Shown here: positions 1-64,000 of the stretch, piece by piece
Numbering within the stretch: the stretch's first letter is position 1
How the letters are laid out: every line of letters begins with the position of its first letter
Assembly: GCA_947478845.1 (NCBI GenBank)
Contig: CANJXC010000002.1
Location: 186,001 to 250,000, forward strand
Source: Spirochaetales bacterium
Lineage (GTDB): Bacteria > Spirochaetota > Spirochaetia > JABEVK01
Direction: 5' to 3'
Length of the DNA stretch: 64,000 nt
The notes under the pieces: generated by a model
The model's input: the letters and a program-made list of their open reading frames with translations, nothing else
Told to the model about the DNA's origin: nothing
Databases searched by the model: none
Program-made: the position numbers and the translations under genes

Positions 1-476
1 TTGTTTTTACCCTTGAGCGTGAGCACCCAGGTCTCTAGCTTTCCGAGTGTCCCCGTCCCGGTTGAGGAGATTTCGTAATCCTCGCTGAGCGTCGAGTTCT
101 GAAAGTCAGAGTTCTTGGCATTCGAGTCTTGGAAGTTTCCGCTACCGGTCTGTTTTGCGAACTTGCCGCTCGATGGATCGTAGAAAAAGATACTGCTGTC
201 GAGTTTTAGGTAACCTTGACCCTTGTTGATTTCGGGCTTGAGGATGAGCAAGAGGAACTTGCTTTCGGTGTCGCGCCGGAAGTACTGGGCCTGCAACACG
301 TTGTCTTCCACGCTGGGCTTGCGGGTTGTCACCGTGATCTGCGCCGAGATGTCGGTGGCTTTGAAATTGGTCTGCTCGTCAATTTTGGCCATGATGGCCT
401 TGAAGTCCGGCTCGGCGGCAAAAGTCATAGAAACTAGGACAGCGAAGGCTGCACAGAAAAGCACGAATCGTTTCAT
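1..476 (-). CDS. LolA-like outer-membrane lipoprotein-sorting protein (partial, runs off left edge)
   Basis: The first 158 residues are visible; the 3' part lies outside the window. The protein starts MKRFVLFCAAFAVLV, a typical Sec signal peptide ending near an Ala-x-Ala-like site (TFA/AEP), so it is probably periplasmic. The following beta-rich sequence (FKAIMAKIDEQTNF..., then a stretch about a phenylalanine-rich YFRRDTESKFLL segment) resembles the LolA_like family annotated as outer membrane lipoprotein-sorting proteins. An AAAGGAT Shine-Dalgarno lies just upstream of the ATG. It is the last visible gene of a minus-strand operon with an ABC ATPase and two FtsX-type permeases, which fits a role as periplasmic carrier or partner of that exporter. 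Family assignment is by pattern only. Confidence 0.75.
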   Translation of the reverse strand, partial: MKRFVLFCAAFAVLVSMTFAAEPDFKAIMAKIDEQTNFKATDISAQITVTTRKPSVEDNVLQAQYFRRDTESKFLLLILKPEINKGQGYLKLDSSIFFYDPSSGKFAKQTGSGNFQDSNAKNSDFQNSTLSEDYEISSTGTGTLGKLETWVLTLKGKN

Positions 477-499
477 GAAAGTATCCTTTGAGAAGTAAA

Positions 500-1798
500 T
501 CAATTGGTGGTCCTAAGGGCTTCGGCCGGGGTGAGTTTTCCTGCCCGACGGGCGGGAAACAGAGCGGCTAAAGCTGTGAGGCCGGCAATGACGATAAGGT
601 TGAGGGCAAAGGAGCCGAGATTCACCTGCAACTGCAGGTGGTTGTCCTTAAGCAGGATATTGAAGTCCTTCCAGGCCGATAGGTCGATCCACGACACCAC
701 GACCAGCACAAACACTCCCGCCACAAAGCCCACGACAATACCCCCCAAGCCAAGAAAAACGGCTTCGTACAGGAATAAGTTGCGCACTTCTGGACGCTGC
801 ATGCCCAGGGCGCGCAAGGTTCCAATTTCGCGCGTGCGCTCGTACACCACCATGCGATAAGTGTTTGTAATTCCCACCATGATCACCACAAAGAGCACCA
901 GCAAAATTAGGAAGGCGATGAGGTTGAGGGTCTGGAAGATACCCTTGATGAAGCTCAGAATGTCATTGAGGGTGTAAAGGCTATACTTCACGCCCGTCCA
1001 AGTCTGATCACGGTACTGCTTCTGGGTTTCCTGAAGTCCCCCACGGGCGAAGAACGGCAAACCCTTGTCCTGCAGATCCTTGAGCAGGAGGGCCCCCCAC
1101 TGGTCGGCAGTTGCCACATCCTTCAGGTAGATTCCAAAGGTGGTAAACTCACCGGGCTTCATGTCACGCAGTGCGTTCACCCTATCAAGCGGAGCATAGG
1201 CACCCGCTAGACTGGCGGCGACACCTGGGTCCTTATAAATGGCCCTCAAGACGAAGTCGACGACATTCTGCTGGCCTGTGATGGTCTCACTCTGAACCGA
1301 AATCCGGTCACCGATCTGCACGTTGAGCTTTTTGGCCACTCCTTCTGAGATCACGATGTTGTCAGCGGCGTCAAAGTCGTCGAGCGATCCCTCGACAATG
1401 GTCAACTTGTCGTGGAGGTAGGTTCCTTGACCGAGGTTGACCCCCGAGAAGCTCTGGTAGGTCGTTGAAAAGTCGGAAACCAACGCAACAGACTGCACGT
1501 TGGTGGTCTTGGAAACGTAGCTGTAGGGAACCCGCAGTTTGTCAACGGCAGTCTGAAAGACCTCTGACTCCTTCAGAGTGAGGATGACCCGCCCTGTGGA
1601 AGTCTTTTCAGCTCCGCGTAAAATGACGTGGCCAGGAATTAAGTTGCTGATGTTGGCTTCCAGCGAAGTGATCAGGCTCCCAGACAGGCCATTAACAATC
1701 GTGATGACCAGAAGGCCAAAGGCAATGGCACCACCGAGCAACAAGGAACGGCGTTTCTGCCGCGAAAGATTCTTTAAAGCCATTGTGGCGACGGACAT
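500..1798 (-). CDS. FtsX/MacB-type ABC transporter permease
   Basis: A 432-residue membrane protein. One transmembrane helix near residues 18-38 is followed by a large extracytoplasmic MacB_PCD-like domain (about 40-280) and three C-terminal helices around 285-310, 340-370 and 395-420. The cytoplasmic loop ERTREIGTLRALGM is the coupling motif typical of the FtsX family that includes LolC/LolE and MacB. SD AGGAGAAG precedes the ATG. It follows the sister permease by 9 nt and precedes the LolA-like gene, so all are probably cotranscribed. The likely role is half of a heterodimeric permease extracting or moving lipoproteins or another envelope substrate; the substrate cannot be read from sequence. 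Confidence 0.88.
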   Translation of the reverse strand: MSVATMALKNLSRQKRRSLLLGGAIAFGLLVITIVNGLSGSLITSLEANISNLIPGHVILRGAEKTSTGRVILTLKESEVFQTAVDKLRVPYSYVSKTTNVQSVALVSDFSTTYQSFSGVNLGQGTYLHDKLTIVEGSLDDFDAADNIVISEGVAKKLNVQIGDRISVQSETITGQQNVVDFVLRAIYKDPGVAASLAGAYAPLDRVNALRDMKPGEFTTFGIYLKDVATADQWGALLLKDLQDKGLPFFARGGLQETQKQYRDQTWTGVKYSLYTLNDILSFIKGIFQTLNLIAFLILLVLFVVIMVGITNTYRMVVYERTREIGTLRALGMQRPEVRNLFLYEAVFLGLGGIVVGFVAGVFVLVVVSWIDLSAWKDFNILLKDNHLQLQVNLGSFALNLIVIAGLTALAALFPARRAGKLTPAEALRTTN

Positions 1799-1807
1799 GA
1801 ACTTCTC

Positions 1808-3265
1808 CTATTCCGAGGCGATCGCCTTGAGCGGCGACACCTTGAGCGCGATAGAAACGGGGTAGATCCAGCTCACCACTCCGATAAAGAGGGTGAATCC
1901 GATCGAAAGTACAACTTGAACCAGACTCAGTTCAGGTTTGAGATTCTTGGAACCAAAAAGCACCTGCAGAAACTCGTTGTCGAGGGGGAGGCCGATCAGG
2001 TTGAGGGCAACTACCGAAAGTGACCCGATCACTATGCCCACCAGGCCAAAGAAGCCGGCCAGGAGCATGGTTTCCCACACGAACAACTGACGGACAAAGG
2101 GCTTCTGGGCCCCAAGGGCCCGCATAGTGCCTATTTCGGCTGTGCGTTCCATGACCGAGATCACAAGCGTATTGATGATGATGATCACCGCTACGATGGC
2201 CAGAATGATGACCACGATGTTGAAGATAATTTGTGCCACGTCGGTGAGGGCGGCCGATGTACCGGCTGCTTCCTTCCATCCCACAGCTTTTAAGGGCCAA
2301 TTCTTTTCGCTGAAGACCTTGTTGAGCTCAGAGATGGTCTGAGAAGGGGAGACCCCGTCGTTCAGCCGTATCATCAAATTGTGCCAAGAGCCACTGTCGA
2401 CAGTAGCCAGTTCGGCCCTTTTCGTTTTGTCGCCCAGGATGGCGTTGAGGTCAACTTTATCCTTTGCTGCCCCGGCCGCAGCCACCGGGCCGTCACTGAA
2501 GAAATCATCGGCGGAGTCGAGGAGTTTCTTCGTGGCATCGTCGATAGGAGTTTCCTTGGCGGTTCCAACGGTCATGGCGTTCAGGGCCCGCAGCGTTTGA
2601 ACGTCGATGAAACTGACGATTTCCAAGGCTTGCGTCGGAACGATATATTCGTAAATCCCTACCAAGGGCACTGTACGGATTTTGAGGCCAGACTTGCTAA
2701 ACCCTTCAAGGCTGATTTCCTGCCCAACCTTCAAACTCACCTTGTTCTGCTTCTTGATGTCTTCGATGCGCTTGCGGCTCATCATAATTCCAGGCTCACC
2801 GTTGGCCAGCATGCGCCCTTCGACGATCTTGATGCTATGAAAGGTCTTGAAATACGTCTCTGGATCCACCCCGAACAGAAGGTTGAAACCCATACCCGCC
2901 TCATCAAAATTGAGAATGCCAAACCCACTCACCTGCGCCGAAAAACCCATCACCCCTGGATAGGACTTTATAAACTCCACCAGTTCCGGGTAATGCTGGA
3001 TGACCGGTATCGGCTCGCCTCCCGGACCCGCTGAAAAGTCTTGGCTACCAAACAGGGAGAAAGCTTTTTCACTCTGCCCCATGATCATGACGTCACCCGT
3101 GAAGTTTTCACTGTAACCGCGTTTGACGCCTTTTGCGGCTGACTCAAACAGGCTGTTCCCCACGAACGTCAGCAAGATGCCCAAGGTGATCAGGGCCCCC
3201 ACTATCAAGGTCTTCACCTTATGCTGGACCAGATTGCGCAACGCAATCTTGAATATGGTGCCCAT
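1808..3265 (-). CDS. FtsX/MacB-type ABC transporter permease (second subunit)
   Basis: A 485-residue paralogue of the neighbouring permease. It has one N-terminal helix (about 20-40), a large periplasmic domain and three C-terminal helices, with the family coupling motif MERTAEIGTMRALGAQ near residue 370. The periplasmic domain carries a low-complexity insertion rich in Asp and Ala (about 225-280) that the sister protein lacks. Its ATG lies 2 nt after the stop of the ATPase gene, so translation is probably coupled. With the 500-1798 product it would form a LolCE-like heterodimer. The exact substrate is inference. Confidence 0.88.
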   Translation of the reverse strand: MGTIFKIALRNLVQHKVKTLIVGALITLGILLTFVGNSLFESAAKGVKRGYSENFTGDVMIMGQSEKAFSLFGSQDFSAGPGGEPIPVIQHYPELVEFIKSYPGVMGFSAQVSGFGILNFDEAGMGFNLLFGVDPETYFKTFHSIKIVEGRMLANGEPGIMMSRKRIEDIKKQNKVSLKVGQEISLEGFSKSGLKIRTVPLVGIYEYIVPTQALEIVSFIDVQTLRALNAMTVGTAKETPIDDATKKLLDSADDFFSDGPVAAAGAAKDKVDLNAILGDKTKRAELATVDSGSWHNLMIRLNDGVSPSQTISELNKVFSEKNWPLKAVGWKEAAGTSAALTDVAQIIFNIVVIILAIVAVIIIINTLVISVMERTAEIGTMRALGAQKPFVRQLFVWETMLLAGFFGLVGIVIGSLSVVALNLIGLPLDNEFLQVLFGSKNLKPELSLVQVVLSIGFTLFIGVVSWIYPVSIALKVSPLKAIASE

Positions 3266-3267
3266 GC

Positions 3268-3981
3268 TCAGGATCCCGGCAGGGTTTTTGACACGGCTCT
3301 GTAGTTCTCGGTGATCAGTCCATCTTTAAGCCGGATGATGTGATCGGCGAGTTCCACTATTTTAGCGTCATGAGTGCTGAAAATAAAGGTGGTCTTGAGG
3401 TCTTTGTTGATCTTTTTCATGAGCTTCAAGATGTCGTCTCCGGTTTGGGAGTCGAGGTTGGCTGTCGGTTCGTCGGCGAGCACGATCACAGGTTTGGTGA
3501 CTAAGGCCCGCGCGATGGCCACGCGCTGACGCTGCCCGCCGGAAAGTTCGTTAGGCCGGTTGCGGATACGGTCGGCAAGGCCCACTTCCTCGATGAGGAA
3601 GTCGACATACTCCTTTCGCTCCTTGGTCAACTTGTTGTTTTTGCCCAGCAAGAGGGGAAACTCTATGTTTTCACGGGTTGTCAGCACCGGGATCAGGTTA
3701 AAAGACTGGAAAATAAACCCGATGGTTTCGTGGCGAAGGAGAGTGATTTCCCGGTCTTTCAGGGTGGCTACATTCTGACCATTGATAAGAACATCGCCAT
3801 TGGTGGCGGTATCAATCAGCCCTATGAGGTTGAGGATGGTGGATTTGCCCGACCCCGAAGGACCAGCAATGGAGATAAAGTCCCCCTGTTCGATCTCGAA
3901 ACTCACGCCCTTCACGGCCTCGACCGTCGTCTTGCCCAGGGCGTAATGTTTTTTGGCATTCTTCAGTTCGACTATGCTCAA
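3268..3981 (-). CDS. LolD/MacB-type ABC transporter ATP-binding protein
   Basis: A 237-residue ATPase with Walker A GPSGSGKST, signature LSGGQRQRVAIARAL and Walker B VIVLADEPTANLD followed by the H-loop FSTHD. The sequence class is the MacB/LolD/FtsE subfamily that pairs with FtsX-type permeases, as encoded directly downstream. I chose the TTG at 3981 because AAGGAGAG stands 6 nt upstream and the protein then begins SIVELKNAKKHYALG, as in LolD; an ATG 11 codons upstream (4014) lacks an SD and would add residues outside the family. It is the first gene of the exporter operon and would power it from the cytoplasmic face. Confidence 0.9.
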   Translation of the reverse strand: MSIVELKNAKKHYALGKTTVEAVKGVSFEIEQGDFISIAGPSGSGKSTILNLIGLIDTATNGDVLINGQNVATLKDREITLLRHETIGFIFQSFNLIPVLTTRENIEFPLLLGKNNKLTKERKEYVDFLIEEVGLADRIRNRPNELSGGQRQRVAIARALVTKPVIVLADEPTANLDSQTGDDILKLMKKINKDLKTTFIFSTHDAKIVELADHIIRLKDGLITENYRAVSKTLPGS

Positions 3982-4032
3982 AAAAGCTCTCCTTGTGCAG
4001 ATTCCTTCCGGCAACCTGCGAATGATGAGTCT

Positions 4033-4061
4033 AAAGTACCTCGGCCAGAAATGAACGTCAA
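4033..4061 (-). promoter_or_regulatory. Putative sigma-70 promoter of the exporter operon
   Basis: On the minus strand, TTGACG (4061-4056), a 17-bp spacer and TACTTT (4038-4033) precede the ATPase gene, with a predicted start near 4026. The -10 box is a moderate match only. The rest of the 4015-4344 gap holds a small palindrome and the grpE promoter; I see no gene in it. Confidence 0.45.
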
Positions 4062-4097
4062 TTCAGAATAGATCCGTGCCCGTGTAAAGGACATAAG

Positions 4098-4114
4098 TCA
4101 GACAATGTGTCTGA
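4098..4114. promoter_or_regulatory. 17-bp perfect palindrome, possible operator
   Basis: TCAGACA-ATG-TGTCTGA is a perfect inverted repeat with a 3-bp centre in the intergenic region between the divergent exporter and grpE-dnaK-dnaJ operons. It has no T-tract, so a terminator is unlikely. It does not match the CIRCE heat-shock operator. A repressor site is possible, but unproven. Confidence 0.35.
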
Positions 4115-4284
4115 ACATGACGGAAGTTTAATGTTAGCCGAACCGACCCTCGCGGGTCGTCGTTTCGAGCCAAGTGAGTCATAGAGACCCAGTAGACAAG
4201 GAGGTGCCAGAGAGAGGTGTCAAAGTGCGCCAAGTGACCTCGAATCCTGTGAAATGCTCACGAAGAATCCTCTCCGTAGAGGGT

Positions 4285-4312
4285 TTGCCATGCCAACAAG
4301 CGACTGTATATT
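4285..4312 (+). promoter_or_regulatory. Putative sigma-70 promoter of grpE-dnaK-dnaJ
   Basis: TTGCCA (4285-4290), a 16-bp spacer and TATATT (4307-4312) place a transcription start near 4319, about 26 nt before the grpE start. No CIRCE operator is visible around it. Confidence 0.5.
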
Positions 4313-4344
4313 AGCCAAGGTGCCCTAGATGCGGAGGTTTTTTG

Positions 4345-4926
4345 GTGTCTGACGAGAAAGAGGAAGTGCCCGACCTGAAGGAGTCGGCTGCGTCGCCCGA
4401 GGCAAGTGTCGAGGAAGTGCTTGACCGCGAGCTCGAAGCGGCGAGGGTGGAGAGAGAAGGTCTAAAAACCGAAGTGGCCGATTTGAAAGACCAGTTGCTT
4501 CGAAAGTCAGCTGACTTTGACAACTACCGGAAAAGGATGATGAAGGAGAAAGAAGAGGCTCGGCTGTTTGCCAACACGGGCCTGCTCGAAGACCTCGTCG
4601 ATGTGCTCGACAACTTTGAGAGAGCCATCCGATCCTCCGAAGCAGCGCGAAACTACGACAGCTTTCATTCCGGCATTGTGATGATAGAGGGGCAGTTTGC
4701 CTCGATGTTGGAGCGAAAGTACGACCTCAGACGATTGGAATCGAATGGAAAACCGTTTGCTCCCGAACTCCACGAGGCCATAGCCATGGAGCCGGCCGAC
4801 CCAGGGCAGGACATGGTGGTGATTGAGGAATATCAGAAGGGTTATCAGCTCCACGACCGGGTGTTGCGCACCGCTAAAGTGAAAGTGGGACCCGCGACGC
4901 CTGCCGCAACAGACACTCAGAATTAA
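4345..4926 (+). CDS. grpE: Nucleotide exchange factor GrpE
   Basis: A 193-residue GrpE. An acidic, low-complexity N-terminus (1-45) leads into the long coiled coil (about 45-110, with [16 protein letters not shown]) and the C-terminal beta domain ending [14 protein letters not shown], the usual GrpE signature. It releases ADP from DnaK, encoded 14 nt downstream. The GTG at 4345 sits 7 nt after GGAGG (4333-4337); a TTG at 4342 in the same frame is the alternative. hrcA, which often precedes grpE, is absent here. Confidence 0.95.
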
Positions 4927-4940
4927 TAAGGAGAATATCA

Positions 4941-6884
4941 ATGGGAAAAATTATCGGAATCGACTTAGGCACCACGAACAGTTGTGTGGCCGTAATGGAA
5001 GCCGGATCGCCAGTGGTCATTGCCAACTCGGAAGGGATGCGTACCACACCGTCCATTGTGGGTTTCACCAACAAGGATGAGAGGGTGGTTGGCCAGCCCG
5101 CCAAGAACCAAATGATCACCAACGCCCTCAACACCGTTTACTCGATCAAGAGGTTCATGGGCCGCAAGTTCAATGAAGTTATGGACGAGATGAAGATGGT
5201 CCCTTACAAGGTGATGGAGGGCCCTTCCAACGACGTTCGCGTCGACGTGGCTGGAAAACAGATGTCGCCCCCGGAGATTTCGGCTGCCATCCTCCAGAAG
5301 ATGAAAAAGACCGCTGAGGATTACCTAGGCGAAGCGGTCACCGAAGCGGTGATCACTGTCCCAGCGTATTTCAACGACGCCCAGCGGCAGGCCACAAAGG
5401 ATGCCGGCCGGATTGCCGGCCTCGAAGTGAAGCGTATTGTGAACGAGCCGACCGCCGCAGCCTTGGCCTACGGCTTTGGTAAGGACCAAAAAGACCAGAA
5501 AATTGCTGTTTACGACCTTGGTGGCGGTACCTTTGACGTGTCCATCCTAGAATTGGGTGACGGGGTATACGAGGTGAAATCCACCAACGGTGACACCCAC
5601 CTCGGCGGCGATAACTTCGACCTCAGAGTTACCGAATGGCTGATCAGCAGTTTCCGAAAAGACATGGGAATCGACCTGAGCCAAGACAAAATGGCCCTTC
5701 AGCGACTTCGAGAGGCCGCTGAGAAGGCGAAGAAGGAACTGTCCACGCTGGCACAAACCGACATTAACTTGCCCTTTATTACTGCCGACGCCAGCGGACC
5801 CAAGCACATGCAGTACAACCTGACCCGCGCCCAATTCGAAAACATGTGTGACGATCTGATTCAACGGACCCGTGGCCCTTGCGAGAAGGCCCTCGCCGAC
5901 GCCGGGATGAAGCCCGAGGACCTCGACGAAGTCATCCTCGTTGGCGGGTCCACCCGAATTCCAGCGGTTCAAGACATCGTTCGGGCAATCTTCAAGAAGG
6001 AACCAAATAAGGGGGTCAATCCCGATGAGGTGGTCGCTGCCGGCGCTGCTGTTCAAGGCGGTATCCTTGGAGGTGATGTCAAGGATGTGTTGCTTCTCGA
6101 CGTGACCCCGCTGACGCTGGGTATTGAAACCCTTGGAGGTGTGCGCACCCCTCTGATCGAGCGCAATACAACCATTCCCACCCGCAAAAGCCAAGTGTTC
6201 AGCACGGCGGCCGACAACCAGAATGCGGTGTCGATCCACGTTTTGCAGGGCGAGCGCGAAATGGCCAGTCAGAATCGCACTTTAGGGAAGTTCGACCTGA
6301 CAGACATTCCACCGGCTCAGCGTGGAGTACCGCAGATCGAGGTCACCTTCGATATCGACGCCAACGGCATCGTGCATGTATCGGCGAAGGATCTAGGTAC
6401 TGGCAAGGAACAGAAGATCCGCATCGAGTCGAGTTCGGGCCTAAGTGAAGAGGAAATCAAAAAAATGGTGCGCGATGCCGAGGCTCATGCTGCCGAAGAC
6501 AAGGTTTTTCGCGAAAAAACCGAGGCCCGCAACCAAGCCGATGGCCTGATTTTCAGCTTGGAAAAGAGCATGAAGGAAGCCGGAGATAAAGTGAGCCCTG
6601 ACGACAGGTCGAGGGTTGAGGCTGCCATTGCTGAGCTTCGCAAGGTTCTAGACTCGGGAGATACAGAAGCGATTAAGGCAAAGACGGAAGCGCTGCAACA
6701 GGCCAGCAACAAAATGAGCGAGGACCTTTACAAGAACTCTCAAGCAGGTGCAACCTCGCAAGGTGGGCCAGGTTCCCAAGCAGGCCCTGATTCGGCCGGC
6801 TCCGGTAGTACATCCTCTGGTCCCGAGATGAAGAATGCCGAGGATGCCGACTACGAAGTGGTCGACGAAGAAAAGAAGAAGTAA
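4941..6884 (+). CDS. dnaK: Chaperone DnaK (Hsp70)
   Basis: A full-length 647-residue Hsp70. The N-terminus [15 protein letters not shown] is the phosphate-1 motif, and [12 protein letters not shown] and [13 protein letters not shown] complete the nucleotide-binding domain (1-385). The interdomain linker [19 protein letters not shown] follows, then the substrate-binding domain and a helical lid ending in a Gly/Ser/Ala-rich tail and the acidic terminus [19 protein letters not shown] precedes the ATG. It folds or refolds client proteins with DnaJ and GrpE, both encoded alongside. Confidence 0.98.
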
Positions 6885-6896
6885 GAGGGACTCTGG

Positions 6897-8006
6897 ATGG
6901 CTAAGCGGGATTACTACGAGGTACTTGGCATTGACAAAAGTGCCACGGCCGACGATATCAAAAAGGCCTACCGCAAGTTGGCCATCCAGTTTCACCCGGA
7001 CAAGACGGCAGGCGACAAGCCTGCTGAGGAAAAGTTTAAAGAAGCCACAGAGGCCTACGAGATTCTTTCTGACCCCCAAAAAAAGAGTCGTTACGACCAG
7101 TTCGGGTTTGCCGGCATTGACCCCTCGGCCGGCGGTGGTCAGGCTGCCTATCGGGATTTCGAGGATCTGTTCGGTGGTGGGGCTTTCGGAGATATTTTCG
7201 GCTCGTTTTTTGGTGGCGGCAGTGGACGAAGAGAAAGCACACCCCGGGGCAGTGACCTGCGTTACGATCTCGAGCTTGAGTTTGCAGACGCTGCTTTTGG
7301 CAAAAAAGTTGAACTAAGCTATACCCACAGTGTGGGCTGCAGCACCTGCAACGGAACCGGAGCTGAGTCCGGCTCCAAGCGCAAGGTGTGCACAACCTGC
7401 CAGGGCCAAGGCCAAGTGAGGCGTTCCAGCGGTTTTTTTAGCATTGCCCAGACTTGTCCCACCTGCAATGGTGACGGACACACCATTGAGAAACCCTGCA
7501 AGACTTGCCGGGGAACCGGTACCGAGCGAAAGAAAAATATGTATGTAGTGCAGATTCCCGCCGGTATCGAGAACGGAAAGCGCATACGGATTGAAAGTCA
7601 AGGTGACGCGGGGCCCAATGGCGGTGTCGCTGGCGATTTGTACGTTTACATGCACATTAAAGATCACGAATACTTCGAACGAAACGGTAACGACCTCTAT
7701 TGTCTTGTGCCAGTTAGCTTTACACAGGCTGCCCTAGGCACAGAAATCAACGTCGCAACTCTTGACGGCAAAAGAATTCGTCTCAAGATACCCGCCGGAA
7801 CTCAAAACAACAAACTGCTCCGGGTTAAAGAGGCAGGCATTCCGTTTCTCCATACCCCTCAGCGCAAGGGTGATTTGTTCATCAAAGTTCACGTTGAGGT
7901 GCCTCAAAACCTGAACACTAAGGCCAAGGATCTCATGTCCCAACTGGCGAAACTCATCGGAGAAGAAGATTCACCTAGGCCGGTAAAACTCTCCTCGATC
8001 GAGTAG
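6897..8006 (+). CDS. dnaJ: Chaperone DnaJ (type I Hsp40)
   Basis: A 369-residue co-chaperone with complete type I architecture. The J domain (1-70) has the HPD motif in FHPDKT, followed by a Gly/Phe-rich region (about 72-115) and four zinc-finger repeats between residues 148 and 211 (CSTCNGTG, CTTCQGQG, CPTCNGDG, CKTCRGTG). Two C-terminal substrate-binding beta domains complete it. It stimulates DnaK ATPase and delivers clients. SD-like AGAGGG lies upstream of the ATG, 12 nt after dnaK. Confidence 0.97.
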   Translation: MAKRDYYEVLGIDKSATADDIKKAYRKLAIQFHPDKTAGDKPAEEKFKEATEAYEILSDPQKKSRYDQFGFAGIDPSAGGGQAAYRDFEDLFGGGAFGDIFGSFFGGGSGRRESTPRGSDLRYDLELEFADAAFGKKVELSYTHSVGCSTCNGTGAESGSKRKVCTTCQGQGQVRRSSGFFSIAQTCPTCNGDGHTIEKPCKTCRGTGTERKKNMYVVQIPAGIENGKRIRIESQGDAGPNGGVAGDLYVYMHIKDHEYFERNGNDLYCLVPVSFTQAALGTEINVATLDGKRIRLKIPAGTQNNKLLRVKEAGIPFLHTPQRKGDLFIKVHVEVPQNLNTKAKDLMSQLAKLIGEEDSPRPVKLSSIE

Positions 8007-8011
8007 TTCAT

Positions 8012-8040
8012 TTGACTTCAACCGCGAATCTCCCGACAAT
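8012..8040 (+). promoter_or_regulatory. Possible promoter just upstream of the diguanylate cyclase gene
   Basis: TTGACT (8012-8017), a 17-bp spacer and GACAAT (8035-8040) lie in the 40-bp gap after dnaJ. The predicted start would fall at the ATG at 8047, and no convincing SD is present. The -10 box is a 4/6 match, so cotranscription with dnaJ remains equally possible. Confidence 0.35.
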
Positions 8041-8046
8041 GAAGTA

Positions 8047-9174
8047 ATGGACCAGAAGCAGGAACTTCAGAGCGCCTTTCTCACGCATTATCAGTTTTTG
8101 CAGGACAGTGGAATTCAGGCCCATATTGACCAGATTTCTAACCAGCTGCGCGACCTCGAGGCGTTGGTCCAAGAAGCAGCGGAAATCTTCTACATTTCCG
8201 AGGTCGGAAAACTGACGCAATATATTGCGCAAAAGTTGCTCGACAAGTTTGTTCCCTCCTGGCTTGTTTTTGTTTTGCAAAGCGAGTTCGCGTCGGATCA
8301 GCCTGAAATTATTTGCTTCGAAAATATGAAGAGGGTTCAGTCGCCCGTAGAGATTCCGTCTTTGGAGCCCTACAGGCATTTTTTTGGACTCTCGCCCGTA
8401 GCTGTAGATTTCAGCGTTTTCGAGTCCACGGTGGGTCAGCAGAGCCTCTCCGACGTTTTTTTGTCGCTCCGGCCCGCCAAACTAATTCCCATTCTCGGAT
8501 TCGCAGGGGTGCATGGCTTCATTGTCGTCGGACGCAAGGTTCTCGGCGAAGATTACACCGACGAAGAAATGCGGTATCTGGAAAGGTTGATCAAGTTTGT
8601 TTCCATCAGCTTCCAGAATAGTTTGAACTACCAAAGTGCCATCACCGACCGCAAGACCAAACTTTACAATCATTCCTACTTCATGCGCCGGCTGGAAGAG
8701 GAATTGGCCAGGGTTAAGCGTTACAAGCTTCCTGTGACCGTAGTCATTTTTGATATTGACCATTTCAAGCGCTTCAACACCGAACACGGGCATCTCGCCG
8801 GCGACCTTGTACTGGCGGAGGTAGGCTCGGTAATAGCCTCCTGTGTGAGAAGCGAAGACATCGCAGCGCGGTTTGGCGGCGAAGAGTTTGTTGTTTTGCT
8901 CGTGCAGTGCAAGGCCGACTACGGATACTTAATCAGCGAGCGAATCCGTGAGGCTGTCGGTGCTTTGAAGGTCTCGTATGCGGGCAAGGACTTGTCGGTC
9001 TCGATCAGCGGCGGGGTGGCCGAGTTTGTGGCAAGTGAGTCCCATGATTTTGTCAATCCAGAGACTCTGCTCAACAGGGCCGACAAGGCCCTTTATGAGT
9101 CTAAGAATCAGGGTCGCAATAGGACCAGCTACTGGAGTCCTGAACTCGAAGAACCCCAGGAGATCGCCCCTTGA
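8047..9174 (+). CDS. Diguanylate cyclase with GAF-like sensor domain
   Basis: A 375-residue soluble protein. The N-terminal ~190 residues look like a GAF-type sensor fold (predicted from the pattern ending EEMRYLERLIKFVSISFQN). The C-terminal GGDEF domain contains the intact active-site motif GGEEF (277-281) and, five residues upstream, the inhibitory I-site RSED (268-271). It should make cyclic-di-GMP from two GTP and be subject to product inhibition. No membrane segment is seen. It sits directly after dnaJ, with a possible leaderless promoter of its own, and overlaps the acetyltransferase gene. Confidence 0.93.
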   Translation: MDQKQELQSAFLTHYQFLQDSGIQAHIDQISNQLRDLEALVQEAAEIFYISEVGKLTQYIAQKLLDKFVPSWLVFVLQSEFASDQPEIICFENMKRVQSPVEIPSLEPYRHFFGLSPVAVDFSVFESTVGQQSLSDVFLSLRPAKLIPILGFAGVHGFIVVGRKVLGEDYTDEEMRYLERLIKFVSISFQNSLNYQSAITDRKTKLYNHSYFMRRLEEELARVKRYKLPVTVVIFDIDHFKRFNTEHGHLAGDLVLAEVGSVIASCVRSEDIAARFGGEEFVVLLVQCKADYGYLISERIREAVGALKVSYAGKDLSVSISGGVAEFVASESHDFVNPETLLNRADKALYESKNQGRNRTSYWSPELEEPQEIAP

Positions 9175-9629
9175 ACCTGATGTTAAAAGTGTACGACACC
9201 ATGATGCCCGAGTTCATCGAGCTGGCACGACTGCTAGACCGGGAACTTGAGCAGCGAACCGGCGAAAGTCAGGAACTGTTTAGCCCGGTGACTAGCCTTC
9301 AGGGCATTCATGATTTGGTGTTGGCCTGGCGTGGTCGGGACCCAGTAGGGTGCGCCGCCTTGCGAGAATCAAGCGTTGGGGTTTGGGAAGTCAAGAGGGT
9401 TTTTGTCCTTCCCGAATACCGGGGCGGGGGAGTCAGCCGGCAAATGATGGAACGTCTGGAGCAGCTGGCCACCGAAAAAGGCGCGAAACGCCTTGTTCTG
9501 GAAACTTCCAAGGCCATCCCCGAGGCCGTGGCTCTGTATACCAATATGGCCTATAGCGTGATCAGTAACTTCGGTCCCTATGAGGGGCGGGAGACCAGCC
9601 TCTGTTTTGGCAAGGATCTCCCGGCCTGA
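9171..9629 (+). CDS. GNAT-family N-acetyltransferase
   Basis: A 152-residue GNAT protein. Motif A, VKRVFVLPEYRGGGVSRQMM, supplies the acetyl-CoA pyrophosphate loop, followed by KGAKRLVLETSKAIPEA (motif B region). The TTG at 9171 overlaps the stop of the diguanylate cyclase by 4 nt (TTGA) and has AGGAGAT 6 nt upstream, so I prefer it to the ATG three codons later. The acceptor substrate is unknown. Tight coupling to the cyclase suggests coexpression. Confidence 0.88.
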   Translation: MNLMLKVYDTMMPEFIELARLLDRELEQRTGESQELFSPVTSLQGIHDLVLAWRGRDPVGCAALRESSVGVWEVKRVFVLPEYRGGGVSRQMMERLEQLATEKGAKRLVLETSKAIPEAVALYTNMAYSVISNFGPYEGRETSLCFGKDLPA

Positions 9630-11114
9630 TCATTCCTCTGTGGATTGATCTTCCTCGTCGTCTTCGTCGATATCGACGGGGATCTCATAGCGCTTTATTT
9701 TGTTTTTGAGGCCTTGGCGGCTGATCATTAGGTTCCGCGAGGTCTGGCTAATGTTATTGTCGCAGTACTTCAAAGACGCAATGATGATGTCTTTCTCGAT
9801 GGCATCGACAAACTCCCGCATATTTACCGGTTCGTGACCAACAGGAAGCTGAATGGTCTTCACGCTGGCCCCCACCCCCTGTTCGGCAGCGTAAATCTCT
9901 GCATTCTCTTTAAGAAGTCGATCAATTTCTTCCATTGTAACGGTTTGCTTTCCTGTCGTCCGCATGGTGAGATTCAGTTTCTCAAGAATCCCTTGAAGTT
10001 CCCGGATATTCCCTGGGAACGAGTACTTAGCCAATAAGTTCTTCTGCTTCGTGTCAAGCTGAGGATAGATATGATTGCTCTTGTGTGCGCAGGCCTCCAT
10101 CAGCGACAGGATATCCTCACGGCGCTCACGGAGGGGAAGGGTTCGAACTTGAAGGGTTGCTATCTTGTGATAAAGGTCTTTACGGAAATCGCCGCGGTCA
10201 GTCTCCCCAATCAGATTCGTGGTACTGCTGACCAGCACCCGCACATCGGCCGATCGCTCCTCTGTTCCGGCCACCGGATAATAAATGCCGTAGGCCAGAA
10301 ACTTCAGCAGCTTCGATTGAAGCGTTTTGGGCAGCAATTGTATGTCTTCAATGAACAAACTGCCTCCCTGACACCTCGAAAGAAAGCCTTCGCGCGCCGG
10401 CTTAGAGCCCGACTTGGAAACCCCAAAAAGTTCGGCTTCCAGGAGTTCCTCGGGAATGGTGGTTGTCGAAAGGCTGAGAAATGGCTCGATGCTGCGGGAG
10501 GACATGTCGTGAAGAATGCGCGCTATCATTTTTTTGCCCGTCCCAGGCTCACCGGTGATATGTACCGGATGGTCGGTAAGGGCGAAAGCCTTGATTTGCT
10601 CCTTGGTCTTCAATACCGAAGGATGGGTGCCAACAAGGGATTGAAGTGGGCTCTCGGCGTTAAACCTCAGCAGGGTGTTTTCGGAAGCAAGCTTGCGTGC
10701 GCTTTCTTCCAAGTTTTTCTCTTCAGAAAGCCTGCGGCGAAGTTGTTTTTGTGCCAGCACCGCTTCTTTGACCTTGCCCAGCAGGACCTGAGATTCAACG
10801 GGTTTGACAAAATAGTGGGAAATGTTGGAGGCGTTGACGGCATCAATCAGATAGTTTGTATCACCGTAGGCTGAAAACATTATTGTGGCGAAGTCTGTCG
10901 TCTTCTTTCTTATCTCTTGCACGAGCGCCACCCCAGACAGGGAGGGCATACGCATGTCGGCAAGCAACAGGTCGAAGGGGTACTTTTCGCAGTACTGGAG
11001 TGCTTTTTTCGGATCTTTAAAAACGAAGGTCTCATAGTCCTGCAAGACGCGCTGGCAGAAGGTCAGGGTTACTTCGTCATCGTCAACAATCACTAGTCTC
11101 GTTAAGTTGGGCAT
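9630..11114 (-). CDS. NtrC-like response regulator lacking the sigma-54 GAFTGA motif
   Basis: A 494-residue protein with three domains. The receiver domain (1-120) has acidic DDD at 11-13, phospho-acceptor D53 in ADMRMP and K104. The AAA+ domain (about 155-385) has Walker A GEPGTGKK (188-195) and an arginine-finger region FRKDLYHKI. A Fis-type helix-turn-helix lies near 440-475, followed by an acidic tail. The GAFTGA loop that contacts sigma-54 is missing: after ELFG the sequence reads VSKSGSKPAREGF. The Walker B acidic pair is E-D instead of D-E. It therefore probably does not activate sigma-54 RNA polymerase, like TyrR-type relatives. No histidine kinase is adjacent. Confidence 0.9.
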   Translation of the reverse strand: MPNLTRLVIVDDDEVTLTFCQRVLQDYETFVFKDPKKALQYCEKYPFDLLLADMRMPSLSGVALVQEIRKKTTDFATIMFSAYGDTNYLIDAVNASNISHYFVKPVESQVLLGKVKEAVLAQKQLRRRLSEEKNLEESARKLASENTLLRFNAESPLQSLVGTHPSVLKTKEQIKAFALTDHPVHITGEPGTGKKMIARILHDMSSRSIEPFLSLSTTTIPEELLEAELFGVSKSGSKPAREGFLSRCQGGSLFIEDIQLLPKTLQSKLLKFLAYGIYYPVAGTEERSADVRVLVSSTTNLIGETDRGDFRKDLYHKIATLQVRTLPLRERREDILSLMEACAHKSNHIYPQLDTKQKNLLAKYSFPGNIRELQGILEKLNLTMRTTGKQTVTMEEIDRLLKENAEIYAAEQGVGASVKTIQLPVGHEPVNMREFVDAIEKDIIIASLKYCDNNISQTSRNLMISRQGLKNKIKRYEIPVDIDEDDEEDQSTEE

Positions 11115-11122
11115 AATGAGGA

Positions 11123-11151
11123 ATGATACTAAGCCTTGGGCAGTCAGGCAA
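11123..11151 (-). promoter_or_regulatory. Promoter of the NtrC-like regulator, predicted leaderless
   Basis: On the minus strand, TTGCCT (11151-11146), a 17-bp spacer and TATCAT (11128-11123) end 9 nt before the A of the ATG at 11114. The intervening bases TCCTCATT hold no SD, so transcription probably starts at or next to the ATG. Confidence 0.55.
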
Positions 11152-11160
11152 CCCCGGTGG

Positions 11161-11793
11161 TTAATTAGTTGACAGGGAAACGTCCTTCCCTGCCGGCTCT
11201 TTGGAACTTTGCAAATAGCCGCTGAGGCCGGCTTTTACCATAGCAACGAGCATTTCTTCCGTTTTTTGACCCTCTGCACAGGAGAGGTAAACTCGCAACA
11301 GAGGGCCCTCCTGACGGATGTGGGGCTGGAAGCCTTGATCCTTCAGTTTTCGGGCCTGTGTAAAGGCGTTTGCCTGGGTCCGGAACGCACCGAGTTGGAA
11401 GTAGGTCTGAGGAGGCGGTGGTAATTCCGTCGCTTCACCCACTTTGAGCGGGTGAATGGTCACCTGCGCGACGCCGGAGTCGAGAATGTCCAATTCTGCG
11501 GCTGCGGCGCGGGAAAGATCGATGATTCTCCCCTGCACAAAAGGCCCCCTGTCGTTCACGGTGACGATCACGGATTTTCCATTGAGTTTATTGGTGACCA
11601 AAAGGCGTATGCCGAACCGCAAAGATCGATGGGCCGCGGTGAGAAGATCGGGGCTGTAGGCCTCTCCGGAGGCCGTTTTCTTGCCTGCAAACTCCTCTGC
11701 ATAGAAACTGGCCTCTCCCGACTCTTCCTGAGAGTAGAGCTCGGTGGTAAGGGCTAGGAACAACAGGATAACGACAAAGCTCCAGCGTAACAT
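11161..11793 (-). CDS. RlpA-like double-psi beta-barrel protein with SPOR-like C-terminus
   Basis: A 210-residue exported protein. A signal peptide ([17 protein letters not shown]) is followed by a double-psi beta-barrel domain with the RlpA hallmark [15 protein letters not shown] (about residues 90-105). The C-terminal ~70 residues ([15 protein letters not shown]...) resemble a SPOR domain, which binds glycan strands stripped of stem peptides. RlpA proteins cleave such glycans or help septal remodelling. I chose the ATG at 11793, where the signal peptide begins; an in-frame TTG at 11811 adds six residues. Neither has a strong SD. Confidence 0.85.
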
Positions 11794-11835
11794 TCTTCGA
11801 TTGTGCCCCAAAACCCCATGAACTACCAGTCCTGC

Positions 11836-11864
11836 TTGTCAAACCCCGGGGGGGTCTTTATTGT
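11836..11864 (+). promoter_or_regulatory. Promoter of the aconitase gene
   Basis: TTGTCA (11836-11841), a 17-bp spacer containing a C4G7 run, and TATTGT (11859-11864) predict a start near 11871. The leader is then only about 12 nt and contains the GGGAGAG SD. Confidence 0.6.
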
Positions 11865-11882
11865 GAAGCCCGGGAGAGCGAA

Positions 11883-14528
11883 ATGAAAAAGTCGGAGTTC
11901 CTAAAGACCCTGCGGGTGGGTGGGCAAGAGTACACCTTCTATGACATTACCGACCTAGGGCGTGACAAGGTGCTTCGCCTTCCCTACTCGCATCGTATCC
12001 TGCTGGAAAATGTCTTGCGCAAGAGCGCAGGAAATCACGTCAATCAAGACCTCGTCGAATCCTTTTTCGCCTCGGCGGGTGATGGAGCGTCAGTGGAAAT
12101 TCCCTTTTTTCCTGCGCGGGTTTTGATGCAGGATTTTACAGGGGTTCCCGCTGTGGTGGACCTTGCGGCTATGCGGGATGCGGTGGCTGCGGCCGGCCAA
12201 GACCCAGAGAAGATCAATCCGCTCGTGCCCGTAGACCTCGTCATCGATCATTCGGTGCAGATTGATGTTTTCGGCATGGCTTCGGCGCTAGCAAAGAATG
12301 TGGAGAAAGAGTACGAGCGCAATCAGGAGCGCTACACCTTTCTCAAGTGGGCGCAAAAAGCCTTCAAGAACTTCCGGGTGGTTCCACCGAACAGCGGTAT
12401 TTGCCATCAGGTGAATCTCGAGTATCTGGCTTCTGTTGTCATGGAGAGCACAGACCATGCAGGCTTGCTGCATCCCGACACTTTGGTGGGAACCGACAGC
12501 CACACGACCATGATCAATGCTCTGGGGGTGTTGGGGTGGGGCGTTGGCGGTATCGAGGCCGAGGCCGTGATGCTCGGGCAGCCGTACTTCATGACCCTTC
12601 CGGATGTGATAGGCCTCAAGCTGAAAGGTAAGCTTAACCCAGGCACCACAGCGACCGACCTTGTGCTCACCGTGACTGAAAGGCTGCGAAAGTTCGGGGT
12701 GGTAGACAAGTTCGTCGAGTTCTTCGGGCCCGGGCTCAAAAGCCTTTCCCTTCCCGACCGGGCTACAATAGCCAACATGAGCCCTGAATATGGCGCTACC
12801 ATGGGCTACTTCCCGGTGGACGAGACCACCATAGAGTTTCTGAGGTTTACCGGCCGCGACAAAGAAGCGGCCATCGCCGAGGCCTATACTCGTGCCAACG
12901 AGCTGTTTCTCACCGGCGAAGTCGTCCCGGAGTATAGGGTAGTCCTCGAGATCGATCTTGAGGACATTGTGCCCTCTCTGGCGGGCCCCAGCCGCCCGCA
13001 AGACCGTCTCAAGCTCGCCGATACAGCGGCCGCCATGGCGAAGGTGCTCCCTCCCGAGTCGCAAGACCGGGCGCCGGTACTTGTTGAGCTGGACGGGGAG
13101 ACTGTCGAGTTGTTCGACGGAGCTGTTGCGATAGCCTCGATTACCAGTTGCACCAATACCGCCAACCCAAAATTGATGCTCGGTAGCGCCCTTCTGGCCC
13201 AAAAAGCGGTGCAGACCGGTTTGACCGTACCTGCCTGGGTGAAAACTTCACTGGCACCGGGCTCTCGTGCCGTGCAGGACTACCTGGAAGCTTCAGGGCT
13301 TCTTGACTCGCTGGAAACGCTGGGCTTTCACCTAGCGGCTTTTGGTTGCGTCACCTGCATAGGCAATTCGGGGCCCCTTCACCCGGCTATAGAGAAAGCG
13401 CAGGTGGAGCACAACCTCAGCCTCGCCTCGGTCATCTCGGGTAACCGCAACTTCGAAGGTCGCATCCATCCCAACGTGAAGGCTTCTTTCCTGGCTTCCC
13501 CTTTGCTGGTGGTTGCCTTTGCTTTGGCGGGACGAATCGACCTCGATCTGACGACAGAACCCTTAGGAAAAGGCAAGGACGGTCAGGATGTCTTTTTGAA
13601 AGACCTCTGGCCAACCGAAGAGGAAGTGGAAGCGTTGGTACGGCAGTTTGTGACCCGAGAAGCTTTTGTGCGCCGGTACAAGACCATCTTCGACGGAGAT
13701 GCTTCGTGGAAGAATCTGGTTGCTCCCACTTCTGCAACCTACGATTGGGACCCTTTGTCGACCTATATCGCTTGCCCTCCGTATTTTCAGGATTTCCGAC
13801 CGGAAGTGGCCAAGCTGGCAGACCTCAAGTCGGCCCGATGCCTACTGGTGCTTGGCGACAGCATCACTACCGACCACATTTCCCCTGCGGGCAACATCCG
13901 CGCCACGTATCCGGCTGGGCAGTATCTCCAAGCCCACGGGGTAGACCCGATGGAGTTCAACAGTTACGGCGCCCGCCGGGGGCACCATGAAGTAATGATG
14001 CGGGGGACATTTGCCAACATCCGGATCAAGAACAAACTCGTCGAACCCAAGGAAGGCTCGCTAACCGTAAAATTGCCCGAAGGCACCGAGCACTTCGTCT
14101 ACGATGCGGCTATGGCCTACCAGAAGCAGGGGTGTGCCCTCGTCGTGTTGGGGGGCAAGGAATACGGAACCGGCTCCAGCCGGGACTGGGCTGCGAAGGG
14201 AACCACCCTGCTGGGCATCCGGGTTGTCATCGCCCAGAGCTTTGAGCGCATCCATAGGTCGAACCTCGTTGGCATGGGGGTTTTACCCCTCGTCTTCCTC
14301 GAAGGCCAGAATGCGCACAATTTGGGGCTCACGGGCCGCGAGACTTTCTCGATTACCGGGTTGTCGCACCTCGCCCCGGGCTCGATCGTGGGAGTGGAAA
14401 CCACAGATGAGAAGGGTTTGGTGCGCAACTTTCAAACGAAATGCCGTCTCGACACCGAAATTGATGCTGAATACTTCCGTCACCAAGGGATTTTGCCCTA
14501 TGTTTTGCGAAAAATCCTGGACGCTTGA
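11883..14528 (+). CDS. acnA: Aconitate hydratase (AcnA family)
   Basis: An 881-residue aconitase of the AcnA/IRP type, which isomerises citrate and isocitrate through a [4Fe-4S] cluster. The three cluster cysteines are visible: one in ITSCTNTANP (about residue 424) and two in GCVTCIGNSGP (about 489 and 492). The C-terminal swivel domain carries GDSITTDHISPAG and YGTGSSRDWAAKG. Length is normal for the family. SD GGGAGAG precedes the ATG. It stands alone between divergent rlpA and the thrS leader, whose promoter overlaps its stop codon. An aconitase implies at least part of a TCA cycle, which many host-restricted spirochaetes lack. Confidence 0.97.
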   Translation: MKKSEFLKTLRVGGQEYTFYDITDLGRDKVLRLPYSHRILLENVLRKSAGNHVNQDLVESFFASAGDGASVEIPFFPARVLMQDFTGVPAVVDLAAMRDAVAAAGQDPEKINPLVPVDLVIDHSVQIDVFGMASALAKNVEKEYERNQERYTFLKWAQKAFKNFRVVPPNSGICHQVNLEYLASVVMESTDHAGLLHPDTLVGTDSHTTMINALGVLGWGVGGIEAEAVMLGQPYFMTLPDVIGLKLKGKLNPGTTATDLVLTVTERLRKFGVVDKFVEFFGPGLKSLSLPDRATIANMSPEYGATMGYFPVDETTIEFLRFTGRDKEAAIAEAYTRANELFLTGEVVPEYRVVLEIDLEDIVPSLAGPSRPQDRLKLADTAAAMAKVLPPESQDRAPVLVELDGETVELFDGAVAIASITSCTNTANPKLMLGSALLAQKAVQTGLTVPAWVKTSLAPGSRAVQDYLEASGLLDSLETLGFHLAAFGCVTCIGNSGPLHPAIEKAQVEHNLSLASVISGNRNFEGRIHPNVKASFLASPLLVVAFALAGRIDLDLTTEPLGKGKDGQDVFLKDLWPTEEEVEALVRQFVTREAFVRRYKTIFDGDASWKNLVAPTSATYDWDPLSTYIACPPYFQDFRPEVAKLADLKSARCLLVLGDSITTDHISPAGNIRATYPAGQYLQAHGVDPMEFNSYGARRGHHEVMMRGTFANIRIKNKLVEPKEGSLTVKLPEGTEHFVYDAAMAYQKQGCALVVLGGKEYGTGSSRDWAAKGTTLLGIRVVIAQSFERIHRSNLVGMGVLPLVFLEGQNAHNLGLTGRETFSITGLSHLAPGSIVGVETTDEKGLVRNFQTKCRLDTEIDAEYFRHQGILPYVLRKILDA

Positions 14529-14553
14529 CCACCGCGAAAGCGGCCTGTAGGAT
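14525..14553 (+). promoter_or_regulatory. Promoter of the thrS T-box transcript
   Basis: TTGACC (14525-14530) overlaps the acnA stop codon; a 17-bp spacer leads to TAGGAT (14548-14553). The predicted start near 14560 falls just before the T-box Stem I. Confidence 0.6.
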
Positions 14554-14559
14554 GTGGCC

Positions 14560-14827
14560 AAGCGATAACGGAGACGAGTAAGCGTCCACGGTTCCCAAGA
14601 GAGACCCCCCTAGGCTGGAAGGGGGTCGTTCACGGGGCGCCCAAAACCCCTCCCGAGCTGGATCCCGAACGGAGTTTTCTTAGTAGATGGTCCCGATGGT
14701 CTCACGTCACGAGGCGACGAGTGCACCCGGCAGCGAGCCGGAGTGAACCGAGGTGGTACCGCGGCGAACTTTGTTCGCCGTCCTTGGAAGAAACACGCTG
14801 CAATCAGAGCGTTCGAGGAGGCCCTCT
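14560..14827 (+). promoter_or_regulatory. T-box riboswitch controlling thrS, probably translational
   Basis: The leader contains the canonical T-box AGGTGGTACCGCGG (14751-14764). Helix A1 pairs CCGAGG (14748-14753) with CCTTGG (14782-14787), and A2 pairs CGGCGAAC (14762-14769) with GTTCGCCG (14773-14780), leaving the TGGTACC bulge that reads the tRNA 3' end. Stem I has CGGAG (14569-14573) with CTCC-G (14650-14655), an ACGAGTAA loop-E-like strand, GCGTCC with GGGCGC (582-587 with 635-640 of 14000), and a distal GACCCCC/GGGGGTC hairpin (14603-14627). The likely specifier is ACC (14646-14648), a Thr codon. No intrinsic terminator follows; instead 14781-14788 can pair with the thrS SD region 14812-14819, giving an on/off switch at translation. 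Confidence 0.9.
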
Positions 14828-16600
14828 GTGGCCGTCACCGCCGTAGCACAAGCCCGCCTGAAAGAAGACGAACTCCTGTACAAAAAGCGACACAGCCTAG
14901 CCCACGTTATGGCCGAAGCGGTGCTCGAACTCTTGCCCGAGGCTCAAATTGCTATTGGCCCACCAGTGGACAACGGGTTCTACTACGATTTTGAGCTCCC
15001 CCGGAGTCTCAAAGAAGAAGACCTCGCTGGCATCGAGACAAAAATGCGGGAAATCCTCTCGAGCAAAGCGACCTTCGACAAGGAAGTGGTGAGCAAAAAG
15101 GCGGCAGCCGAGGTTTTCCGCAACCAAAAGTACAAGATCGCCATCTTGAACGACCTCCCCGAGAACGAAGAAATCAGCCTCTACCGGAGCCATCACTTCG
15201 TTGACCTTTGCCGAGGGCCTCATGTGGAATCCATGGCTCAGCTTGACCCCCACTGCTTCCATTTGACCCGCATCGCTGGGGCCTATTGGAAAGCAGATGA
15301 GCGAAACCCCCAACTCCAGCGCGTTTACGCCTTGGCTTTCCACGACAAAACAGGCCTAGATGAACACTTGGCGTTTCTGGAAGAAGCCGAAAAGCGAGAC
15401 CATCGTCGGCTGGGTACCGAACTTGATCTGTTCCACCTTGACCCTGAGAACCCGGGTCAGATTTTCTGGCATCCCCATGGTTGGAGTCTTTGGCGGGTGA
15501 TCGAAGACTATGTGCGCATCAAGGTGCGCCACGCTGGCTATCAGGAGGTCAAGACCCCCTTCATCATGCCACAGAGCCTTTGGGAGCGATCGGGCCACTG
15601 GGCCAAGTACCGCGAGGCGATGTTCGTCACCGAAAGCGAGAAGCGCCTGTTCGCCCTCAAGCCCATGAACTGTCCGGGTCACGTGGAAATCTTCAAGCAA
15701 GGGCTGCGCAGTTACCGCGAACTTCCCCTCCGCTTGGCTGAGTTTGGAAGTTGTACCCGTAACGAGGCGACCGGCGCCCTTCACGGCATCATGCGGATAC
15801 GTGGCTTCGTGCAGGACGATGCCCACATCTTTTGCACCGAGGATCAGATCGAGGCAGAAGTGAAGGACTTCTGCGATCTGCTGAGTGAGGTTTACCAAGA
15901 CTTCGGCTTCGCCAAGCACACCATTGTCGTCAAGCTGTCGCTGCGCCCTGAAATGCGTCTAGGCGACGACGCCACCTGGGACCGCGCCGAGGCGGCGTTG
16001 GGTAGAGCCTGCAACGCGGCGGGGTTTGAGTTTGCCGAAATGCCGGGTGAGGGCGCCTTTTATGGCCCTAAACTCGAGTTCACCCTGATCGACGCTCTAG
16101 GGCGCAGTTGGCAGTGCGGAACCCTGCAGCTCGATTACCAGTTACCTTCTGCCGACCGCCTCAACGCCACCTACATCGGTGAGGACGGCGCCAAACACCA
16201 CCCGGTGATTCTCCACCGCGCCATCTTGGGGTCTCTCGAGCGCTTTATCGGTATCCTGATCGAGAACTACGGCGGCGCCTTTCCTGTCTGGCTTAGCCCC
16301 GTGCAGGCTATGGTGATCCCTGTGAGTGGCAAGTTTACTGCTTACGCCGAAAAGGTACGCGATCAGCTCAATGCAAGGGGTTTCCGTACCCAGGCTGACA
16401 TGAGCGACCAGAAAATGGGCGCCCGTATCCGTGACGCCCAGATGCGCAAGATCCCCTACATGCTGGTGGTGGGTGGTAATGAAGAAACCGACGGCACTGT
16501 AAGCGTGCGCGACCGTACCGGTGCCCAGCATCCTGTGATGAAGTTAGAGGAGTTTCAGTCCTGGATGGCAGAAAGGGTCAACACTAAAGCCGTGGTTTAG
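14828..16600 (+). CDS. thrS: Threonyl-tRNA synthetase without TGS domain
   Basis: A 590-residue class II synthetase charging tRNA-Thr. The editing domain motif [11 protein letters not shown] begins at about residue 22, so the usual N-terminal TGS domain (~60 residues) is missing. Motif 2 ([13 protein letters not shown]), the zinc-cysteine segment MNCPGH, the motif 3 region ([13 protein letters not shown]) and the C-terminal anticodon-binding domain are all present. The GTG at 14828 has GAGGAGG 6 nt upstream, within the T-box-controlled leader. An in-frame upstream start at 14753 would lie inside the T-box helix and is rejected. Expression should rise when tRNA-Thr is uncharged. Confidence 0.96.
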
Positions 16601-16685
16601 GCTCATACCCTAGCCCCTGGCAGATCGCAGCGAACACAGAAGAGGCGAAACTGTCTCACTTGTCCTATTTAATAATAGAGGAAAG

Positions 16686-16727
16686 GCGCTCGCCTCTTTG
16701 GGCCACGGCCGATGCCAAGGCGAGCGC
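16686..16727. terminator. Inverted repeat between convergent thrS and tpx, possible bidirectional terminator
   Basis: A perfect 10-bp inverted repeat (16686-16695 with 16718-16727, GCGCTCGCCT) with a 22-nt loop lies between the two stop codons. There is no clear T-run on either side, so terminator function is only plausible from its position. Confidence 0.4.
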
Positions 16728-16738
16728 TAAGCTGTGGG

Positions 16739-17239
16739 TTAGGCCAACGCTTTCCAGACGGCGGCATAGTCGGGTTCGTTGCTGCTGTCGGGAACCTGCT
16801 GGGCGTGGATAATTTTGTTGTTCTTGTCGATAACGATAACAGCTCTGGAAAGAACTCCGGCCAGCGGTCCGTCGACGTAGCGCAGACCGTAGGTGGTGCC
16901 GAACTCCCGGTTGCGCATTTCGCTGAGGGTTATCACCTTGTCGATGTGATTTTCATCGCAAAACCTTTTGGCCGCAAAGGGCAGGTCGTCGCTGACATTG
17001 AGTACCACGACCTCATGGTGGCTGGCCACCTGCTCGTTAAACTTTTTGGCCGAGGTGGCGCAGGTACCCGTGTCGAGGCTCGGGGTGATGTTGAGCACTT
17101 TGATTTTTCCGGCGAAATCCTTGAGTTTAACATCGGACAGGTCGGTCTTTGTGAGAAGGAAATCGGGGGCTGCAGAACCAATCGCGGGTAGCTGTCCCGA
17201 AGTGCTGACGGGCACCCCTTTGTGGTGAATGTGGGCCAT
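16739..17239 (-). CDS. tpx: Thiol peroxidase Tpx (atypical 2-Cys peroxiredoxin)
   Basis: A 166-residue thioredoxin-fold peroxidase. The peroxidatic cysteine lies in SLDTGTCATS (about residue 61), with the conserved Thr three residues earlier, and the resolving cysteine is in KRFCDENH (about 94). The spacing and the APDFLLTKTDL N-terminus are characteristic of Tpx. It reduces hydrogen peroxide and alkyl hydroperoxides using thioredoxin. SD AAGGAGAC precedes the ATG, and its promoter reads divergently from the tRNA-Thr operon promoter. Confidence 0.96.
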   Translation of the reverse strand: MAHIHHKGVPVSTSGQLPAIGSAAPDFLLTKTDLSDVKLKDFAGKIKVLNITPSLDTGTCATSAKKFNEQVASHHEVVVLNVSDDLPFAAKRFCDENHIDKVITLSEMRNREFGTTYGLRYVDGPLAGVLSRAVIVIDKNNKIIHAQQVPDSSNEPDYAAVWKALA

Positions 17240-17261
17240 GAATTATGTCTCCTTGGACCCT

Positions 17262-17290
17262 AAAATATAGGTGTCTGATGCACAAGACAA
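17262..17290 (-). promoter_or_regulatory. Putative promoter of tpx
   Basis: On the minus strand, TTGTCT (17290-17285), a 17-bp spacer and TATTTT (17267-17262) predict a start near 17255, giving a leader of about 16 nt with the SD. Confidence 0.5.
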
Positions 17291-17316
17291 GGGCCCTCGA
17301 ATGCCCATCCCCGCAG

Positions 17317-17345
17317 TTGACAAAGAAAATGGGTTTCCGTATAGT
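17317..17345 (+). promoter_or_regulatory. Strong promoter of the tRNA-Thr/rpmG/tRNA-Trp/secE/nusG transcript
   Basis: A consensus TTGACA (17317-17322), a 17-bp spacer and TATAGT (17340-17345) predict a start about 14 nt before tRNA-Thr. It is one of the two best promoter matches in the window and may drive the whole stretch through the ribosomal protein genes. Confidence 0.85.
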
Positions 17346-17365
17346 CTACCTCACGCTTTACAAGC

Positions 17366-17437
17366 GCCCTCGTAGCTCAGTGGTAGAGCATTTCCATGGT
17401 AAGGAAAAGGTCAACGGTTCAAATCCGTTCGAGGGCT
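17366..17437 (+). tRNA. tRNA-Thr (anticodon GGU)
   Basis: A complete cloverleaf: acceptor GCCCTCG with CGAGGGC, D-stem GCTC/GAGC, anticodon stem TTTCC/GGAAA around loop ATGGTAA (anticodon GGT), a 5-nt variable loop and T-arm AACGG-TTCAAAT-CCGTT. The discriminator is T at 17437 and CCA is not encoded. The anticodon reads ACC, the proposed specifier of the nearby thrS T-box. The tRNA-Thr, L33, tRNA-Trp, SecE, NusG order is widely conserved. Confidence 0.97.
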
Positions 17438-17464
17438 CTCTGTTTGGGTTGAGGGAGGTTCAAA

Positions 17465-17641
17465 TTGGCGAAAAAGAGTAAGGGTGGCGTAGAACTGATT
17501 GCCTTGGTTTGCACTGAAACGGGGCTCCGCAATTATACGACCAAGAAGAACCGACGCAACAATCCGGAGAAGTTGGAGCTAATGAAGTATTGCCCCAAGC
17601 TGCGCAAGCACACCCTTCACAGAGAAGGGAAGATTAAATAA
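17465..17641 (+). CDS. rpmG: 50S ribosomal protein L33
   Basis: A 58-residue L33 starting at a TTG (17465) preceded by GAGGGAGGT. Characteristic segments are [19 protein letters not shown] and [10 protein letters not shown]. Of the four zinc-ribbon cysteines only two remain: the CxxC pairs read CTET and CPKL. The zinc site is thus probably lost, a form intermediate between zinc-binding and cysteine-free L33 and, as I recall, like that of Borrelia. It lies between tRNA-Thr and tRNA-Trp. Confidence 0.93.
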
Positions 17642-17655
17642 CTAGGCTTTGATAC

Positions 17656-17728
17656 AGGTCAGTAGCTCCAATGGTAGAGCGGCGGTCTCCAAAACCGTTT
17701 GTTGGGGGTTCGAGTCCCTCCTGACCTG
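17656..17728 (+). tRNA. tRNA-Trp (anticodon CCA)
   Basis: Acceptor AGGTCAG/CTGACCT, anticodon stem GCGGT/ACCGT around loop CTCCAAA (anticodon CCA), T-arm with TTCGAGT, discriminator G. The 3' CCA is not encoded. It follows rpmG by 14 nt and precedes secE. Confidence 0.97.
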
Positions 17729-17749
17729 CGATTCTTAAAGGTGTTGTTC

Positions 17750-17929
17750 ATGAAGAAGATTCAGGCGTTTTTTGATGAGATGGTGGCGGAACTCCGAAAG
17801 GTCATTTGGCCTAGCCCTGAAAAGGTTGTGGAGAATACCCGTATTGTTGTTATTTCTACCGTTGCCCTCTCCCTTTTTTTTGGTCTCGTCGACTTTCTGC
17901 TCATCGTCGGCACGAACTTCGTGTTTTAA
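17750..17929 (+). CDS. secE: Preprotein translocase subunit SecE
   Basis: A 59-residue single-span SecE. The amphipathic helix FFDEMVAELRKVIWPSPEKV (about 7-26) carries the conserved LRKVxWPS motif and is followed by one transmembrane helix (about 30-55). It clamps SecY (encoded at 40390) in the inner-membrane translocon. AAAGGTG is the SD. A longer in-frame start at 17699 lies inside tRNA-Trp and is rejected. Confidence 0.95.
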   Translation: MKKIQAFFDEMVAELRKVIWPSPEKVVENTRIVVISTVALSLFFGLVDFLLIVGTNFVF

Positions 17930-17940
17930 GGAGGGTGTGA

Positions 17941-18498
17941 ATGGCCCGAGCCTGGTATATCCTCCAGACCTATTCTCAGTTCGAAAATCGTGTTGAGCGC
18001 AACATCCGTTTTCTGATGGAACAGGGTGGTGCCTTGGGAGAAGGTGTTTTCGACATCAAGTGCCCCACCGAGCGTGTCGTTGAAACTAAGAACGGCAAAA
18101 AGGTAGAGAAGGAAGTCAAAATCTGGCCTGGCTACATCCTCTTGGAAATGGACCTTCCCAACTTGGGCTGGAAAGACGTCGTGTCTCCCATCAAGCGCAT
18201 TCAGGGGGTCAGCGGTTTTGTGGGTGCGGTAGGCAATGCCAAGCCGATGCCGATCTCGAACGAAGAAGTGAAGCAGATTCTGATGCGTTCCGGGGATATT
18301 AAGAGCGACAAATCTGTTCTCATTCAGCATAACTTCCGCGAGGGGTTGGAAGTGAGGATCACAGAAGGGCCGTTTGAGTCGTTTACCGGTACCATTGAGG
18401 AAGTTAATCAGGTGAAGCAGAAGTTACGAATTATGGTAGGCATTTTTGGAAGAGCAACGGCTGTCGAGGTGGATTTCCACCAGGCCGAGAAATTGTAA
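17941..18498 (+). CDS. nusG: Transcription antitermination factor NusG
   Basis: A 185-residue NusG with the NGN domain (ARAWYILQTYSQFENRVER at the N-terminus, WPGYILLEMDL in the core) and a C-terminal KOW domain (EGPFESFTGTIEEVN). It binds RNA polymerase, reduces pausing and links to Rho or ribosomes. SD AAGGAGGGTG precedes the ATG, 11 nt after secE. Confidence 0.97.
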   Translation: MARAWYILQTYSQFENRVERNIRFLMEQGGALGEGVFDIKCPTERVVETKNGKKVEKEVKIWPGYILLEMDLPNLGWKDVVSPIKRIQGVSGFVGAVGNAKPMPISNEEVKQILMRSGDIKSDKSVLIQHNFREGLEVRITEGPFESFTGTIEEVNQVKQKLRIMVGIFGRATAVEVDFHQAEKL

Positions 18499-18553
18499 GA
18501 TTTGGAAACATGGGCGTAGTAGCCCGGAGGGGGTAACCCCTCAATTGTTGGGA

Positions 18554-18570
18554 GATTCGCCTAGCGAATC
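18554..18570 (+). other. Hairpin in the rplK leader
   Basis: GATTCGC-CTA-GCGAATC is a perfect 7-bp hairpin in the 96-nt nusG-rplK spacer, 19 nt before the rplK SD. No T-tract follows, so it is more likely an mRNA processing or regulatory element than a terminator. Confidence 0.4.
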
Positions 18571-18594
18571 GATATTACCACAAGGAGAGCTTCG

Positions 18595-19026
18595 ATGGCA
18601 AAAAAGAAAGTTCAAGCCATGGTCAAGCTTCAGTGTCCAGCCGGTAAGGCCACACCTGCTCCCCCGGTCGGGCCGGCCCTAGGTCCGCACGGCGTGAGTG
18701 CGCCGCAGTTCGTTCAGCAGTTTAACGACCGCACGAAGAACATGGAACCAGGGCTTATCATTCCGGCGATCATCACGATCTATTCGGATAAGACCTTCAC
18801 GTTCATCCTCAAAACACCCCCGGCTTCGGTTCTTATCAAGAAAGCCTCTGGTGTGGCCAAGGGTTCGCCTGAGTCTCACAAGACCAAGGTTGGCACGATT
18901 TCAAAGGCTAAAATCAAGGAAATTGCCACTTTGAAAATGCCTGACCTCAACGCCAACGACATCGATGCCGCGATGTCCATTATTGCCGGCACTGCCCGAT
19001 CCATGGGCATCGAGGTGGAAAAATGA
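18595..19026 (+). CDS. rplK: 50S ribosomal protein L11
   Basis: A 143-residue L11, full length. The N-terminal domain carries [14 protein letters not shown], the proline-rich segment bound by thiostrepton-type drugs, and the C-terminal domain binds the 23S GTPase-centre RNA. SD AAGGAGAG. Its stop overlaps the rplA start (ATGA). Confidence 0.98.
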
Positions 19027-19706
19027 AACACGGCAAGAAATATCGTGCTGCTTTTGAAAAGATTGAACAGGGCAAGCTCTATGGCTACGACGACGCTTTG
19101 GGCCTCGTGAAGGCCCTGGCTTTTGCGAAGTTCGATGAAACTGTCGAGATTTCGGTGAAGCTTCACCTGAAAAAGAGCCACACAGTTCGCGATACCGTGG
19201 TACTTCCCAACACTTTTATGGGTGAGAAAAAAATCTTGGTGTTTGCCAAGGGTGAGAAGGCCGATGAGGCCCGCGCCTTAGGTGCCACCTTTGTAGGCGA
19301 AGCTGACCTGATCGAAAAGATTAAGGGTGGCTGGATGGACTTCGACATTTGCGTCGCTACTCCCGATATGATGAAAGACGTCGGCAAGCTAGGGCCCATT
19401 CTCGGTCGCCGTGGACTTATGCCTAACCCCAAAACCGGAACCGTCACCAATGACTTGGCGGCCGCAATCAAGGAACTGAAGGCCGGGCGTATCGAGTTTC
19501 GCGCCGACAAAACCGGTGTTGTACACCTGCCCGTCGGAAAGGTTTCCATGGATGTTGCCAAGGTAAATGAGAACGTGCAGACGTTTCTCGGCGAGCTTGA
19601 GCGTCGTCGCCCTTCGGACCTCAAGGGTGACTACATCAAGTCGGTTGCCCTCAGCTCGACTATGGGCCCCGGGGTCCTGGTACAGTTCAAGGTTGTCAAG
19701 GAGTAA
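19023..19706 (+). CDS. rplA: 50S ribosomal protein L1
   Basis: A 227-residue L1 of normal length, with the signature [20 protein letters not shown] near residues 118-138. It forms the ribosome's L1 stalk and in other bacteria represses translation of the rplKA mRNA by binding its leader. The 4-nt overlap with rplK suggests translational coupling. Confidence 0.98.
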
Positions 19707-19709
19707 CCC

Positions 19710-20246
19710 ATGTCGGAAAAGAAAATCCAGCCCGCCAAAATTGAAGCCGTCGCTAACCTCGACAAGCAGTTCGACGGGGTTCAAGACTATATATTTGCCA
19801 GCTACCGCGGCATGACCGTGGACCAACTCTTCACTTTGCGTCGCCAACTGCGCAAAGAAGGGGCCGACTTCAAGGTTGTTAAGAACAACTTCGCCAAAAT
19901 TGTGTTCAAAAACAGGAAGGCCGATGGGATTGATGGATACCTTGTGGGTCCCACAGCGGTTGCCTTGGCGCGTAAGGACTCTGGCCCGGTGGCCAAGATC
20001 CTTGTGGAGTATGCGAAGGAAGTTCCCACACTGGAAGTGAAAGGTGGCTACATTGGCGGCTCGGCGTTCAACGCCAAGCAAGTCGAGTCGTTTTCCAAAC
20101 TCCCCGGAAGAAACGAGCTTCTGTCCATGCTCATGAGCACGATGCAGGCTCCCACGCAGAATCTCGTCTTCGTCCTTAACGGTGTCACCACTAAGTTGGT
20201 GCGCACGGTTCAGGCTGTGGCTGAGAAGAAGGCGGTGGGCGAGTAA
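19710..20246 (+). CDS. rplJ: 50S ribosomal protein L10
   Basis: A 178-residue L10 that anchors L7/L12 dimers to the ribosome stalk. The N-terminal ANLDKQFDGVQDYIFASYRG segment and the RRQLRKEGADFKVVKN helix are family-typical. SD AAGGAG lies at the end of rplA, 3 nt separate the genes. Confidence 0.97.
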   Translation: MSEKKIQPAKIEAVANLDKQFDGVQDYIFASYRGMTVDQLFTLRRQLRKEGADFKVVKNNFAKIVFKNRKADGIDGYLVGPTAVALARKDSGPVAKILVEYAKEVPTLEVKGGYIGGSAFNAKQVESFSKLPGRNELLSMLMSTMQAPTQNLVFVLNGVTTKLVRTVQAVAEKKAVGE

Positions 20247-20293
20247 ATCGCCCACGGCGAGTAGGCCTTTACCGGCAAATCTTTTGATTTGCC
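20235..20293 (+). other. Two hairpins in the rplJ-rplL gap
   Basis: GTGGGCGA-GTAAA-TCGCCCAC (20235-20255) forms an 8-bp hairpin over the rplJ stop codon, and GGCAAATC-TTTT-GATTTGCC (20274-20293) a second 8-bp hairpin. The T-rich stretch ATATTTTTG follows 5-6 nt later. They may adjust L10:L12 stoichiometry through partial termination or processing. The remaining gap to rplL carries only the SD AAGGAG. Confidence 0.5.
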
Positions 20294-20378
20294 AACGTAT
20301 ATTTTTGTGTATCAACGGACCGGTTAGTCTTCGTTTCTAGCCTGCTATCCGGCCGTTACCATATAAGGAGAAGATAAT

Positions 20379-20762
20379 ATGGCTAAGCTCTCTGCCCAGG
20401 ATGTCCTGGACGCTATCGCCGGCATGACCGTTCTGGAAGTTTCCGAACTGGTCAAGGCCATGGAAACCAAGTTTGGGGTCACAGCTGCCGCCCCTGTGGC
20501 TGTAGCCGCTGCCGGCCCCGCCGCCGCAGCTGCACCCGCTTCGGAGGAGCAGACCGAGTTCGACGTTATTCTGAAGTCCCACGGGGAAAAGAAGATCGAC
20601 GTCATCAAGGTGGTTCGTGAAATCACTGCCCTAGGCCTGAAAGAAGCGAAGGATCTCGTCGAAGCCGGTGGCAAGGCCATCAAGGAAGGCGTGGCCAAGG
20701 CCGAAGCCGAGGACATCAAGAAGAAGCTCACCGCGGTGGGCGCAGAAGTTGAGATCAAGTAA
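20379..20762 (+). CDS. rplL: 50S ribosomal protein L7/L12
   Basis: A 127-residue L12. The dimerisation N-terminus (1-35), an Ala/Pro-rich hinge (about 37-57) and the factor-binding C-terminal domain with [12 protein letters not shown] and [10 protein letters not shown] are all present. It recruits translation GTPases as multiple copies on the L10 stalk. Confidence 0.98.
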
Positions 20763-20815
20763 GGAACTGACCTCTATCCGAGGTCTCTAGTTTCTGATTT
20801 TCTCATTGTAACCTC

Positions 20816-20853
20816 GGAGAATCCGCATTCGCGGATTCTCCAAGGGTTTTTTT
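20816..20853 (+). terminator. Intrinsic terminator/attenuator between rplL and rpoB
   Basis: A perfect 11-bp stem, GGAGAATCCGC-ATTC-GCGGATTCTCC (20816-20841), is followed by AAGGG and seven Ts (20847-20853). In E. coli a partial terminator at the same place sets the ratio of ribosomal protein to polymerase subunit expression, and this looks equivalent. A smaller hairpin, GACCTC-TATCC-GAGGTC (20769-20785), precedes it. Confidence 0.8.
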
Positions 20854-20891
20854 GTATGAGGGCCCTGAGCTGGCTCTTCCCGGAGGGATGT

Positions 20892-24416
<3,525 letters not shown>

Positions 24417-24437
24417 GGCAAACGGGAGCACAGAGCA

Positions 24438-27400
24438 ATGAGAGATATACAAGAGTTCGACAGCATTCTGATCAAGCTGGCCGCCCCCGAGCAAATCAAG
24501 GCTTGGTCTTATGGCGAGGTCAAGAAGCCCGAGACCATCAACTACCGCACTCTGCGTCCCGAGAAAGAGGGGCTGTTCTGCGAGCGAATTTTTGGTACGA
24601 CCAAGGAATGGGAGTGCTACTGCGGCAAGTTTAAGTCCATCCGCTACAAGGGTGTGGTCTGCGACCGTTGCGGCGTGGAGGTGACCCACTTCAAAGTTCG
24701 TCGCGAACGCATGGGCCACATCGAGCTGGCCAGTCCCGTGAGCCATATCTGGTACTATCGCTCGGTTCCTTCCCGCATGGGCCTGCTTCTCGATATCCCG
24801 ATTGCCAGCTTGCGGTCCATCCTGTACTACGAGAAGTATATCGTTACGGATCCGGGCGACACCGACCTGAAGAAGGGCCAGCTGCTTACCGAAGAGGAAT
24901 ATCTAGAGGCCCAAGACCGACACGGCATGACCTTTACCGCCGGTATTGGCGCGGAGGCAATCCGCACCATCCTCGACACCCTGAACCTCGAACAGTTGGC
25001 TGGCACCTTGCGTCAAAAGATGATCGAGAAGGGCGTCAAGGTTGATAAGCGACTTTTGAAGCGCATTGAGATCGTCGAGAACTTCCGCAACAGCCACAAC
25101 AAACCCAGCTGGATGATCATGGACGTGATTCCGGTCATTCCGCCGGACCTTCGGCCCATGGTTCAACTCGACGGAGGCCGTTTCGCGACCTCAGACCTCA
25201 ACGACCTGTACCGACGGGTCATCAACCGCAACAACCGCCTCAAGCGCCTGATCGCGCTCAACGCTCCGGATATCATCATCCGCAACGAAAAACGGATGCT
25301 CCAGGAAGCCGTTGACGCCCTTTTTGACAACAGCAAGAAGAAGAAGGTCGTAAAGGGTGCCTCGAACCGCCCGCTCAAGTCGCTATCCGATCTTCTCAAG
25401 GGCAAGCAAGGACGCTTCCGACAAAACCTCCTGGGCAAGCGCGTCGACTATTCGGGCCGTTCGGTCATTGTGGTGGGCCCCGAACTCAAGCTCCACCAGT
25501 GCGGTTTGCCGGCCAAGATGGCCCTCGAGCTCTACAAGCCCTTCATCATGAAGAAACTTGTTGAGAAAGACGTGGTGTACAACATCAAAAAGGCCAAGAC
25601 TCTGGTTGAGCAAGAGACAGAGGAAGTCTGGGCCATTCTCGACGAGGTGGTCAAAGAACATCCTGTGCTCCTCAACCGCGCACCCACGCTGCACCGCTTG
25701 GGTATTCAAGCCTTCGAACCCGTCCTCGTGGAAGGCAAAGCCATCAAGCTGCACCCGCTGGTTTGCCACGCCTACAACGCTGACTTCGACGGCGACCAGA
25801 TGGCCGTTCACGTGCCGCTGACCCAGGCCGCACAAATCGAGTGCTGGACCCTGATGTTGGCACCCAACAACCTGCTTAATCCCGCGAACGGTACTCCCAT
25901 TGTGTTTCCGTCCCAGGACATGGTTCTCGGAATTAACTACATGACACGCCTCAATAAGGGGGCGCTTCGACCCGGCCAGACCCAGCCCAAGTTGTACTCC
26001 AGTCTCAACGAAGTTCACATGGCTGTTGAGGCCGGTGCCTTGCACTACCAAGCTCCGATTCTCTGCAAGCACCCCAAGATGGGCGAAAAGTATTTTGAGA
26101 CGACGGCAGGGCGCCTTATTCTCAACGATGAGCTTCCGGCCGAGATTGAGTACGTCAACGAGGCCCTCGGAGACAAGCAGCTGAAAGCTTTTATCGCCAA
26201 GGTGTACGCGCAGCAAGGTCCTTACCTTACCGTGCGTATGCTCGACATCATCAAAAACATGGGCTTCCGCTACGCAACGATTTTTGGGGCCTCCATTGGT
26301 CTCGCCGACGTCGTGATTCCCAAAGAGAAGACTTCGCTGATTACGGCCGCCAACGCTGAAGTGGCCAAGATACAGCGTCAGTACCTCGATGGCGTCATCA
26401 CCGGGGAAGAACGCTACAACAAGGTCGTCGACACTTGGTCGAAAACCAACGATGAACTGACCGATGTGATGATGAAGACCCTCAAGGAAGACAAGGCCGG
26501 CTTCAACGCCATTTACATGATGGCCGATTCCGGGGCCCGCGGTTCCAAGAACCAGATCCGGCAACTCGCCGGTATGCGCGGCTTGATGGCCAAGCCTTCC
26601 GGCGACATCATCGAACTGCCCATCCGCTCGAACTTCAAGGAAGGGCTTTCGGTTATCGAGTTTTTCATCTCGACCAACGGTGCTCGCAAGGGCCTGGCCG
26701 ACACCGCTCTCAAAACCGCCGACGCAGGTTACCTCACCCGGCGCCTCGTGGATATCGCCCAAGACGTGGTGGTTAACGAGGAAGACTGCGGCACCATCAA
26801 CGGCTCCGATGTCAGCGCCATCAAGGACGGCGAGGAAATCCGAGAAAGCCTCTCTGAGAGAATTTCAGGCCGCTACACTCTTGAGCGCGTAAAGCACCCG
26901 ATCACCGGTGAAATTATCGTGGATGTCAACGAGGAGATCACCAACGAGCAGGCAGCGGCCATTGACGAACTCGGCATTGAAACTGTTCGTGTCCGTTCGG
27001 TGCTCACCTGCGAAGCCAAGCACGGCGTGTGCAAGGCCTGCTACGGGCGCAACCTTGCCAACAACCGCACTGTAAACATCGGAGAGTCGGTGGGAATTAT
27101 TGCCGCCCAATCCATTGGGCAGCCGGGTACCCAGCTCACCATGCGTACCTTCCACATCGGTGGTGTGGCCACCAAGGGTGCCGAAGAAAACAAGACGGTT
27201 CTCAAATATCCACTCATCGTCAAAGAGGTCCGCGGCTCCACCGTTCCGATGTCCGATGGCAATCTCCTGTTTACCCGCAAGGGCAGCCTTTGGGTGAACA
27301 AAATCTTCGAAACCATTGATGCTGGTACTGGTGACAAGCTAAAAGTGACCGAAGGCCAAAAGGTGATCGAAGGTTCGGTCATTCTCGAACGCAAGGGTGA

Positions 27401-28715
27401 AGCGGTACTTTCCAAGCACATCGCCATTGTCCACCTGAAAGACAAGCGGGTGTTTTTGGTCAGCCAAGATATGAAGGTAGAAATCCGCAACGGATCGACA
27501 CTGTTTGTCAGTGTGGGTGACGTTGTTGGCCCCAACGAGACTCTCGCGACTTTTGATCAGTTTGCCGAGCCGATCATCGCCGAGGCTGCCGGTATTCTGA
27601 GGTTCAAAGATATCATTCTTGGCACCACTCTCAAGGAAGAAGTGAACCCGGACACGGGCAACATCGAAAAGAAGATTACCGACTATGCCCTTGAGGAACT
27701 TGATCCAGCCCTCCACATCGTCGATGAACACAACCCCGACAACGTTCTGGCCTCCTATGTTCTTCCCGGCGGTGCCTACCTTTCCATCGACGATGGCGTG
27801 AAGGTAAAGCCTGGTTCTGTGCTCGCCAAACTCCTGAAAGAGTCGGGAAAAACCCAAGACATTACCGGTGGACTTCCCCGAGTTCAGGAATTGTTTGAAG
27901 CAAGGCGGCCAAAGAGTGGAGCCGTGTTGGCCAAGATCGGGGGAACGGTGAGGTTTAAGCCGATCTCCAAAGGAAAGCGTACCATCGAAGTTGAAGATCC
28001 CTACGGTGGGATTCTGGTTCACAAAGTCCCGGTCGGAAAGATGCTTTTGGTCCGCGACGGTGACCCCGTTGAGGCTGGCGAGCCCCTTTGTGACGGCAAC
28101 ACCGACCCACATGACGTCTTGGAGGTTTTGGGTGAAAATGCCCTTCAGGCCTTCCTTGTCAACGAAGTGCAGGGCATCTACCGCCTCCAAGGTGTGAAGA
28201 TCGACGACAAGCACATCGGCGTCATCATTCGACAAATGATGCGCAAGGTCGAAATCATGGAAGTCGGCGATACCAAGTTCATCTACGGACAGTCGGTCGA
28301 TAAGTATAGTTTTAACCGTGAAAACGAGCGCATTTACCGCGAAGGTGGCCAGCCAGCCGTGGGTCGCCCGCTGTTGCTTGGCATCACCCGGGCCTCCTTG
28401 AACATTGAGTCGTTTATTTCAGCCGCGTCGTTCCAAGAGACAACCAAGGTATTGACCAACGCCGCCATCGCGGGAAAAGTCGACGAGCTGCGTGGCCTCA
28501 AGGAAAATGTCATCATTGGGCACCTGATTCCTGCCGGTACGGGCATGAAGAAATACAAGAACCTCAAACTGTTCGATCAGAACCGCGAGGACCTCGACGC
28601 CCACATCCAGGAGATTCTGGAAGCTCGACGCCGGGAAAAGGAACTAGCAGCGCAGGAAGAGATCCGAAAAGCGGCGGCCATGATGGACGCCGAAGACCCG
28701 GACGACGAAGAGTAG
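24438..28715 (+). CDS. rpoC: RNA polymerase subunit beta'
   Basis: A 1425-residue RpoC. The N-terminal zinc ribbon [20 protein letters not shown] (about 69-88), the catalytic magnesium loop [12 protein letters not shown] (about residue 450) and the second zinc-binding cysteines ([15 protein letters not shown] near 860) are complete. The C-terminus ends in an acidic tail (DAEDPDDEE). It forms the polymerase core with RpoB and RpoA. It lies 21 nt after rpoB and is surely cotranscribed. Confidence 0.98.
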
Positions 28716-28724
28716 TGAATGAGA

Positions 28725-28765
28725 GGGTGGGGGGCTTGTAGAGGCTCCCACCCTTGTGTTATTTT
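28725..28765 (+). terminator. Weak intrinsic terminator after rpoC
   Basis: GGGTGGGGG (28725-28733) pairs with CTCCCACCC (28745-28753) and is followed by TTGTGTTATTTT. The T-tract is interrupted, so read-through into rpsL is likely; I see no good promoter between this point and rpsL. Confidence 0.5.
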
Positions 28766-28855
28766 ACCGAGCATTCTAAACGGAACCTTGTCATGCTGAC
28801 CCTCTGTCAGAGGGGACGGGGATCCGTTGGAACCGAACAGGGAGAGTTTCTTTTC

Positions 28856-29230
28856 ATGCCCACCATTAACCAGCTGGTCCGAAGTGGCCGCCAACAGGTC
28901 GTTTTCAAGACAAAATCACCTGCGCTTGAGGCGAGCCCACAAAAACGCGGTGTCTGCACCCGAGTCATGACGATGACCCCCAAGAAGCCCAACTCAGCTC
29001 TTCGAAAAGTGGCTCGTGTGCGCTTGTCGAATGGCATTGAAGTGACGGCGTATATTCCCGGGATTGGTCACAACCTTCAAGAGCACTCAGTCGTGATTAT
29101 TCGCGGTGGCCGTGTTAAGGACCTTCCAGGTGTGCGTTACCACATCGTCCGTGGAGCCAAGGATGCTCTCGGCGTTGCCAAGAGAATGCAATCCCGTTCC
29201 AAGTACGGCGCTAAGCGCCCCAAGACCTGA
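28856..29230 (+). CDS. rpsL: 30S ribosomal protein S12
   Basis: A 124-residue S12. The decoding loop [20 protein letters not shown] has the wild-type Lys that confers streptomycin sensitivity, and [13 protein letters not shown] holds the second resistance site. SD GGGAGAG precedes the ATG at 28856. A longer in-frame start at 28754 overlaps the terminator region and is rejected. Confidence 0.98.
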
Positions 29231-29241
29231 GGAGTTAAGTC

Positions 29242-29715
29242 ATGCCCAGAAAGAGTTACGTTGCCCTCCGTCTTCTCCAGCCCGATCCCATTCACCATTC
29301 TCTGGTTGTCGCGAAGTTCATTCGCCGCATGATGTTCGACGGGAAGCTAATGACGTCTTCAGACATTGTTACCCGTGCCTTCGCGCTCCTGGCTGAAAAG
29401 TCTGGGAAAGAACCCCTCGAAGTTTTCCTCAAGGCTCTCGACAATGTGAAGCCCGTGGTTGAAGTGAAGTCTCGTCGCGTGGGCGGTTCCACGTATCAGG
29501 TGCCGATCGAAGTTCGGGAGACCCGTCGAGAAGCGTTGTCGCACCGCTGGGTTATCGACGCTGCCCGAAAACGTTCTGGCAAGTCGATGAGCGAAAAGTT
29601 GGCGGCCGAACTGTTCGACGCTTTCAGCAATACAGGGTCGGCGTTCAAGAAAAAAGAGGATACCCACCGCATGGCCGAAGCGAACAAGGCTTTCAGCCAC
29701 TACAGCAAGTTCTAG
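29242..29715 (+). CDS. rpsG: 30S ribosomal protein S7
   Basis: A 157-residue S7, primary binder of the 16S 3' domain. Family-typical segments include [13 protein letters not shown] and [26 protein letters not shown]. In most bacteria fusA follows; here a 457-bp gap with terminator and promoter comes instead. Confidence 0.98.
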
Positions 29716-29766
29716 ACTCAACCGGCTGTGCCGCTTGAGTCTCGGAGTTTCGCTCTGCGAAGCTCC
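29714..29766 (+). other. Two hairpins at the end of rpsG
   Basis: AGACTCAA/TTGAGTCT (29714-29721 with 29735-29742) encloses CGGC-TGT-GCCG, and GGAG/CTCC (29744-29747 with 29763-29766) encloses TTCGC-TCT-GCGAA. The first overlaps the rpsG stop codon. With the terminator at 29774 they form three stem-loops in tandem. Confidence 0.5.
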
Positions 29767-29773
29767 AACGAAG

Positions 29774-29803
29774 GCCCTGTTCGTAGCGGGGCATTTTCTT
29801 TTT
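29774..29803 (+). terminator. Intrinsic terminator after rpsG
   Basis: GCCCTG (29774-29779) pairs with CGGGGC (29787-29792), followed directly by ATTTTCTTTTT. It should end the rpoBC-rpsLG transcript before the tuf promoter. Confidence 0.75.
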
Positions 29804-29826
29804 GAGAGAATTCCTTGATGCCCGTG

Positions 29827-29855
29827 TTGACAGGGTCGGGGGGTTCTGATATTGT
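29827..29855 (+). promoter_or_regulatory. Strong promoter of tuf and the S10 operon
   Basis: A consensus TTGACA (29827-29832), a 17-bp spacer and TATTGT (29850-29855) predict a start near 29862, more than 300 nt before tuf. Confidence 0.85.
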
Positions 29856-29861
29856 TCTGCG

Positions 29862-30172
29862 AGTTCAATACCCCTTCGGGGCACGTCAGGCCGTGAAACG
29901 CTTGACCTCTGCTGGAAGGTAGCGTTCTTTTGGTAAGTTGCGGGTCCCTCATCGGGGCCGTATCCACAAAGTGGGTATAGCAGTTCAGGTCAAACTACCG
30001 GGATCTCCTGGCAAGTGACGGTTTTGCGAACAACGGTTTTTTGACGGTATTTCTGTCCGAAGCCAAGCCTCTTGATGCTCTTTCCGGTGGAAACTGCACT
30101 TCTGTAAGAAGTGTTTCAAGTTGTAAACCATAAGGGTTTTGCTTATCCACGGGATAAGCCAAGGAGGAATTG
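29862..30172 (+). other. Long structured 5' leader of tuf
   Basis: About 310 nt without a convincing gene. Visible stem-loops include CCCC-TTC-GGGG (29871-29881), CACTTC-TGTAA-GAAGTG (30097-30113) and GCTTATCC-ACG-GGATAAGC (30141-30159). The last ends two bases before the SD AAGGAGG (30161-30167). A ten-codon ATG frame (30075-30107) ends in the loop of the second hairpin but lacks an SD. It matches no riboswitch class I recognise. Confidence 0.6.
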
Positions 30173-31360
<1,188 letters not shown>

Positions 31361-31371
31361 GGATTTACCGT

Positions 31372-31407
31372 CGGAAGGGCGCTCTAAGCGCCCTTCCGCA
31401 ACTTTTT
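31372..31407 (+). terminator. Intrinsic terminator/attenuator between tuf and rpsJ
   Basis: A perfect 11-bp stem CGGAAGGGCGC-TCTAA-GCGCCCTTCCG (31372-31398) is followed by CAAC and five Ts. The S10 genes show no other promoter, so this is probably a partial terminator that keeps EF-Tu mRNA above that of the ribosomal proteins. Confidence 0.8.
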
Positions 31408-31417
31408 GGAGTTACGG

Positions 31418-31726
31418 ATGGCAAGCGAACGAATTCGAGTGAGATTGCGGGGCTTTGACGTGGAATTGGTGGACCAAAGCGCCAAGGCGATTGTGCAGAC
31501 GGTGAACAAGGTTGGCACCAAGGTGTCGGGCCCGATTCCGTTGCCGACCAAGATCAACAAGTTTACCGTATTGAGATCGCCTCACGTCAACAAAAAGTCT
31601 CGGGAACAGTTTGAAATGAGAACCCATAAGCGGTTGATTGACATTCTCGAGCCTACTCCCGCCGTTATGGACGCTCTTATGAAATTGGAGCTTCCTGCCG
31701 GTGTGGATGTCGATATCAAGCAGTAA
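31418..31726 (+). CDS. rpsJ: 30S ribosomal protein S10 (NusE)
   Basis: A 102-residue S10; [20 protein letters not shown] and [20 protein letters not shown] are family hallmarks. It also acts as NusE in antitermination. Start ATG 31418 has GGAG upstream; a start at 31406 would lie on the attenuator tail. First gene of the S10 cluster. Confidence 0.97.
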
Positions 31727-31740
31727 TTCGAGGTTAGAAA

Positions 31741-32361
31741 ATGATCGGGCTAATCGGCAAGAAGGTCGGGATGACGCAGGTTTTCGACGACAGTGGAAAA
31801 CTGACTCCAGTGACCGTGATTAAAGTGGAACCGAATGTGGTGATTGCTGAACGCAGCGAAGCGAAGAACGGCTATAAGGCCGTTGTGGTCGGTTCCTTTG
31901 CGGGTAAAGAGAAGGTTTTCAGCAAGCCGGTCCGAGGGCAGTTTCCCGAAGGTGTTGCTCCCCAGCGCTTCGTCGTGGAGTTCAGGGATTTTGAGAAGGA
32001 TTGTAAAGTTGGCGACACACTGGGTGTTGAAATCCTTGAAGAGTCCAAGTACCTCGACGTGAGCGGGACTTCGAAAGGCAAAGGCTTTCAGGGAGTAGTG
32101 CGACGTTACAGGTTTGCCGGCGGTGAAGAGACTCACGGATCAAAGTTCCATCGTGAACCTGGTTCGACCGGTCAGTCGACAACTCCTCGCAAGTCTTTCA
32201 AAGGGATCAAGATGCCAGGCCACATGGGTGCGGAGAAAGTGACAGTTCTCAACCTGCGGATTGTCAAGGTTGATGCCGAGAACCAGATTGTTCTGGTCCA
32301 TGGCGCCGTTCCAGGTGCCCGCAATGGCTATGTGATCGTCCGGAAAGCGGTGAAGAGGTAA
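31741..32361 (+). CDS. rplC: 50S ribosomal protein L3
   Basis: A 206-residue L3 with [20 protein letters not shown] at the N-terminus and the [20 protein letters not shown] segment near the peptidyl-transferase centre. Follows rpsJ by 14 nt and abuts rplD. Confidence 0.98.
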
Positions 32362-33006
32362 ATGGGCATGGACAAGAAAGTATATTCCGTTGCTGGGAAA
32401 GAAGTTAAAACCATAACCTTAAACGACGAGGTCTTCGCTCATGAGATTAGCGAGGGCTCGATTTACAACGCCATTAAAAACGAACTTGCCAATCTCCGAG
32501 TCGGGACCGCCTCAACAAAGACCCGTACAGAGGTAAATGGCGCGAAGACCAAGCCTTGGGCCCAAAAAGGCACCGGTAGGGCACGTTCGGGTCGTCGCCA
32601 GAGCCCCGTTTGGGTCGGTGGCGGCATAGCCTTTGGACCTCGTCCTCGGGATTACAGCTACGTTCTTCCTCGCAAGGTTAAGCAGCTAGCGATGAAATCT
32701 ATTCTCAGCCTCAAAGCGGCAACTGAGGGGTTTAAGGTCGTCGAAAACTTCACCGTAGCCACGGGAAAGACCAAGGATCTGATGAAGATTTTGACTGCTG
32801 TAGTCAAAGCCGACGAGAAAACAGTCTTGATTCTCAAGGATGACGACGCCGACCTCAAAAGGGCCGCGCGAAATATTCCTTGGCTGAGTTTTTTGACTTA
32901 CAACAGGCTGCGAGCCCACGATCTTTTCTACACCAAGAACTTGATCATCATGGAAGACGCTGCCAAAAACCTCGGCGAGTTTTATACCGTCAAGGAAGGG
33001 GCCTGA
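32362..33006 (+). CDS. rplD: 50S ribosomal protein L4
   Basis: A 214-residue L4. The extended loop [20 protein letters not shown] lines the exit tunnel. In E. coli L4 represses the S10 operon; no equivalent leader structure is evident here. The ATG follows the rplC stop with no gap; an ATG two codons later (32368) is the alternative. Confidence 0.97.
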
Positions 33007-33007
33007 G

Positions 33008-33313
33008 ATGGAAAACGAAGAAATTATCATCAAGCCGCTACTCACGGAGAAGGCCAACGGAATGCGTGAGGGGAAGCGGCATCGGTATGCTTTTCAAGTG
33101 AGCCCGCGAGCGAACAAGATTCAGATTCGCCACGCCGTTGAAAAGTTGTTCAAGGTCAAAACGACAGCTTGTTCCATTATCAACGTTTCCGGCAAGCAGA
33201 AGACCATGGGTCTCGCAGGCGGGAAGCGGGCTACGGGTTTTACCGCCAGCTGGAAGAAAGCTTACGTAACCCTGGCCGAGAATCAGAAAATTGATCAGTT
33301 CGAAGGCGTTTGA
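33008..33313 (+). CDS. rplW: 50S ribosomal protein L23
   Basis: A 101-residue L23, a tunnel-exit protein that docks trigger factor and SRP. The N-terminal IIKPLLTEKAN and the FQVSPRANKIQIRHAVEKLF segment identify it. It lies 1 nt after rplD. Confidence 0.96.
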   Translation: MENEEIIIKPLLTEKANGMREGKRHRYAFQVSPRANKIQIRHAVEKLFKVKTTACSIINVSGKQKTMGLAGGKRATGFTASWKKAYVTLAENQKIDQFEGV

Positions 33314-33327
33314 CAGGGAGATCATGA

Positions 33328-34149
33328 ATGGCTATTAAAACTTTCAAACCTGTAACCGAGACCCTCCGTGGTACTGCACTTCTCAGTTACGATCACATCA
33401 CCACGTCAACTCCTGAGAAGGCCCTGACAACTGGTCGGTCCAAGAAAGCGGGCCGGTCTCATGGACGCATTAGCGTCCGCCGCATCGGTGGTGGTCACAA
33501 ACAGTTGCTTCGCTTAGTCGATTTCAAGAGAGCTAAGTATGGGGTTCCTGCTGTCGTAAAAGAAATTGAATACGACCCCAACCGTTCTGCAAATCTCGCT
33601 TTGCTCTTTTACAAAGATGGAGCGAAGGCCTACATCGTCGCGCCAAAAGGCGTGAAGGTGGGCGACGAACTGATGAGTGGGCCCCAAGCCCCTATTCGAG
33701 ACGGAAATGCCCTGCCGCTGGAAAACATTCCCGTAGGTCGCAATGTGCACAATATTGAACTTCAGTTGGGCAAAGGCGCCCAACTGGCTCGTTCCGCCGG
33801 TGTTTCCGCCCAGTTGGCAGGCTTCGACAAGGATTATGCAATTGTACGTCTTCCTTCCGGCGAAACCCGGATGGTGTTCAAGAAGTGCATTGCCACCATT
33901 GGCGAAGTCGGTAACGAAGACAAAATGAATGTCAAACTTGGTAAGGCCGGTCGAAACCGCTGGCTGGGCAAGCGTCCTTCGGTTCGTGGTGTTGCGATGA
34001 ACCCTGTGGATCACCCCTTGGGCGGTGGTCAGGGCAAAACTTCCGGTGGTCGCCACCCTGTTACGCCCTGGGGTCAGCCGACTAAGGGTTACAAGACGCG
34101 CAAAAAGAATAAATTGTCGGACCGCTTCATTGTCAAGCGGCGGAAGTAG
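33328..34149 (+). CDS. rplB: 50S ribosomal protein L2
   Basis: A 273-residue L2 of standard length. The [20 protein letters not shown] segment contains the conserved histidine needed for peptidyl transfer and subunit association. SD GGGAG is upstream of the ATG. Confidence 0.98.
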
Positions 34150-34158
34150 GAGTCAACT

Positions 34159-34440
34159 GTGTCCCGATCTGTAAAAAAAGGCCCGTTTATTGCAAAGCAC
34201 CTCTACAAGAAAGTTGTGGATATGGTGAAGACCAATGATCGAAAAATGATCAAGACCTACTCCCGGACCTCGACCATTATCCCTGAGATGGTGGGTATCA
34301 CGGTTTCTGTTTACAACGGGAAGACATGGATTCCCGTTTACATCTCGGAAGACCTGGTAGGCCACAAACTCGGAGAGTTCTCGCCGACGAGGACCTTTCG
34401 TGGTCATGCTGGTTCCGACAAGAAGGCAGGTAAGAAATAA
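34159..34440 (+). CDS. rpsS: 30S ribosomal protein S19
   Basis: A 93-residue S19 starting at GTG with AGGAGTC upstream. [14 protein letters not shown] and [14 protein letters not shown] are hallmark segments. Its stop abuts the rplV start. Confidence 0.97.
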
Positions 34441-34797
34441 ATGGAAGCCAAGAAAGGTTTTACTGCCTACGCTAGGGGCCTGCCGATGTCGGCCAAGAAG
34501 GTGCGTCCTCTTGCCGATCACTTGAGACGGAAGAAAGTTACTGATGTGGTGGCCCTTCTGGAGGCGCTTCCTCACAAGGGGGCGTATTTCTTGAAAAAAG
34601 TCATCCAGTCGGCTGCTGCCAACGCTCTGTTTCAGAACAATCAGCTCGATGAAGACAGTCTGGTCGTCAGCAAGTTGATGATAGACGAAGGGGTTAGCCG
34701 CACGACGGTGTGGGCGCGGGCGAGAGGCCGTGCCGACCGCCTCAAGAAGCGCAGCTGCCACATCACTGTTGAACTCGAAGAAAAGGGAGCGAAGTAA
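34441..34797 (+). CDS. rplV: 50S ribosomal protein L22
   Basis: A 118-residue L22 with the tunnel beta-hairpin SRTTVWARARGRADRLKKRS near the C-terminus. Starts immediately after the rpsS stop, implying coupled translation. Confidence 0.97.
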   Translation: MEAKKGFTAYARGLPMSAKKVRPLADHLRRKKVTDVVALLEALPHKGAYFLKKVIQSAAANALFQNNQLDEDSLVVSKLMIDEGVSRTTVWARARGRADRLKKRSCHITVELEEKGAK

Positions 34798-34800
34798 GCC

Positions 34801-35499
34801 ATGGGCCAGAAAGTACACCCCTACGGGTTGCGGTTGGGCATCAACAAGACTTGGAAGTCCCGTTGGTACGTCGATCCCCGGGATTATGCCAAGACGCTCC
34901 ACGAAGATCTGAAGCTCCGTAAAGCGATTTTTGAGTTGCCAGAGACAAAGGGGGCCGATATTTCTGATCTTGAGATCGTGCGTCAACCCCAGCGAGTTAC
35001 GGTGATCATTAATACGGCCCGTCCGGGTGTTATCATCGGGGCGAAGGGTGCGACGATTGAAAAGATCGGGGAACAGCTTCAGAAACTGATCGATAAGAAA
35101 GTCTCGATCAAGATCAAGGAAATCAAGAAACCCGATACCGATGCTCAGATTGTGGCTTTGAATGTGGCTCGGCAGCTGAAGAACCGTGGTTCATTCCGTA
35201 AAGCTCTGAAACAGTCGATTACCAATGCCATGAAGAACGGTGCCCAAGGTATTAAAATCAAGATTTCGGGCCGTCTCGGTGGCGCCGAAATGGCGCGTAC
35301 TATGGAAATGAAGGATGGCCGGGTTCCGTTGCAGACCCTTCGCGCCGATCTCGACTACGGTTTTGCCGAGGCGTTTACCACCTATGGTGCGATTGGAGTA
35401 AAAGTCTGGGTTTTCAATGGTGAGAAGTTCGAGCGCAACACCAAGGAAGATGCCGGCGTCCTGGTCAAGAAGAGCTTGGAAAAGAAGGAAGGGAACTAG
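34801..35499 (+). CDS. rpsC: 30S ribosomal protein S3
   Basis: A 232-residue S3. It starts [19 protein letters not shown]; the KH-2 domain has [13 protein letters not shown], and the C-terminal domain has [20 protein letters not shown]. Part of the mRNA entry helicase. Confidence 0.98.
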
Positions 35500-35501
35500 T
35501 C

Positions 35502-35924
35502 ATGCTGGCACCCAAGCGCCTGAAGTTTAGAAAAAAGCAGCGCGGTCATTTCCGCGGCACAGCCACGACTTGCAACACGATCGCCTTTGGAGACTTTGCT
35601 TTGGCCTCAGAGGACACCCTGTGGATTACTAACCGCCAAATCGAAGCTGCCCGTATTGCGATGACTCGCCACATCAAGCGCGGTGGAAAGGTTTGGATTC
35701 GGATCTTTCCCGATATGCCCTACACCAAAAAGCCTGCAGAAGTGCGTATGGGAAAGGGAAAAGGAAACGTGGAAGGCTGGGTTGCTCTTGTGAAGCCCGG
35801 CACTATCATGTTTGAAATGGCGGGTGTGACCCCGGAGCTTGCCTCCGAAGCGATGGCTTTGGCCGCCGCGAAGTTACCCATCCACACCAAGTTTGTCGCT
35901 CGACGCGAGTTGGGGGGGTCATGA
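35502..35924 (+). CDS. rplP: 50S ribosomal protein L16
   Basis: A 140-residue L16 located near the A- and P-site tRNAs; [17 protein letters not shown] and [21 protein letters not shown] are diagnostic. It overlaps rpmC by 4 nt. Confidence 0.98.
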
Positions 35925-36121
35925 AGAACCGTTTTAAAGAAATCTCAAGGGCTGAAGCCGTAGCGAAAGTGGCTGAGTTAAAGACGTCGTTCATGGAACT
36001 CAGGTTTAAGCTAGTCTTGGGGCACGTCGAGAATCCCTTGGAAAAAAGAAACATCCGGCGGCAGATTGCCCGGCTCAATACCATCATCACTGAGTTTGAT
36101 CAGGGCATCAGGAAGGCTTAA
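35921..36121 (+). CDS. rpmC: 50S ribosomal protein L29
   Basis: A 66-residue helical L29 with [13 protein letters not shown] and [15 protein letters not shown]. The 4-nt ATGA overlap with rplP indicates translational coupling. Confidence 0.95.
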
Positions 36122-36123
36122 CT

Positions 36124-36390
36124 ATGTCGGAAGATACGAATAAGACCGGGAAGAAAGTGTTTCAAGGCAGGGTCGTAAGCGACAAGATGGAAAAAACCAT
36201 CACAGTCGTCATTGAGAGACGCCAGTTGCACCCGATTTACCAAAAGTACGTGACGCTGAGCAAAAAGTTCAAAGCTCACGACGAAAAGAATGATGCCAAG
36301 ATCGGCGACATGGTGAAAATCATCGAATGTCGTCCTGTGAGCAAAGACAAGACCTGGAACCTGCTCGAAATTGTCGAGCGGGCCAAGTAA
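36124..36390 (+). CDS. rpsQ: 30S ribosomal protein S17
   Basis: An 88-residue OB-fold S17; [20 protein letters not shown] and the C-terminal [15 protein letters not shown] are typical. Sits 2 nt after rpmC. Confidence 0.96.
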
Positions 36391-36401
36391 GGCGGAAGGA
36401 A

Positions 36402-36770
36402 ATGGTACAGCAAGAGTCGTTTTTGAACGTCGCTGATAATACGGGAGCCAAATTGGTTCAGTGTATTCGCGTCTTAGGCGGAACCAGCCGGAAGTATGCT
36501 TCGGTGGGTGACCTCATTATTGTGGCCGTCAAGGAATCTATTCCCACCGCTATCGTCAAAAAGGGCGAAGTGCAGACCGCTGTTGTTGTACGTGTTCATA
36601 AGGAATATCGTCGTCCGGATGGAACCTATATTCGCTTTGATGATAATGCCTGCGTGATTATCGATGAGACCCACAATCCCAAGGGCAAACGCATCTTCGG
36701 GCCTGTGGCCCGAGAGCTACGAGACAAGGATTTCATGAAGATCATTTCCTTGGCCCCGGAAGTGGTGTAA
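36402..36770 (+). CDS. rplN: 50S ribosomal protein L14
   Basis: A 122-residue L14. [20 protein letters not shown] at the start and [18 protein letters not shown] at the end match the family at normal length. GGAAGGA is the SD. The frame remains open back to 36327, inside rpsQ, but that extension is not L14. Confidence 0.97.
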
Positions 36771-36779
36771 GAGGCTGCC

Positions 36780-37088
36780 ATGAATACGAAACTGAAGAAA
36801 AACGACCTGGTGAAGGTCCTCACTGGCAAGGACAAAGACAAGACTGGACGCATCATCGAAATCGATACCGTCAAGGGTCGCGTTCTTGTGGAAGGCTGCA
36901 ACATGAAGAAGAAGACCGTGCGCCCGCGCAACCAGCAGGAGAAGGGCGGTATCATTGAGGTGGAAGGATTTTTGCACATCTCGAATGTGATGGTCGTGGG
37001 CAAGAACGGTGTTGCTACGCGTCTTGGCTACAAGATGGACGGCGATAAGAAGGTCCGCATTGCCAAGTCAAATGGAGAGGCAATCTGA
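36780..37088 (+). CDS. rplX: 50S ribosomal protein L24
   Basis: A 102-residue L24 with a KOW motif ([20 protein letters not shown]). An assembly initiator of the large subunit. Its TGA stop shares a base with the rplE ATG (TGATG). Confidence 0.97.
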
Positions 37089-37654
37089 TGGCTGAAAAAG
37101 TCGCTGAGAAATACATCCCTAGGTTGAAGAAACTTTACAACGAGAAAATTGCCAAGGAAATGATGACGGAGTTTGGCTACACCTCTGTCATGCAGATTCC
37201 ACGCGTTGATAAAATCGTGGTGAGCATGGGCATGGGCGAAGCACTCGTGAACAAAAAGCTTCTTGACGCTGCCGTCAAGGAACTTGGTCAGATTACAGGA
37301 CAAAAAACTGTTAAGACCAAGGCTCGCCTGTCGGTGGCCAACTTCAAAGTTCGCGAAGGCCAAGAAATTGGGGCCAAGGTCACCTTGCGGGGCATCCGGA
37401 TGTACGAGTTCCTCGACCGTTTGATGAACATAGCGCTCCCGCGGGTGAAAGACTTCCGCGGCGTCAACCCGAACGCGTTCGACGGCCACGGGAATTATTC
37501 GCTGGGTCTGACCGAGCAAATCATTTTTCCCGAGATCGACTACGACAAAATCGAGAAGATCAGTGGAATGAATGTGGCTATCGTGACGACGGCCCCCAAC
37601 GATCAGGAAGCACGCAGTCTGCTTAAGCGGATCGGCATGCCCTTCAAGAGGTAA
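37088..37654 (+). CDS. rplE: 50S ribosomal protein L5
   Basis: A 188-residue L5 binding 5S r[23 protein letters not shown] and [20 protein letters not shown] are family signatures. Coupled to rplX by a one-base overlap. Confidence 0.98.
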
Positions 37655-37656
37655 TC

Positions 37657-37842
37657 ATGGCAAAGAAATCTTTGATCATTAAAGCGAACAAACCCGCCAA
37701 GTTCTCCACCAGGGGCTACAACCGCTGCAAGGTGTGCGGACGACCGCGCGGATATATTCGCAAGTTTCAATTGTGCCGTCTGTGTTTCCGGAAGTACGCC
37801 TCTGAGGGGCTTATTCCCGGAGTGACCAAGGCGAGCTGGTAG
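37657..37842 (+). CDS. rpsN: 30S ribosomal protein S14, zinc-binding short form
   Basis: A 61-residue S14 of the zinc-containing type, with the CxxC pairs CKVC and CRLC both intact. This contrasts with L33 in the same genome, which has lost half its zinc ligands. Confidence 0.97.
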
Positions 37843-37856
37843 CGGAGGGGTGTGAA

Positions 37857-38255
37857 GTGTCTGTTTCCGATCCTATTGCCGACATGCTGACGAAAATCCG
37901 AAATGCCAGCGAAGCGAAGTTCGAGAAGGTCGACATCACGACCTCCAAGCTGAAGCTGGAAATCGTGAAGATCCTTAAGAATGAAGGCTTCATCAAGAAC
38001 TTCAAGAAGCTCAACCAGGAAGGGATGAATACCCTCCGGATCTTCCTGAAATACGACGACAAGAACGATTCTGTGGTTCATGGCCTGAAGTCGCTATCGA
38101 CTCCTGGCCGCCGGGTCTATTCCGGCTACAAGGAGATGCCGCGGATTCTCAACGGTTATGGTACCCTGATTGTTTCCACCTCCATGGGTGTGACCACAGG
38201 AAGAAAGGCTGCAGAGAAAAAGGTCGGCGGTGAGCTGATCTGTTCTGTGTGGTAA
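37857..38255 (+). CDS. rpsH: 30S ribosomal protein S8
   Basis: A 132-residue S8 starting at [23 protein letters not shown] and the C-terminal [20 protein letters not shown] are hallmarks. GGAGGGGTG serves as SD. In E. coli S8 represses the spc operon. Confidence 0.97.
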
Positions 38256-38269
38256 TTGAGGAGTAGTTA

Positions 38270-38812
38270 ATGTCCCGCATCGGCAATAAGCCCATTGAAG
38301 TGCCCAAAGGCGTAAAAGTTAGCTTTGCAAACTCCCTCCTAACAGTGGAAGGTCCCAAAGGTAAGCTGTTGCAGCCCTATGATCCCAAGATTTCGTTCTC
38401 CACCAAGGAACATTTGATCGTTGTTGCCCGGTCGGACGAAGACAAGCCTACGAAGGCTAAGCACGGTCTGTATCGAAATCTTCTGAACAACATGTGCATT
38501 GGCGTCGCAGAGGGGTTCAAGAAGGTTCTCGTGATCAACGGCGTAGGTTTTCGTGCCGAAGTGAAAGGCAATCTCTTGGTTCTGAACTTGGGATTCTCGA
38601 ACCAGATCGAATATGTGATTCCGAAAGATGTCCAGATCTCGGTAGAAACCAACACCAAGGTGACGGTCGCCGGAGTCAGCAAGGAAAAGGTCGGTCTTGT
38701 GGCCAGCGAGATTCGAGGTCTCCGCGCTCCCGAACCTTACAAGGGAAAAGGAATTCGTTACGAAGACGAGACGATCCGCAGAAAGGTCGGCAAGTCCGGC
38801 GTGAAGAAGTAG
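38270..38812 (+). CDS. rplF: 50S ribosomal protein L6
   Basis: A 180-residue L6, two repeats of one RNA-binding fold; starts SRIGNKPIEVPKGV and has the diagnostic EPYKGKGIRYEDE near the end. SD GAGGAG. Confidence 0.98.
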   Translation: MSRIGNKPIEVPKGVKVSFANSLLTVEGPKGKLLQPYDPKISFSTKEHLIVVARSDEDKPTKAKHGLYRNLLNNMCIGVAEGFKKVLVINGVGFRAEVKGNLLVLNLGFSNQIEYVIPKDVQISVETNTKVTVAGVSKEKVGLVASEIRGLRAPEPYKGKGIRYEDETIRRKVGKSGVKK

Positions 38813-38825
38813 GCAGGAGTTTTCG

Positions 38826-39185
38826 ATGAAGAAGCTTATTGAAAAGAGGCAGAGAAGGGCCAAGAGAAAACTCCGGATCCGTAGCGTGGTGTCGGGCACT
38901 TCCGAACGGCCGCGTCTGAGCGTGTTCCGGTCAAATAAACATTTCTACTGTCAGGCTATAGATGACCTTACAGGCAACACCTTGGTTTCAGTTTCGGATA
39001 TGGAAAAGGTTTTGGCGGGCTCCAAGCTCACTGCAGAGGGTGTGAAGAAGCTCGGCACCGAGCTCGGCAAGCGCCTCAAGGCAAAGAAAATTGCGACCGC
39101 TGTGTTTGACCGCAACGGGTTCCGCTATCACGGGGTCATCAAGAGTTTTGCCGATGCGATCCGCGAAGCGGGTATTCAGTTCTAA
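38826..39185 (+). CDS. rplR: 50S ribosomal protein L18
   Basis: A 119-residue L18 with basic N-terminus (RQRRAKRKLRIRSVVSGT) and the 5S-binding domain ending FDRNGFRYHGVIKSFADAIR. SD AGGAG. Confidence 0.97.
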   Translation: MKKLIEKRQRRAKRKLRIRSVVSGTSERPRLSVFRSNKHFYCQAIDDLTGNTLVSVSDMEKVLAGSKLTAEGVKKLGTELGKRLKAKKIATAVFDRNGFRYHGVIKSFADAIREAGIQF

Positions 39186-39194
39186 GGGGACGTT

Positions 39195-39716
39195 ATGGAA
39201 CAGGGCAGAGACAGAGATAGAGATCGAGACAACAAAGACAAGGACTACGTGGAGAAGCTCATTAGGCTCAACCGCGTAGCCAAGGTTGTTAAGGGCGGAC
39301 GCAGGTTCTCCTTCTCGGCGATGGTTGTCATTGGCGATAGAAACGGAAACGTAGGCTATGGTTTCGGAAAAGCCAACGACGTCTCAGAAGCTATCCGCAA
39401 AAGTGTGGACAAGGCGAAAAGGAACATGATCAAGGTTCCCGTCAAAAACGGTACACTTCCTCATGACATTAACACGACCTACAAGGCCTCGCGCGTCCTT
39501 TTGAGACCGGCTGCTCCGGGTACCGGAATTATTGCCGGTGGACATGTGCGCGCTGTTATGGAAGCTGTTGGTATCCGAGATGTTCTGAGCAAGTCGTTGG
39601 GTTCGGGAAACTCGGTCAACGTGGTGAAGACTGTTTTTCGTGGCCTGATTGAAATGCTTGATGCAAAGAAAATGTCCGTCAATCGCGGGAAGTCGTTGAA
39701 GGACCTCTGGGGTTAA
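39195..39716 (+). CDS. rpsE: 30S ribosomal protein S5
   Basis: A 173-residue S5. A charged Asp/Arg-rich start ([16 protein letters not shown]) precedes the RNA-binding domain [20 protein letters not shown] and the C-terminal [19 protein letters not shown]. The repetitive R-D start is unlike most S5 proteins. Confidence 0.97.
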
Positions 39717-39718
39717 TC

Positions 39719-39916
39719 ATGGCTAAGACCAAAGTAAAAAAAATGAAGATCACGCTCGTACGTAGCACTATCGGGACCAAACCGAACCACCGGGCCACCG
39801 TTAAAGCGTTGGGTCTGGGCAAGATCAATTCCCATGTGGAGACTGAGATCAACGAATCGATCTTGGGAATGGTCAATGCCGTTTCCCACCTGGTGATATG
39901 GGAGGAGGTCAAGTAA
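39719..39916 (+). CDS. rpmD: 50S ribosomal protein L30
   Basis: A 65-residue L30: [20 protein letters not shown] and [12 protein letters not shown] match the family. Its stop overlaps the rplO start codon by one base (TAATG). Confidence 0.95.
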
Positions 39917-40380
39917 TGGAAAATCCCTACATTCTCCGGGCACCCGTTGGTGCCAACAAGAAAAAGCACATCATCGGACGTGGCCGGTCAACCGGCACCG
40001 GTGGTACATCGACTCGAGGCAACAAAGGCCAAAAGTCGCGTTCAGGCGGTGGTGTTCGCCTCGGTTTCGAAGGTGGCCAGACTCCGTTGTTTCGTCGGCT
40101 TCCGGCGCGGGGTTTTTCCAATGCCGTCTTTCGCATCGAGTATGCCTGTGTGAACCTGCTCCTGTTGGAAAAGTATTTTGCCAATGGTGAAACCGTGAGC
40201 TATCAGACACTGGTTGCCAAGGGAATCCTGAAGAACAAGGAAACTCTGGTGAAGATTCTCGGGAAAGGGACTCTGACGAAGAAATTGACCATACAAGTGG
40301 ACAAGATCTCGGAGGGGGCCAAGGCCGCCGTTGAAAAAGCCGGCGGGACAGTGGTGTCTCACACTACTGAAAACGCCTGA
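39916..40380 (+). CDS. rplO: 50S ribosomal protein L15
   Basis: A 154-residue L15 with the glycine-rich RNA-binding start GRGRSTGTGGTSTRGNKGQK and GFEGGQTPLFRRLPARGF. The ATG at 39916 follows GGGAGGAGGT within rpmD; the longer 39898 start is rejected. Confidence 0.97.
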   Translation: MENPYILRAPVGANKKKHIIGRGRSTGTGGTSTRGNKGQKSRSGGGVRLGFEGGQTPLFRRLPARGFSNAVFRIEYACVNLLLLEKYFANGETVSYQTLVAKGILKNKETLVKILGKGTLTKKLTIQVDKISEGAKAAVEKAGGTVVSHTTENA

Positions 40381-40389
40381 CGGAAATAA

Positions 40390-41721
40390 ATGATGGCAAG
40401 CACCCCTTTTTTTGACATCTTTCGCATCAAGGATCTCAGGGACCGCATCTTTTTCACGCTAAGCGTGCTATTGGTGTTTCGCTTGGGAGCCATCCTGCCC
40501 ATCCCGGGCATTAATGGCACGGCGCTCAAACTCTACTTTACTCAGCAACAATCGAACGGCATCTCGCTTACCGATTACTTCGACTTCTTTTCCGGTGGTG
40601 CCTTTCACAACTTTTCCATCTTTATGATGGGCATCATGCCCTACATTTCGATGTCAATCATTATGCAGCTGATGGTTGTTGTGTTTCCCTCCTTCCGAAA
40701 AATCCAGCAAGAGGACGGCGGCAAGAAGAAGATCCATCGGTGGACCCGCATTGGAACTGTTATTGTCTGTCTGATTCAGTCGGTTGCGGTCACCCAGTTG
40801 GCCGCCTCGATTCCCGACGCGATCTACCCCGGCCTTCGTGGCCTCCCGTTTGTCTTGATGGGCATGCTTACCGTCACCACCGGAACCATGTTTCTCATGT
40901 GGATGGGCGAGCAGATTAACCAGCGCGGAATCGGCAACGGCATTTCCCTTCTGATCTTTACGGGTATTGTGGCCCGTATTCCCGATGCCATCTACCAGCT
41001 GTTCCAAGCCATACAGCGGGGAGACCTAAATCCCGTATTCGTGATCATCGTGTTGTTGCTGTTTGTCGGTGTGATTGCTCTAGTGATCTTTGAACAGCAG
41101 GGAATGCGCAAAATTCCTGTCCATTATGCCAAGCGTGTGGTGGGACGAAAAATGTTCGGTGCGCAGAACACCTACATTCCCTTCAAAATGAACCCCTCGG
41201 GCGTTATCCCCATCATCTTCGCCTCCAGCCTTCTGATGTTTCCCCTGCAGATTGCCGGTGGGTTTGCGAACACGGTACCGTTCTTAGGAGCCCTTGCGAG
41301 CTTCCTCAAGCCTCACGACTGGCCCTACCTGACTTTGTACGTTCTGCTCATCATCTTTTTTGCCTATTTCTACACCCAGGTGTCCTTAAACCCTATTGAA
41401 ATATCGAAGCAGATTCGAGAGCACGGTGGGTCTATTCCGGGGATTCGGTCCGAGAAGATGGAAGAACATTTGACAAGAATCCTCAATAGGATTATCCTGC
41501 CGGGGTCTTTATTCTTGGCCCTGATTGCTGTTATTCCGCAGCTCATTATTATGTGGATTCCAGGTTTCCCCTCAGCCTTGGCTTACGTGATGGGCGGTAC
41601 ATCTTTGCTCATCTTGGTTGGCGTCGATTTGGACACCATGTCCCAGATCGAAGGTCATCTGCGCATGCACCACCACGAGGGGTTCGGTAAGAAAGGCAAG
41701 ATCAGGTCAAGGAACCTTTAG
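40390..41721 (+). CDS. secY: Preprotein translocase subunit SecY
   Basis: A 443-residue SecY with ten predicted transmembrane helices. The first has GAILPIPGING, and cytoplasmic loop C5 carries PVHYAKRV. It forms the protein-conducting channel with SecE (17750). A second ATG one codon in is equally possible. In many bacteria adk, map and infA follow; here rpmJ comes directly. Confidence 0.97.
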   Translation: MMASTPFFDIFRIKDLRDRIFFTLSVLLVFRLGAILPIPGINGTALKLYFTQQQSNGISLTDYFDFFSGGAFHNFSIFMMGIMPYISMSIIMQLMVVVFPSFRKIQQEDGGKKKIHRWTRIGTVIVCLIQSVAVTQLAASIPDAIYPGLRGLPFVLMGMLTVTTGTMFLMWMGEQINQRGIGNGISLLIFTGIVARIPDAIYQLFQAIQRGDLNPVFVIIVLLLFVGVIALVIFEQQGMRKIPVHYAKRVVGRKMFGAQNTYIPFKMNPSGVIPIIFASSLLMFPLQIAGGFANTVPFLGALASFLKPHDWPYLTLYVLLIIFFAYFYTQVSLNPIEISKQIREHGGSIPGIRSEKMEEHLTRILNRIILPGSLFLALIAVIPQLIIMWIPGFPSALAYVMGGTSLLILVGVDLDTMSQIEGHLRMHHHEGFGKKGKIRSRNL

Positions 41722-41730
41722 GAGAGACCC

Positions 41731-41847
41731 ATGAAAGTACGTGTCAGCGTGAAACCCATTTGTGACAATTGCAAGGTCATCCGACGCCGTGGCGTGTTGC
41801 GGATTATTTGTAGCACCAACCCCAAGCATAAACAGAGACAAGGATAA
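41731..41847 (+). CDS. rpmJ: 50S ribosomal protein L36
   Basis: A 38-residue L36 with all zinc ligands ([18 protein letters not shown], then NPKHKQRQG). SD AGGAGAG, 9 nt after secY. Too short for default gene-length cut-offs, but unmistakable. Confidence 0.96.
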
Positions 41848-41859
41848 GGGCCCAGAACC

Positions 41860-42225
41860 ATGGCAAGAATTGCAGGTATTGACCTACCTAACAAACACGT
41901 CGACATCGCTCTGACGTATATCTACGGTATCGGGCGTTCCCGGGCCCTGGAGATTTGCGGAAAGACGAAGATCGATCCCCATAAGAAGTCGAACGATTTG
42001 AACCAAGAAGAAGTGAACGAGCTCCGAAAGGTAATCGAAAACGACTACGTGGTGGAGGGGCGGTTGCGTTCGGAAGTGTCCCTTAATATTAAGCGTTTGA
42101 TGGACATCGGCTGTTACCGGGGACTTCGTCACCGTAAGGGACTTCCCGTGCGCGGGCAGCGAACTAAGACCAATTCGCGCACCCGCAAGGGCAAACGCAA
42201 GACCGTCGCGAACAAAAAGAAATAA
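41860..42225 (+). CDS. rpsM: 30S ribosomal protein S13
   Basis: A 121-residue S13: [20 protein letters not shown] at the start and the basic [20 protein letters not shown] tail touching tRNA and subunit bridges. Twelve nt after rpmJ. Confidence 0.98.
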
Positions 42226-42239
42226 CCGGGGGAACCATT

Positions 42240-42620
42240 TTGGCCAAGGCTAAGAAGAAAAAAGAGAAAAAGGTAGTTTTTGAAGGGAATGTTTTCATCC
42301 AAGCAACGTTCAACAACACCATTGTTACTGTCACTGATCTCCGTGGCAACGCGTTGTCGTGGTCGTCTGCGGGTGGATTAGGGTTCCGGGGTGCAAAAAA
42401 ATCGACCCCTTTTGCTGCTCAGACCACGGCTGAGAATGCTGCCAACAAGGCCAAGGAATACGGGCTTCGTGAGGTGCACGTCTTTGTGAAGGGTCCGGGC
42501 GTCGGTCGCGAGTCGGCAATACGTTCGTTGGGTGCTCTAGGTTTGCGTGTGAAGAGTATTCACGACGTGACGCCTATTCCCCACAATGGTTGCCGACCTA
42601 GAAAAAGCCGGCGCGTGTAA
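42240..42620 (+). CDS. rpsK: 30S ribosomal protein S11
   Basis: A 126-residue S11 starting at TTG after [27 protein letters not shown] and [15 protein letters not shown] are diagnostic. rpsD, normally next, is missing; a 126-bp leader to rpoA follows. Confidence 0.97.
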
Positions 42621-42688
42621 GTTTTAGCCCCTGGGCTGAAGCTTGTGCACAGGTCGTAACGCCGAGGCCGATCTCGGTGTCTGAAGGT

Positions 42689-42730
42689 AAACGGGCCGTC
42701 AGACATAGTATGGGACGGTTTCGCCCGTAC
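42689..42730 (+). other. Stem-loop in the rpsK-rpoA gap
   Basis: ACGGGC (from about 42689) can pair with GCCCGT (ending about 42730), enclosing CCGTC and GACGG, to form a long branched stem just before the rpoA SD. It occupies the position where rpsD is found in other bacteria. Confidence 0.4.
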
Positions 42731-42746
42731 GGTTCAAGGAGAACAC

Positions 42747-43793
42747 ATGGCAAGAAAGAATCTATTGAAAGGTTTCAAGCGCCCCAAGGGCCTGCACTTT
42801 GAACAAAGTGACCTGCAGCCCAATTATGGCAAGTTCATCGCTTACCCCTTCGAGCGCGGCTACGGCCATACGATAGGGAATACTCTGCGGAGAATATTAC
42901 TTTCCTCCATTCAGGGGTACGCTGTCTCGGGAATCCGTATCACGTCTTTCCGAGAGGATGGGACGCCGCACCTGATTTCTAACGAGTTTGAGTCCATTCC
43001 TGAGGTTGTGGAAGACACTCCAGTAATACTGGCGAACCTCAAGAATCTTCAGCTTCACGTGTCGGAGGAGCTTGAGTCGACGGTGATCCTTGTCGAGGTG
43101 AAGGGCAAAGATCAGGGGTTTATTTCCGGTGCTGACCTCTGCGTTAGTGGCGTTGAGGTTGTAAACAAAGACCTGCACATCGCTACTCTGACCAACAAGG
43201 CGCACATCGAACTTGAGATTCAGATTGACCTAGGCCGTGGCTATATTCCGGCTGAAGTGCACGAGAAGAACATAGAAATTGCGAATACGATTGCCTTGGA
43301 TTCCATTTATTCACCCATCAAAAAGGTGAAATATAGCGTTGAAGACACTCGGGTGGGACAAAGGTCGGATTACGACAAACTCAATTTGGAAATCTGGACA
43401 GATGGCACTATTTCTCCTGAGAACGCTCTTGCGGAAGCCGCGAAAATTGCCAAAGACCACTTCAGTATCTTCATTAATTTCAATGAGGACGATGTGGCAG
43501 GCGATGAAGAGATTAGCGACGAGGAAGTTTCGGTGAAGGCGCTTGTCAACACTCCCGTCGAGGACCTTGAGTTATCGGTCCGTTCGAGCAACTGCCTTAA
43601 GAATGCCAATATCAAGACCATCGGTGAGCTCATTCGCAAGTCGGAAGAGGACATTGCCAAGACCAGAAACTTCGGCAAAAAGAGCCTCGAGGAGATCAAG
43701 CTCAAGCTGAAGGAACGCAACTTGACCTTCGGCATGACCGACACCAGCCAAATCGTCCAGGCTTTGAAATTGACCAAGCAGGATAAGGAATAG
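42747..43793 (+). CDS. rpoA: RNA polymerase subunit alpha
   Basis: A 348-residue RpoA. The N-terminal dimerisation domain has [20 protein letters not shown]; an acidic linker (about 240-265) leads to the C-terminal domain with [20 protein letters not shown] and [11 protein letters not shown], which contacts UP elements and activators. SD AAGGAG. Confidence 0.98.
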
Positions 43794-43796
43794 ATT

Positions 43797-44351
43797 ATGA
43801 ATAACAAAACCGGTTTTAACCGCTTGAACCGCCGGGCCGGGCAGCGCGTGGCTCTGTTGAAAAACATGGTGACCTCACTGTTTGTGCACGAGCGGATTAC
43901 TACCACGAAGTCGAAAGCCTTGGAAGTTCGTCGACACGCAGAAAAGATGGTCACGCGGGCCAAGGTCGACTCGGTGCATAACCGCAGGGAAATTGCCAAG
44001 ACCATTACTCAAGACGACGTGCTTGTGAAGTTGTTCACGGTTTTAGGACCCCGCTTCAAGACGAGGGCGGGTGGTTATACCCGAATCTTGAAACTCGGGC
44101 AACGTTTTGGTGATGCGGCCGAAATGGTGATTCTGGAGTTCGTCGAACGCACCCAGAAGGCCGAGCCGGCTGTCGATGATGCTGCGAAAGCTAAAAAAGA
44201 ACCAAAGGCCCCTGCGAAGCCTGCCGAAGAAAAAGGGGCAAAGGCGCCCAAGGCAAAAGCGGAAGGGGCTGTGGAAACAAAGAAACCTTCCGCCAAGAGA
44301 GCACCAGCGAAAAAAGCTCAGGCCAAGAAAGTGGCTGCTTCCGCCGAATAA
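43797..44351 (+). CDS. rplQ: 50S ribosomal protein L17 with Lys/Ala-rich C-terminal extension
   Basis: A 184-residue L17. Residues 1-122 are a normal L17 ([20 protein letters not shown] ... [14 protein letters not shown]). The last ~60 residues are a low-complexity Lys/Ala/Pro tail resembling histone-like repeats ([20 protein letters not shown]). L17 is usually about 115-130 residues long. The gene ends the alpha operon and is followed by a terminator. Confidence 0.97.
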
Positions 44352-44384
44352 GTTCAATCGCGGGACTCTTCCCGCCGAAGTTGT

Positions 44385-44419
44385 AAGGAGGAACACCGTT
44401 GGGTGGTCCTCCTTTTTTT
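44385..44419 (+). terminator. rplQ terminator that also contains the next gene's SD and start codon
   Basis: AAGGAGGA (44385-44392) pairs with TCCTCCTT (44407-44414), and CACC (44394-44397) with GGTG (44402-44405); Ts run to 44419. The 12-bp stem plus seven Ts is a textbook terminator. The left arm is also a perfect SD 6 nt before TTG at 44399, and that TTG lies in the 4-nt apical loop. Confidence 0.85.
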
Positions 44420-46927
44420 ATGTCAACTGGAAAACGATTCTCAATCAGCCTACTGATCTCAACTCTCTTGTTCACGGGTTTTTCCTTTGTGGCGTTCTCG
44501 GGTGTTTTCCCTTGGCTAGAGGTGCAGTTCTACAGTCCAAAGATCGTTTCGGACCTCCAAGCGAAACTGGAGGCTTCCAGCACAGAGATCAAAGACTGGG
44601 ACGCGTCGCAGGTTAAAAAACTGAAACTTCTGCTCAGTGACCCTTCGTTCGAGGGCGTGTTCTCTCCCACCTTCGACCGAAAGCGTTATGAGACGGCAAA
44701 ACTATTTCTTGCAGGTCAGAAATGGGGTGGCAGCCTTCGGATTCTCGACGCCAGTCGGGAGAAGCTTCACTTCTCTACGGTTGAGCGCGATTTTTCTTCC
44801 AAAACCGAACTAAAAGCGGTTTACCGCAACTACAAGGATCTCGTTTCCGACCCGGCTCACCTAGAGGAGCTCCCCGATCTTGGAAATCTAGACCCAGGGG
44901 CCTCGTCTAGGTTGTTCGTGGGTCAGTCAGGCCGTCTGTTTCAGTTTGTTGTGCCTTTCACAGACAAAAAGTCAACCCAGAAAGGTTGGGCGCTTCTGGT
45001 GGTACCTGTCGAGGCTCTACGACTTAGTCTTTTGGAAGCTAGTAATCCGTTGGCAGGTCAAACCTTGCTGATGGCCAATGAGTTCCAAGCCCTCTTCTGG
45101 ATGACCAACCGCCCTGAGCCGTCGGTTCTGGACAGGGTAAAGTCCCAGGTGCGTTCAGGAATCCTACCCCCGGTGCAAAAACTGGCTCAGTCGGTTTCCA
45201 GCGCGGGGACAAAAGAAACTCTAACCCTAGTAACCAAGGGCACTAGCTCCATCTTGGTTCCCGATACTCTTCTTACCTTGGATGCCAGCCTCAAGGGAAT
45301 AATCCTTGTGGCTTTTTTCTCAGTGGTGTTTCTGATCAGTTTTCTTTTGCTTAACCTACGAGGTGATCCCGTTTCTGTGGCGGTCGCTCAGATAAAGCGC
45401 CTGCAAATACGAGTCCTACAGAACTATCTCGACGAAAAAAACCAAGACAAGATATCGACCCTGCGAGAAGAGCTAGTAAAAAACCAGGAACTCATTAAAA
45501 AGGACATCCGTAAAAATTTAGGCAAGGTGCGTAAGCGCGACAGTGAAGCCATCGATCAGTTTATCGAAAAGAATTGGCAGGAAATCTTGGATCTGCTCGA
45601 TCGAAAACCACCCGGGCTTGGGGGCGTGTCTCCACCTGGAGGAGCAACTGATCCTTCGATTACCTTGAGTGAGTTTCGTACCCTGCTTCAGGATACTTTG
45701 CGCCAGACCCAGACTTTGCCCGGGTCTTTTGGTGTTTCTGGACCAACGGTCAAAAATCGATTGGATCAGAAGTCAGCCGTCCAGGATCTGGAAGATGTGG
45801 AAGAGCTCGACGAAGTGGAAGAGCTCGACGAAGTGGAAGAGCTCGACGAAGTGGAAGAACTCGACGAAGTGGAAGAGCTCGACGAAGTGGAAGAACTCGA
45901 CGAAGTGGAAGAACTCGACGAAGTGGAAGAACTCGACGAAGTGGAAGAACTCGACGAAGTGGAAGAACTCGGCACGGCAGATCAGCCAAGAGACCTGGAA
46001 AAGACCCAGGCTGCTACGAACGAGCCAGAGTTGCTCGAGGAGTTGGCTGCCGAAGACGTCGGGGAGGCGGAACTCATTGAGGAGTTACCCACCGGAAGTT
46101 CTTCTGGAGGTCTTTTTGCAGGTTATAATTCGTTACAACAAGATGGGCCCTTGCTGACGTTGGAGGTGCAAATGGACTCGGATGCTGACGGTGACCTTGA
46201 GGAATTGGAGGATCTGGAAGATCTTGATGGGGAGTTGTCGGCCACAAGCACTCAAACCGATTACCACACCGTGGTATCCTTGGAGGCTCTCGATGCAGCT
46301 TGGGCATCGTCGGCCGATGCGGTTTTTCAAAGCGACGACGATGTTGTGACTCTGCGTGACGAGGTTTTTTCAGGAAACGCTGTTCCCGATGATGAGCTAG
46401 GACGGCTCGTCGTCGAGGTTTCGGAAAGTTCACAAAATACGGGCTTCCTGCCGATGGAAGACGACGAGGTTCCCGCCGAGGTGCTACGAAAATGGAACTG
46501 GACCGGTGGAGGTTTCGACTGGGACCTGTTTGCGTCGGGAGAAGACGAAGTTCAAACCTTTCGCGCTCTCGCCGATGCGGCCAACGCCTTTGAAGCGTTT
46601 ACGGCGGCCATTTTGGTTTCCAAAGAACAGGCTTGGGTGGCCTCGAGCAGTGTTGGCTTCAGTGACTCGGGAAAAGCTATCCTTCTTTTTGAACCCGACA
46701 GCGTCTTAGGTCGTGACGTCCTATCTCACCGTGAGCTCCACATTCTTTCCGGAGGTGGAGACAACCTCGTCCTCCGTGAGTCCTTTCATATCAAAGACTT
46801 GAAGTTCTTGAAGACCATCCTCTGTGTGCCCCTTCTGTTCCAAAAAAAACCTGCGTGGCTTCTTCTAGGGATGCGGCATCAGCCGACCGACCTCATCAAA
46901 ACTTTGTCTCCCCGCACGATTTCCTGA
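44399..46927 (+). CDS. Two-pass membrane protein with DEVEEL repeats, function unknown
   Basis: I do not recognise this 842-residue protein. It has a transmembrane helix at about 12-33, an extracytoplasmic domain (about 35-295, sensor-like in layout) and a second helix (about 298-320). A charged coiled coil (about 325-400) follows, then ten near-identical six-residue units DEVEEL (about 465-524), further acidic sequence, and a C-terminal globular domain (about 700-842) resembling a GAF-type fold. The layout suggests an envelope sensor with a cytoplasmic acidic arm. The TTG at 44399 has a perfect SD inside the rplQ terminator; an ATG at 44420 has none. RNase Y follows with its own promoter. 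Confidence 0.8.
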   Translation: MGGPPFFMSTGKRFSISLLISTLLFTGFSFVAFSGVFPWLEVQFYSPKIVSDLQAKLEASSTEIKDWDASQVKKLKLLLSDPSFEGVFSPTFDRKRYETAKLFLAGQKWGGSLRILDASREKLHFSTVERDFSSKTELKAVYRNYKDLVSDPAHLEELPDLGNLDPGASSRLFVGQSGRLFQFVVPFTDKKSTQKGWALLVVPVEALRLSLLEASNPLAGQTLLMANEFQALFWMTNRPEPSVLDRVKSQVRSGILPPVQKLAQSVSSAGTKETLTLVTKGTSSILVPDTLLTLDASLKGIILVAFFSVVFLISFLLLNLRGDPVSVAVAQIKRLQIRVLQNYLDEKNQDKISTLREELVKNQELIKKDIRKNLGKVRKRDSEAIDQFIEKNWQEILDLLDRKPPGLGGVSPPGGATDPSITLSEFRTLLQDTLRQTQTLPGSFGVSGPTVKNRLDQKSAVQDLEDVEELDEVEELDEVEELDEVEELDEVEELDEVEELDEVEELDEVEELDEVEELDEVEELGTADQPRDLEKTQAATNEPELLEELAAEDVGEAELIEELPTGSSSGGLFAGYNSLQQDGPLLTLEVQMDSDADGDLEELEDLEDLDGELSATSTQTDYHTVVSLEALDAAWASSADAVFQSDDDVVTLRDEVFSGNAVPDDELGRLVVEVSESSQNTGFLPMEDDEVPAEVLRKWNWTGGGFDWDLFASGEDEVQTFRALADAANAFEAFTAAILVSKEQAWVASSSVGFSDSGKAILLFEPDSVLGRDVLSHRELHILSGGGDNLVLRESFHIKDLKFLKTILCVPLLFQKKPAWLLLGMRHQPTDLIKTLSPRTIS
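45791..45970 (+). repeat. 18-bp tandem minisatellite encoding DEVEEL
   Basis: Nine exact-length 18-bp units, GACGAAGTGGAAGARCTC, begin at 45809 and end at 45970, preceded by one diverged unit at 45791. Units differ only at a GAG/GAA wobble. Such arrays tend to change copy number by slippage without breaking the frame. Confidence 0.97.
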
Positions 46928-46952
46928 GTGGAACGAGCTCGGAAAATACCGG

Positions 46953-46981
46953 TTGCTCAGATGACGTCAATGTAATATACT
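46953..46981 (+). promoter_or_regulatory. Promoter of rny
   Basis: TTGCTC (46953-46958), a 17-bp spacer and TATACT (46976-46981) predict a start near 46988, leaving a ~25-nt leader with the SD. Confidence 0.6.
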
Positions 46982-47012
46982 ATTGTAAAGAAAAATCTAC
47001 AGAGGAGAGTCG

Positions 47013-48545
47013 ATGGAAACCACAATTACGGGTATCCTAGCACTCTCTGCAGGTCTTTTGTTAGGTTGGATGACACGATGGCTGTATGCCAAATACCAAC
47101 TTTCTTCTTCGGAGCAGAAAGCTGAACGAGTAAAGCAAGAAGCTATCAAAGATGCTGAGAACAAGCGCAAGGAAATGTTGCTGGAGGCCAAAGACCAGCT
47201 CATCCGTGACCGCAATACCCAAGAGAGGGACCTGAGGGACCGTCGCGCGGAATTGCAAAAGTTCGAGAAGCGTCTTCAACAGAAAGAAGATAACCTAGAA
47301 AAGAAGCTGCAGAGCGTTGAAGAACAGAACTTATCGTTTTCTCAGAAAGAGCAAATGCTTGTCGATCGTGGCGGTGAACTAGATACCCGTGAAGAGTTCC
47401 TGAAGGCGGAAATTGAGCGCATTTCCGGTCTCACGGCGGAAGAAGCCAAACGGATGATCATTCAGAAGATGGAGAATGATGCCAAGCACGATGCCCAGTT
47501 CATTATCAACAAGATAGAGCAGGAGGCGGTGACTTCGGCCGAGAAGCGGGCCCGCGACATTCTCGTCACCACTTTGCAGAGGGTGGCTACGGAGGTGACT
47601 TCTGAAGTGACGGTCACGTCGGTAAGCCTTCCCAATGAGGAGATGAAAGGACGCATCATCGGGCGCGAAGGCCGTAACATTCGCACTTTGGAGACCCTGA
47701 CAGGCGTGGATGTGATTATCGACGATACGCCGGAAGCGGTTGTGATTTCCTGCTTTGACCCCATTCGGAAGGTGATTGCAAAAACATCCTTGGAACGCTT
47801 GATTCAAGATGGGCGCATTCATCCTGCCCGCATTGAGGAGGTCGTGAACAAGGTGGCCAAGGAAATCAATCAAATGATCTTTGAAGAGGGCGAGAGAGTT
47901 TGTTTTGACCTTGGAATCCATAACTTGACTCCGGAACTTGTGAAGGCCCTTGGGCGTCTGCATTTCCGGACCAGTTACGGTCAAAACGTCCTGGCGCACT
48001 CGAAAGAGGTGGCCATCCTCGCTGGAATGTTGGCAGCAGAAATCGGACTTGACCGCGACCTTGCGCGTCGCTCTGCGTTGCTTCATGACATTGGCAAAGG
48101 CATGGAGTCGGAAGGCGATGAGAACCATGCGGAACTGGGAGCCGAGTTGGCCAAGAAAATGGGCGAGGATCCCAGAGTTGTGAACGGCATTGCGGCCCAC
48201 CACAACGACCTGGAACCCAGTTGTCCCGAATCGGTATTGGTGCAGATTGCCGACGCCATCTCTGCTAGCCGTCCGGGAGCCCGCCGAGAGACGCTCGACA
48301 ACTACATCAAGCGTCTGGAGGGTTTGGAACAAATTGCCAACAGCTTCCCAGGCGTTGACAAAACCTACGCCATCCAAGCCGGTCGCGAGGTGCGTATCAT
48401 CGTGAACAATGAAACAGTGAACGATGCCCAGGCGCGTGATCTCGCCAAGGACATTGCTAAGAAGATCGAGAACGACCTTCATTATCCTGGAAGGATCAAA
48501 GTGACCATTATCCGCGAGATGCGGGTTGTCGAGTATGCCCGTTAG
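47013..48545 (+). CDS. rny: Ribonuclease Y
   Basis: A 510-residue membrane-anchored endoribonuclease. One N-terminal helix (about 6-24) leads into a long coiled coil (about 28-185), then a KH domain with MKGRIIGREGRNIRTLE (about 210) and an HD domain with metal-binding HD in RSALLHDIGKGM (about 355). It initiates mRNA turnover in bacteria without RNase E. SD GAGGAGAG. The downstream phosphodiesterase and rRNA methyltransferase genes follow without gaps. Confidence 0.97.
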   Translation: METTITGILALSAGLLLGWMTRWLYAKYQLSSSEQKAERVKQEAIKDAENKRKEMLLEAKDQLIRDRNTQERDLRDRRAELQKFEKRLQQKEDNLEKKLQSVEEQNLSFSQKEQMLVDRGGELDTREEFLKAEIERISGLTAEEAKRMIIQKMENDAKHDAQFIINKIEQEAVTSAEKRARDILVTTLQRVATEVTSEVTVTSVSLPNEEMKGRIIGREGRNIRTLETLTGVDVIIDDTPEAVVISCFDPIRKVIAKTSLERLIQDGRIHPARIEEVVNKVAKEINQMIFEEGERVCFDLGIHNLTPELVKALGRLHFRTSYGQNVLAHSKEVAILAGMLAAEIGLDRDLARRSALLHDIGKGMESEGDENHAELGAELAKKMGEDPRVVNGIAAHHNDLEPSCPESVLVQIADAISASRPGARRETLDNYIKRLEGLEQIANSFPGVDKTYAIQAGREVRIIVNNETVNDAQARDLAKDIAKKIENDLHYPGRIKVTIIREMRVVEYAR

Positions 48546-49347
48546 CTCGGGTATGAGCCCGAGTTCACCTTTTGTGGCCCTGATGTTCGGAGACCTTGTT
48601 GGTCTTCCGGGCCTCGGGGCCTTTTTGTCGGCGCTTCCTGCGCTCAGGCTGGAACATCAACCCGACCTCATCGTGGTCAATGCGGAAAACGCCTCGCCGG
48701 ATGGACTGGGACTTCTCGAGTCCCAGTTGCTCGAGTTGTGGGCCGCTGGTGTGGATGTGATCACGACAGGCAATCATGTGTGGGAGAAGCAGGAGCTATC
48801 GCTTCACCTAGACACAGAGCCACGTCTTTTGCGACCCGATAACTACCCGCGCATCCTTCCCGGTCGGGGCTGGACCCACGTCACCAGCCGTACGGGGGAT
48901 GCCGTGGCTGTGCTGAATCTGCAGGGGCGTTCCCGCCTGGCGACCACCGATGACCCTTTCAGCCGGGCCAAGGAACTGGTGGAATCGGTCTCCCAGACGG
49001 CCAAACTTATTCTGGTCGACTTTCATTGCGAAGCTGGTGACGAAAAAGAGTCTTTCGGCTTCTGGCTCGACGGTTTGGTAACTGCCGTGGTCGGGACCCA
49101 CACCCACGTGGCGACCGCTGATGAAAGGCTGCTCCCCGGAGGTACCGCCTACATCTCTGATCTCGGGATGTGTGGTCCCGATGCTTCGGTAATCGGGGGT
49201 GACCCGGCTATCAGTGTTGAAAGGGCGTTGACCCTTGTTCCCCTGCGTTCCGAGATTTTGCAGAACCAAGGAACGGCGCGGGGTGTCGTGATCCGAGCAG
49301 ACCGGGCCACGGGGAAGGCTCTTTCCATCGTCCGTTTCGAAAGATGA
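48535..49347 (+). CDS. YmdB-type metallophosphoesterase (TIGR00282 family)
   Basis: A 270-residue calcineurin-like phosphodiesterase of the YmdB family, known to hydrolyse 2',3'-cyclic nucleotides and often encoded next to rny. Metal ligands are visible in MFGDLVG, VVNAENAS, TTGNHVW, DFHCEAGDEKE and VGTHTHVATAD. The start is uncertain: ATG 48535 overlaps rny by 11 nt, ATG 48553 gives a family-like N-terminus (SPSSPFVALMFGD), and neither has a strong SD. It overlaps the next gene by 4 nt. Confidence 0.92.
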   Translation: MPVSSGMSPSSPFVALMFGDLVGLPGLGAFLSALPALRLEHQPDLIVVNAENASPDGLGLLESQLLELWAAGVDVITTGNHVWEKQELSLHLDTEPRLLRPDNYPRILPGRGWTHVTSRTGDAVAVLNLQGRSRLATTDDPFSRAKELVESVSQTAKLILVDFHCEAGDEKESFGFWLDGLVTAVVGTHTHVATADERLLPGGTAYISDLGMCGPDASVIGGDPAISVERALTLVPLRSEILQNQGTARGVVIRADRATGKALSIVRFER

Positions 49348-50066
49348 AACGTCGAACTTTGATCCTTTTGGACCTCCTCGTGCAACTGTATCCGGAGGTA
49401 CCTCGGGAGAGGTTGTTCTCTCGCATCCTTTGTGGTGATGTCCAAGTAGACGGAAGTGTGTACAAGAACCCCAAGACCAAGGTTGCCCTTGATGGTGAGG
49501 TTGTCATCTCGGATAAACGGTTTGTGGGTCGGGGAGGCTTCAAGCTCGACCCCGCCCTTGTGGCATGGAATCTTCCTATTGAGGGCAAGGTGTTCCTTGA
49601 CGCGGGTTGCTCCACGGGGGGCTTCACCGACGCCCTCTTGCAGAGGGGGGCACGTGTGGTCCATGCTGTGGATGTGGCGATAGCCCAATTGGACTGGAAA
49701 CTGCGCTCGGATTCGCGGGTATCGGTCCGCGAAGGCACTAATGTCATGTCGTTGGAACTGCTAGATCCGCAACCGGACGCCGCGGTGGCCGACCTTTCGT
49801 TTCGCTCCTTGCGTAAGGCGGCAGCTCACCTCTTGGCGCTGACCCGAGAAAAATGGCTGGTTGCGTTGGTGAAGCCGCAGTTTGAATGGCTGGCCGCTCC
49901 CGCCGATTTCACAGGAATTGTCGATCCTGCTGCTGTTCCTGCTATTCTAGAGGCTTTAGAGGCTGACCTGAAGGCCGAGGGAGTTTTCGTGAAACAGTGG
50001 TTGCCGTCTGCCCTGAGGGGGCGCAAAGGGAATCAAGAATACTTGGCCTGGCTGGTTTGCGGTTAG
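49344..50066 (+). CDS. tlyA: TlyA-family rRNA 2'-O-methyltransferase
   Basis: A 240-residue protein with an N-terminal S4 RNA-binding domain (about 5-60) and a FtsJ-like methyltransferase domain holding the SAM motif FLDAGCSTGGFTDALL (about 82-97). TlyA methylates 16S and 23S rRNA and its presence gives capreomycin sensitivity; the old haemolysin name is misleading. ATGA overlap with the upstream gene implies coupling. Its stop overlaps the convergent GerMN gene by 4 nt. Confidence 0.93.
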   Translation: MKRRTLILLDLLVQLYPEVPRERLFSRILCGDVQVDGSVYKNPKTKVALDGEVVISDKRFVGRGGFKLDPALVAWNLPIEGKVFLDAGCSTGGFTDALLQRGARVVHAVDVAIAQLDWKLRSDSRVSVREGTNVMSLELLDPQPDAAVADLSFRSLRKAAAHLLALTREKWLVALVKPQFEWLAAPADFTGIVDPAAVPAILEALEADLKAEGVFVKQWLPSALRGRKGNQEYLAWLVCG

Positions 50067-50806
50067 GGGAGAGACGAGCGTCCCAACGGCTGGGCGATAG
50101 ACAGGCCCTCTTCTCCAAGGCTGTCGCGGTACTGACCGCCAATAAGAAACTGAACGTCGTTGACAGTGGGAAACTGCGTTGCCGTCCACACCACCTGCTT
50201 TAATTCGCCCAAAAGGCCCTCGTTACCCAGGGTGTTATGCGAAAACTCCTCGCTGAAGCTTAAAACGGCTGTCGAGTTTTTGAGGCGGGCCGACAACAGT
50301 TTGCTACCTTGCGGTATCAGGGTGATGGCTCCTTGGGCTTTTTCTTGCAGAGTCGGGCCCAGCAACAGGGCACGCAAGGTTGCCGTCAACGGTGTGCTTC
50401 CGGCGGGTAACTCCCGTACCACCTCAACCGCTTCCATTCTTCCGTCGGGACCTAGGCGCGAGAAGAAGAGGCGGTAACTATTGGGCGTAGCTGGAAGCGG
50501 AGGGGGCTCGTTGACGACCGATGCCGATGGTGGTACCGGGCTCGTTTCCGGCACCACCACCTCAGGGGGACTGAGGGGAGTAATATCGGGGACAACCACC
50601 TCTGGAATCGCCGCCTCGGGAACTTCGGGAGCCGGATGCACGACCTTTGGCAGAGCAGACCGGCCACCCGGGTACAGCATGGCCGTTAAACCCGTTGAAT
50701 CCATTAGCCGTTCCACAATGGCCGTATTGGCCAGCAAAATTACCCCGGCCAGAAGTACCAGCGCCAGCCAAATCAGGGCCCACAGGGGCGGTCGGAACTT
50801 CGCCAT
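50063..50806 (-). CDS. GerMN-domain protein with N-terminal membrane anchor
   Basis: A 247-residue protein. An uncleaved-looking N-terminal helix (about 8-28) is followed by a Pro/Glu/Val-rich linker (about 50-110) and a C-terminal GerMN-like domain (about 120-235; GSTPLTATLRALLLGPT, LSFSEEF, VWTATQF). GerMN domains occur in spore germination proteins and in LpqB-like envelope lipoproteins; here an envelope role is likely, not sporulation. The frame is open upstream, but the ATG at 50806 coincides with a promoter that predicts a leaderless mRNA. Confidence 0.82.
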   Translation of the reverse strand: MAKFRPPLWALIWLALVLLAGVILLANTAIVERLMDSTGLTAMLYPGGRSALPKVVHPAPEVPEAAIPEVVVPDITPLSPPEVVVPETSPVPPSASVVNEPPPLPATPNSYRLFFSRLGPDGRMEAVEVVRELPAGSTPLTATLRALLLGPTLQEKAQGAITLIPQGSKLLSARLKNSTAVLSFSEEFSHNTLGNEGLLGELKQVVWTATQFPTVNDVQFLIGGQYRDSLGEEGLSIAQPLGRSSLP

Positions 50807-50813
50807 TGGAAAC

Positions 50814-50843
50814 AGTCTAAGCTCCGACCGCCCGGACTGACAA
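50814..50843 (-). promoter_or_regulatory. Promoter of the GerMN gene, predicted leaderless
   Basis: On the minus strand, TTGTCA (50843-50838), an 18-bp spacer and TAGACT (50819-50814) end 8 nt before the A of the ATG at 50806. No SD lies in GTTTCCA before the ATG. Confidence 0.55.
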
Positions 50844-50850
50844 TCCCCCT

Positions 50851-50879
50851 TTGACCGGGGTGGCTGACACCGGTATACT
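50851..50879 (+). promoter_or_regulatory. Promoter of ptsI, predicted leaderless
   Basis: TTGACC (50851-50856), a 17-bp spacer and TATACT (50874-50879) place the transcription start at the A of the ATG at 50886. The six bases between (ACCATC) contain no SD. Confidence 0.75.
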
Positions 50880-50885
50880 ACCATC

Positions 50886-52616
50886 ATGAAAGAGTTTCGG
50901 GGCATTCCAGCCTCGCCTGGAATCGCCATCGGCCCGGTGCACCTGCACAACGACGACGATCTCGAGATTCCCGAAATCACCATTGAAGCGTCTGCCGTGG
51001 GTGGTGAAATGGAACGCTACCGGGCTGCCGTGTCGCGGGCCGTCGCCGAACTCGAGCGTTTGCGCCTTCGCAGTGGAATTGGAGTCGATCCGACTCTCTT
51101 AGACTCCCACATCCTGATGCTTCAGGACCCCGAAATGGAGTCGAGTGTGCAAAAGAAGGTTTTGAAGACGCACAAGAACGTTGAGTGGGTGCTCGAATCG
51201 GTAGCCGAAGACCTGATGATCAAGCTTTCTATGCTTACCGACGCATATTTCAAAGATAGAATGCTGGACATCCGTGACATTTCGCGACGAATACTGGCCC
51301 AATTGCTGGGAACCTCCGGCCGTGGGTCGTTGGACCAGTTGTCCTCAGCGGTGAATGTCGTCACCACCAGTTTGCTTCCCTCGGATGCCATAGGCATGAG
51401 AAGGCAGTTTGTTCTTGGTCTGGCGATGGACCAGGGTGGCACCACCAACCATACGGCCATTTTGGCGCGCTCTTTTGGCATTCCAGCTGTTTTAGGTACC
51501 GGAAGGGTAAGCCGCGAAGTTCGCAATGGCGAGATGATGATCATTGACGGCAACGATGGGGTGGTGATCCTAAATCCGGTTCCCGAGGTTCTCGCTCAAT
51601 ACCAAAACCGGAAAAAAGTGTACGAGGCAGCCCGCCAGGACGCCCAGAAATCCACCGACGAGCCCGCAGAAACTCTTGACGGAAAAGTGCATCACCTGCT
51701 GGCGAATATTGAGATTCCCGAAGAAGTCGACATCGTTTTGGCTAACGGTGCTGAGGGTATCGGGCTGTACCGTTCGGAGTTTCTATTCATCCAGCACGGG
51801 GTGGAAGTGAGCGAGGATGTGCAAGCGCAGGCCTATGGACGTGTGCTTCGGGGTATGGCTGGCCGACCCGTTACCATCAGAACCATCGACCTTGGAGGCG
51901 ACAAACTGGTCCCCGGTTTCTTTTCCGGTCAGGAAGAGAATCCCCTGTTGGGCTGGAGGGCCATCCGTTTCAGCCTGAGCTTGCGCGAGGTCTTTCTGAC
52001 CCAGTTGAGAGCATTGCTGCGGGCGTCGGTGGAAGGCAAGCTCAAGGTCATGTTTCCCATGATTTCGGGCGTGGAAGAGCTCGAGGAAGCCCTTTTGTGT
52101 TTCGAGCAAGCCAAAGCGGAACTGCGCGAAAAAGCCATAGCCTTTGACGAAGAGGTACCCGTGGGAACCATGATCGAGGTGCCCTCTGCTGCCCTGGTGA
52201 GCGACCACCTGGCCAAAATGGTGAAGTTCTTCTCCTTGGGAACCAACGACCTGATTCAGTACACGATGGCCGTCGACCGTGGAAATGAACGCATTAGCCA
52301 CCTTTACCAACCTTTCCACCCCGGAGTCCTCAGGCTCATCCGTATGGTGATTGAAAATGCGCATGAGGCGGGCATTCCGGTGGGGATGTGCGGCGAAATG
52401 GCTGGCGATCCACGAATGGCGCTGTTGTTGGTGGGGATGGGTCTCGACGAGTTCAGCATGAACGCGCTGGGCCTACCTGCCGTGAAGCGGGTTATTCGGT
52501 CGGTGTCGTCTACCGAAGTGCGACAACTGGTAGACCAAGTGCTGCCTATGGCCCGCAGTTCGGAAATTGAAGAAGTGATCACAGCCTATTCCAAGGGAAG
52601 GTTTTCCACCAAGTGA
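50886..52616 (+). CDS. ptsI: PTS enzyme I (phosphoenolpyruvate-protein phosphotransferase)
   Basis: A 576-residue EI, normal length. It moves phosphate from PEP to HPr. The active histidine is His189, in a variant context GGTTNHTAI (usual GGRTSHTAI), followed by ARSFGIPAVLG. The PEP-binding barrel has GLYRSEFLF, NPLLGWRAIRF and MIEVPSAAL, and the catalytic Cys502 lies in PVGMCGEMAGDP. No HPr gene is adjacent. The mRNA appears leaderless. The GTPase gene der overlaps its stop. Confidence 0.95.
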   Translation: MKEFRGIPASPGIAIGPVHLHNDDDLEIPEITIEASAVGGEMERYRAAVSRAVAELERLRLRSGIGVDPTLLDSHILMLQDPEMESSVQKKVLKTHKNVEWVLESVAEDLMIKLSMLTDAYFKDRMLDIRDISRRILAQLLGTSGRGSLDQLSSAVNVVTTSLLPSDAIGMRRQFVLGLAMDQGGTTNHTAILARSFGIPAVLGTGRVSREVRNGEMMIIDGNDGVVILNPVPEVLAQYQNRKKVYEAARQDAQKSTDEPAETLDGKVHHLLANIEIPEEVDIVLANGAEGIGLYRSEFLFIQHGVEVSEDVQAQAYGRVLRGMAGRPVTIRTIDLGGDKLVPGFFSGQEENPLLGWRAIRFSLSLREVFLTQLRALLRASVEGKLKVMFPMISGVEELEEALLCFEQAKAELREKAIAFDEEVPVGTMIEVPSAALVSDHLAKMVKFFSLGTNDLIQYTMAVDRGNERISHLYQPFHPGVLRLIRMVIENAHEAGIPVGMCGEMAGDPRMALLLVGMGLDEFSMNALGLPAVKRVIRSVSSTEVRQLVDQVLPMARSSEIEEVITAYSKGRFSTK

Positions 52617-53941
52617 GTGCAACCACTGAGTCCATGCCCAAGGTCGCCCTCGTCGGCCGGCCCAACGTGGGGAAATCCACCCTGTTCAATCGCCTGCTGC
52701 GGAGCCACAAAGCCATCACCGATCCTACACCCGGCGTAACCCGTGACCCTATCGAGGTGGAGTGGCAGTTAGGAGGTAAGCCCTGCCTTCTCGTAGATAC
52801 CGGCGGTTACAAAACCGAGGGGAATGCACTCGATCATCAGGTGACGGCCCGAAGCATTGCCAAGGCGGAAGAGGCCAACCTTATTTTACTAGTGCTCGAC
52901 ATTACCGAACTTACTCCCGAAGACGAGGAGTTCATCCGATTGCTGCGGCCCCAAGCGGGCAAGCTGATTGTCGTGCTCAACAAGGCCGACACCGTGGAAA
53001 GGGAGATCCTGGCAGGAGAGTTCTACTCGTTGGGCTTTTCCGATTTCGTGTGCATCAGCGCCGCCCACAACCGCAAGGTTGACGAGTTGGAAGAGCTGAT
53101 GGAATCACGGCTGGTATTTCACGACGGCGTGGTGCATCCACCGGTTCCCGACATCCGACTGGCCATTCTCGGCAAACCAAATGCCGGAAAATCGACGCTC
53201 CTGAACCGTCTCACAGGGCAGGAACTCGCCCTTGTCTCGCCCGAAGCAGGAACCACCCGTGACCCCGTGGAGGGGCGCTTCGAGTACAAAGGCTCGATGT
53301 TCCGCGTGCTCGACACCGCAGGAATCCGCCGTAAGGGCAAGGTCCATGAGAACGTTGAGTACTATTCGGTGAACCGGGCGTTCAAGACCATAGAGGAAAG
53401 CGACGTGGTGTTGCTGGTAATCGACGCCGTAGAGGGCCTGACCGACCAAGAAAAGAAAATCGCTTATCAGATCGTGAAAGAGGGCCGGGGGGTCATCTTG
53501 GCGCTCAACAAATGGGACTTACTGCCCAAAGTGAAGAACCAGCTGGAAGCCTATACCGATCGGGTTCGGTTTCTTTTTCCCGTGCTCGACTTTGCCCCTG
53601 TGATTCCGATTTCGGCACACCTGGGGACCGGCATCCCGGAATTGCTGGCTACCACTTTGAAAATCAACCGCCAGCTGCACCAGCGCATCGAGACTCCGAA
53701 GCTCAACGACATGCTCAAAATCTGGATGGACGACATGCCTACCAACCAGATCAAAGGTGTGGTGTATAAGATTCGGTATTTGACCCAGGTGAGCACGCTG
53801 CCGCTGAAGTTTGTGGCTTTTGGCAATCACGGCAAAGATACCCCAGGCTCGCTCACAGAATACATTGTCAACCGCATCCGAAAAGACTTGGGATTTCCTG
53901 ATGTGCCTATCGAACTCGAGGTCAAGGGCGGTCGCGAATGA
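52613..53941 (+). CDS. der: GTPase Der (EngA)
   Basis: A 442-residue double GTPase needed for 50S assembly. Two G domains are seen: P-loops GRPNVGKST (about 16-24) and GKPNAGKST (about 186-194), with NKAD and NKWD G4 motifs, then a KH-like C-terminal domain. The GTG at 52613 overlaps the ptsI stop by 4 nt (GTGA); an in-frame ATG at 52634 is an alternative. Confidence 0.96.
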   Translation: MSATTESMPKVALVGRPNVGKSTLFNRLLRSHKAITDPTPGVTRDPIEVEWQLGGKPCLLVDTGGYKTEGNALDHQVTARSIAKAEEANLILLVLDITELTPEDEEFIRLLRPQAGKLIVVLNKADTVEREILAGEFYSLGFSDFVCISAAHNRKVDELEELMESRLVFHDGVVHPPVPDIRLAILGKPNAGKSTLLNRLTGQELALVSPEAGTTRDPVEGRFEYKGSMFRVLDTAGIRRKGKVHENVEYYSVNRAFKTIEESDVVLLVIDAVEGLTDQEKKIAYQIVKEGRGVILALNKWDLLPKVKNQLEAYTDRVRFLFPVLDFAPVIPISAHLGTGIPELLATTLKINRQLHQRIETPKLNDMLKIWMDDMPTNQIKGVVYKIRYLTQVSTLPLKFVAFGNHGKDTPGSLTEYIVNRIRKDLGFPDVPIELEVKGGRE

Positions 53942-55350
53942 AGCCCATAGGCAGGCGCTTTCGAGGGTTGGCGGTCGCGGCGGCTATCTTTCTGGCTAGC
54001 GCTTTGCCCCTAAACGCCGCCAGCGGTTGGACCGGTGGGCAGGAGGTTGACACCGTTCCGCCGACGGCGAAGGCCCGGCAGTCGGAATCCTCTTTGCAAT
54101 TGCTTCTCAAAACCCCCGTAGAACGGCTCAAACCTCAATCTCTGACCTTGGAAGGGGAGGTCCCTGTCAACCTCACTCTCAGGTTGGCGGTTGCTGGCAA
54201 GGAAGACGCTCAGTTGTGGGAATACCGCTATGAGCCCGGTGAAAGCTGGGGAGCCGGAACTTGGGTGGTGTTCCGTGACGGGTTGGGGCGGCTGCGTGAA
54301 ATACGCATCATCATTTTGGCCTCTCGCTCCGATCAGGACCACAGGGTGGGTAGTAACGGCACCTGGGTGCGCTTGTCGCCGACAAAAGACCTGCGGCGCA
54401 CGAGGTTGGACTTGTTTCTCGCGGGCCGTCTGGTGACCGGAGGTTGGGAAGTGCCGGGCAACCTTCAGGATCTGGTGGTCAGCGAGGACGATTGGGTTTG
54501 GAAGCGAACCCAACAGCAGATCAATTGGGGAGAGCTTCTCCCCCTCGCTCGTAGCGAAGACTCCCGGATCGAAACCCTGCAAGGGGTGGTCCACAAAGTT
54601 CTCTCGACCATTCCAGTAGACAAAACGGCCTTGTGGCTTCAAGAGCCGCAGACCCGGCCCGATGGGACAGATGCGACAGGGGCGCCTCGAGGCCGTTGGT
54701 CGCGGGTGCCCGGTCAGGAGGGCGAGGCTGCTCGTGGCTTGGGCCCGTGGGGTCTGGCCCATTGGTTTGTGACCGGGGTCCTGCGAGGCTGGCAGTCGAA
54801 ACCGCCCGAACTCGCCAAGCTCTTGGAACCGCGTAGCAACCTCCCGGGGTATTCCCAAGCGTTGGTGCCCGGCGATTTGACCACCGATCCTTCCTTCAGC
54901 CTCGATTGGATCCGCAACCTCGGCTTAACGGTTTTCCAGGCCCGCTACCCCAGCCGTCCAGTTACCAACGAAGGTGCCGACGTGCTTTCGGTGCCCTATT
55001 TGGAAAGTCAGGACAGCACCGGGTTTGCCACCGAGGACTTTGCTCCTTTGATGCACCTCTTGGCGGTGACCAAGCCTGGAAAGGCCTATTTGGCCACGTT
55101 GAGTACACAGTCGGCCGTCGGCGGGGCCGCCTCGGCGGTGAAGTTTCAGGAACCCGCCTTGGTCTTACCTTGGGTGGGTCTCGACGGAGACGTCAGGGTA
55201 GCGATTTTTCAGGGACCCCGGGAGCTCACCCGCGACCAATGGCTGGGCGCGCCGGGCAAAACGGTGGCTGGCACCCGCCCCGACCATGTGATTTTGGTTG
55301 AGATTCCGCTTCCCGCCACGGTGCCTCTGCCGGTACTCCCGCTGCGCTAA
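53938..55350 (+). CDS. Exported protein of unknown function
   Basis: I do not recognise this 470-residue protein. It begins with a signal peptide (AVAAAIFLASALPLNA) and no other membrane segment, so it is probably periplasmic or surface-associated. The sequence is rich in Trp, Gly and Pro with a Pro-ended C-terminus (LPATVPLPVLPLR). It overlaps der by 4 nt (ATGA) and therefore is likely translated with it. It overlaps the convergent MalY gene by 4 nt. Confidence 0.8.
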   Translation: MKPIGRRFRGLAVAAAIFLASALPLNAASGWTGGQEVDTVPPTAKARQSESSLQLLLKTPVERLKPQSLTLEGEVPVNLTLRLAVAGKEDAQLWEYRYEPGESWGAGTWVVFRDGLGRLREIRIIILASRSDQDHRVGSNGTWVRLSPTKDLRRTRLDLFLAGRLVTGGWEVPGNLQDLVVSEDDWVWKRTQQQINWGELLPLARSEDSRIETLQGVVHKVLSTIPVDKTALWLQEPQTRPDGTDATGAPRGRWSRVPGQEGEAARGLGPWGLAHWFVTGVLRGWQSKPPELAKLLEPRSNLPGYSQALVPGDLTTDPSFSLDWIRNLGLTVFQARYPSRPVTNEGADVLSVPYLESQDSTGFATEDFAPLMHLLAVTKPGKAYLATLSTQSAVGGAASAVKFQEPALVLPWVGLDGDVRVAIFQGPRELTRDQWLGAPGKTVAGTRPDHVILVEIPLPATVPLPVLPLR

Positions 55351-56555
55351 GGTTGGGTTTGACGGGCCTTAAGGGCACCATCCAACCGGGAAAGCCCGGT
55401 AACTAGAAGCAGGTTCGGGGTAGCGAGGTTGATGCGCAGATGATTTTCACCGCCGGTTCGAAACATGCTGCCGGGGGTCATCTTCACCCGCCCTGTTTCT
55501 TCTAAATACCTGGCGAGGCCTCGATCGTCCGTGAATCCGAGCCGCCCAATTACCGGCGAAAAGTCGACCCAAGCCAGGTAAGTCGCCTCCAAAGGGCAGG
55601 CTTCCAGGCCCCAACTCTCCAAAAAAACCCGCAGGGTAGCCAAGTTGGCCTGAATCACCATCATCAGCTCATCGAGCCAAGGCCCCCCGTTCTCGTAGGC
55701 AGCAACCGCGGCCGTCATCGCCATCAGGTTGGGTTGTTCAAAGAAGTCGCCTTCGATGGTCCTCTTCAGTTTTGACCTCAGTACAGGGTCGCGGACCAGA
55801 ACATGGCTGATCGCTAGGCCCGCCAAGTTAAAGGTTTTGTTGGGCCCCGCAAAAATCACACTCCGCGAGGCAAGCTCCGGCAAGTCGTAAACGCTCACAT
55901 GAGTTTTTCCCGGGGCAATGAGGTCGGCATGGATTTCATCGCTGAGTACCATCAGGTCGAACGCGTTCGCCAGCGCTGCTAGAAATCCCAGTTCGTCTCG
56001 ACTCCAAACCCGACCTGTTGGGTTTTGCGGGTTGCTCAATAAAAGAGCCTTGACTGGTGTACCGGCGCGAAAGGCTTCGGTGAGCCTCGTTTCCAAAGCC
56101 TTGGCCTCCAGGCTCCACCTCGTGCCCTCCCGCTGAAGGGGAACCTCGACGCTTGCCCGGTCGTGAAGCGCAACCATGCGAAAAAATGGAAAATACACTG
56201 GGGGCATATTCAAAATCGGGTCACCAGGGCTCGTGAAGGTCCGTAGCGCCATGCTCATGGCATGCAGCACCGTAGGGGTGAGCAGCAGGTGCTCCGGCTC
56301 GATTTTGCGTCCGTATCGGTGGCTATGCCATGCTCGCACGGCCTTAAAATAGGCTCCGGGTGGTGTCGTATAACCGTAAACTGGATGGGCTGCCCGCGCC
56401 CTCAGAGCCTCCGACACGGCAGGAACGACCGCAAAGTCCATATCGGCAACCCAGAGCGGGATAACAGGAGAGAGTCCCTCCCCCTGGTGCGTGGCGTCCC
56501 ATTTGAGCGAAAGGGTGCCACCTCGGTTGATGACAGTCTCAAAATCGTAGTTCAT
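55347..56555 (-). CDS. MalY/PatB-type PLP-dependent aminotransferase (C-S lyase)
   Basis: A 402-residue fold-type I PLP enzyme. Diagnostic segments are PLWVADMDFAV, LLLSNPQNPTGRVW, LSDEIHADLI and the PLP lysine in GPNKTFNLAGL (about 240). MalY/PatB enzymes split cystathionine or cysteine into thiol, pyruvate and ammonia. SD GGGGAGAG. It follows an unknown exported protein gene by 14 nt, with which it is probably cotranscribed. Confidence 0.93.
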   Translation of the reverse strand: MNYDFETVINRGGTLSLKWDATHQGEGLSPVIPLWVADMDFAVVPAVSEALRARAAHPVYGYTTPPGAYFKAVRAWHSHRYGRKIEPEHLLLTPTVLHAMSMALRTFTSPGDPILNMPPVYFPFFRMVALHDRASVEVPLQREGTRWSLEAKALETRLTEAFRAGTPVKALLLSNPQNPTGRVWSRDELGFLAALANAFDLMVLSDEIHADLIAPGKTHVSVYDLPELASRSVIFAGPNKTFNLAGLAISHVLVRDPVLRSKLKRTIEGDFFEQPNLMAMTAAVAAYENGGPWLDELMMVIQANLATLRVFLESWGLEACPLEATYLAWVDFSPVIGRLGFTDDRGLARYLEETGRVKMTPGSMFRTGGENHLRINLATPNLLLVTGLSRLDGALKARQTQP

Positions 56556-56569
56556 GATGCTCTCCCCTC

Positions 56570-57058
56570 TCAGTGTAACGGAAAAGTGACGACAATTATC
56601 CCGGTTTTCGGGTCAAAACGAGGGTCGCGGGAACCACTTGCCCAAGCCGGTGCATCGTGCACTAAGGGGTAGATGTCACTCTCGGCCCAAAGTTCCTGAA
56701 GCACCATCAGCGCCCGAATGGCCTCACCACCCACATCCGGTAAGGGGTGCAACAAAAGGCGATGGAGAACCCGGGGGTTGGCATCGGCCGGTAGGTCAAA
56801 CTCAAACACCCAATAGCCCTGTGGCGACAGCTTGAGGCTGGCACGGGTTCGAGTGATGGAGTCAATCAGCTCAAAACGCGGGGAAAGACGGAAAGGCGGG
56901 CCACCCAGCGTCGCCCGTGGGTCGCGTTCTAACAGTCGTTGGGCGCTGGCAGCGTTGATCTGCACGCGGACCTTCGACCCAGCCTCGTCCGCCTGGAGCA
57001 GACTACCCAAGCAAAAAATCAAGACGATCAGCAAAACGCCGCGAGGCAACTGCAACAT
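56570..57058 (-). CDS. Small exported protein of unknown function
   Basis: A 162-residue protein with signal peptide (GVLLIVLIFCLGSLLQA) and no further membrane span. Segments VFEFDLPADANP and FDPKTGIIVVTFPLH suggest a beta-rich domain. No family recognised. A leaderless-type promoter lies 7 nt upstream of its ATG; malY-like gene downstream. Confidence 0.72.
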   Translation of the reverse strand: MLQLPRGVLLIVLIFCLGSLLQADEAGSKVRVQINAASAQRLLERDPRATLGGPPFRLSPRFELIDSITRTRASLKLSPQGYWVFEFDLPADANPRVLHRLLLHPLPDVGGEAIRALMVLQELWAESDIYPLVHDAPAWASGSRDPRFDPKTGIIVVTFPLH

Positions 57059-57064
57059 CCCATC

Positions 57065-57094
57065 ACACTAGCCTTACGGAGCAAGGGGGGTCAA
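57065..57094 (-). promoter_or_regulatory. Promoter of the 162-residue exported protein, predicted leaderless
   Basis: On the minus strand, TTGACC (57094-57089), an 18-bp spacer and TAGTGT (57070-57065) end 7 nt before the A of the ATG at 57058. Confidence 0.5.
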
Positions 57095-57119
57095 TCGAGC
57101 GCAGCTCCCCATACCTGGT

Positions 57120-57761
57120 CTAACCGCTAGGGCAAAGTTTTTGCACCGGACATTCCCCACAGCGCGGGTTACGCGCGTGGCAATACGCGCGGCCATGCCG
57201 GTTAGCCGACATCGAGAAAGGATACTGCAGCGTTTCAGGAACCCAAGACAACAGGTCCCGCTCGATTTTTAGGGGTTCGGTCTCTTCGGTCATCCCCAGA
57301 CGACGAGTGACACGCTTGAAGTGGGTATCGACGATGATGCCCGGAAGTCCGGCAACCTGCCCGCGAACCACATTGGCGGTCTTGCGTCCCACTCCGGGCA
57401 GTGCGGTGAGCTCCTCCATTCCCATAGGGACTTCGTCAGCGTAGGTCGAGTGAATCAACGCGGCGGTCGCGATGATGTGCAAAGCTTTCTCGTGGTAGAA
57501 CCCGGTGGAATAAATGATTCGTTCAACCACCGGGAGGCTCGCTGCGCCGAGGGAAGCCGGATCAGGGAAGGCCCTGAAAAGCACGGGAGTCACTTCGTTG
57601 ACTTTAGCATCCGTGCATTGCGCCGAAAGGATTACGGCCACCAAAAGTTCAAAAGGGTTACGAAAACTGAGCATGGGCGTGGTGTCGGGGTGGAGGCGGT
57701 TGAGCTTCTCAATCAGAGACAGGTGCAAGGGGCTTGCTTGACGGTCAGAATTTGTGATCAT
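57120..57761 (-). CDS. nth: Endonuclease III (DNA glycosylase/AP lyase)
   Basis: A 213-residue base-excision repair enzyme for oxidised pyrimidines. The helix-hairpin-helix LTALPGVGRKTANVVRG, with catalytic Lys in the loop, the catalytic Asp in IIVDTHFKRVTRRLG, and the four cluster cysteines (CHARNPRCGECPVQKLC) at the C-terminus are all present. ATG 57761 is the natural start; upstream in-frame sequence is antisense to tRNA-Pro. A tRNA promoter on the other strand overlaps its first codons. Confidence 0.95.
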   Translation of the reverse strand: MITNSDRQASPLHLSLIEKLNRLHPDTTPMLSFRNPFELLVAVILSAQCTDAKVNEVTPVLFRAFPDPASLGAASLPVVERIIYSTGFYHEKALHIIATAALIHSTYADEVPMGMEELTALPGVGRKTANVVRGQVAGLPGIIVDTHFKRVTRRLGMTEETEPLKIERDLLSWVPETLQYPFSMSANRHGRAYCHARNPRCGECPVQKLCPSG

Positions 57762-57766
57762 ATGAT
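57738..57766 (+). promoter_or_regulatory. Promoter of tRNA-Pro/tRNA-Arg inside the nth 5' end
   Basis: TTGACG (57738-57743), a 17-bp spacer and TATGAT (57761-57766) predict a start near 57773, 4 nt before tRNA-Pro. The -10 box covers the nth start codon on the other strand. Confidence 0.75.
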
Positions 57767-57776
57767 GACTCTTGAA

Positions 57777-57850
57777 CGGGATGTCGGATAGCGGTCTATT
57801 CCGCTTGCTTTGGGAGCAAGAGTTCGTGAGTTCGAATCTCACCATCCCGA
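57777..57850 (+). tRNA. tRNA-Pro (anticodon UGG)
   Basis: Acceptor CGGGATG/CATCCCG, anticodon stem CTTGC/GCAAG around loop TTTGGGA (anticodon TGG), T-arm GTGAG-TTCGAAT-CTCAC, discriminator A. CCA is not encoded. The D-arm pairs best as CGGA/TCCG, leaving unusual junction spacing. Confidence 0.95.
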
Positions 57851-57868
57851 TTTGTCTTCCATTTTAAC

Positions 57869-57942
57869 GGGATCATAGCTCAGTTGGATAGAGCAACAGC
57901 CTTCTAAGCTGTAGGTCGCTGGTTCGAGCCCAGCTGGTCTCA
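57869..57942 (+). tRNA. tRNA-Arg (anticodon UCU)
   Basis: Acceptor GGGATCA/TGGTCTC with two wobble pairs, D-stem GCTC/GAGC, anticodon stem ACAGC/GCTGT around CTTCTAA (anticodon TCT), T-arm GCTGG-TTCGAGC-CCAGC, discriminator A. CCA is not encoded. Reads AGA/AGG codons; 18 nt after tRNA-Pro and probably cotranscribed. Confidence 0.96.
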
Positions 57943-57992
57943 GAGTGTTCCTGTTGCTTGGCGCTCAGCCCCGGCAGGTCATTCGGCTACCC

Positions 57993-58967
57993 TTACTTGC
58001 CTCCATACCAGAATCCTCGGTTCCAATAATGGGTGCGCAGCTTCGCCATCAATTCCTCTGAAAGACCAGGAATATCCGACACGCTCGTATTGGCTTCGGC
58101 TTGAGCCGGTGTACGTATTCCAGGAATCACGGTGCTTACCGCCGGATGCATCAAGGCGAACTTAATGGCCACTTCGGCCAGCGATAATCCGGTGTGGGAA
58201 AGATCTGCTTGCACCTTGGCGGCGCGCTTCACAGCCCGTTCGAGGCGGTCGCCCTCAAAATACCGATTGCGGAAGTCATCCGAGGCGAACTTCGTAGCGG
58301 AAGTAAACTTGCCCGTCAAGGCGCCCTCATCGAACACCACCCGCACAATGATGCCAACCTTGGTTTCCTGGGCAACCGGCAGAAGCTCTGCGGCTGGCTC
58401 CTGCTCGAAAATGCTGTAAATCACCTGAACTGTGTCCACCCAACCACCACGCATCAGGTCGATTACCGAGTTCTGGTCTTGTTCCGGCGTCGAAACACCA
58501 ATGGCGCGAATCTTGCCCTCGGCCTGCAGTTTGCGCAGGACCTCGAAAGGTCGGGGGTTACGGTTCCAGGCTCGCGTCCAGGTGTGGAGCTGCAAAACAT
58601 CGAGGCAGTCTACGTTCAGGTTGCGCAAACGTTCTTCCACATTTTGACGCAGGTATTTCTCGGGGTAACGCTCATCCACGTTGTCGTAGGGACTTGGAGG
58701 CCAATTTCCAGCCACGGGCGGAGTTTTGGTGGCCACAATAACCTTCTCGTTGCGCGACTTCAGCACCTCGGCGATGATCTTTTCGCTTTTTCCATCGCCA
58801 TAACCGGCAGCCGTATCGATAAAGTTCACCCCCAAATCCAGCGCCTTGTGAAGAGCTGCAACCGAATCCTGATTGTTTTGCGGACCCCAACTCCCGCCGA
58901 TCGCCCACGCTCCAAAACCGATTTCTGAAACCTCCATCCCGGCTTTGCCTAGTTTTCGCTTTTGCAA
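57993..58967 (-). CDS. Aldo/keto reductase
   Basis: A 324-residue NADPH-dependent oxidoreductase. Catalytic tetrad candidates are Asp and Tyr in NFIDTAAGYGDGKSE (about 50-56), Lys in VIVATKT (about 81) and His in LQLHTW (about 127). The C-terminal cofactor motif VIPGIRTPAQAEAN is present. The class resembles general-stress AKRs. A TTG start at 58967 follows AAGGAGAAG. Substrate unknown. Confidence 0.93.
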   Translation of the reverse strand: MQKRKLGKAGMEVSEIGFGAWAIGGSWGPQNNQDSVAALHKALDLGVNFIDTAAGYGDGKSEKIIAEVLKSRNEKVIVATKTPPVAGNWPPSPYDNVDERYPEKYLRQNVEERLRNLNVDCLDVLQLHTWTRAWNRNPRPFEVLRKLQAEGKIRAIGVSTPEQDQNSVIDLMRGGWVDTVQVIYSIFEQEPAAELLPVAQETKVGIIVRVVFDEGALTGKFTSATKFASDDFRNRYFEGDRLERAVKRAAKVQADLSHTGLSLAEVAIKFALMHPAVSTVIPGIRTPAQAEANTSVSDIPGLSEELMAKLRTHYWNRGFWYGGK

Positions 58968-59057
58968 GGTTCTTCTCCTTAAAACATATTTTTCTCAGTA
59001 AGCACTCAAAATCGCTTTTGGTCAGCAGTTGAATGCGGAGATCTTTTTTGAACTACA

Positions 59058-60558
59058 ATGAATGCTAAAGGAGTCAACCATGAGCCACTACCACTGCCAA
59101 GGGCCACCCCCGAGTCTCAAGGAGTTTCCAGTCTCGAGCTGGCCAAGTTTGTCGACGCTTTGGATACCAAACTTGCGGAGCTCCACAGCGTGATGGTGGT
59201 CCGCCATGGTCACGTGGTAGCCGAGGGTTGGTGGCGGCCCTACGAGGCCGACTTACCGCACCTGTTGTACTCGCTCACCAAGAGTTTCACTTCCACAGCC
59301 GTAGGTTTGGCAGAGGCCCAAGGCTTGCTTTCGCTGGACGATAAAGTTGTCAGCTACTTCCCGGGCCTCGCCCCAGCCCGGCCTTCCCGTCACCTCGCGG
59401 CCCTGAAGGTGAGGCACTTGCTCACCATGTGTAGTGGCCGGCTTACCGACAGCATTGTACACGCCGTAACCGACCGCACGGGGAACTGGGTAAAAGGTTT
59501 CTTCGCCCAACCGTGGTTGCAGGCCCCCGGTGAGCCTTTTTCCTACGACAGCGGCGCGAGCCATATCTTAGGGGTGATCGTCGAGAAGGTGGCGCAAACC
59601 GACCTGCAAACTTACCTGACGCCCCTGTTGTTTGACCCTCTGGGAATCCAGGTCACTTCTTGGGAAACCGACCCGCAGGGACACCGCACCGGAGGTTTTG
59701 GCCTTTCGCTGAAAACCGAAGATATTGCGAAGTTTGGCCAACTGTACCTTCAAAAAAGGAAACTGGCAGGGCCGTCAGCTCATACCCGCCGGCTGGGTGG
59801 AAAAGGCGACCTCCAAACAGGTGGAAAACGACCGCTTCGCACCTAATTCCAACGCTGATTGGCGGCAAGGCTACGGCTATCAGTTCTGGCAAGGCAGCCA
59901 CGGCAGTTATCGGGCCGACGGGGCCTTTGGTCAGTTCTGCATCGTGGTGCCCGGCAGCGATCTGGTGGTTGCAATTACCGCGGCGCTGAACGACACGCAA
60001 AAAGCCCTCGACCGGGTGTGGCACCTCTTGCCGAGCCTCTCGGAGCAACCCCTGCCCGCCGACCTGGCTAGGAACAAGGCCCTTACAATCCAAATGGGTG
60101 GACTTACCTTGCCCCTGCCTGCCGGTGAACCGCGTTCGCAGCAAGAACCGGCGCTCTCGGCGCGCAAGTTCAGGCTCGAGGGCAATACCCTCGGGGTCCG
60201 AGACGTTTGGGTGGAGTTTGAGGAAAACCGCTTGGTTCTCACCATGGTCGACAAACACGGGACCCACCGGCTCGAGGCAGGCCGGGCGCTTTGGCGCGAG
60301 TCGTTTTGTGACATATTTCCCAAGGCGGAACTCTTTTATCCGAAGGCGCCCGTGGCAAACGCGCGGGTACGTGCCGCCTTCCTTTGGACGGGACCGCAAA
60401 CCTTGGTTATTACCGCTAGGCTGATCGAGACGCCGTTTGCCTATACCCTGACCCTTGGGTTTGAGGAAGGTCGGTTGCACCTCGACGGTCAGGTCAACGT
60501 AACCCTGGGCGCACCGGCCACCTGGCCCCGGCTTTTGGGAGTGGGGCGAAAGCGTTGA
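59058..60558 (+). pseudogene. Beta-lactamase-family serine hydrolase, interrupted by a frameshift
   Basis: Residues from 59058 to about 59757 read a class C/EstB-type serine hydrolase with LPRATPESQGVSS, the SxxK nucleophile in SLTKSFTS (about residue 75) and YDSGASHILG. The frame then breaks at a run of six A (59752-59757) and ends at 59846 in unrelated sequence. The +1 frame continues the family smoothly (GNWQGRQLIPAGWV, YGYQFWQGSH) to 60558. Removing one A restores a protein of about 500 residues. A good SD (AAAGGAG, 59067-59073) points to an ATG at 59080 that is out of frame with the hydrolase start, so a second defect or odd initiation is possible. Confidence 0.85.
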
Positions 60559-60881
60559 TTGGGGAAAGGCTCACCAAGGCCGAACAGGTTCGGGTCAACC
60601 TTTTCCAACCTTCGATTGCCCCCGACAGTACTGGACCCAAGCAGTGGTCCGACGGAAGCGTACGAGGCTTATGCGTGCGAGGCAATTTTGTTTTGGACCT
60701 TCAATGGTCCTTCGGCCGAATTACAGGTGTCCATATTCTAGCTCGAGTGGGAGGAACTTTGATGTTGCGAGTTGATCCATCCCTCAAGTTGCTACGCGAT
60801 GGGCGAACAATTGCTGATCCTAGGGGAACAGCCAGCCTTATTCTCGGCCCAGGCGAGTCCTGCGAGCTGAAGGCCGAATAA
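60555..60881 (+). pseudogene. GH95 alpha-L-fucosidase C-terminal-like fragment
   Basis: A 108-codon frame starting at a TTG that overlaps the hydrolase stop. Residues WSDGSVRGLCVRGNFVLDLQ and the following beta-rich stretch ending GPGESCELKAE resemble the C-terminal domain of glycoside hydrolase family 95 enzymes (typical pattern W-DGSV-GLRARGGF). The catalytic parts of a GH95 enzyme are absent upstream, so it looks like a remnant or a detached domain. The first ~25 residues have no recognisable relation to the family. Confidence 0.5.
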
Positions 60882-60933
60882 GACCACCCGCGGAAACCTG
60901 GGTCCCTATCGGGCTTGGTCTCGTACCCTCAAC

Positions 60934-60986
60934 AAACAAAATGGAATTTAAACAAAATGGACTTTTGCAAAAAGATGCGATATAGT
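60934..60986 (+). promoter_or_regulatory. Direct repeats and promoter before the outer-membrane protein gene
   Basis: AAACAAAATGGA occurs twice exactly (60934-60945 and 60950-60961), period 16. A possible promoter, TGGACT (60958-60963), 17 bp, TATAGT (60981-60986), overlaps the second copy. Confidence 0.5.
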
Positions 60987-61025
60987 TTCTTTCACAAGGA
61001 AATAAATGCCCTTGAAGGAGTTTTC

Positions 61026-61556
61026 ATGAAGAGGGTTTTGATTTTGGCGTTGGGCTTATTTTGCCTTTCCCTACCTGCCTTTGCGCAGCTTCAGATCGGC
61101 GGTACAGCCTACTACATGGCACCGCTGGATAAGACGGATCAAGCCAAAAAGCTTTCGATTCACGACTTTCTGTTCGGTGGCGAGGCTCGGCTACTGTTAG
61201 GGCCACTGGAAGGAAGTGCAACTGGTGTGTTCGAACCTCCCGTTACCGATGGCGGGATTGACTATCCTCCCGCCATTTTTGCCATGTTCAGCGGTGGATT
61301 GGGTTTCGATCTGCTCCCCATACTTAGGTTGGGTGGCGAAGTCGGTGTCAATCTCATCCAGCCTTTGGGAGGCTCTGGGGAAGAGAAGGCATTAAACGCT
61401 GGTGCCAACGTCAAGTTGCTCGCTACGGCGCATGTTTTTGGCCTCAACATCGGTGCAAACGCATCGTTTTTCTACCCCAGTTTTGCTGCTATCACCGCTG
61501 TTACAGCGGTTAAGCCAAAACTTTTGTTTGGTTTCAGCGCTCTGCTAGAACTCTAG
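61026..61556 (+). CDS. Putative outer-membrane beta-barrel protein
   Basis: A 176-residue exported protein: signal peptide MKRVLILALGLFCLSLPAFA, then alternating hydrophobic and small residues with many Gly and aromatic positions, typical of small OM barrels (LQIGGTAYYMAPL, LRLGGEVGVNLIQPLG, FGFSALLEL at the C-terminus). The start has AAGGAG 5 nt upstream. It is monocistronic: a repeat-bearing promoter precedes it and a strong terminator follows. No specific family recognised. Confidence 0.78.
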   Translation: MKRVLILALGLFCLSLPAFAQLQIGGTAYYMAPLDKTDQAKKLSIHDFLFGGEARLLLGPLEGSATGVFEPPVTDGGIDYPPAIFAMFSGGLGFDLLPILRLGGEVGVNLIQPLGGSGEEKALNAGANVKLLATAHVFGLNIGANASFFYPSFAAITAVTAVKPKLLFGFSALLEL

Positions 61557-61573
61557 GACGAGCTACCTGTTGT

Positions 61574-61622
61574 AGCCTTTTGGGGCCCGGCTCAAGTGGG
61601 CTTGGCCCCAGAAGGCTTTTTT
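61574..61622. terminator. Bidirectional intrinsic terminator
   Basis: AGCCTT...GGGGCC pairs with GGCCCC...AAGGCT and is followed by six Ts at 61617-61622. On the minus strand the same stem is preceded by A-rich sequence, giving a T-run for the convergent gene, whose stop codon lies at its edge. Confidence 0.85.
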
Positions 61623-62097
61623 ATGGCAGATAGGTGCTGACGTCTAATTCGGTTGCGAAAGTTCCGTTGGTTCCGTACAGGCCATCGTAAACGCTACCGG
61701 GTGCTGACAGGCTTGCCCAAGACTTCGAAGGCAAGCCAGCGTCGAGGAACAGTTTGTCAGCTGCCGGCACGGTGTTCGTGACATCTGTGTCGCCTATGAT
61801 GTAAGCATCGCTAGCGAAGGTCATGGACGTGACCAACCTAGAGCCGTCGCCAAAAGCCTTGAAAAAAGTACTGCCATCACTTGCGACAGCAAGAAAGGAG
61901 TTTCCGCCACTAGCTGGTCCTGCTTCGGCAACAAACATATTCTTGCACCAGAAGTTGTACTTTTTCGAGGCGTAGTCGTAGGTGGCTTTACCTGCAGCAA
62001 TCATTCCTTGAAGCTCAGCCCAGACGCAATCAGGAAATTCCTGAGACGGCCTAGGCAAACCACGCCCTTGGAACCCCCAACAACAATTTGACGCCAT
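61621..62097 (-). CDS. Hypothetical protein
   Basis: A 158-residue frame with coding-like composition but no recognised family and no signal peptide. It has a Cys/Trp-containing start (NCCWGFQGRG) and a C-terminal part rich in Ser, Thr and Asp (DVTNTVPAADKLFLDAGLPS). The SD is weak and the ATG lies under the divergent promoter at 62088-62116. It could be a small cytoplasmic protein or a decayed fragment. Confidence 0.5.
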   Translation of the reverse strand: MASNCCWGFQGRGLPRPSQEFPDCVWAELQGMIAAGKATYDYASKKYNFWCKNMFVAEAGPASGGNSFLAVASDGSTFFKAFGDGSRLVTSMTFASDAYIIGDTDVTNTVPAADKLFLDAGLPSKSWASLSAPGSVYDGLYGTNGTFATELDVSTYLP

Positions 62098-62116
62098 TGG
62101 AAAAACACCCTAGTTT
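62088..62116 (+). promoter_or_regulatory. Promoter of the 239-residue exported protein, predicted leaderless
   Basis: TTGACG (62088-62093), a 17-bp spacer and TAGTTT (62111-62116) end 7 nt before the A of the ATG at 62123. Confidence 0.55.
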
Positions 62117-62122
62117 GTTGGA

Positions 62123-62842
62123 ATGATATTCTCATCTTCGAGGTTTCTGCTCCGGCTCCTGTTTCTGCTTCTCAGTGGCGTTTTGCCAATGGGACTCAGT
62201 GCCCAAATTGCCGTCCAAGCGCCCGTGTTCGCCGCCCGCGAAACCTCGGTGTATCGCCAGACCATTGGCAAAAAGGTTACGACCAACCGGAACGAATTGG
62301 TGCTGGTCTCCGAAGGAGGCAAAACCTGGCTGGAGCTCAATGAGCGCGGTGAAAGTACTGAGAGTTTTTCCAAAATTGACACCCGCACCTTGCAACCATT
62401 TTACACCCAGACAACCACTACGACCCCAGACTCGCAGGTGCGCAGAACCACCGAGGTGCTTTCCTCAAAGATCAAGGGCACCGGAAACCAGTTTCTGGTG
62501 AGCGATATCTCTGCGTTGTCGTTCACGATGCGCGGCTACCCTTTTGCCACTTCGCCGCTGGCTGACCTCATTTTTATCGGATCAACGGGTCCGGGGGCGG
62601 GAACTTTCAGCCTTCAGATCAAGGTGCTCGCCGATGAGACCCTTACCGTGCCTGCGGGAAGCTACCTGTGCCATCATGTCGAGTTGACCATAGGCGGAAT
62701 TCTGGGAGCTCTGTTTGGCAGTTCCAACCTCTGGTTTTCTGCCACATCACCGTACATGCTGGTGCGCAGCGAGGGCCTGTCGGCCGGGCCGGGTTCCCCT
62801 AAGCGTGTAATCGAACTTCAAAGTTACTCCACCGCCAAGTGA
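62123..62842 (+). CDS. Exported protein resembling DUF3108-type periplasmic proteins
   Basis: A 239-residue protein with signal peptide (FLLRLLFLLLSGVLPMGLSA) and a single beta-rich domain. The arrangement YRQTIGKKVTTNRNELV, then FYTQTTTTTPDSQV and a late DETLTVPAGSYLCHHVEL segment is like DUF3108-type proteins, but this is a pattern impression. Promoter spacing predicts a leaderless message. Confidence 0.75.
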   Translation: MIFSSSRFLLRLLFLLLSGVLPMGLSAQIAVQAPVFAARETSVYRQTIGKKVTTNRNELVLVSEGGKTWLELNERGESTESFSKIDTRTLQPFYTQTTTTTPDSQVRRTTEVLSSKIKGTGNQFLVSDISALSFTMRGYPFATSPLADLIFIGSTGPGAGTFSLQIKVLADETLTVPAGSYLCHHVELTIGGILGALFGSSNLWFSATSPYMLVRSEGLSAGPGSPKRVIELQSYSTAK

Positions 62843-62857
62843 ACCCGCTCACCGCCC

Positions 62858-63499
62858 TTAACGACGATTGACCAGTTTTCCGTCTTTCAATTCCAGCACC
62901 TCGGAGCAAAGCGAGGCCATTTCGGCCTTGGAATGGGTGACCAAGAGGGTCGTAACCCCGGTCTCACGCTGGATTTTGGCCAGAAGCTTGGCTAGATCGG
63001 TGCGCATGTCTTCATCAACTGCACTCAGAGGTTCGTCGAGAAGAAGAAGCTTAGGGCGCCGGGCCAAGGCACGGGCCAAAGCCACCCTCTGTTTTTGACC
63101 GCCAGAAAGTTCGTGGGGTTTTTGGCCAGCGTATTTGCTCAACCCAACACGCTCTAGCCAACCAGCGGCGTCGCGGCGGTCCCCGGTGGCATAAGCGGTG
63201 TTGTCGAGGGCGCTGAGGTGGGGGAAGAGGGCATAGTCCTGAAAGACCATACCTACCGACCTCTTTTGCGGGGGACGGTGAAGCGAACTGTCAAACCATT
63301 TTTCGTCGCCGCAACGCAGGAAGCCTTCATCGGCCTGCTCCAAACCAGCGAGACAACGCAACAAAGTGGTTTTTCCGCTTCCCGAGGGGCCCAGCACGCC
63401 GGTAAAGCTACCACCCATCAACGCAAACTCCACTTCAAGGGTAAACCCGGGATAGTGGGGTGTGGCCCGGCGGTGTTTTCGCAGGTAAAACTCGGTCAT
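62858..63499 (-). CDS. Molybdate/sulfate-type ABC transporter ATP-binding protein
   Basis: A 213-residue ATPase with Walker A GPSGSGKTT, Q-loop FQDYALFPHL, signature LSGGQKQRVALARAL and Walker B KLLLLDEPLSAVD. It belongs to the CysA/ModC import group; it ends after the ATPase core, without the C-terminal TOBE domain of full ModC. It overlaps the permease gene by 4 nt (ATGA), indicating a shared operon. Confidence 0.88.
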   Translation of the reverse strand: MTEFYLRKHRRATPHYPGFTLEVEFALMGGSFTGVLGPSGSGKTTLLRCLAGLEQADEGFLRCGDEKWFDSSLHRPPQKRSVGMVFQDYALFPHLSALDNTAYATGDRRDAAGWLERVGLSKYAGQKPHELSGGQKQRVALARALARRPKLLLLDEPLSAVDEDMRTDLAKLLAKIQRETGVTTLLVTHSKAEMASLCSEVLELKDGKLVNRR

Positions 63500-64000
63500 C
63501 GAGATTTGTCCCTGCGAGGCCTTTGCCCAAGCTTGCCTAACAGCACCACGCCACAGTAGCTAACAACCAGCAGCACTGCGGCATAAACGTGAACCTGCGC
63601 GAAGTCTTGGGCTTCGGTGCGCTCGTAGATGGCGATGGAAATAACCTTCGTCACGCCCGGGATGCTGCCACCGATCATCAGAACCACTCCGAACTCCCCC
63701 AGCGTATGGGCGAAGGTGGTTATGGCACCGGCAAGCAAGGACGGGCGAAGCTGGGGCAGCACAATGCGCACAAAGGTTTCTAGGCGCCCCTTTCCGAGTG
63801 TCCAGCTAGCCTCCAGCAGAGCCTCGGGAATACCACGGATCCCAGCGGCGAGCGGGGCGAGCATAAAGGGCAGACCCGCTACGCACGAGGCGAGCACGAG
63901 TCCCGGAAAACTGAACACCAGCCTCAGGCCGAAACTGGATTCCAGCCAACTCCCGAGCGGCGACAGGGGAGAAAGGAACACCAGCAGGTAAAAGCCCAGA
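63496..64000 (-). CDS. modB: Molybdate-type ABC transporter permease (partial, runs off right edge)
   Basis: About 167 C-terminal residues are visible, beginning LGFYLLVFLSPLSPLGSWLE at the edge, which is the ModB pattern. The EAA-type loop reads EASWTLGKGRLETFVRIVLP, followed by HTLGEFGVVLMIGGSIPG, typical of ModB. The N-terminus is outside the window. Molybdate is the best guess; tungstate or sulfate are possible. Confidence 0.85.
   Translation of the reverse strand, partial: LGFYLLVFLSPLSPLGSWLESSFGLRLVFSFPGLVLASCVAGLPFMLAPLAAGIRGIPEALLEASWTLGKGRLETFVRIVLPQLRPSLLAGAITTFAHTLGEFGVVLMIGGSIPGVTKVISIAIYERTEAQDFAQVHVYAAVLLVVSYCGVVLLGKLGQRPRRDKSR

Follow-up and report, generated by a model that had tools for sequence, protein, structure and literature searches.

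The described family closest to the gene examined here is NF045925, the 3-succinylated cholic acid synthase (BAS-suc) of Bacteroides uniformis, which lies within PF00144 and is described as a beta-lactamase enzyme (PMC11749272). Among the NCBIfam models, it scored best with both halves of the gene and also with three intact relatives, in which most of the profile was covered. The equivalog cut-off of NF045925 is 800 bits, and the scores of the 5' part (181.6 bits) and the 3' part (97.2 bits) fall far below it and outside membership, as do those of the three intact relatives (267.6, 338.5, and 297 bits). Because the scores are so far below the cut-off, we assign the hydrolase to a broader subfamily than NF045925.

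In its organization the locus resembles frameshifted bacterial pseudogenes, with which it shares an apparent one-base change in a short homopolymer, two halves that both remain open, intact copies in relatives, and a decayed neighbor; no difference from them was found. Breaks in homopolymers can also be bypassed during expression. According to PMC6260861, bacterial RNA polymerase needs 7 or more T in a row before it slips, and a still longer run in the case of A, and a study of M.HaeIII under laboratory selection (PMC3812077) describes indels in repeats of 3 to 8 bases that were bypassed to some degree.

A serine hydrolase gene in two reading frames

The window, which is the whole stretch of DNA analyzed, comprises 64,000 nucleotides from a Spirochaetales bacterium. 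An earlier note made from the sequence alone had proposed that a hydrolase gene is split there at a run of six A's (A6; 59752 to 59757, + strand), and this proposal was borne out by the open reading frames, by the continuity of the PF00144 and NF045925 matches, by a switch in a codon model, and by relatives that are in frame. The two parts and the conserved motifs that they carry are as follows:

59058 to 59846, + strand: 5' part of the hydrolase, an open reading frame of 262 amino acids with homology to about 59755 and then an out-of-frame tail (PF00144, E value 2.5e-30)
59752 to 60558, + strand: 3' part of the hydrolase, in the other frame, ending where the relative from the same genus ends
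59271 to 59282, + strand: SLTK, an SxxK-type motif (all 6 aligned sequences have SLTK, SVSK, or SLSK here)
59544 to 59552, + strand: YDS, the putative second (Tyr) motif (YDSG, YDTG, YNTG, YNTP, or YNSG in 6 of 6 aligned sequences)
59911 to 59937, + strand: RADGAFGQF, a conserved region in the 3' part (R[AG]DG[AV][FY]GQ[FY] in 6 of 6 aligned sequences)

The reading frame changes at the A6 run, with the 5' frame open as far as 59846 and the 3' part open to 60558 in a different frame; aside from this break, the roughly 500 codons contain no stop. A frame-switching codon model that was trained on the contig and blind to the finding placed a switch at 59750, and windowed codon scores preferred one frame as far as 59750 and a different one from 59759 onward, the coding scores of both parts being modestly positive. 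PF00144 matched the 5' part with 106.2 bits over profile positions 18 to 247, which exceeds the curated cut-off of 27 and places this part in the family, and matched the 3' part alone with 22.6 bits over positions 247 to 314, which is below that cut-off. Along the 498 positions of NF045925, homology carries on past the break in the other frame, with positions 27 to 245 in the 5' part and positions 244 to 487 following contiguously in the 3' part. The assembled sequence thus does contain the frame break. That the two parts represent two real genes was ruled out by the consecutive profile positions and by the division of the motifs between the parts.

We take SLTK to be the SxxK-type catalytic motif and YDS to be the second (Tyr) motif of the beta-lactamase fold, and RADGAFGQF presumably has the role of the third motif. 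With the conserved motifs divided between the two halves, neither is expected to work as an enzyme by itself, and the 5' product on its own should be inactive.

Intact relatives

A homologue search of 60 genomes gave matches in 21, and a search of GTDB contigs yielded four further loci, three of which (L025, L026, and L027) were read. The earlier note had suggested comparison with related genomes as a check on the break, and the five homologues that were read at the site (these three, L007, and G001) are all uninterrupted, being in frame at the break site and without the A6 run. The closest homologue, G001, belongs to the same genus and has an open frame of 467 amino acids that ends at the equivalent position, with 13 residues near its N terminus masked. 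It is 69.5% identical to the 5' part over 187 columns and 45.9% identical to the 3' part over 266 columns. The 3' part was conserved less than the 5' part in every comparison made, and its low identity is therefore not a sign of decay. With the outgroup L025 as the reference, identity in the 5' part was 53.8% for the broken gene and 56.1% for the intact G001 copy, and in the 3' part 35.3% and 33.6%, respectively, each pair being based on differing numbers of columns.

A DNA search within the genus (three genomes, including the organism's own) found, besides the window, only the G001 copy, and the genomes searched included no second strain of the species. The same contig carries a second PF00144 hydrolase (G000:C2:159277-160083; L001), which has an unbroken frame of 475 codons and is 31% identical to the 5' part.

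The 5' end of the gene

The start of the gene includes a second arrangement in which signal and frame do not agree:

59067 to 59082, + strand: AAAGGAG (59067 to 59073) followed by ATG 59080, which shares its frame with the 3' part and not with the 5' part

The AAAGGAG sequence sits six bases before ATG 59080, while the in-frame ATG 59058 has no motif resembling a Shine-Dalgarno (SD) sequence. It is plausible that another short insertion or deletion, close to the 5' end, has parted this SD-ATG pair from the gene, and it is possible that ATG 59058 is the true start; the N-terminal ends vary among the aligned relatives. Among 159 gene starts chosen by the model, which are imprecise, 92 have no in-frame SD-associated start nearby, and an out-of-frame ATG with a five-base SD motif near the start was found in 4 of the 159 genes and in 3 of the 92 without an in-frame SD start, which makes such an arrangement uncommon.

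The earlier note had treated ATG 59080 as served by the best SD sequence and had argued that its shift and that at the A6 run cancel. The SD-ATG pair is present and agrees in frame with the 3' part, as described, but its role as a lost true start is only suggestive, given the frequency of starts without an SD sequence. Likewise, the arithmetic of the cancellation holds if both shifts are real, but it is functionally irrelevant, because the frame from ATG 59080 comprises 37 codons and stops at 59193.

Frame breaks elsewhere in the assembly

A codon-model scan covered 750 kb, of which 350 kb came from the contig that holds the window and the remainder from 14 other contigs, sampled as 20 stretches of 20 kb. 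In 665 gene parts it returned 18 internal frame switches other than stop/start overlaps, and by eye these look like 12 gene borders, 4 artefacts of segment edges or very short frames, 1 other probable broken gene, and the present gene. When single-base indels were simulated, the scan recovered 225 of 300, so that a few breaks may have been missed. Within 466 segments without internal switches there were 492 homopolymer runs of at least 6 bases, 380 of which were runs of exactly 6 of any base. Because so many runs lie in switch-free segments and broken genes are few, homopolymer errors appear to be uncommon in this assembly, and a recurrent homopolymer artefact was rejected on the basis of the few breaks in the scan.

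The other probable broken gene is of the HupE/UreJ type (L061:10103-11132; G000:C3), with a switch near 10682. A 198-codon frame without a family match is followed by a match to HupE_UreJ_2 that begins only at profile position 30 and has no early start codon.

A GH95 stub downstream

Directly adjoining the hydrolase stop codon on its 3' side is a fragment of a glycosidase gene:

60555 to 60881, + strand: C-terminal stub of a GH95 glycosidase, 108 codons (PF21307, E value 1.4e-12, positions 14 to 73 of 94)

Its coding score is negative in all frames. No other PF21307 match was found in this genome in a search of nine genomes, in which G001 has five, and the GH95 catalytic domain PF22124 had no match in this genome in a search of three, in which G001 has six matches, five of them over the cut-off. 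The most natural reading of the stub is that it is the remnant of a truncated gene, although it may instead be a separate small gene. The locus looks decayed because the gene next to the hydrolase is this stub, whose catalytic domain was found nowhere in the genome. One GH95 gene of G001 (G001:C27; L031, L050) contains an in-frame TAG inside the C-terminal domain, so that decay of GH95 genes may be under way in that species as well.

Origin of the frame break

Among the four explanations that the earlier note had offered, decay is the best supported, by the intact relatives, by the truncated GH95 neighbor, and by the scarcity of other breaks in the sampled assembly. We consider it probable that the locus is an ordinary young pseudogene, formed from a formerly intact hydrolase gene that lost its frame at the A6 run. 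A single site fits one consensus error equally well, and an error in the reads or consensus, with an intact gene in the organism, is unlikely by our own estimate, which was not computed, yet it is the alternative that we weigh most seriously. The break falls exactly in a homopolymer, both halves are still open and conserved, and no further stop occurs in about 500 codons. Against an error stand the low error rate, suggested by the 492 runs and by the fact that only one further gene in 750 kb is likely to be broken, the truncated state of the GH95 neighbor, which is not explicable by a homopolymer error, and the possible second indel at the 5' end. Because no other stop is present and similarity to outgroups is near that of the intact G001 copy, the break represents either very recent decay or an error.

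Expression of the full-length protein across the break, through RNA polymerase slippage at the A6 run or a ribosomal +1 shift at AAA AGG, seems to us very improbable. The P-site AAA could re-pair one base further on, and the M.HaeIII indels offer a precedent for bypass, but none of the five homologues read has the A6 run, leaving nothing conserved, and AGG, at 5.44 per 1,000 codons, is not very rare here. The RNA polymerase study speaks against slippage at A6, a run below its reported threshold, and the M.HaeIII study leaves room for a low level. The transcriptional slippage raised in the earlier note is accordingly disfavored, and it is more improbable still that bypass is frequent enough to supply low levels of full-length hydrolase, with the locus a functional intermediate rather than a pseudogene. 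Programmed frameshifting was rejected, as neither a conserved slippery sequence nor the break occurs in any of the five relatives. Phase variation, in which the A run would act as an on-off switch for the hydrolase within the population, had also been proposed, and a homopolymer does lie inside the gene; but the run comprises only six A's, a length often seen in the switch-free segments, and the run is not conserved in the five relatives, so that we give this idea the least credence of all.

Under the favored reading of recent decay, we infer that the organism itself, and not just the consensus, carries the break, that its product is an inactive protein, and that the gene began to decay recently. 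The ancestor would have been an intact gene of about 470 to 500 codons encoding a PF00144 (class C beta-lactamase-like) serine hydrolase. A one-base change in the length of the A6 run, probably by ordinary replication slippage, would have lost the frame, and translation from the 5' end would halt at 59846, short of the third conserved motif, with no active enzyme expected. A second small indel may have split the SD-ATG pair from the gene, and the adjoining GH95 gene would likewise have been cut to its C-terminal stub. Such a history would fit a loss of accessory carbohydrate- or ester-processing genes, of a kind that the sister species keeps. In annotation, the locus is best given as a frameshifted gene with a GH95 stub behind it, rather than as two proteins or a candidate case of programmed frameshifting; beyond that it has little importance.

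Other flanking genes

Upstream of the hydrolase, on the opposite strand, lies an aldo/keto reductase gene that looks intact. In a synteny comparison with six genomes, this reductase had distant matches only, the best at 38% identity, and the protein encoded at 61026 to 61553 had no match in the same six genomes. Farther downstream, an open reading frame of 158 codons (61621 to 62097, - strand) has no Pfam match, and its middle resembles, by eye, a type IV pilin-like C-terminal region; it may lack its N terminus.
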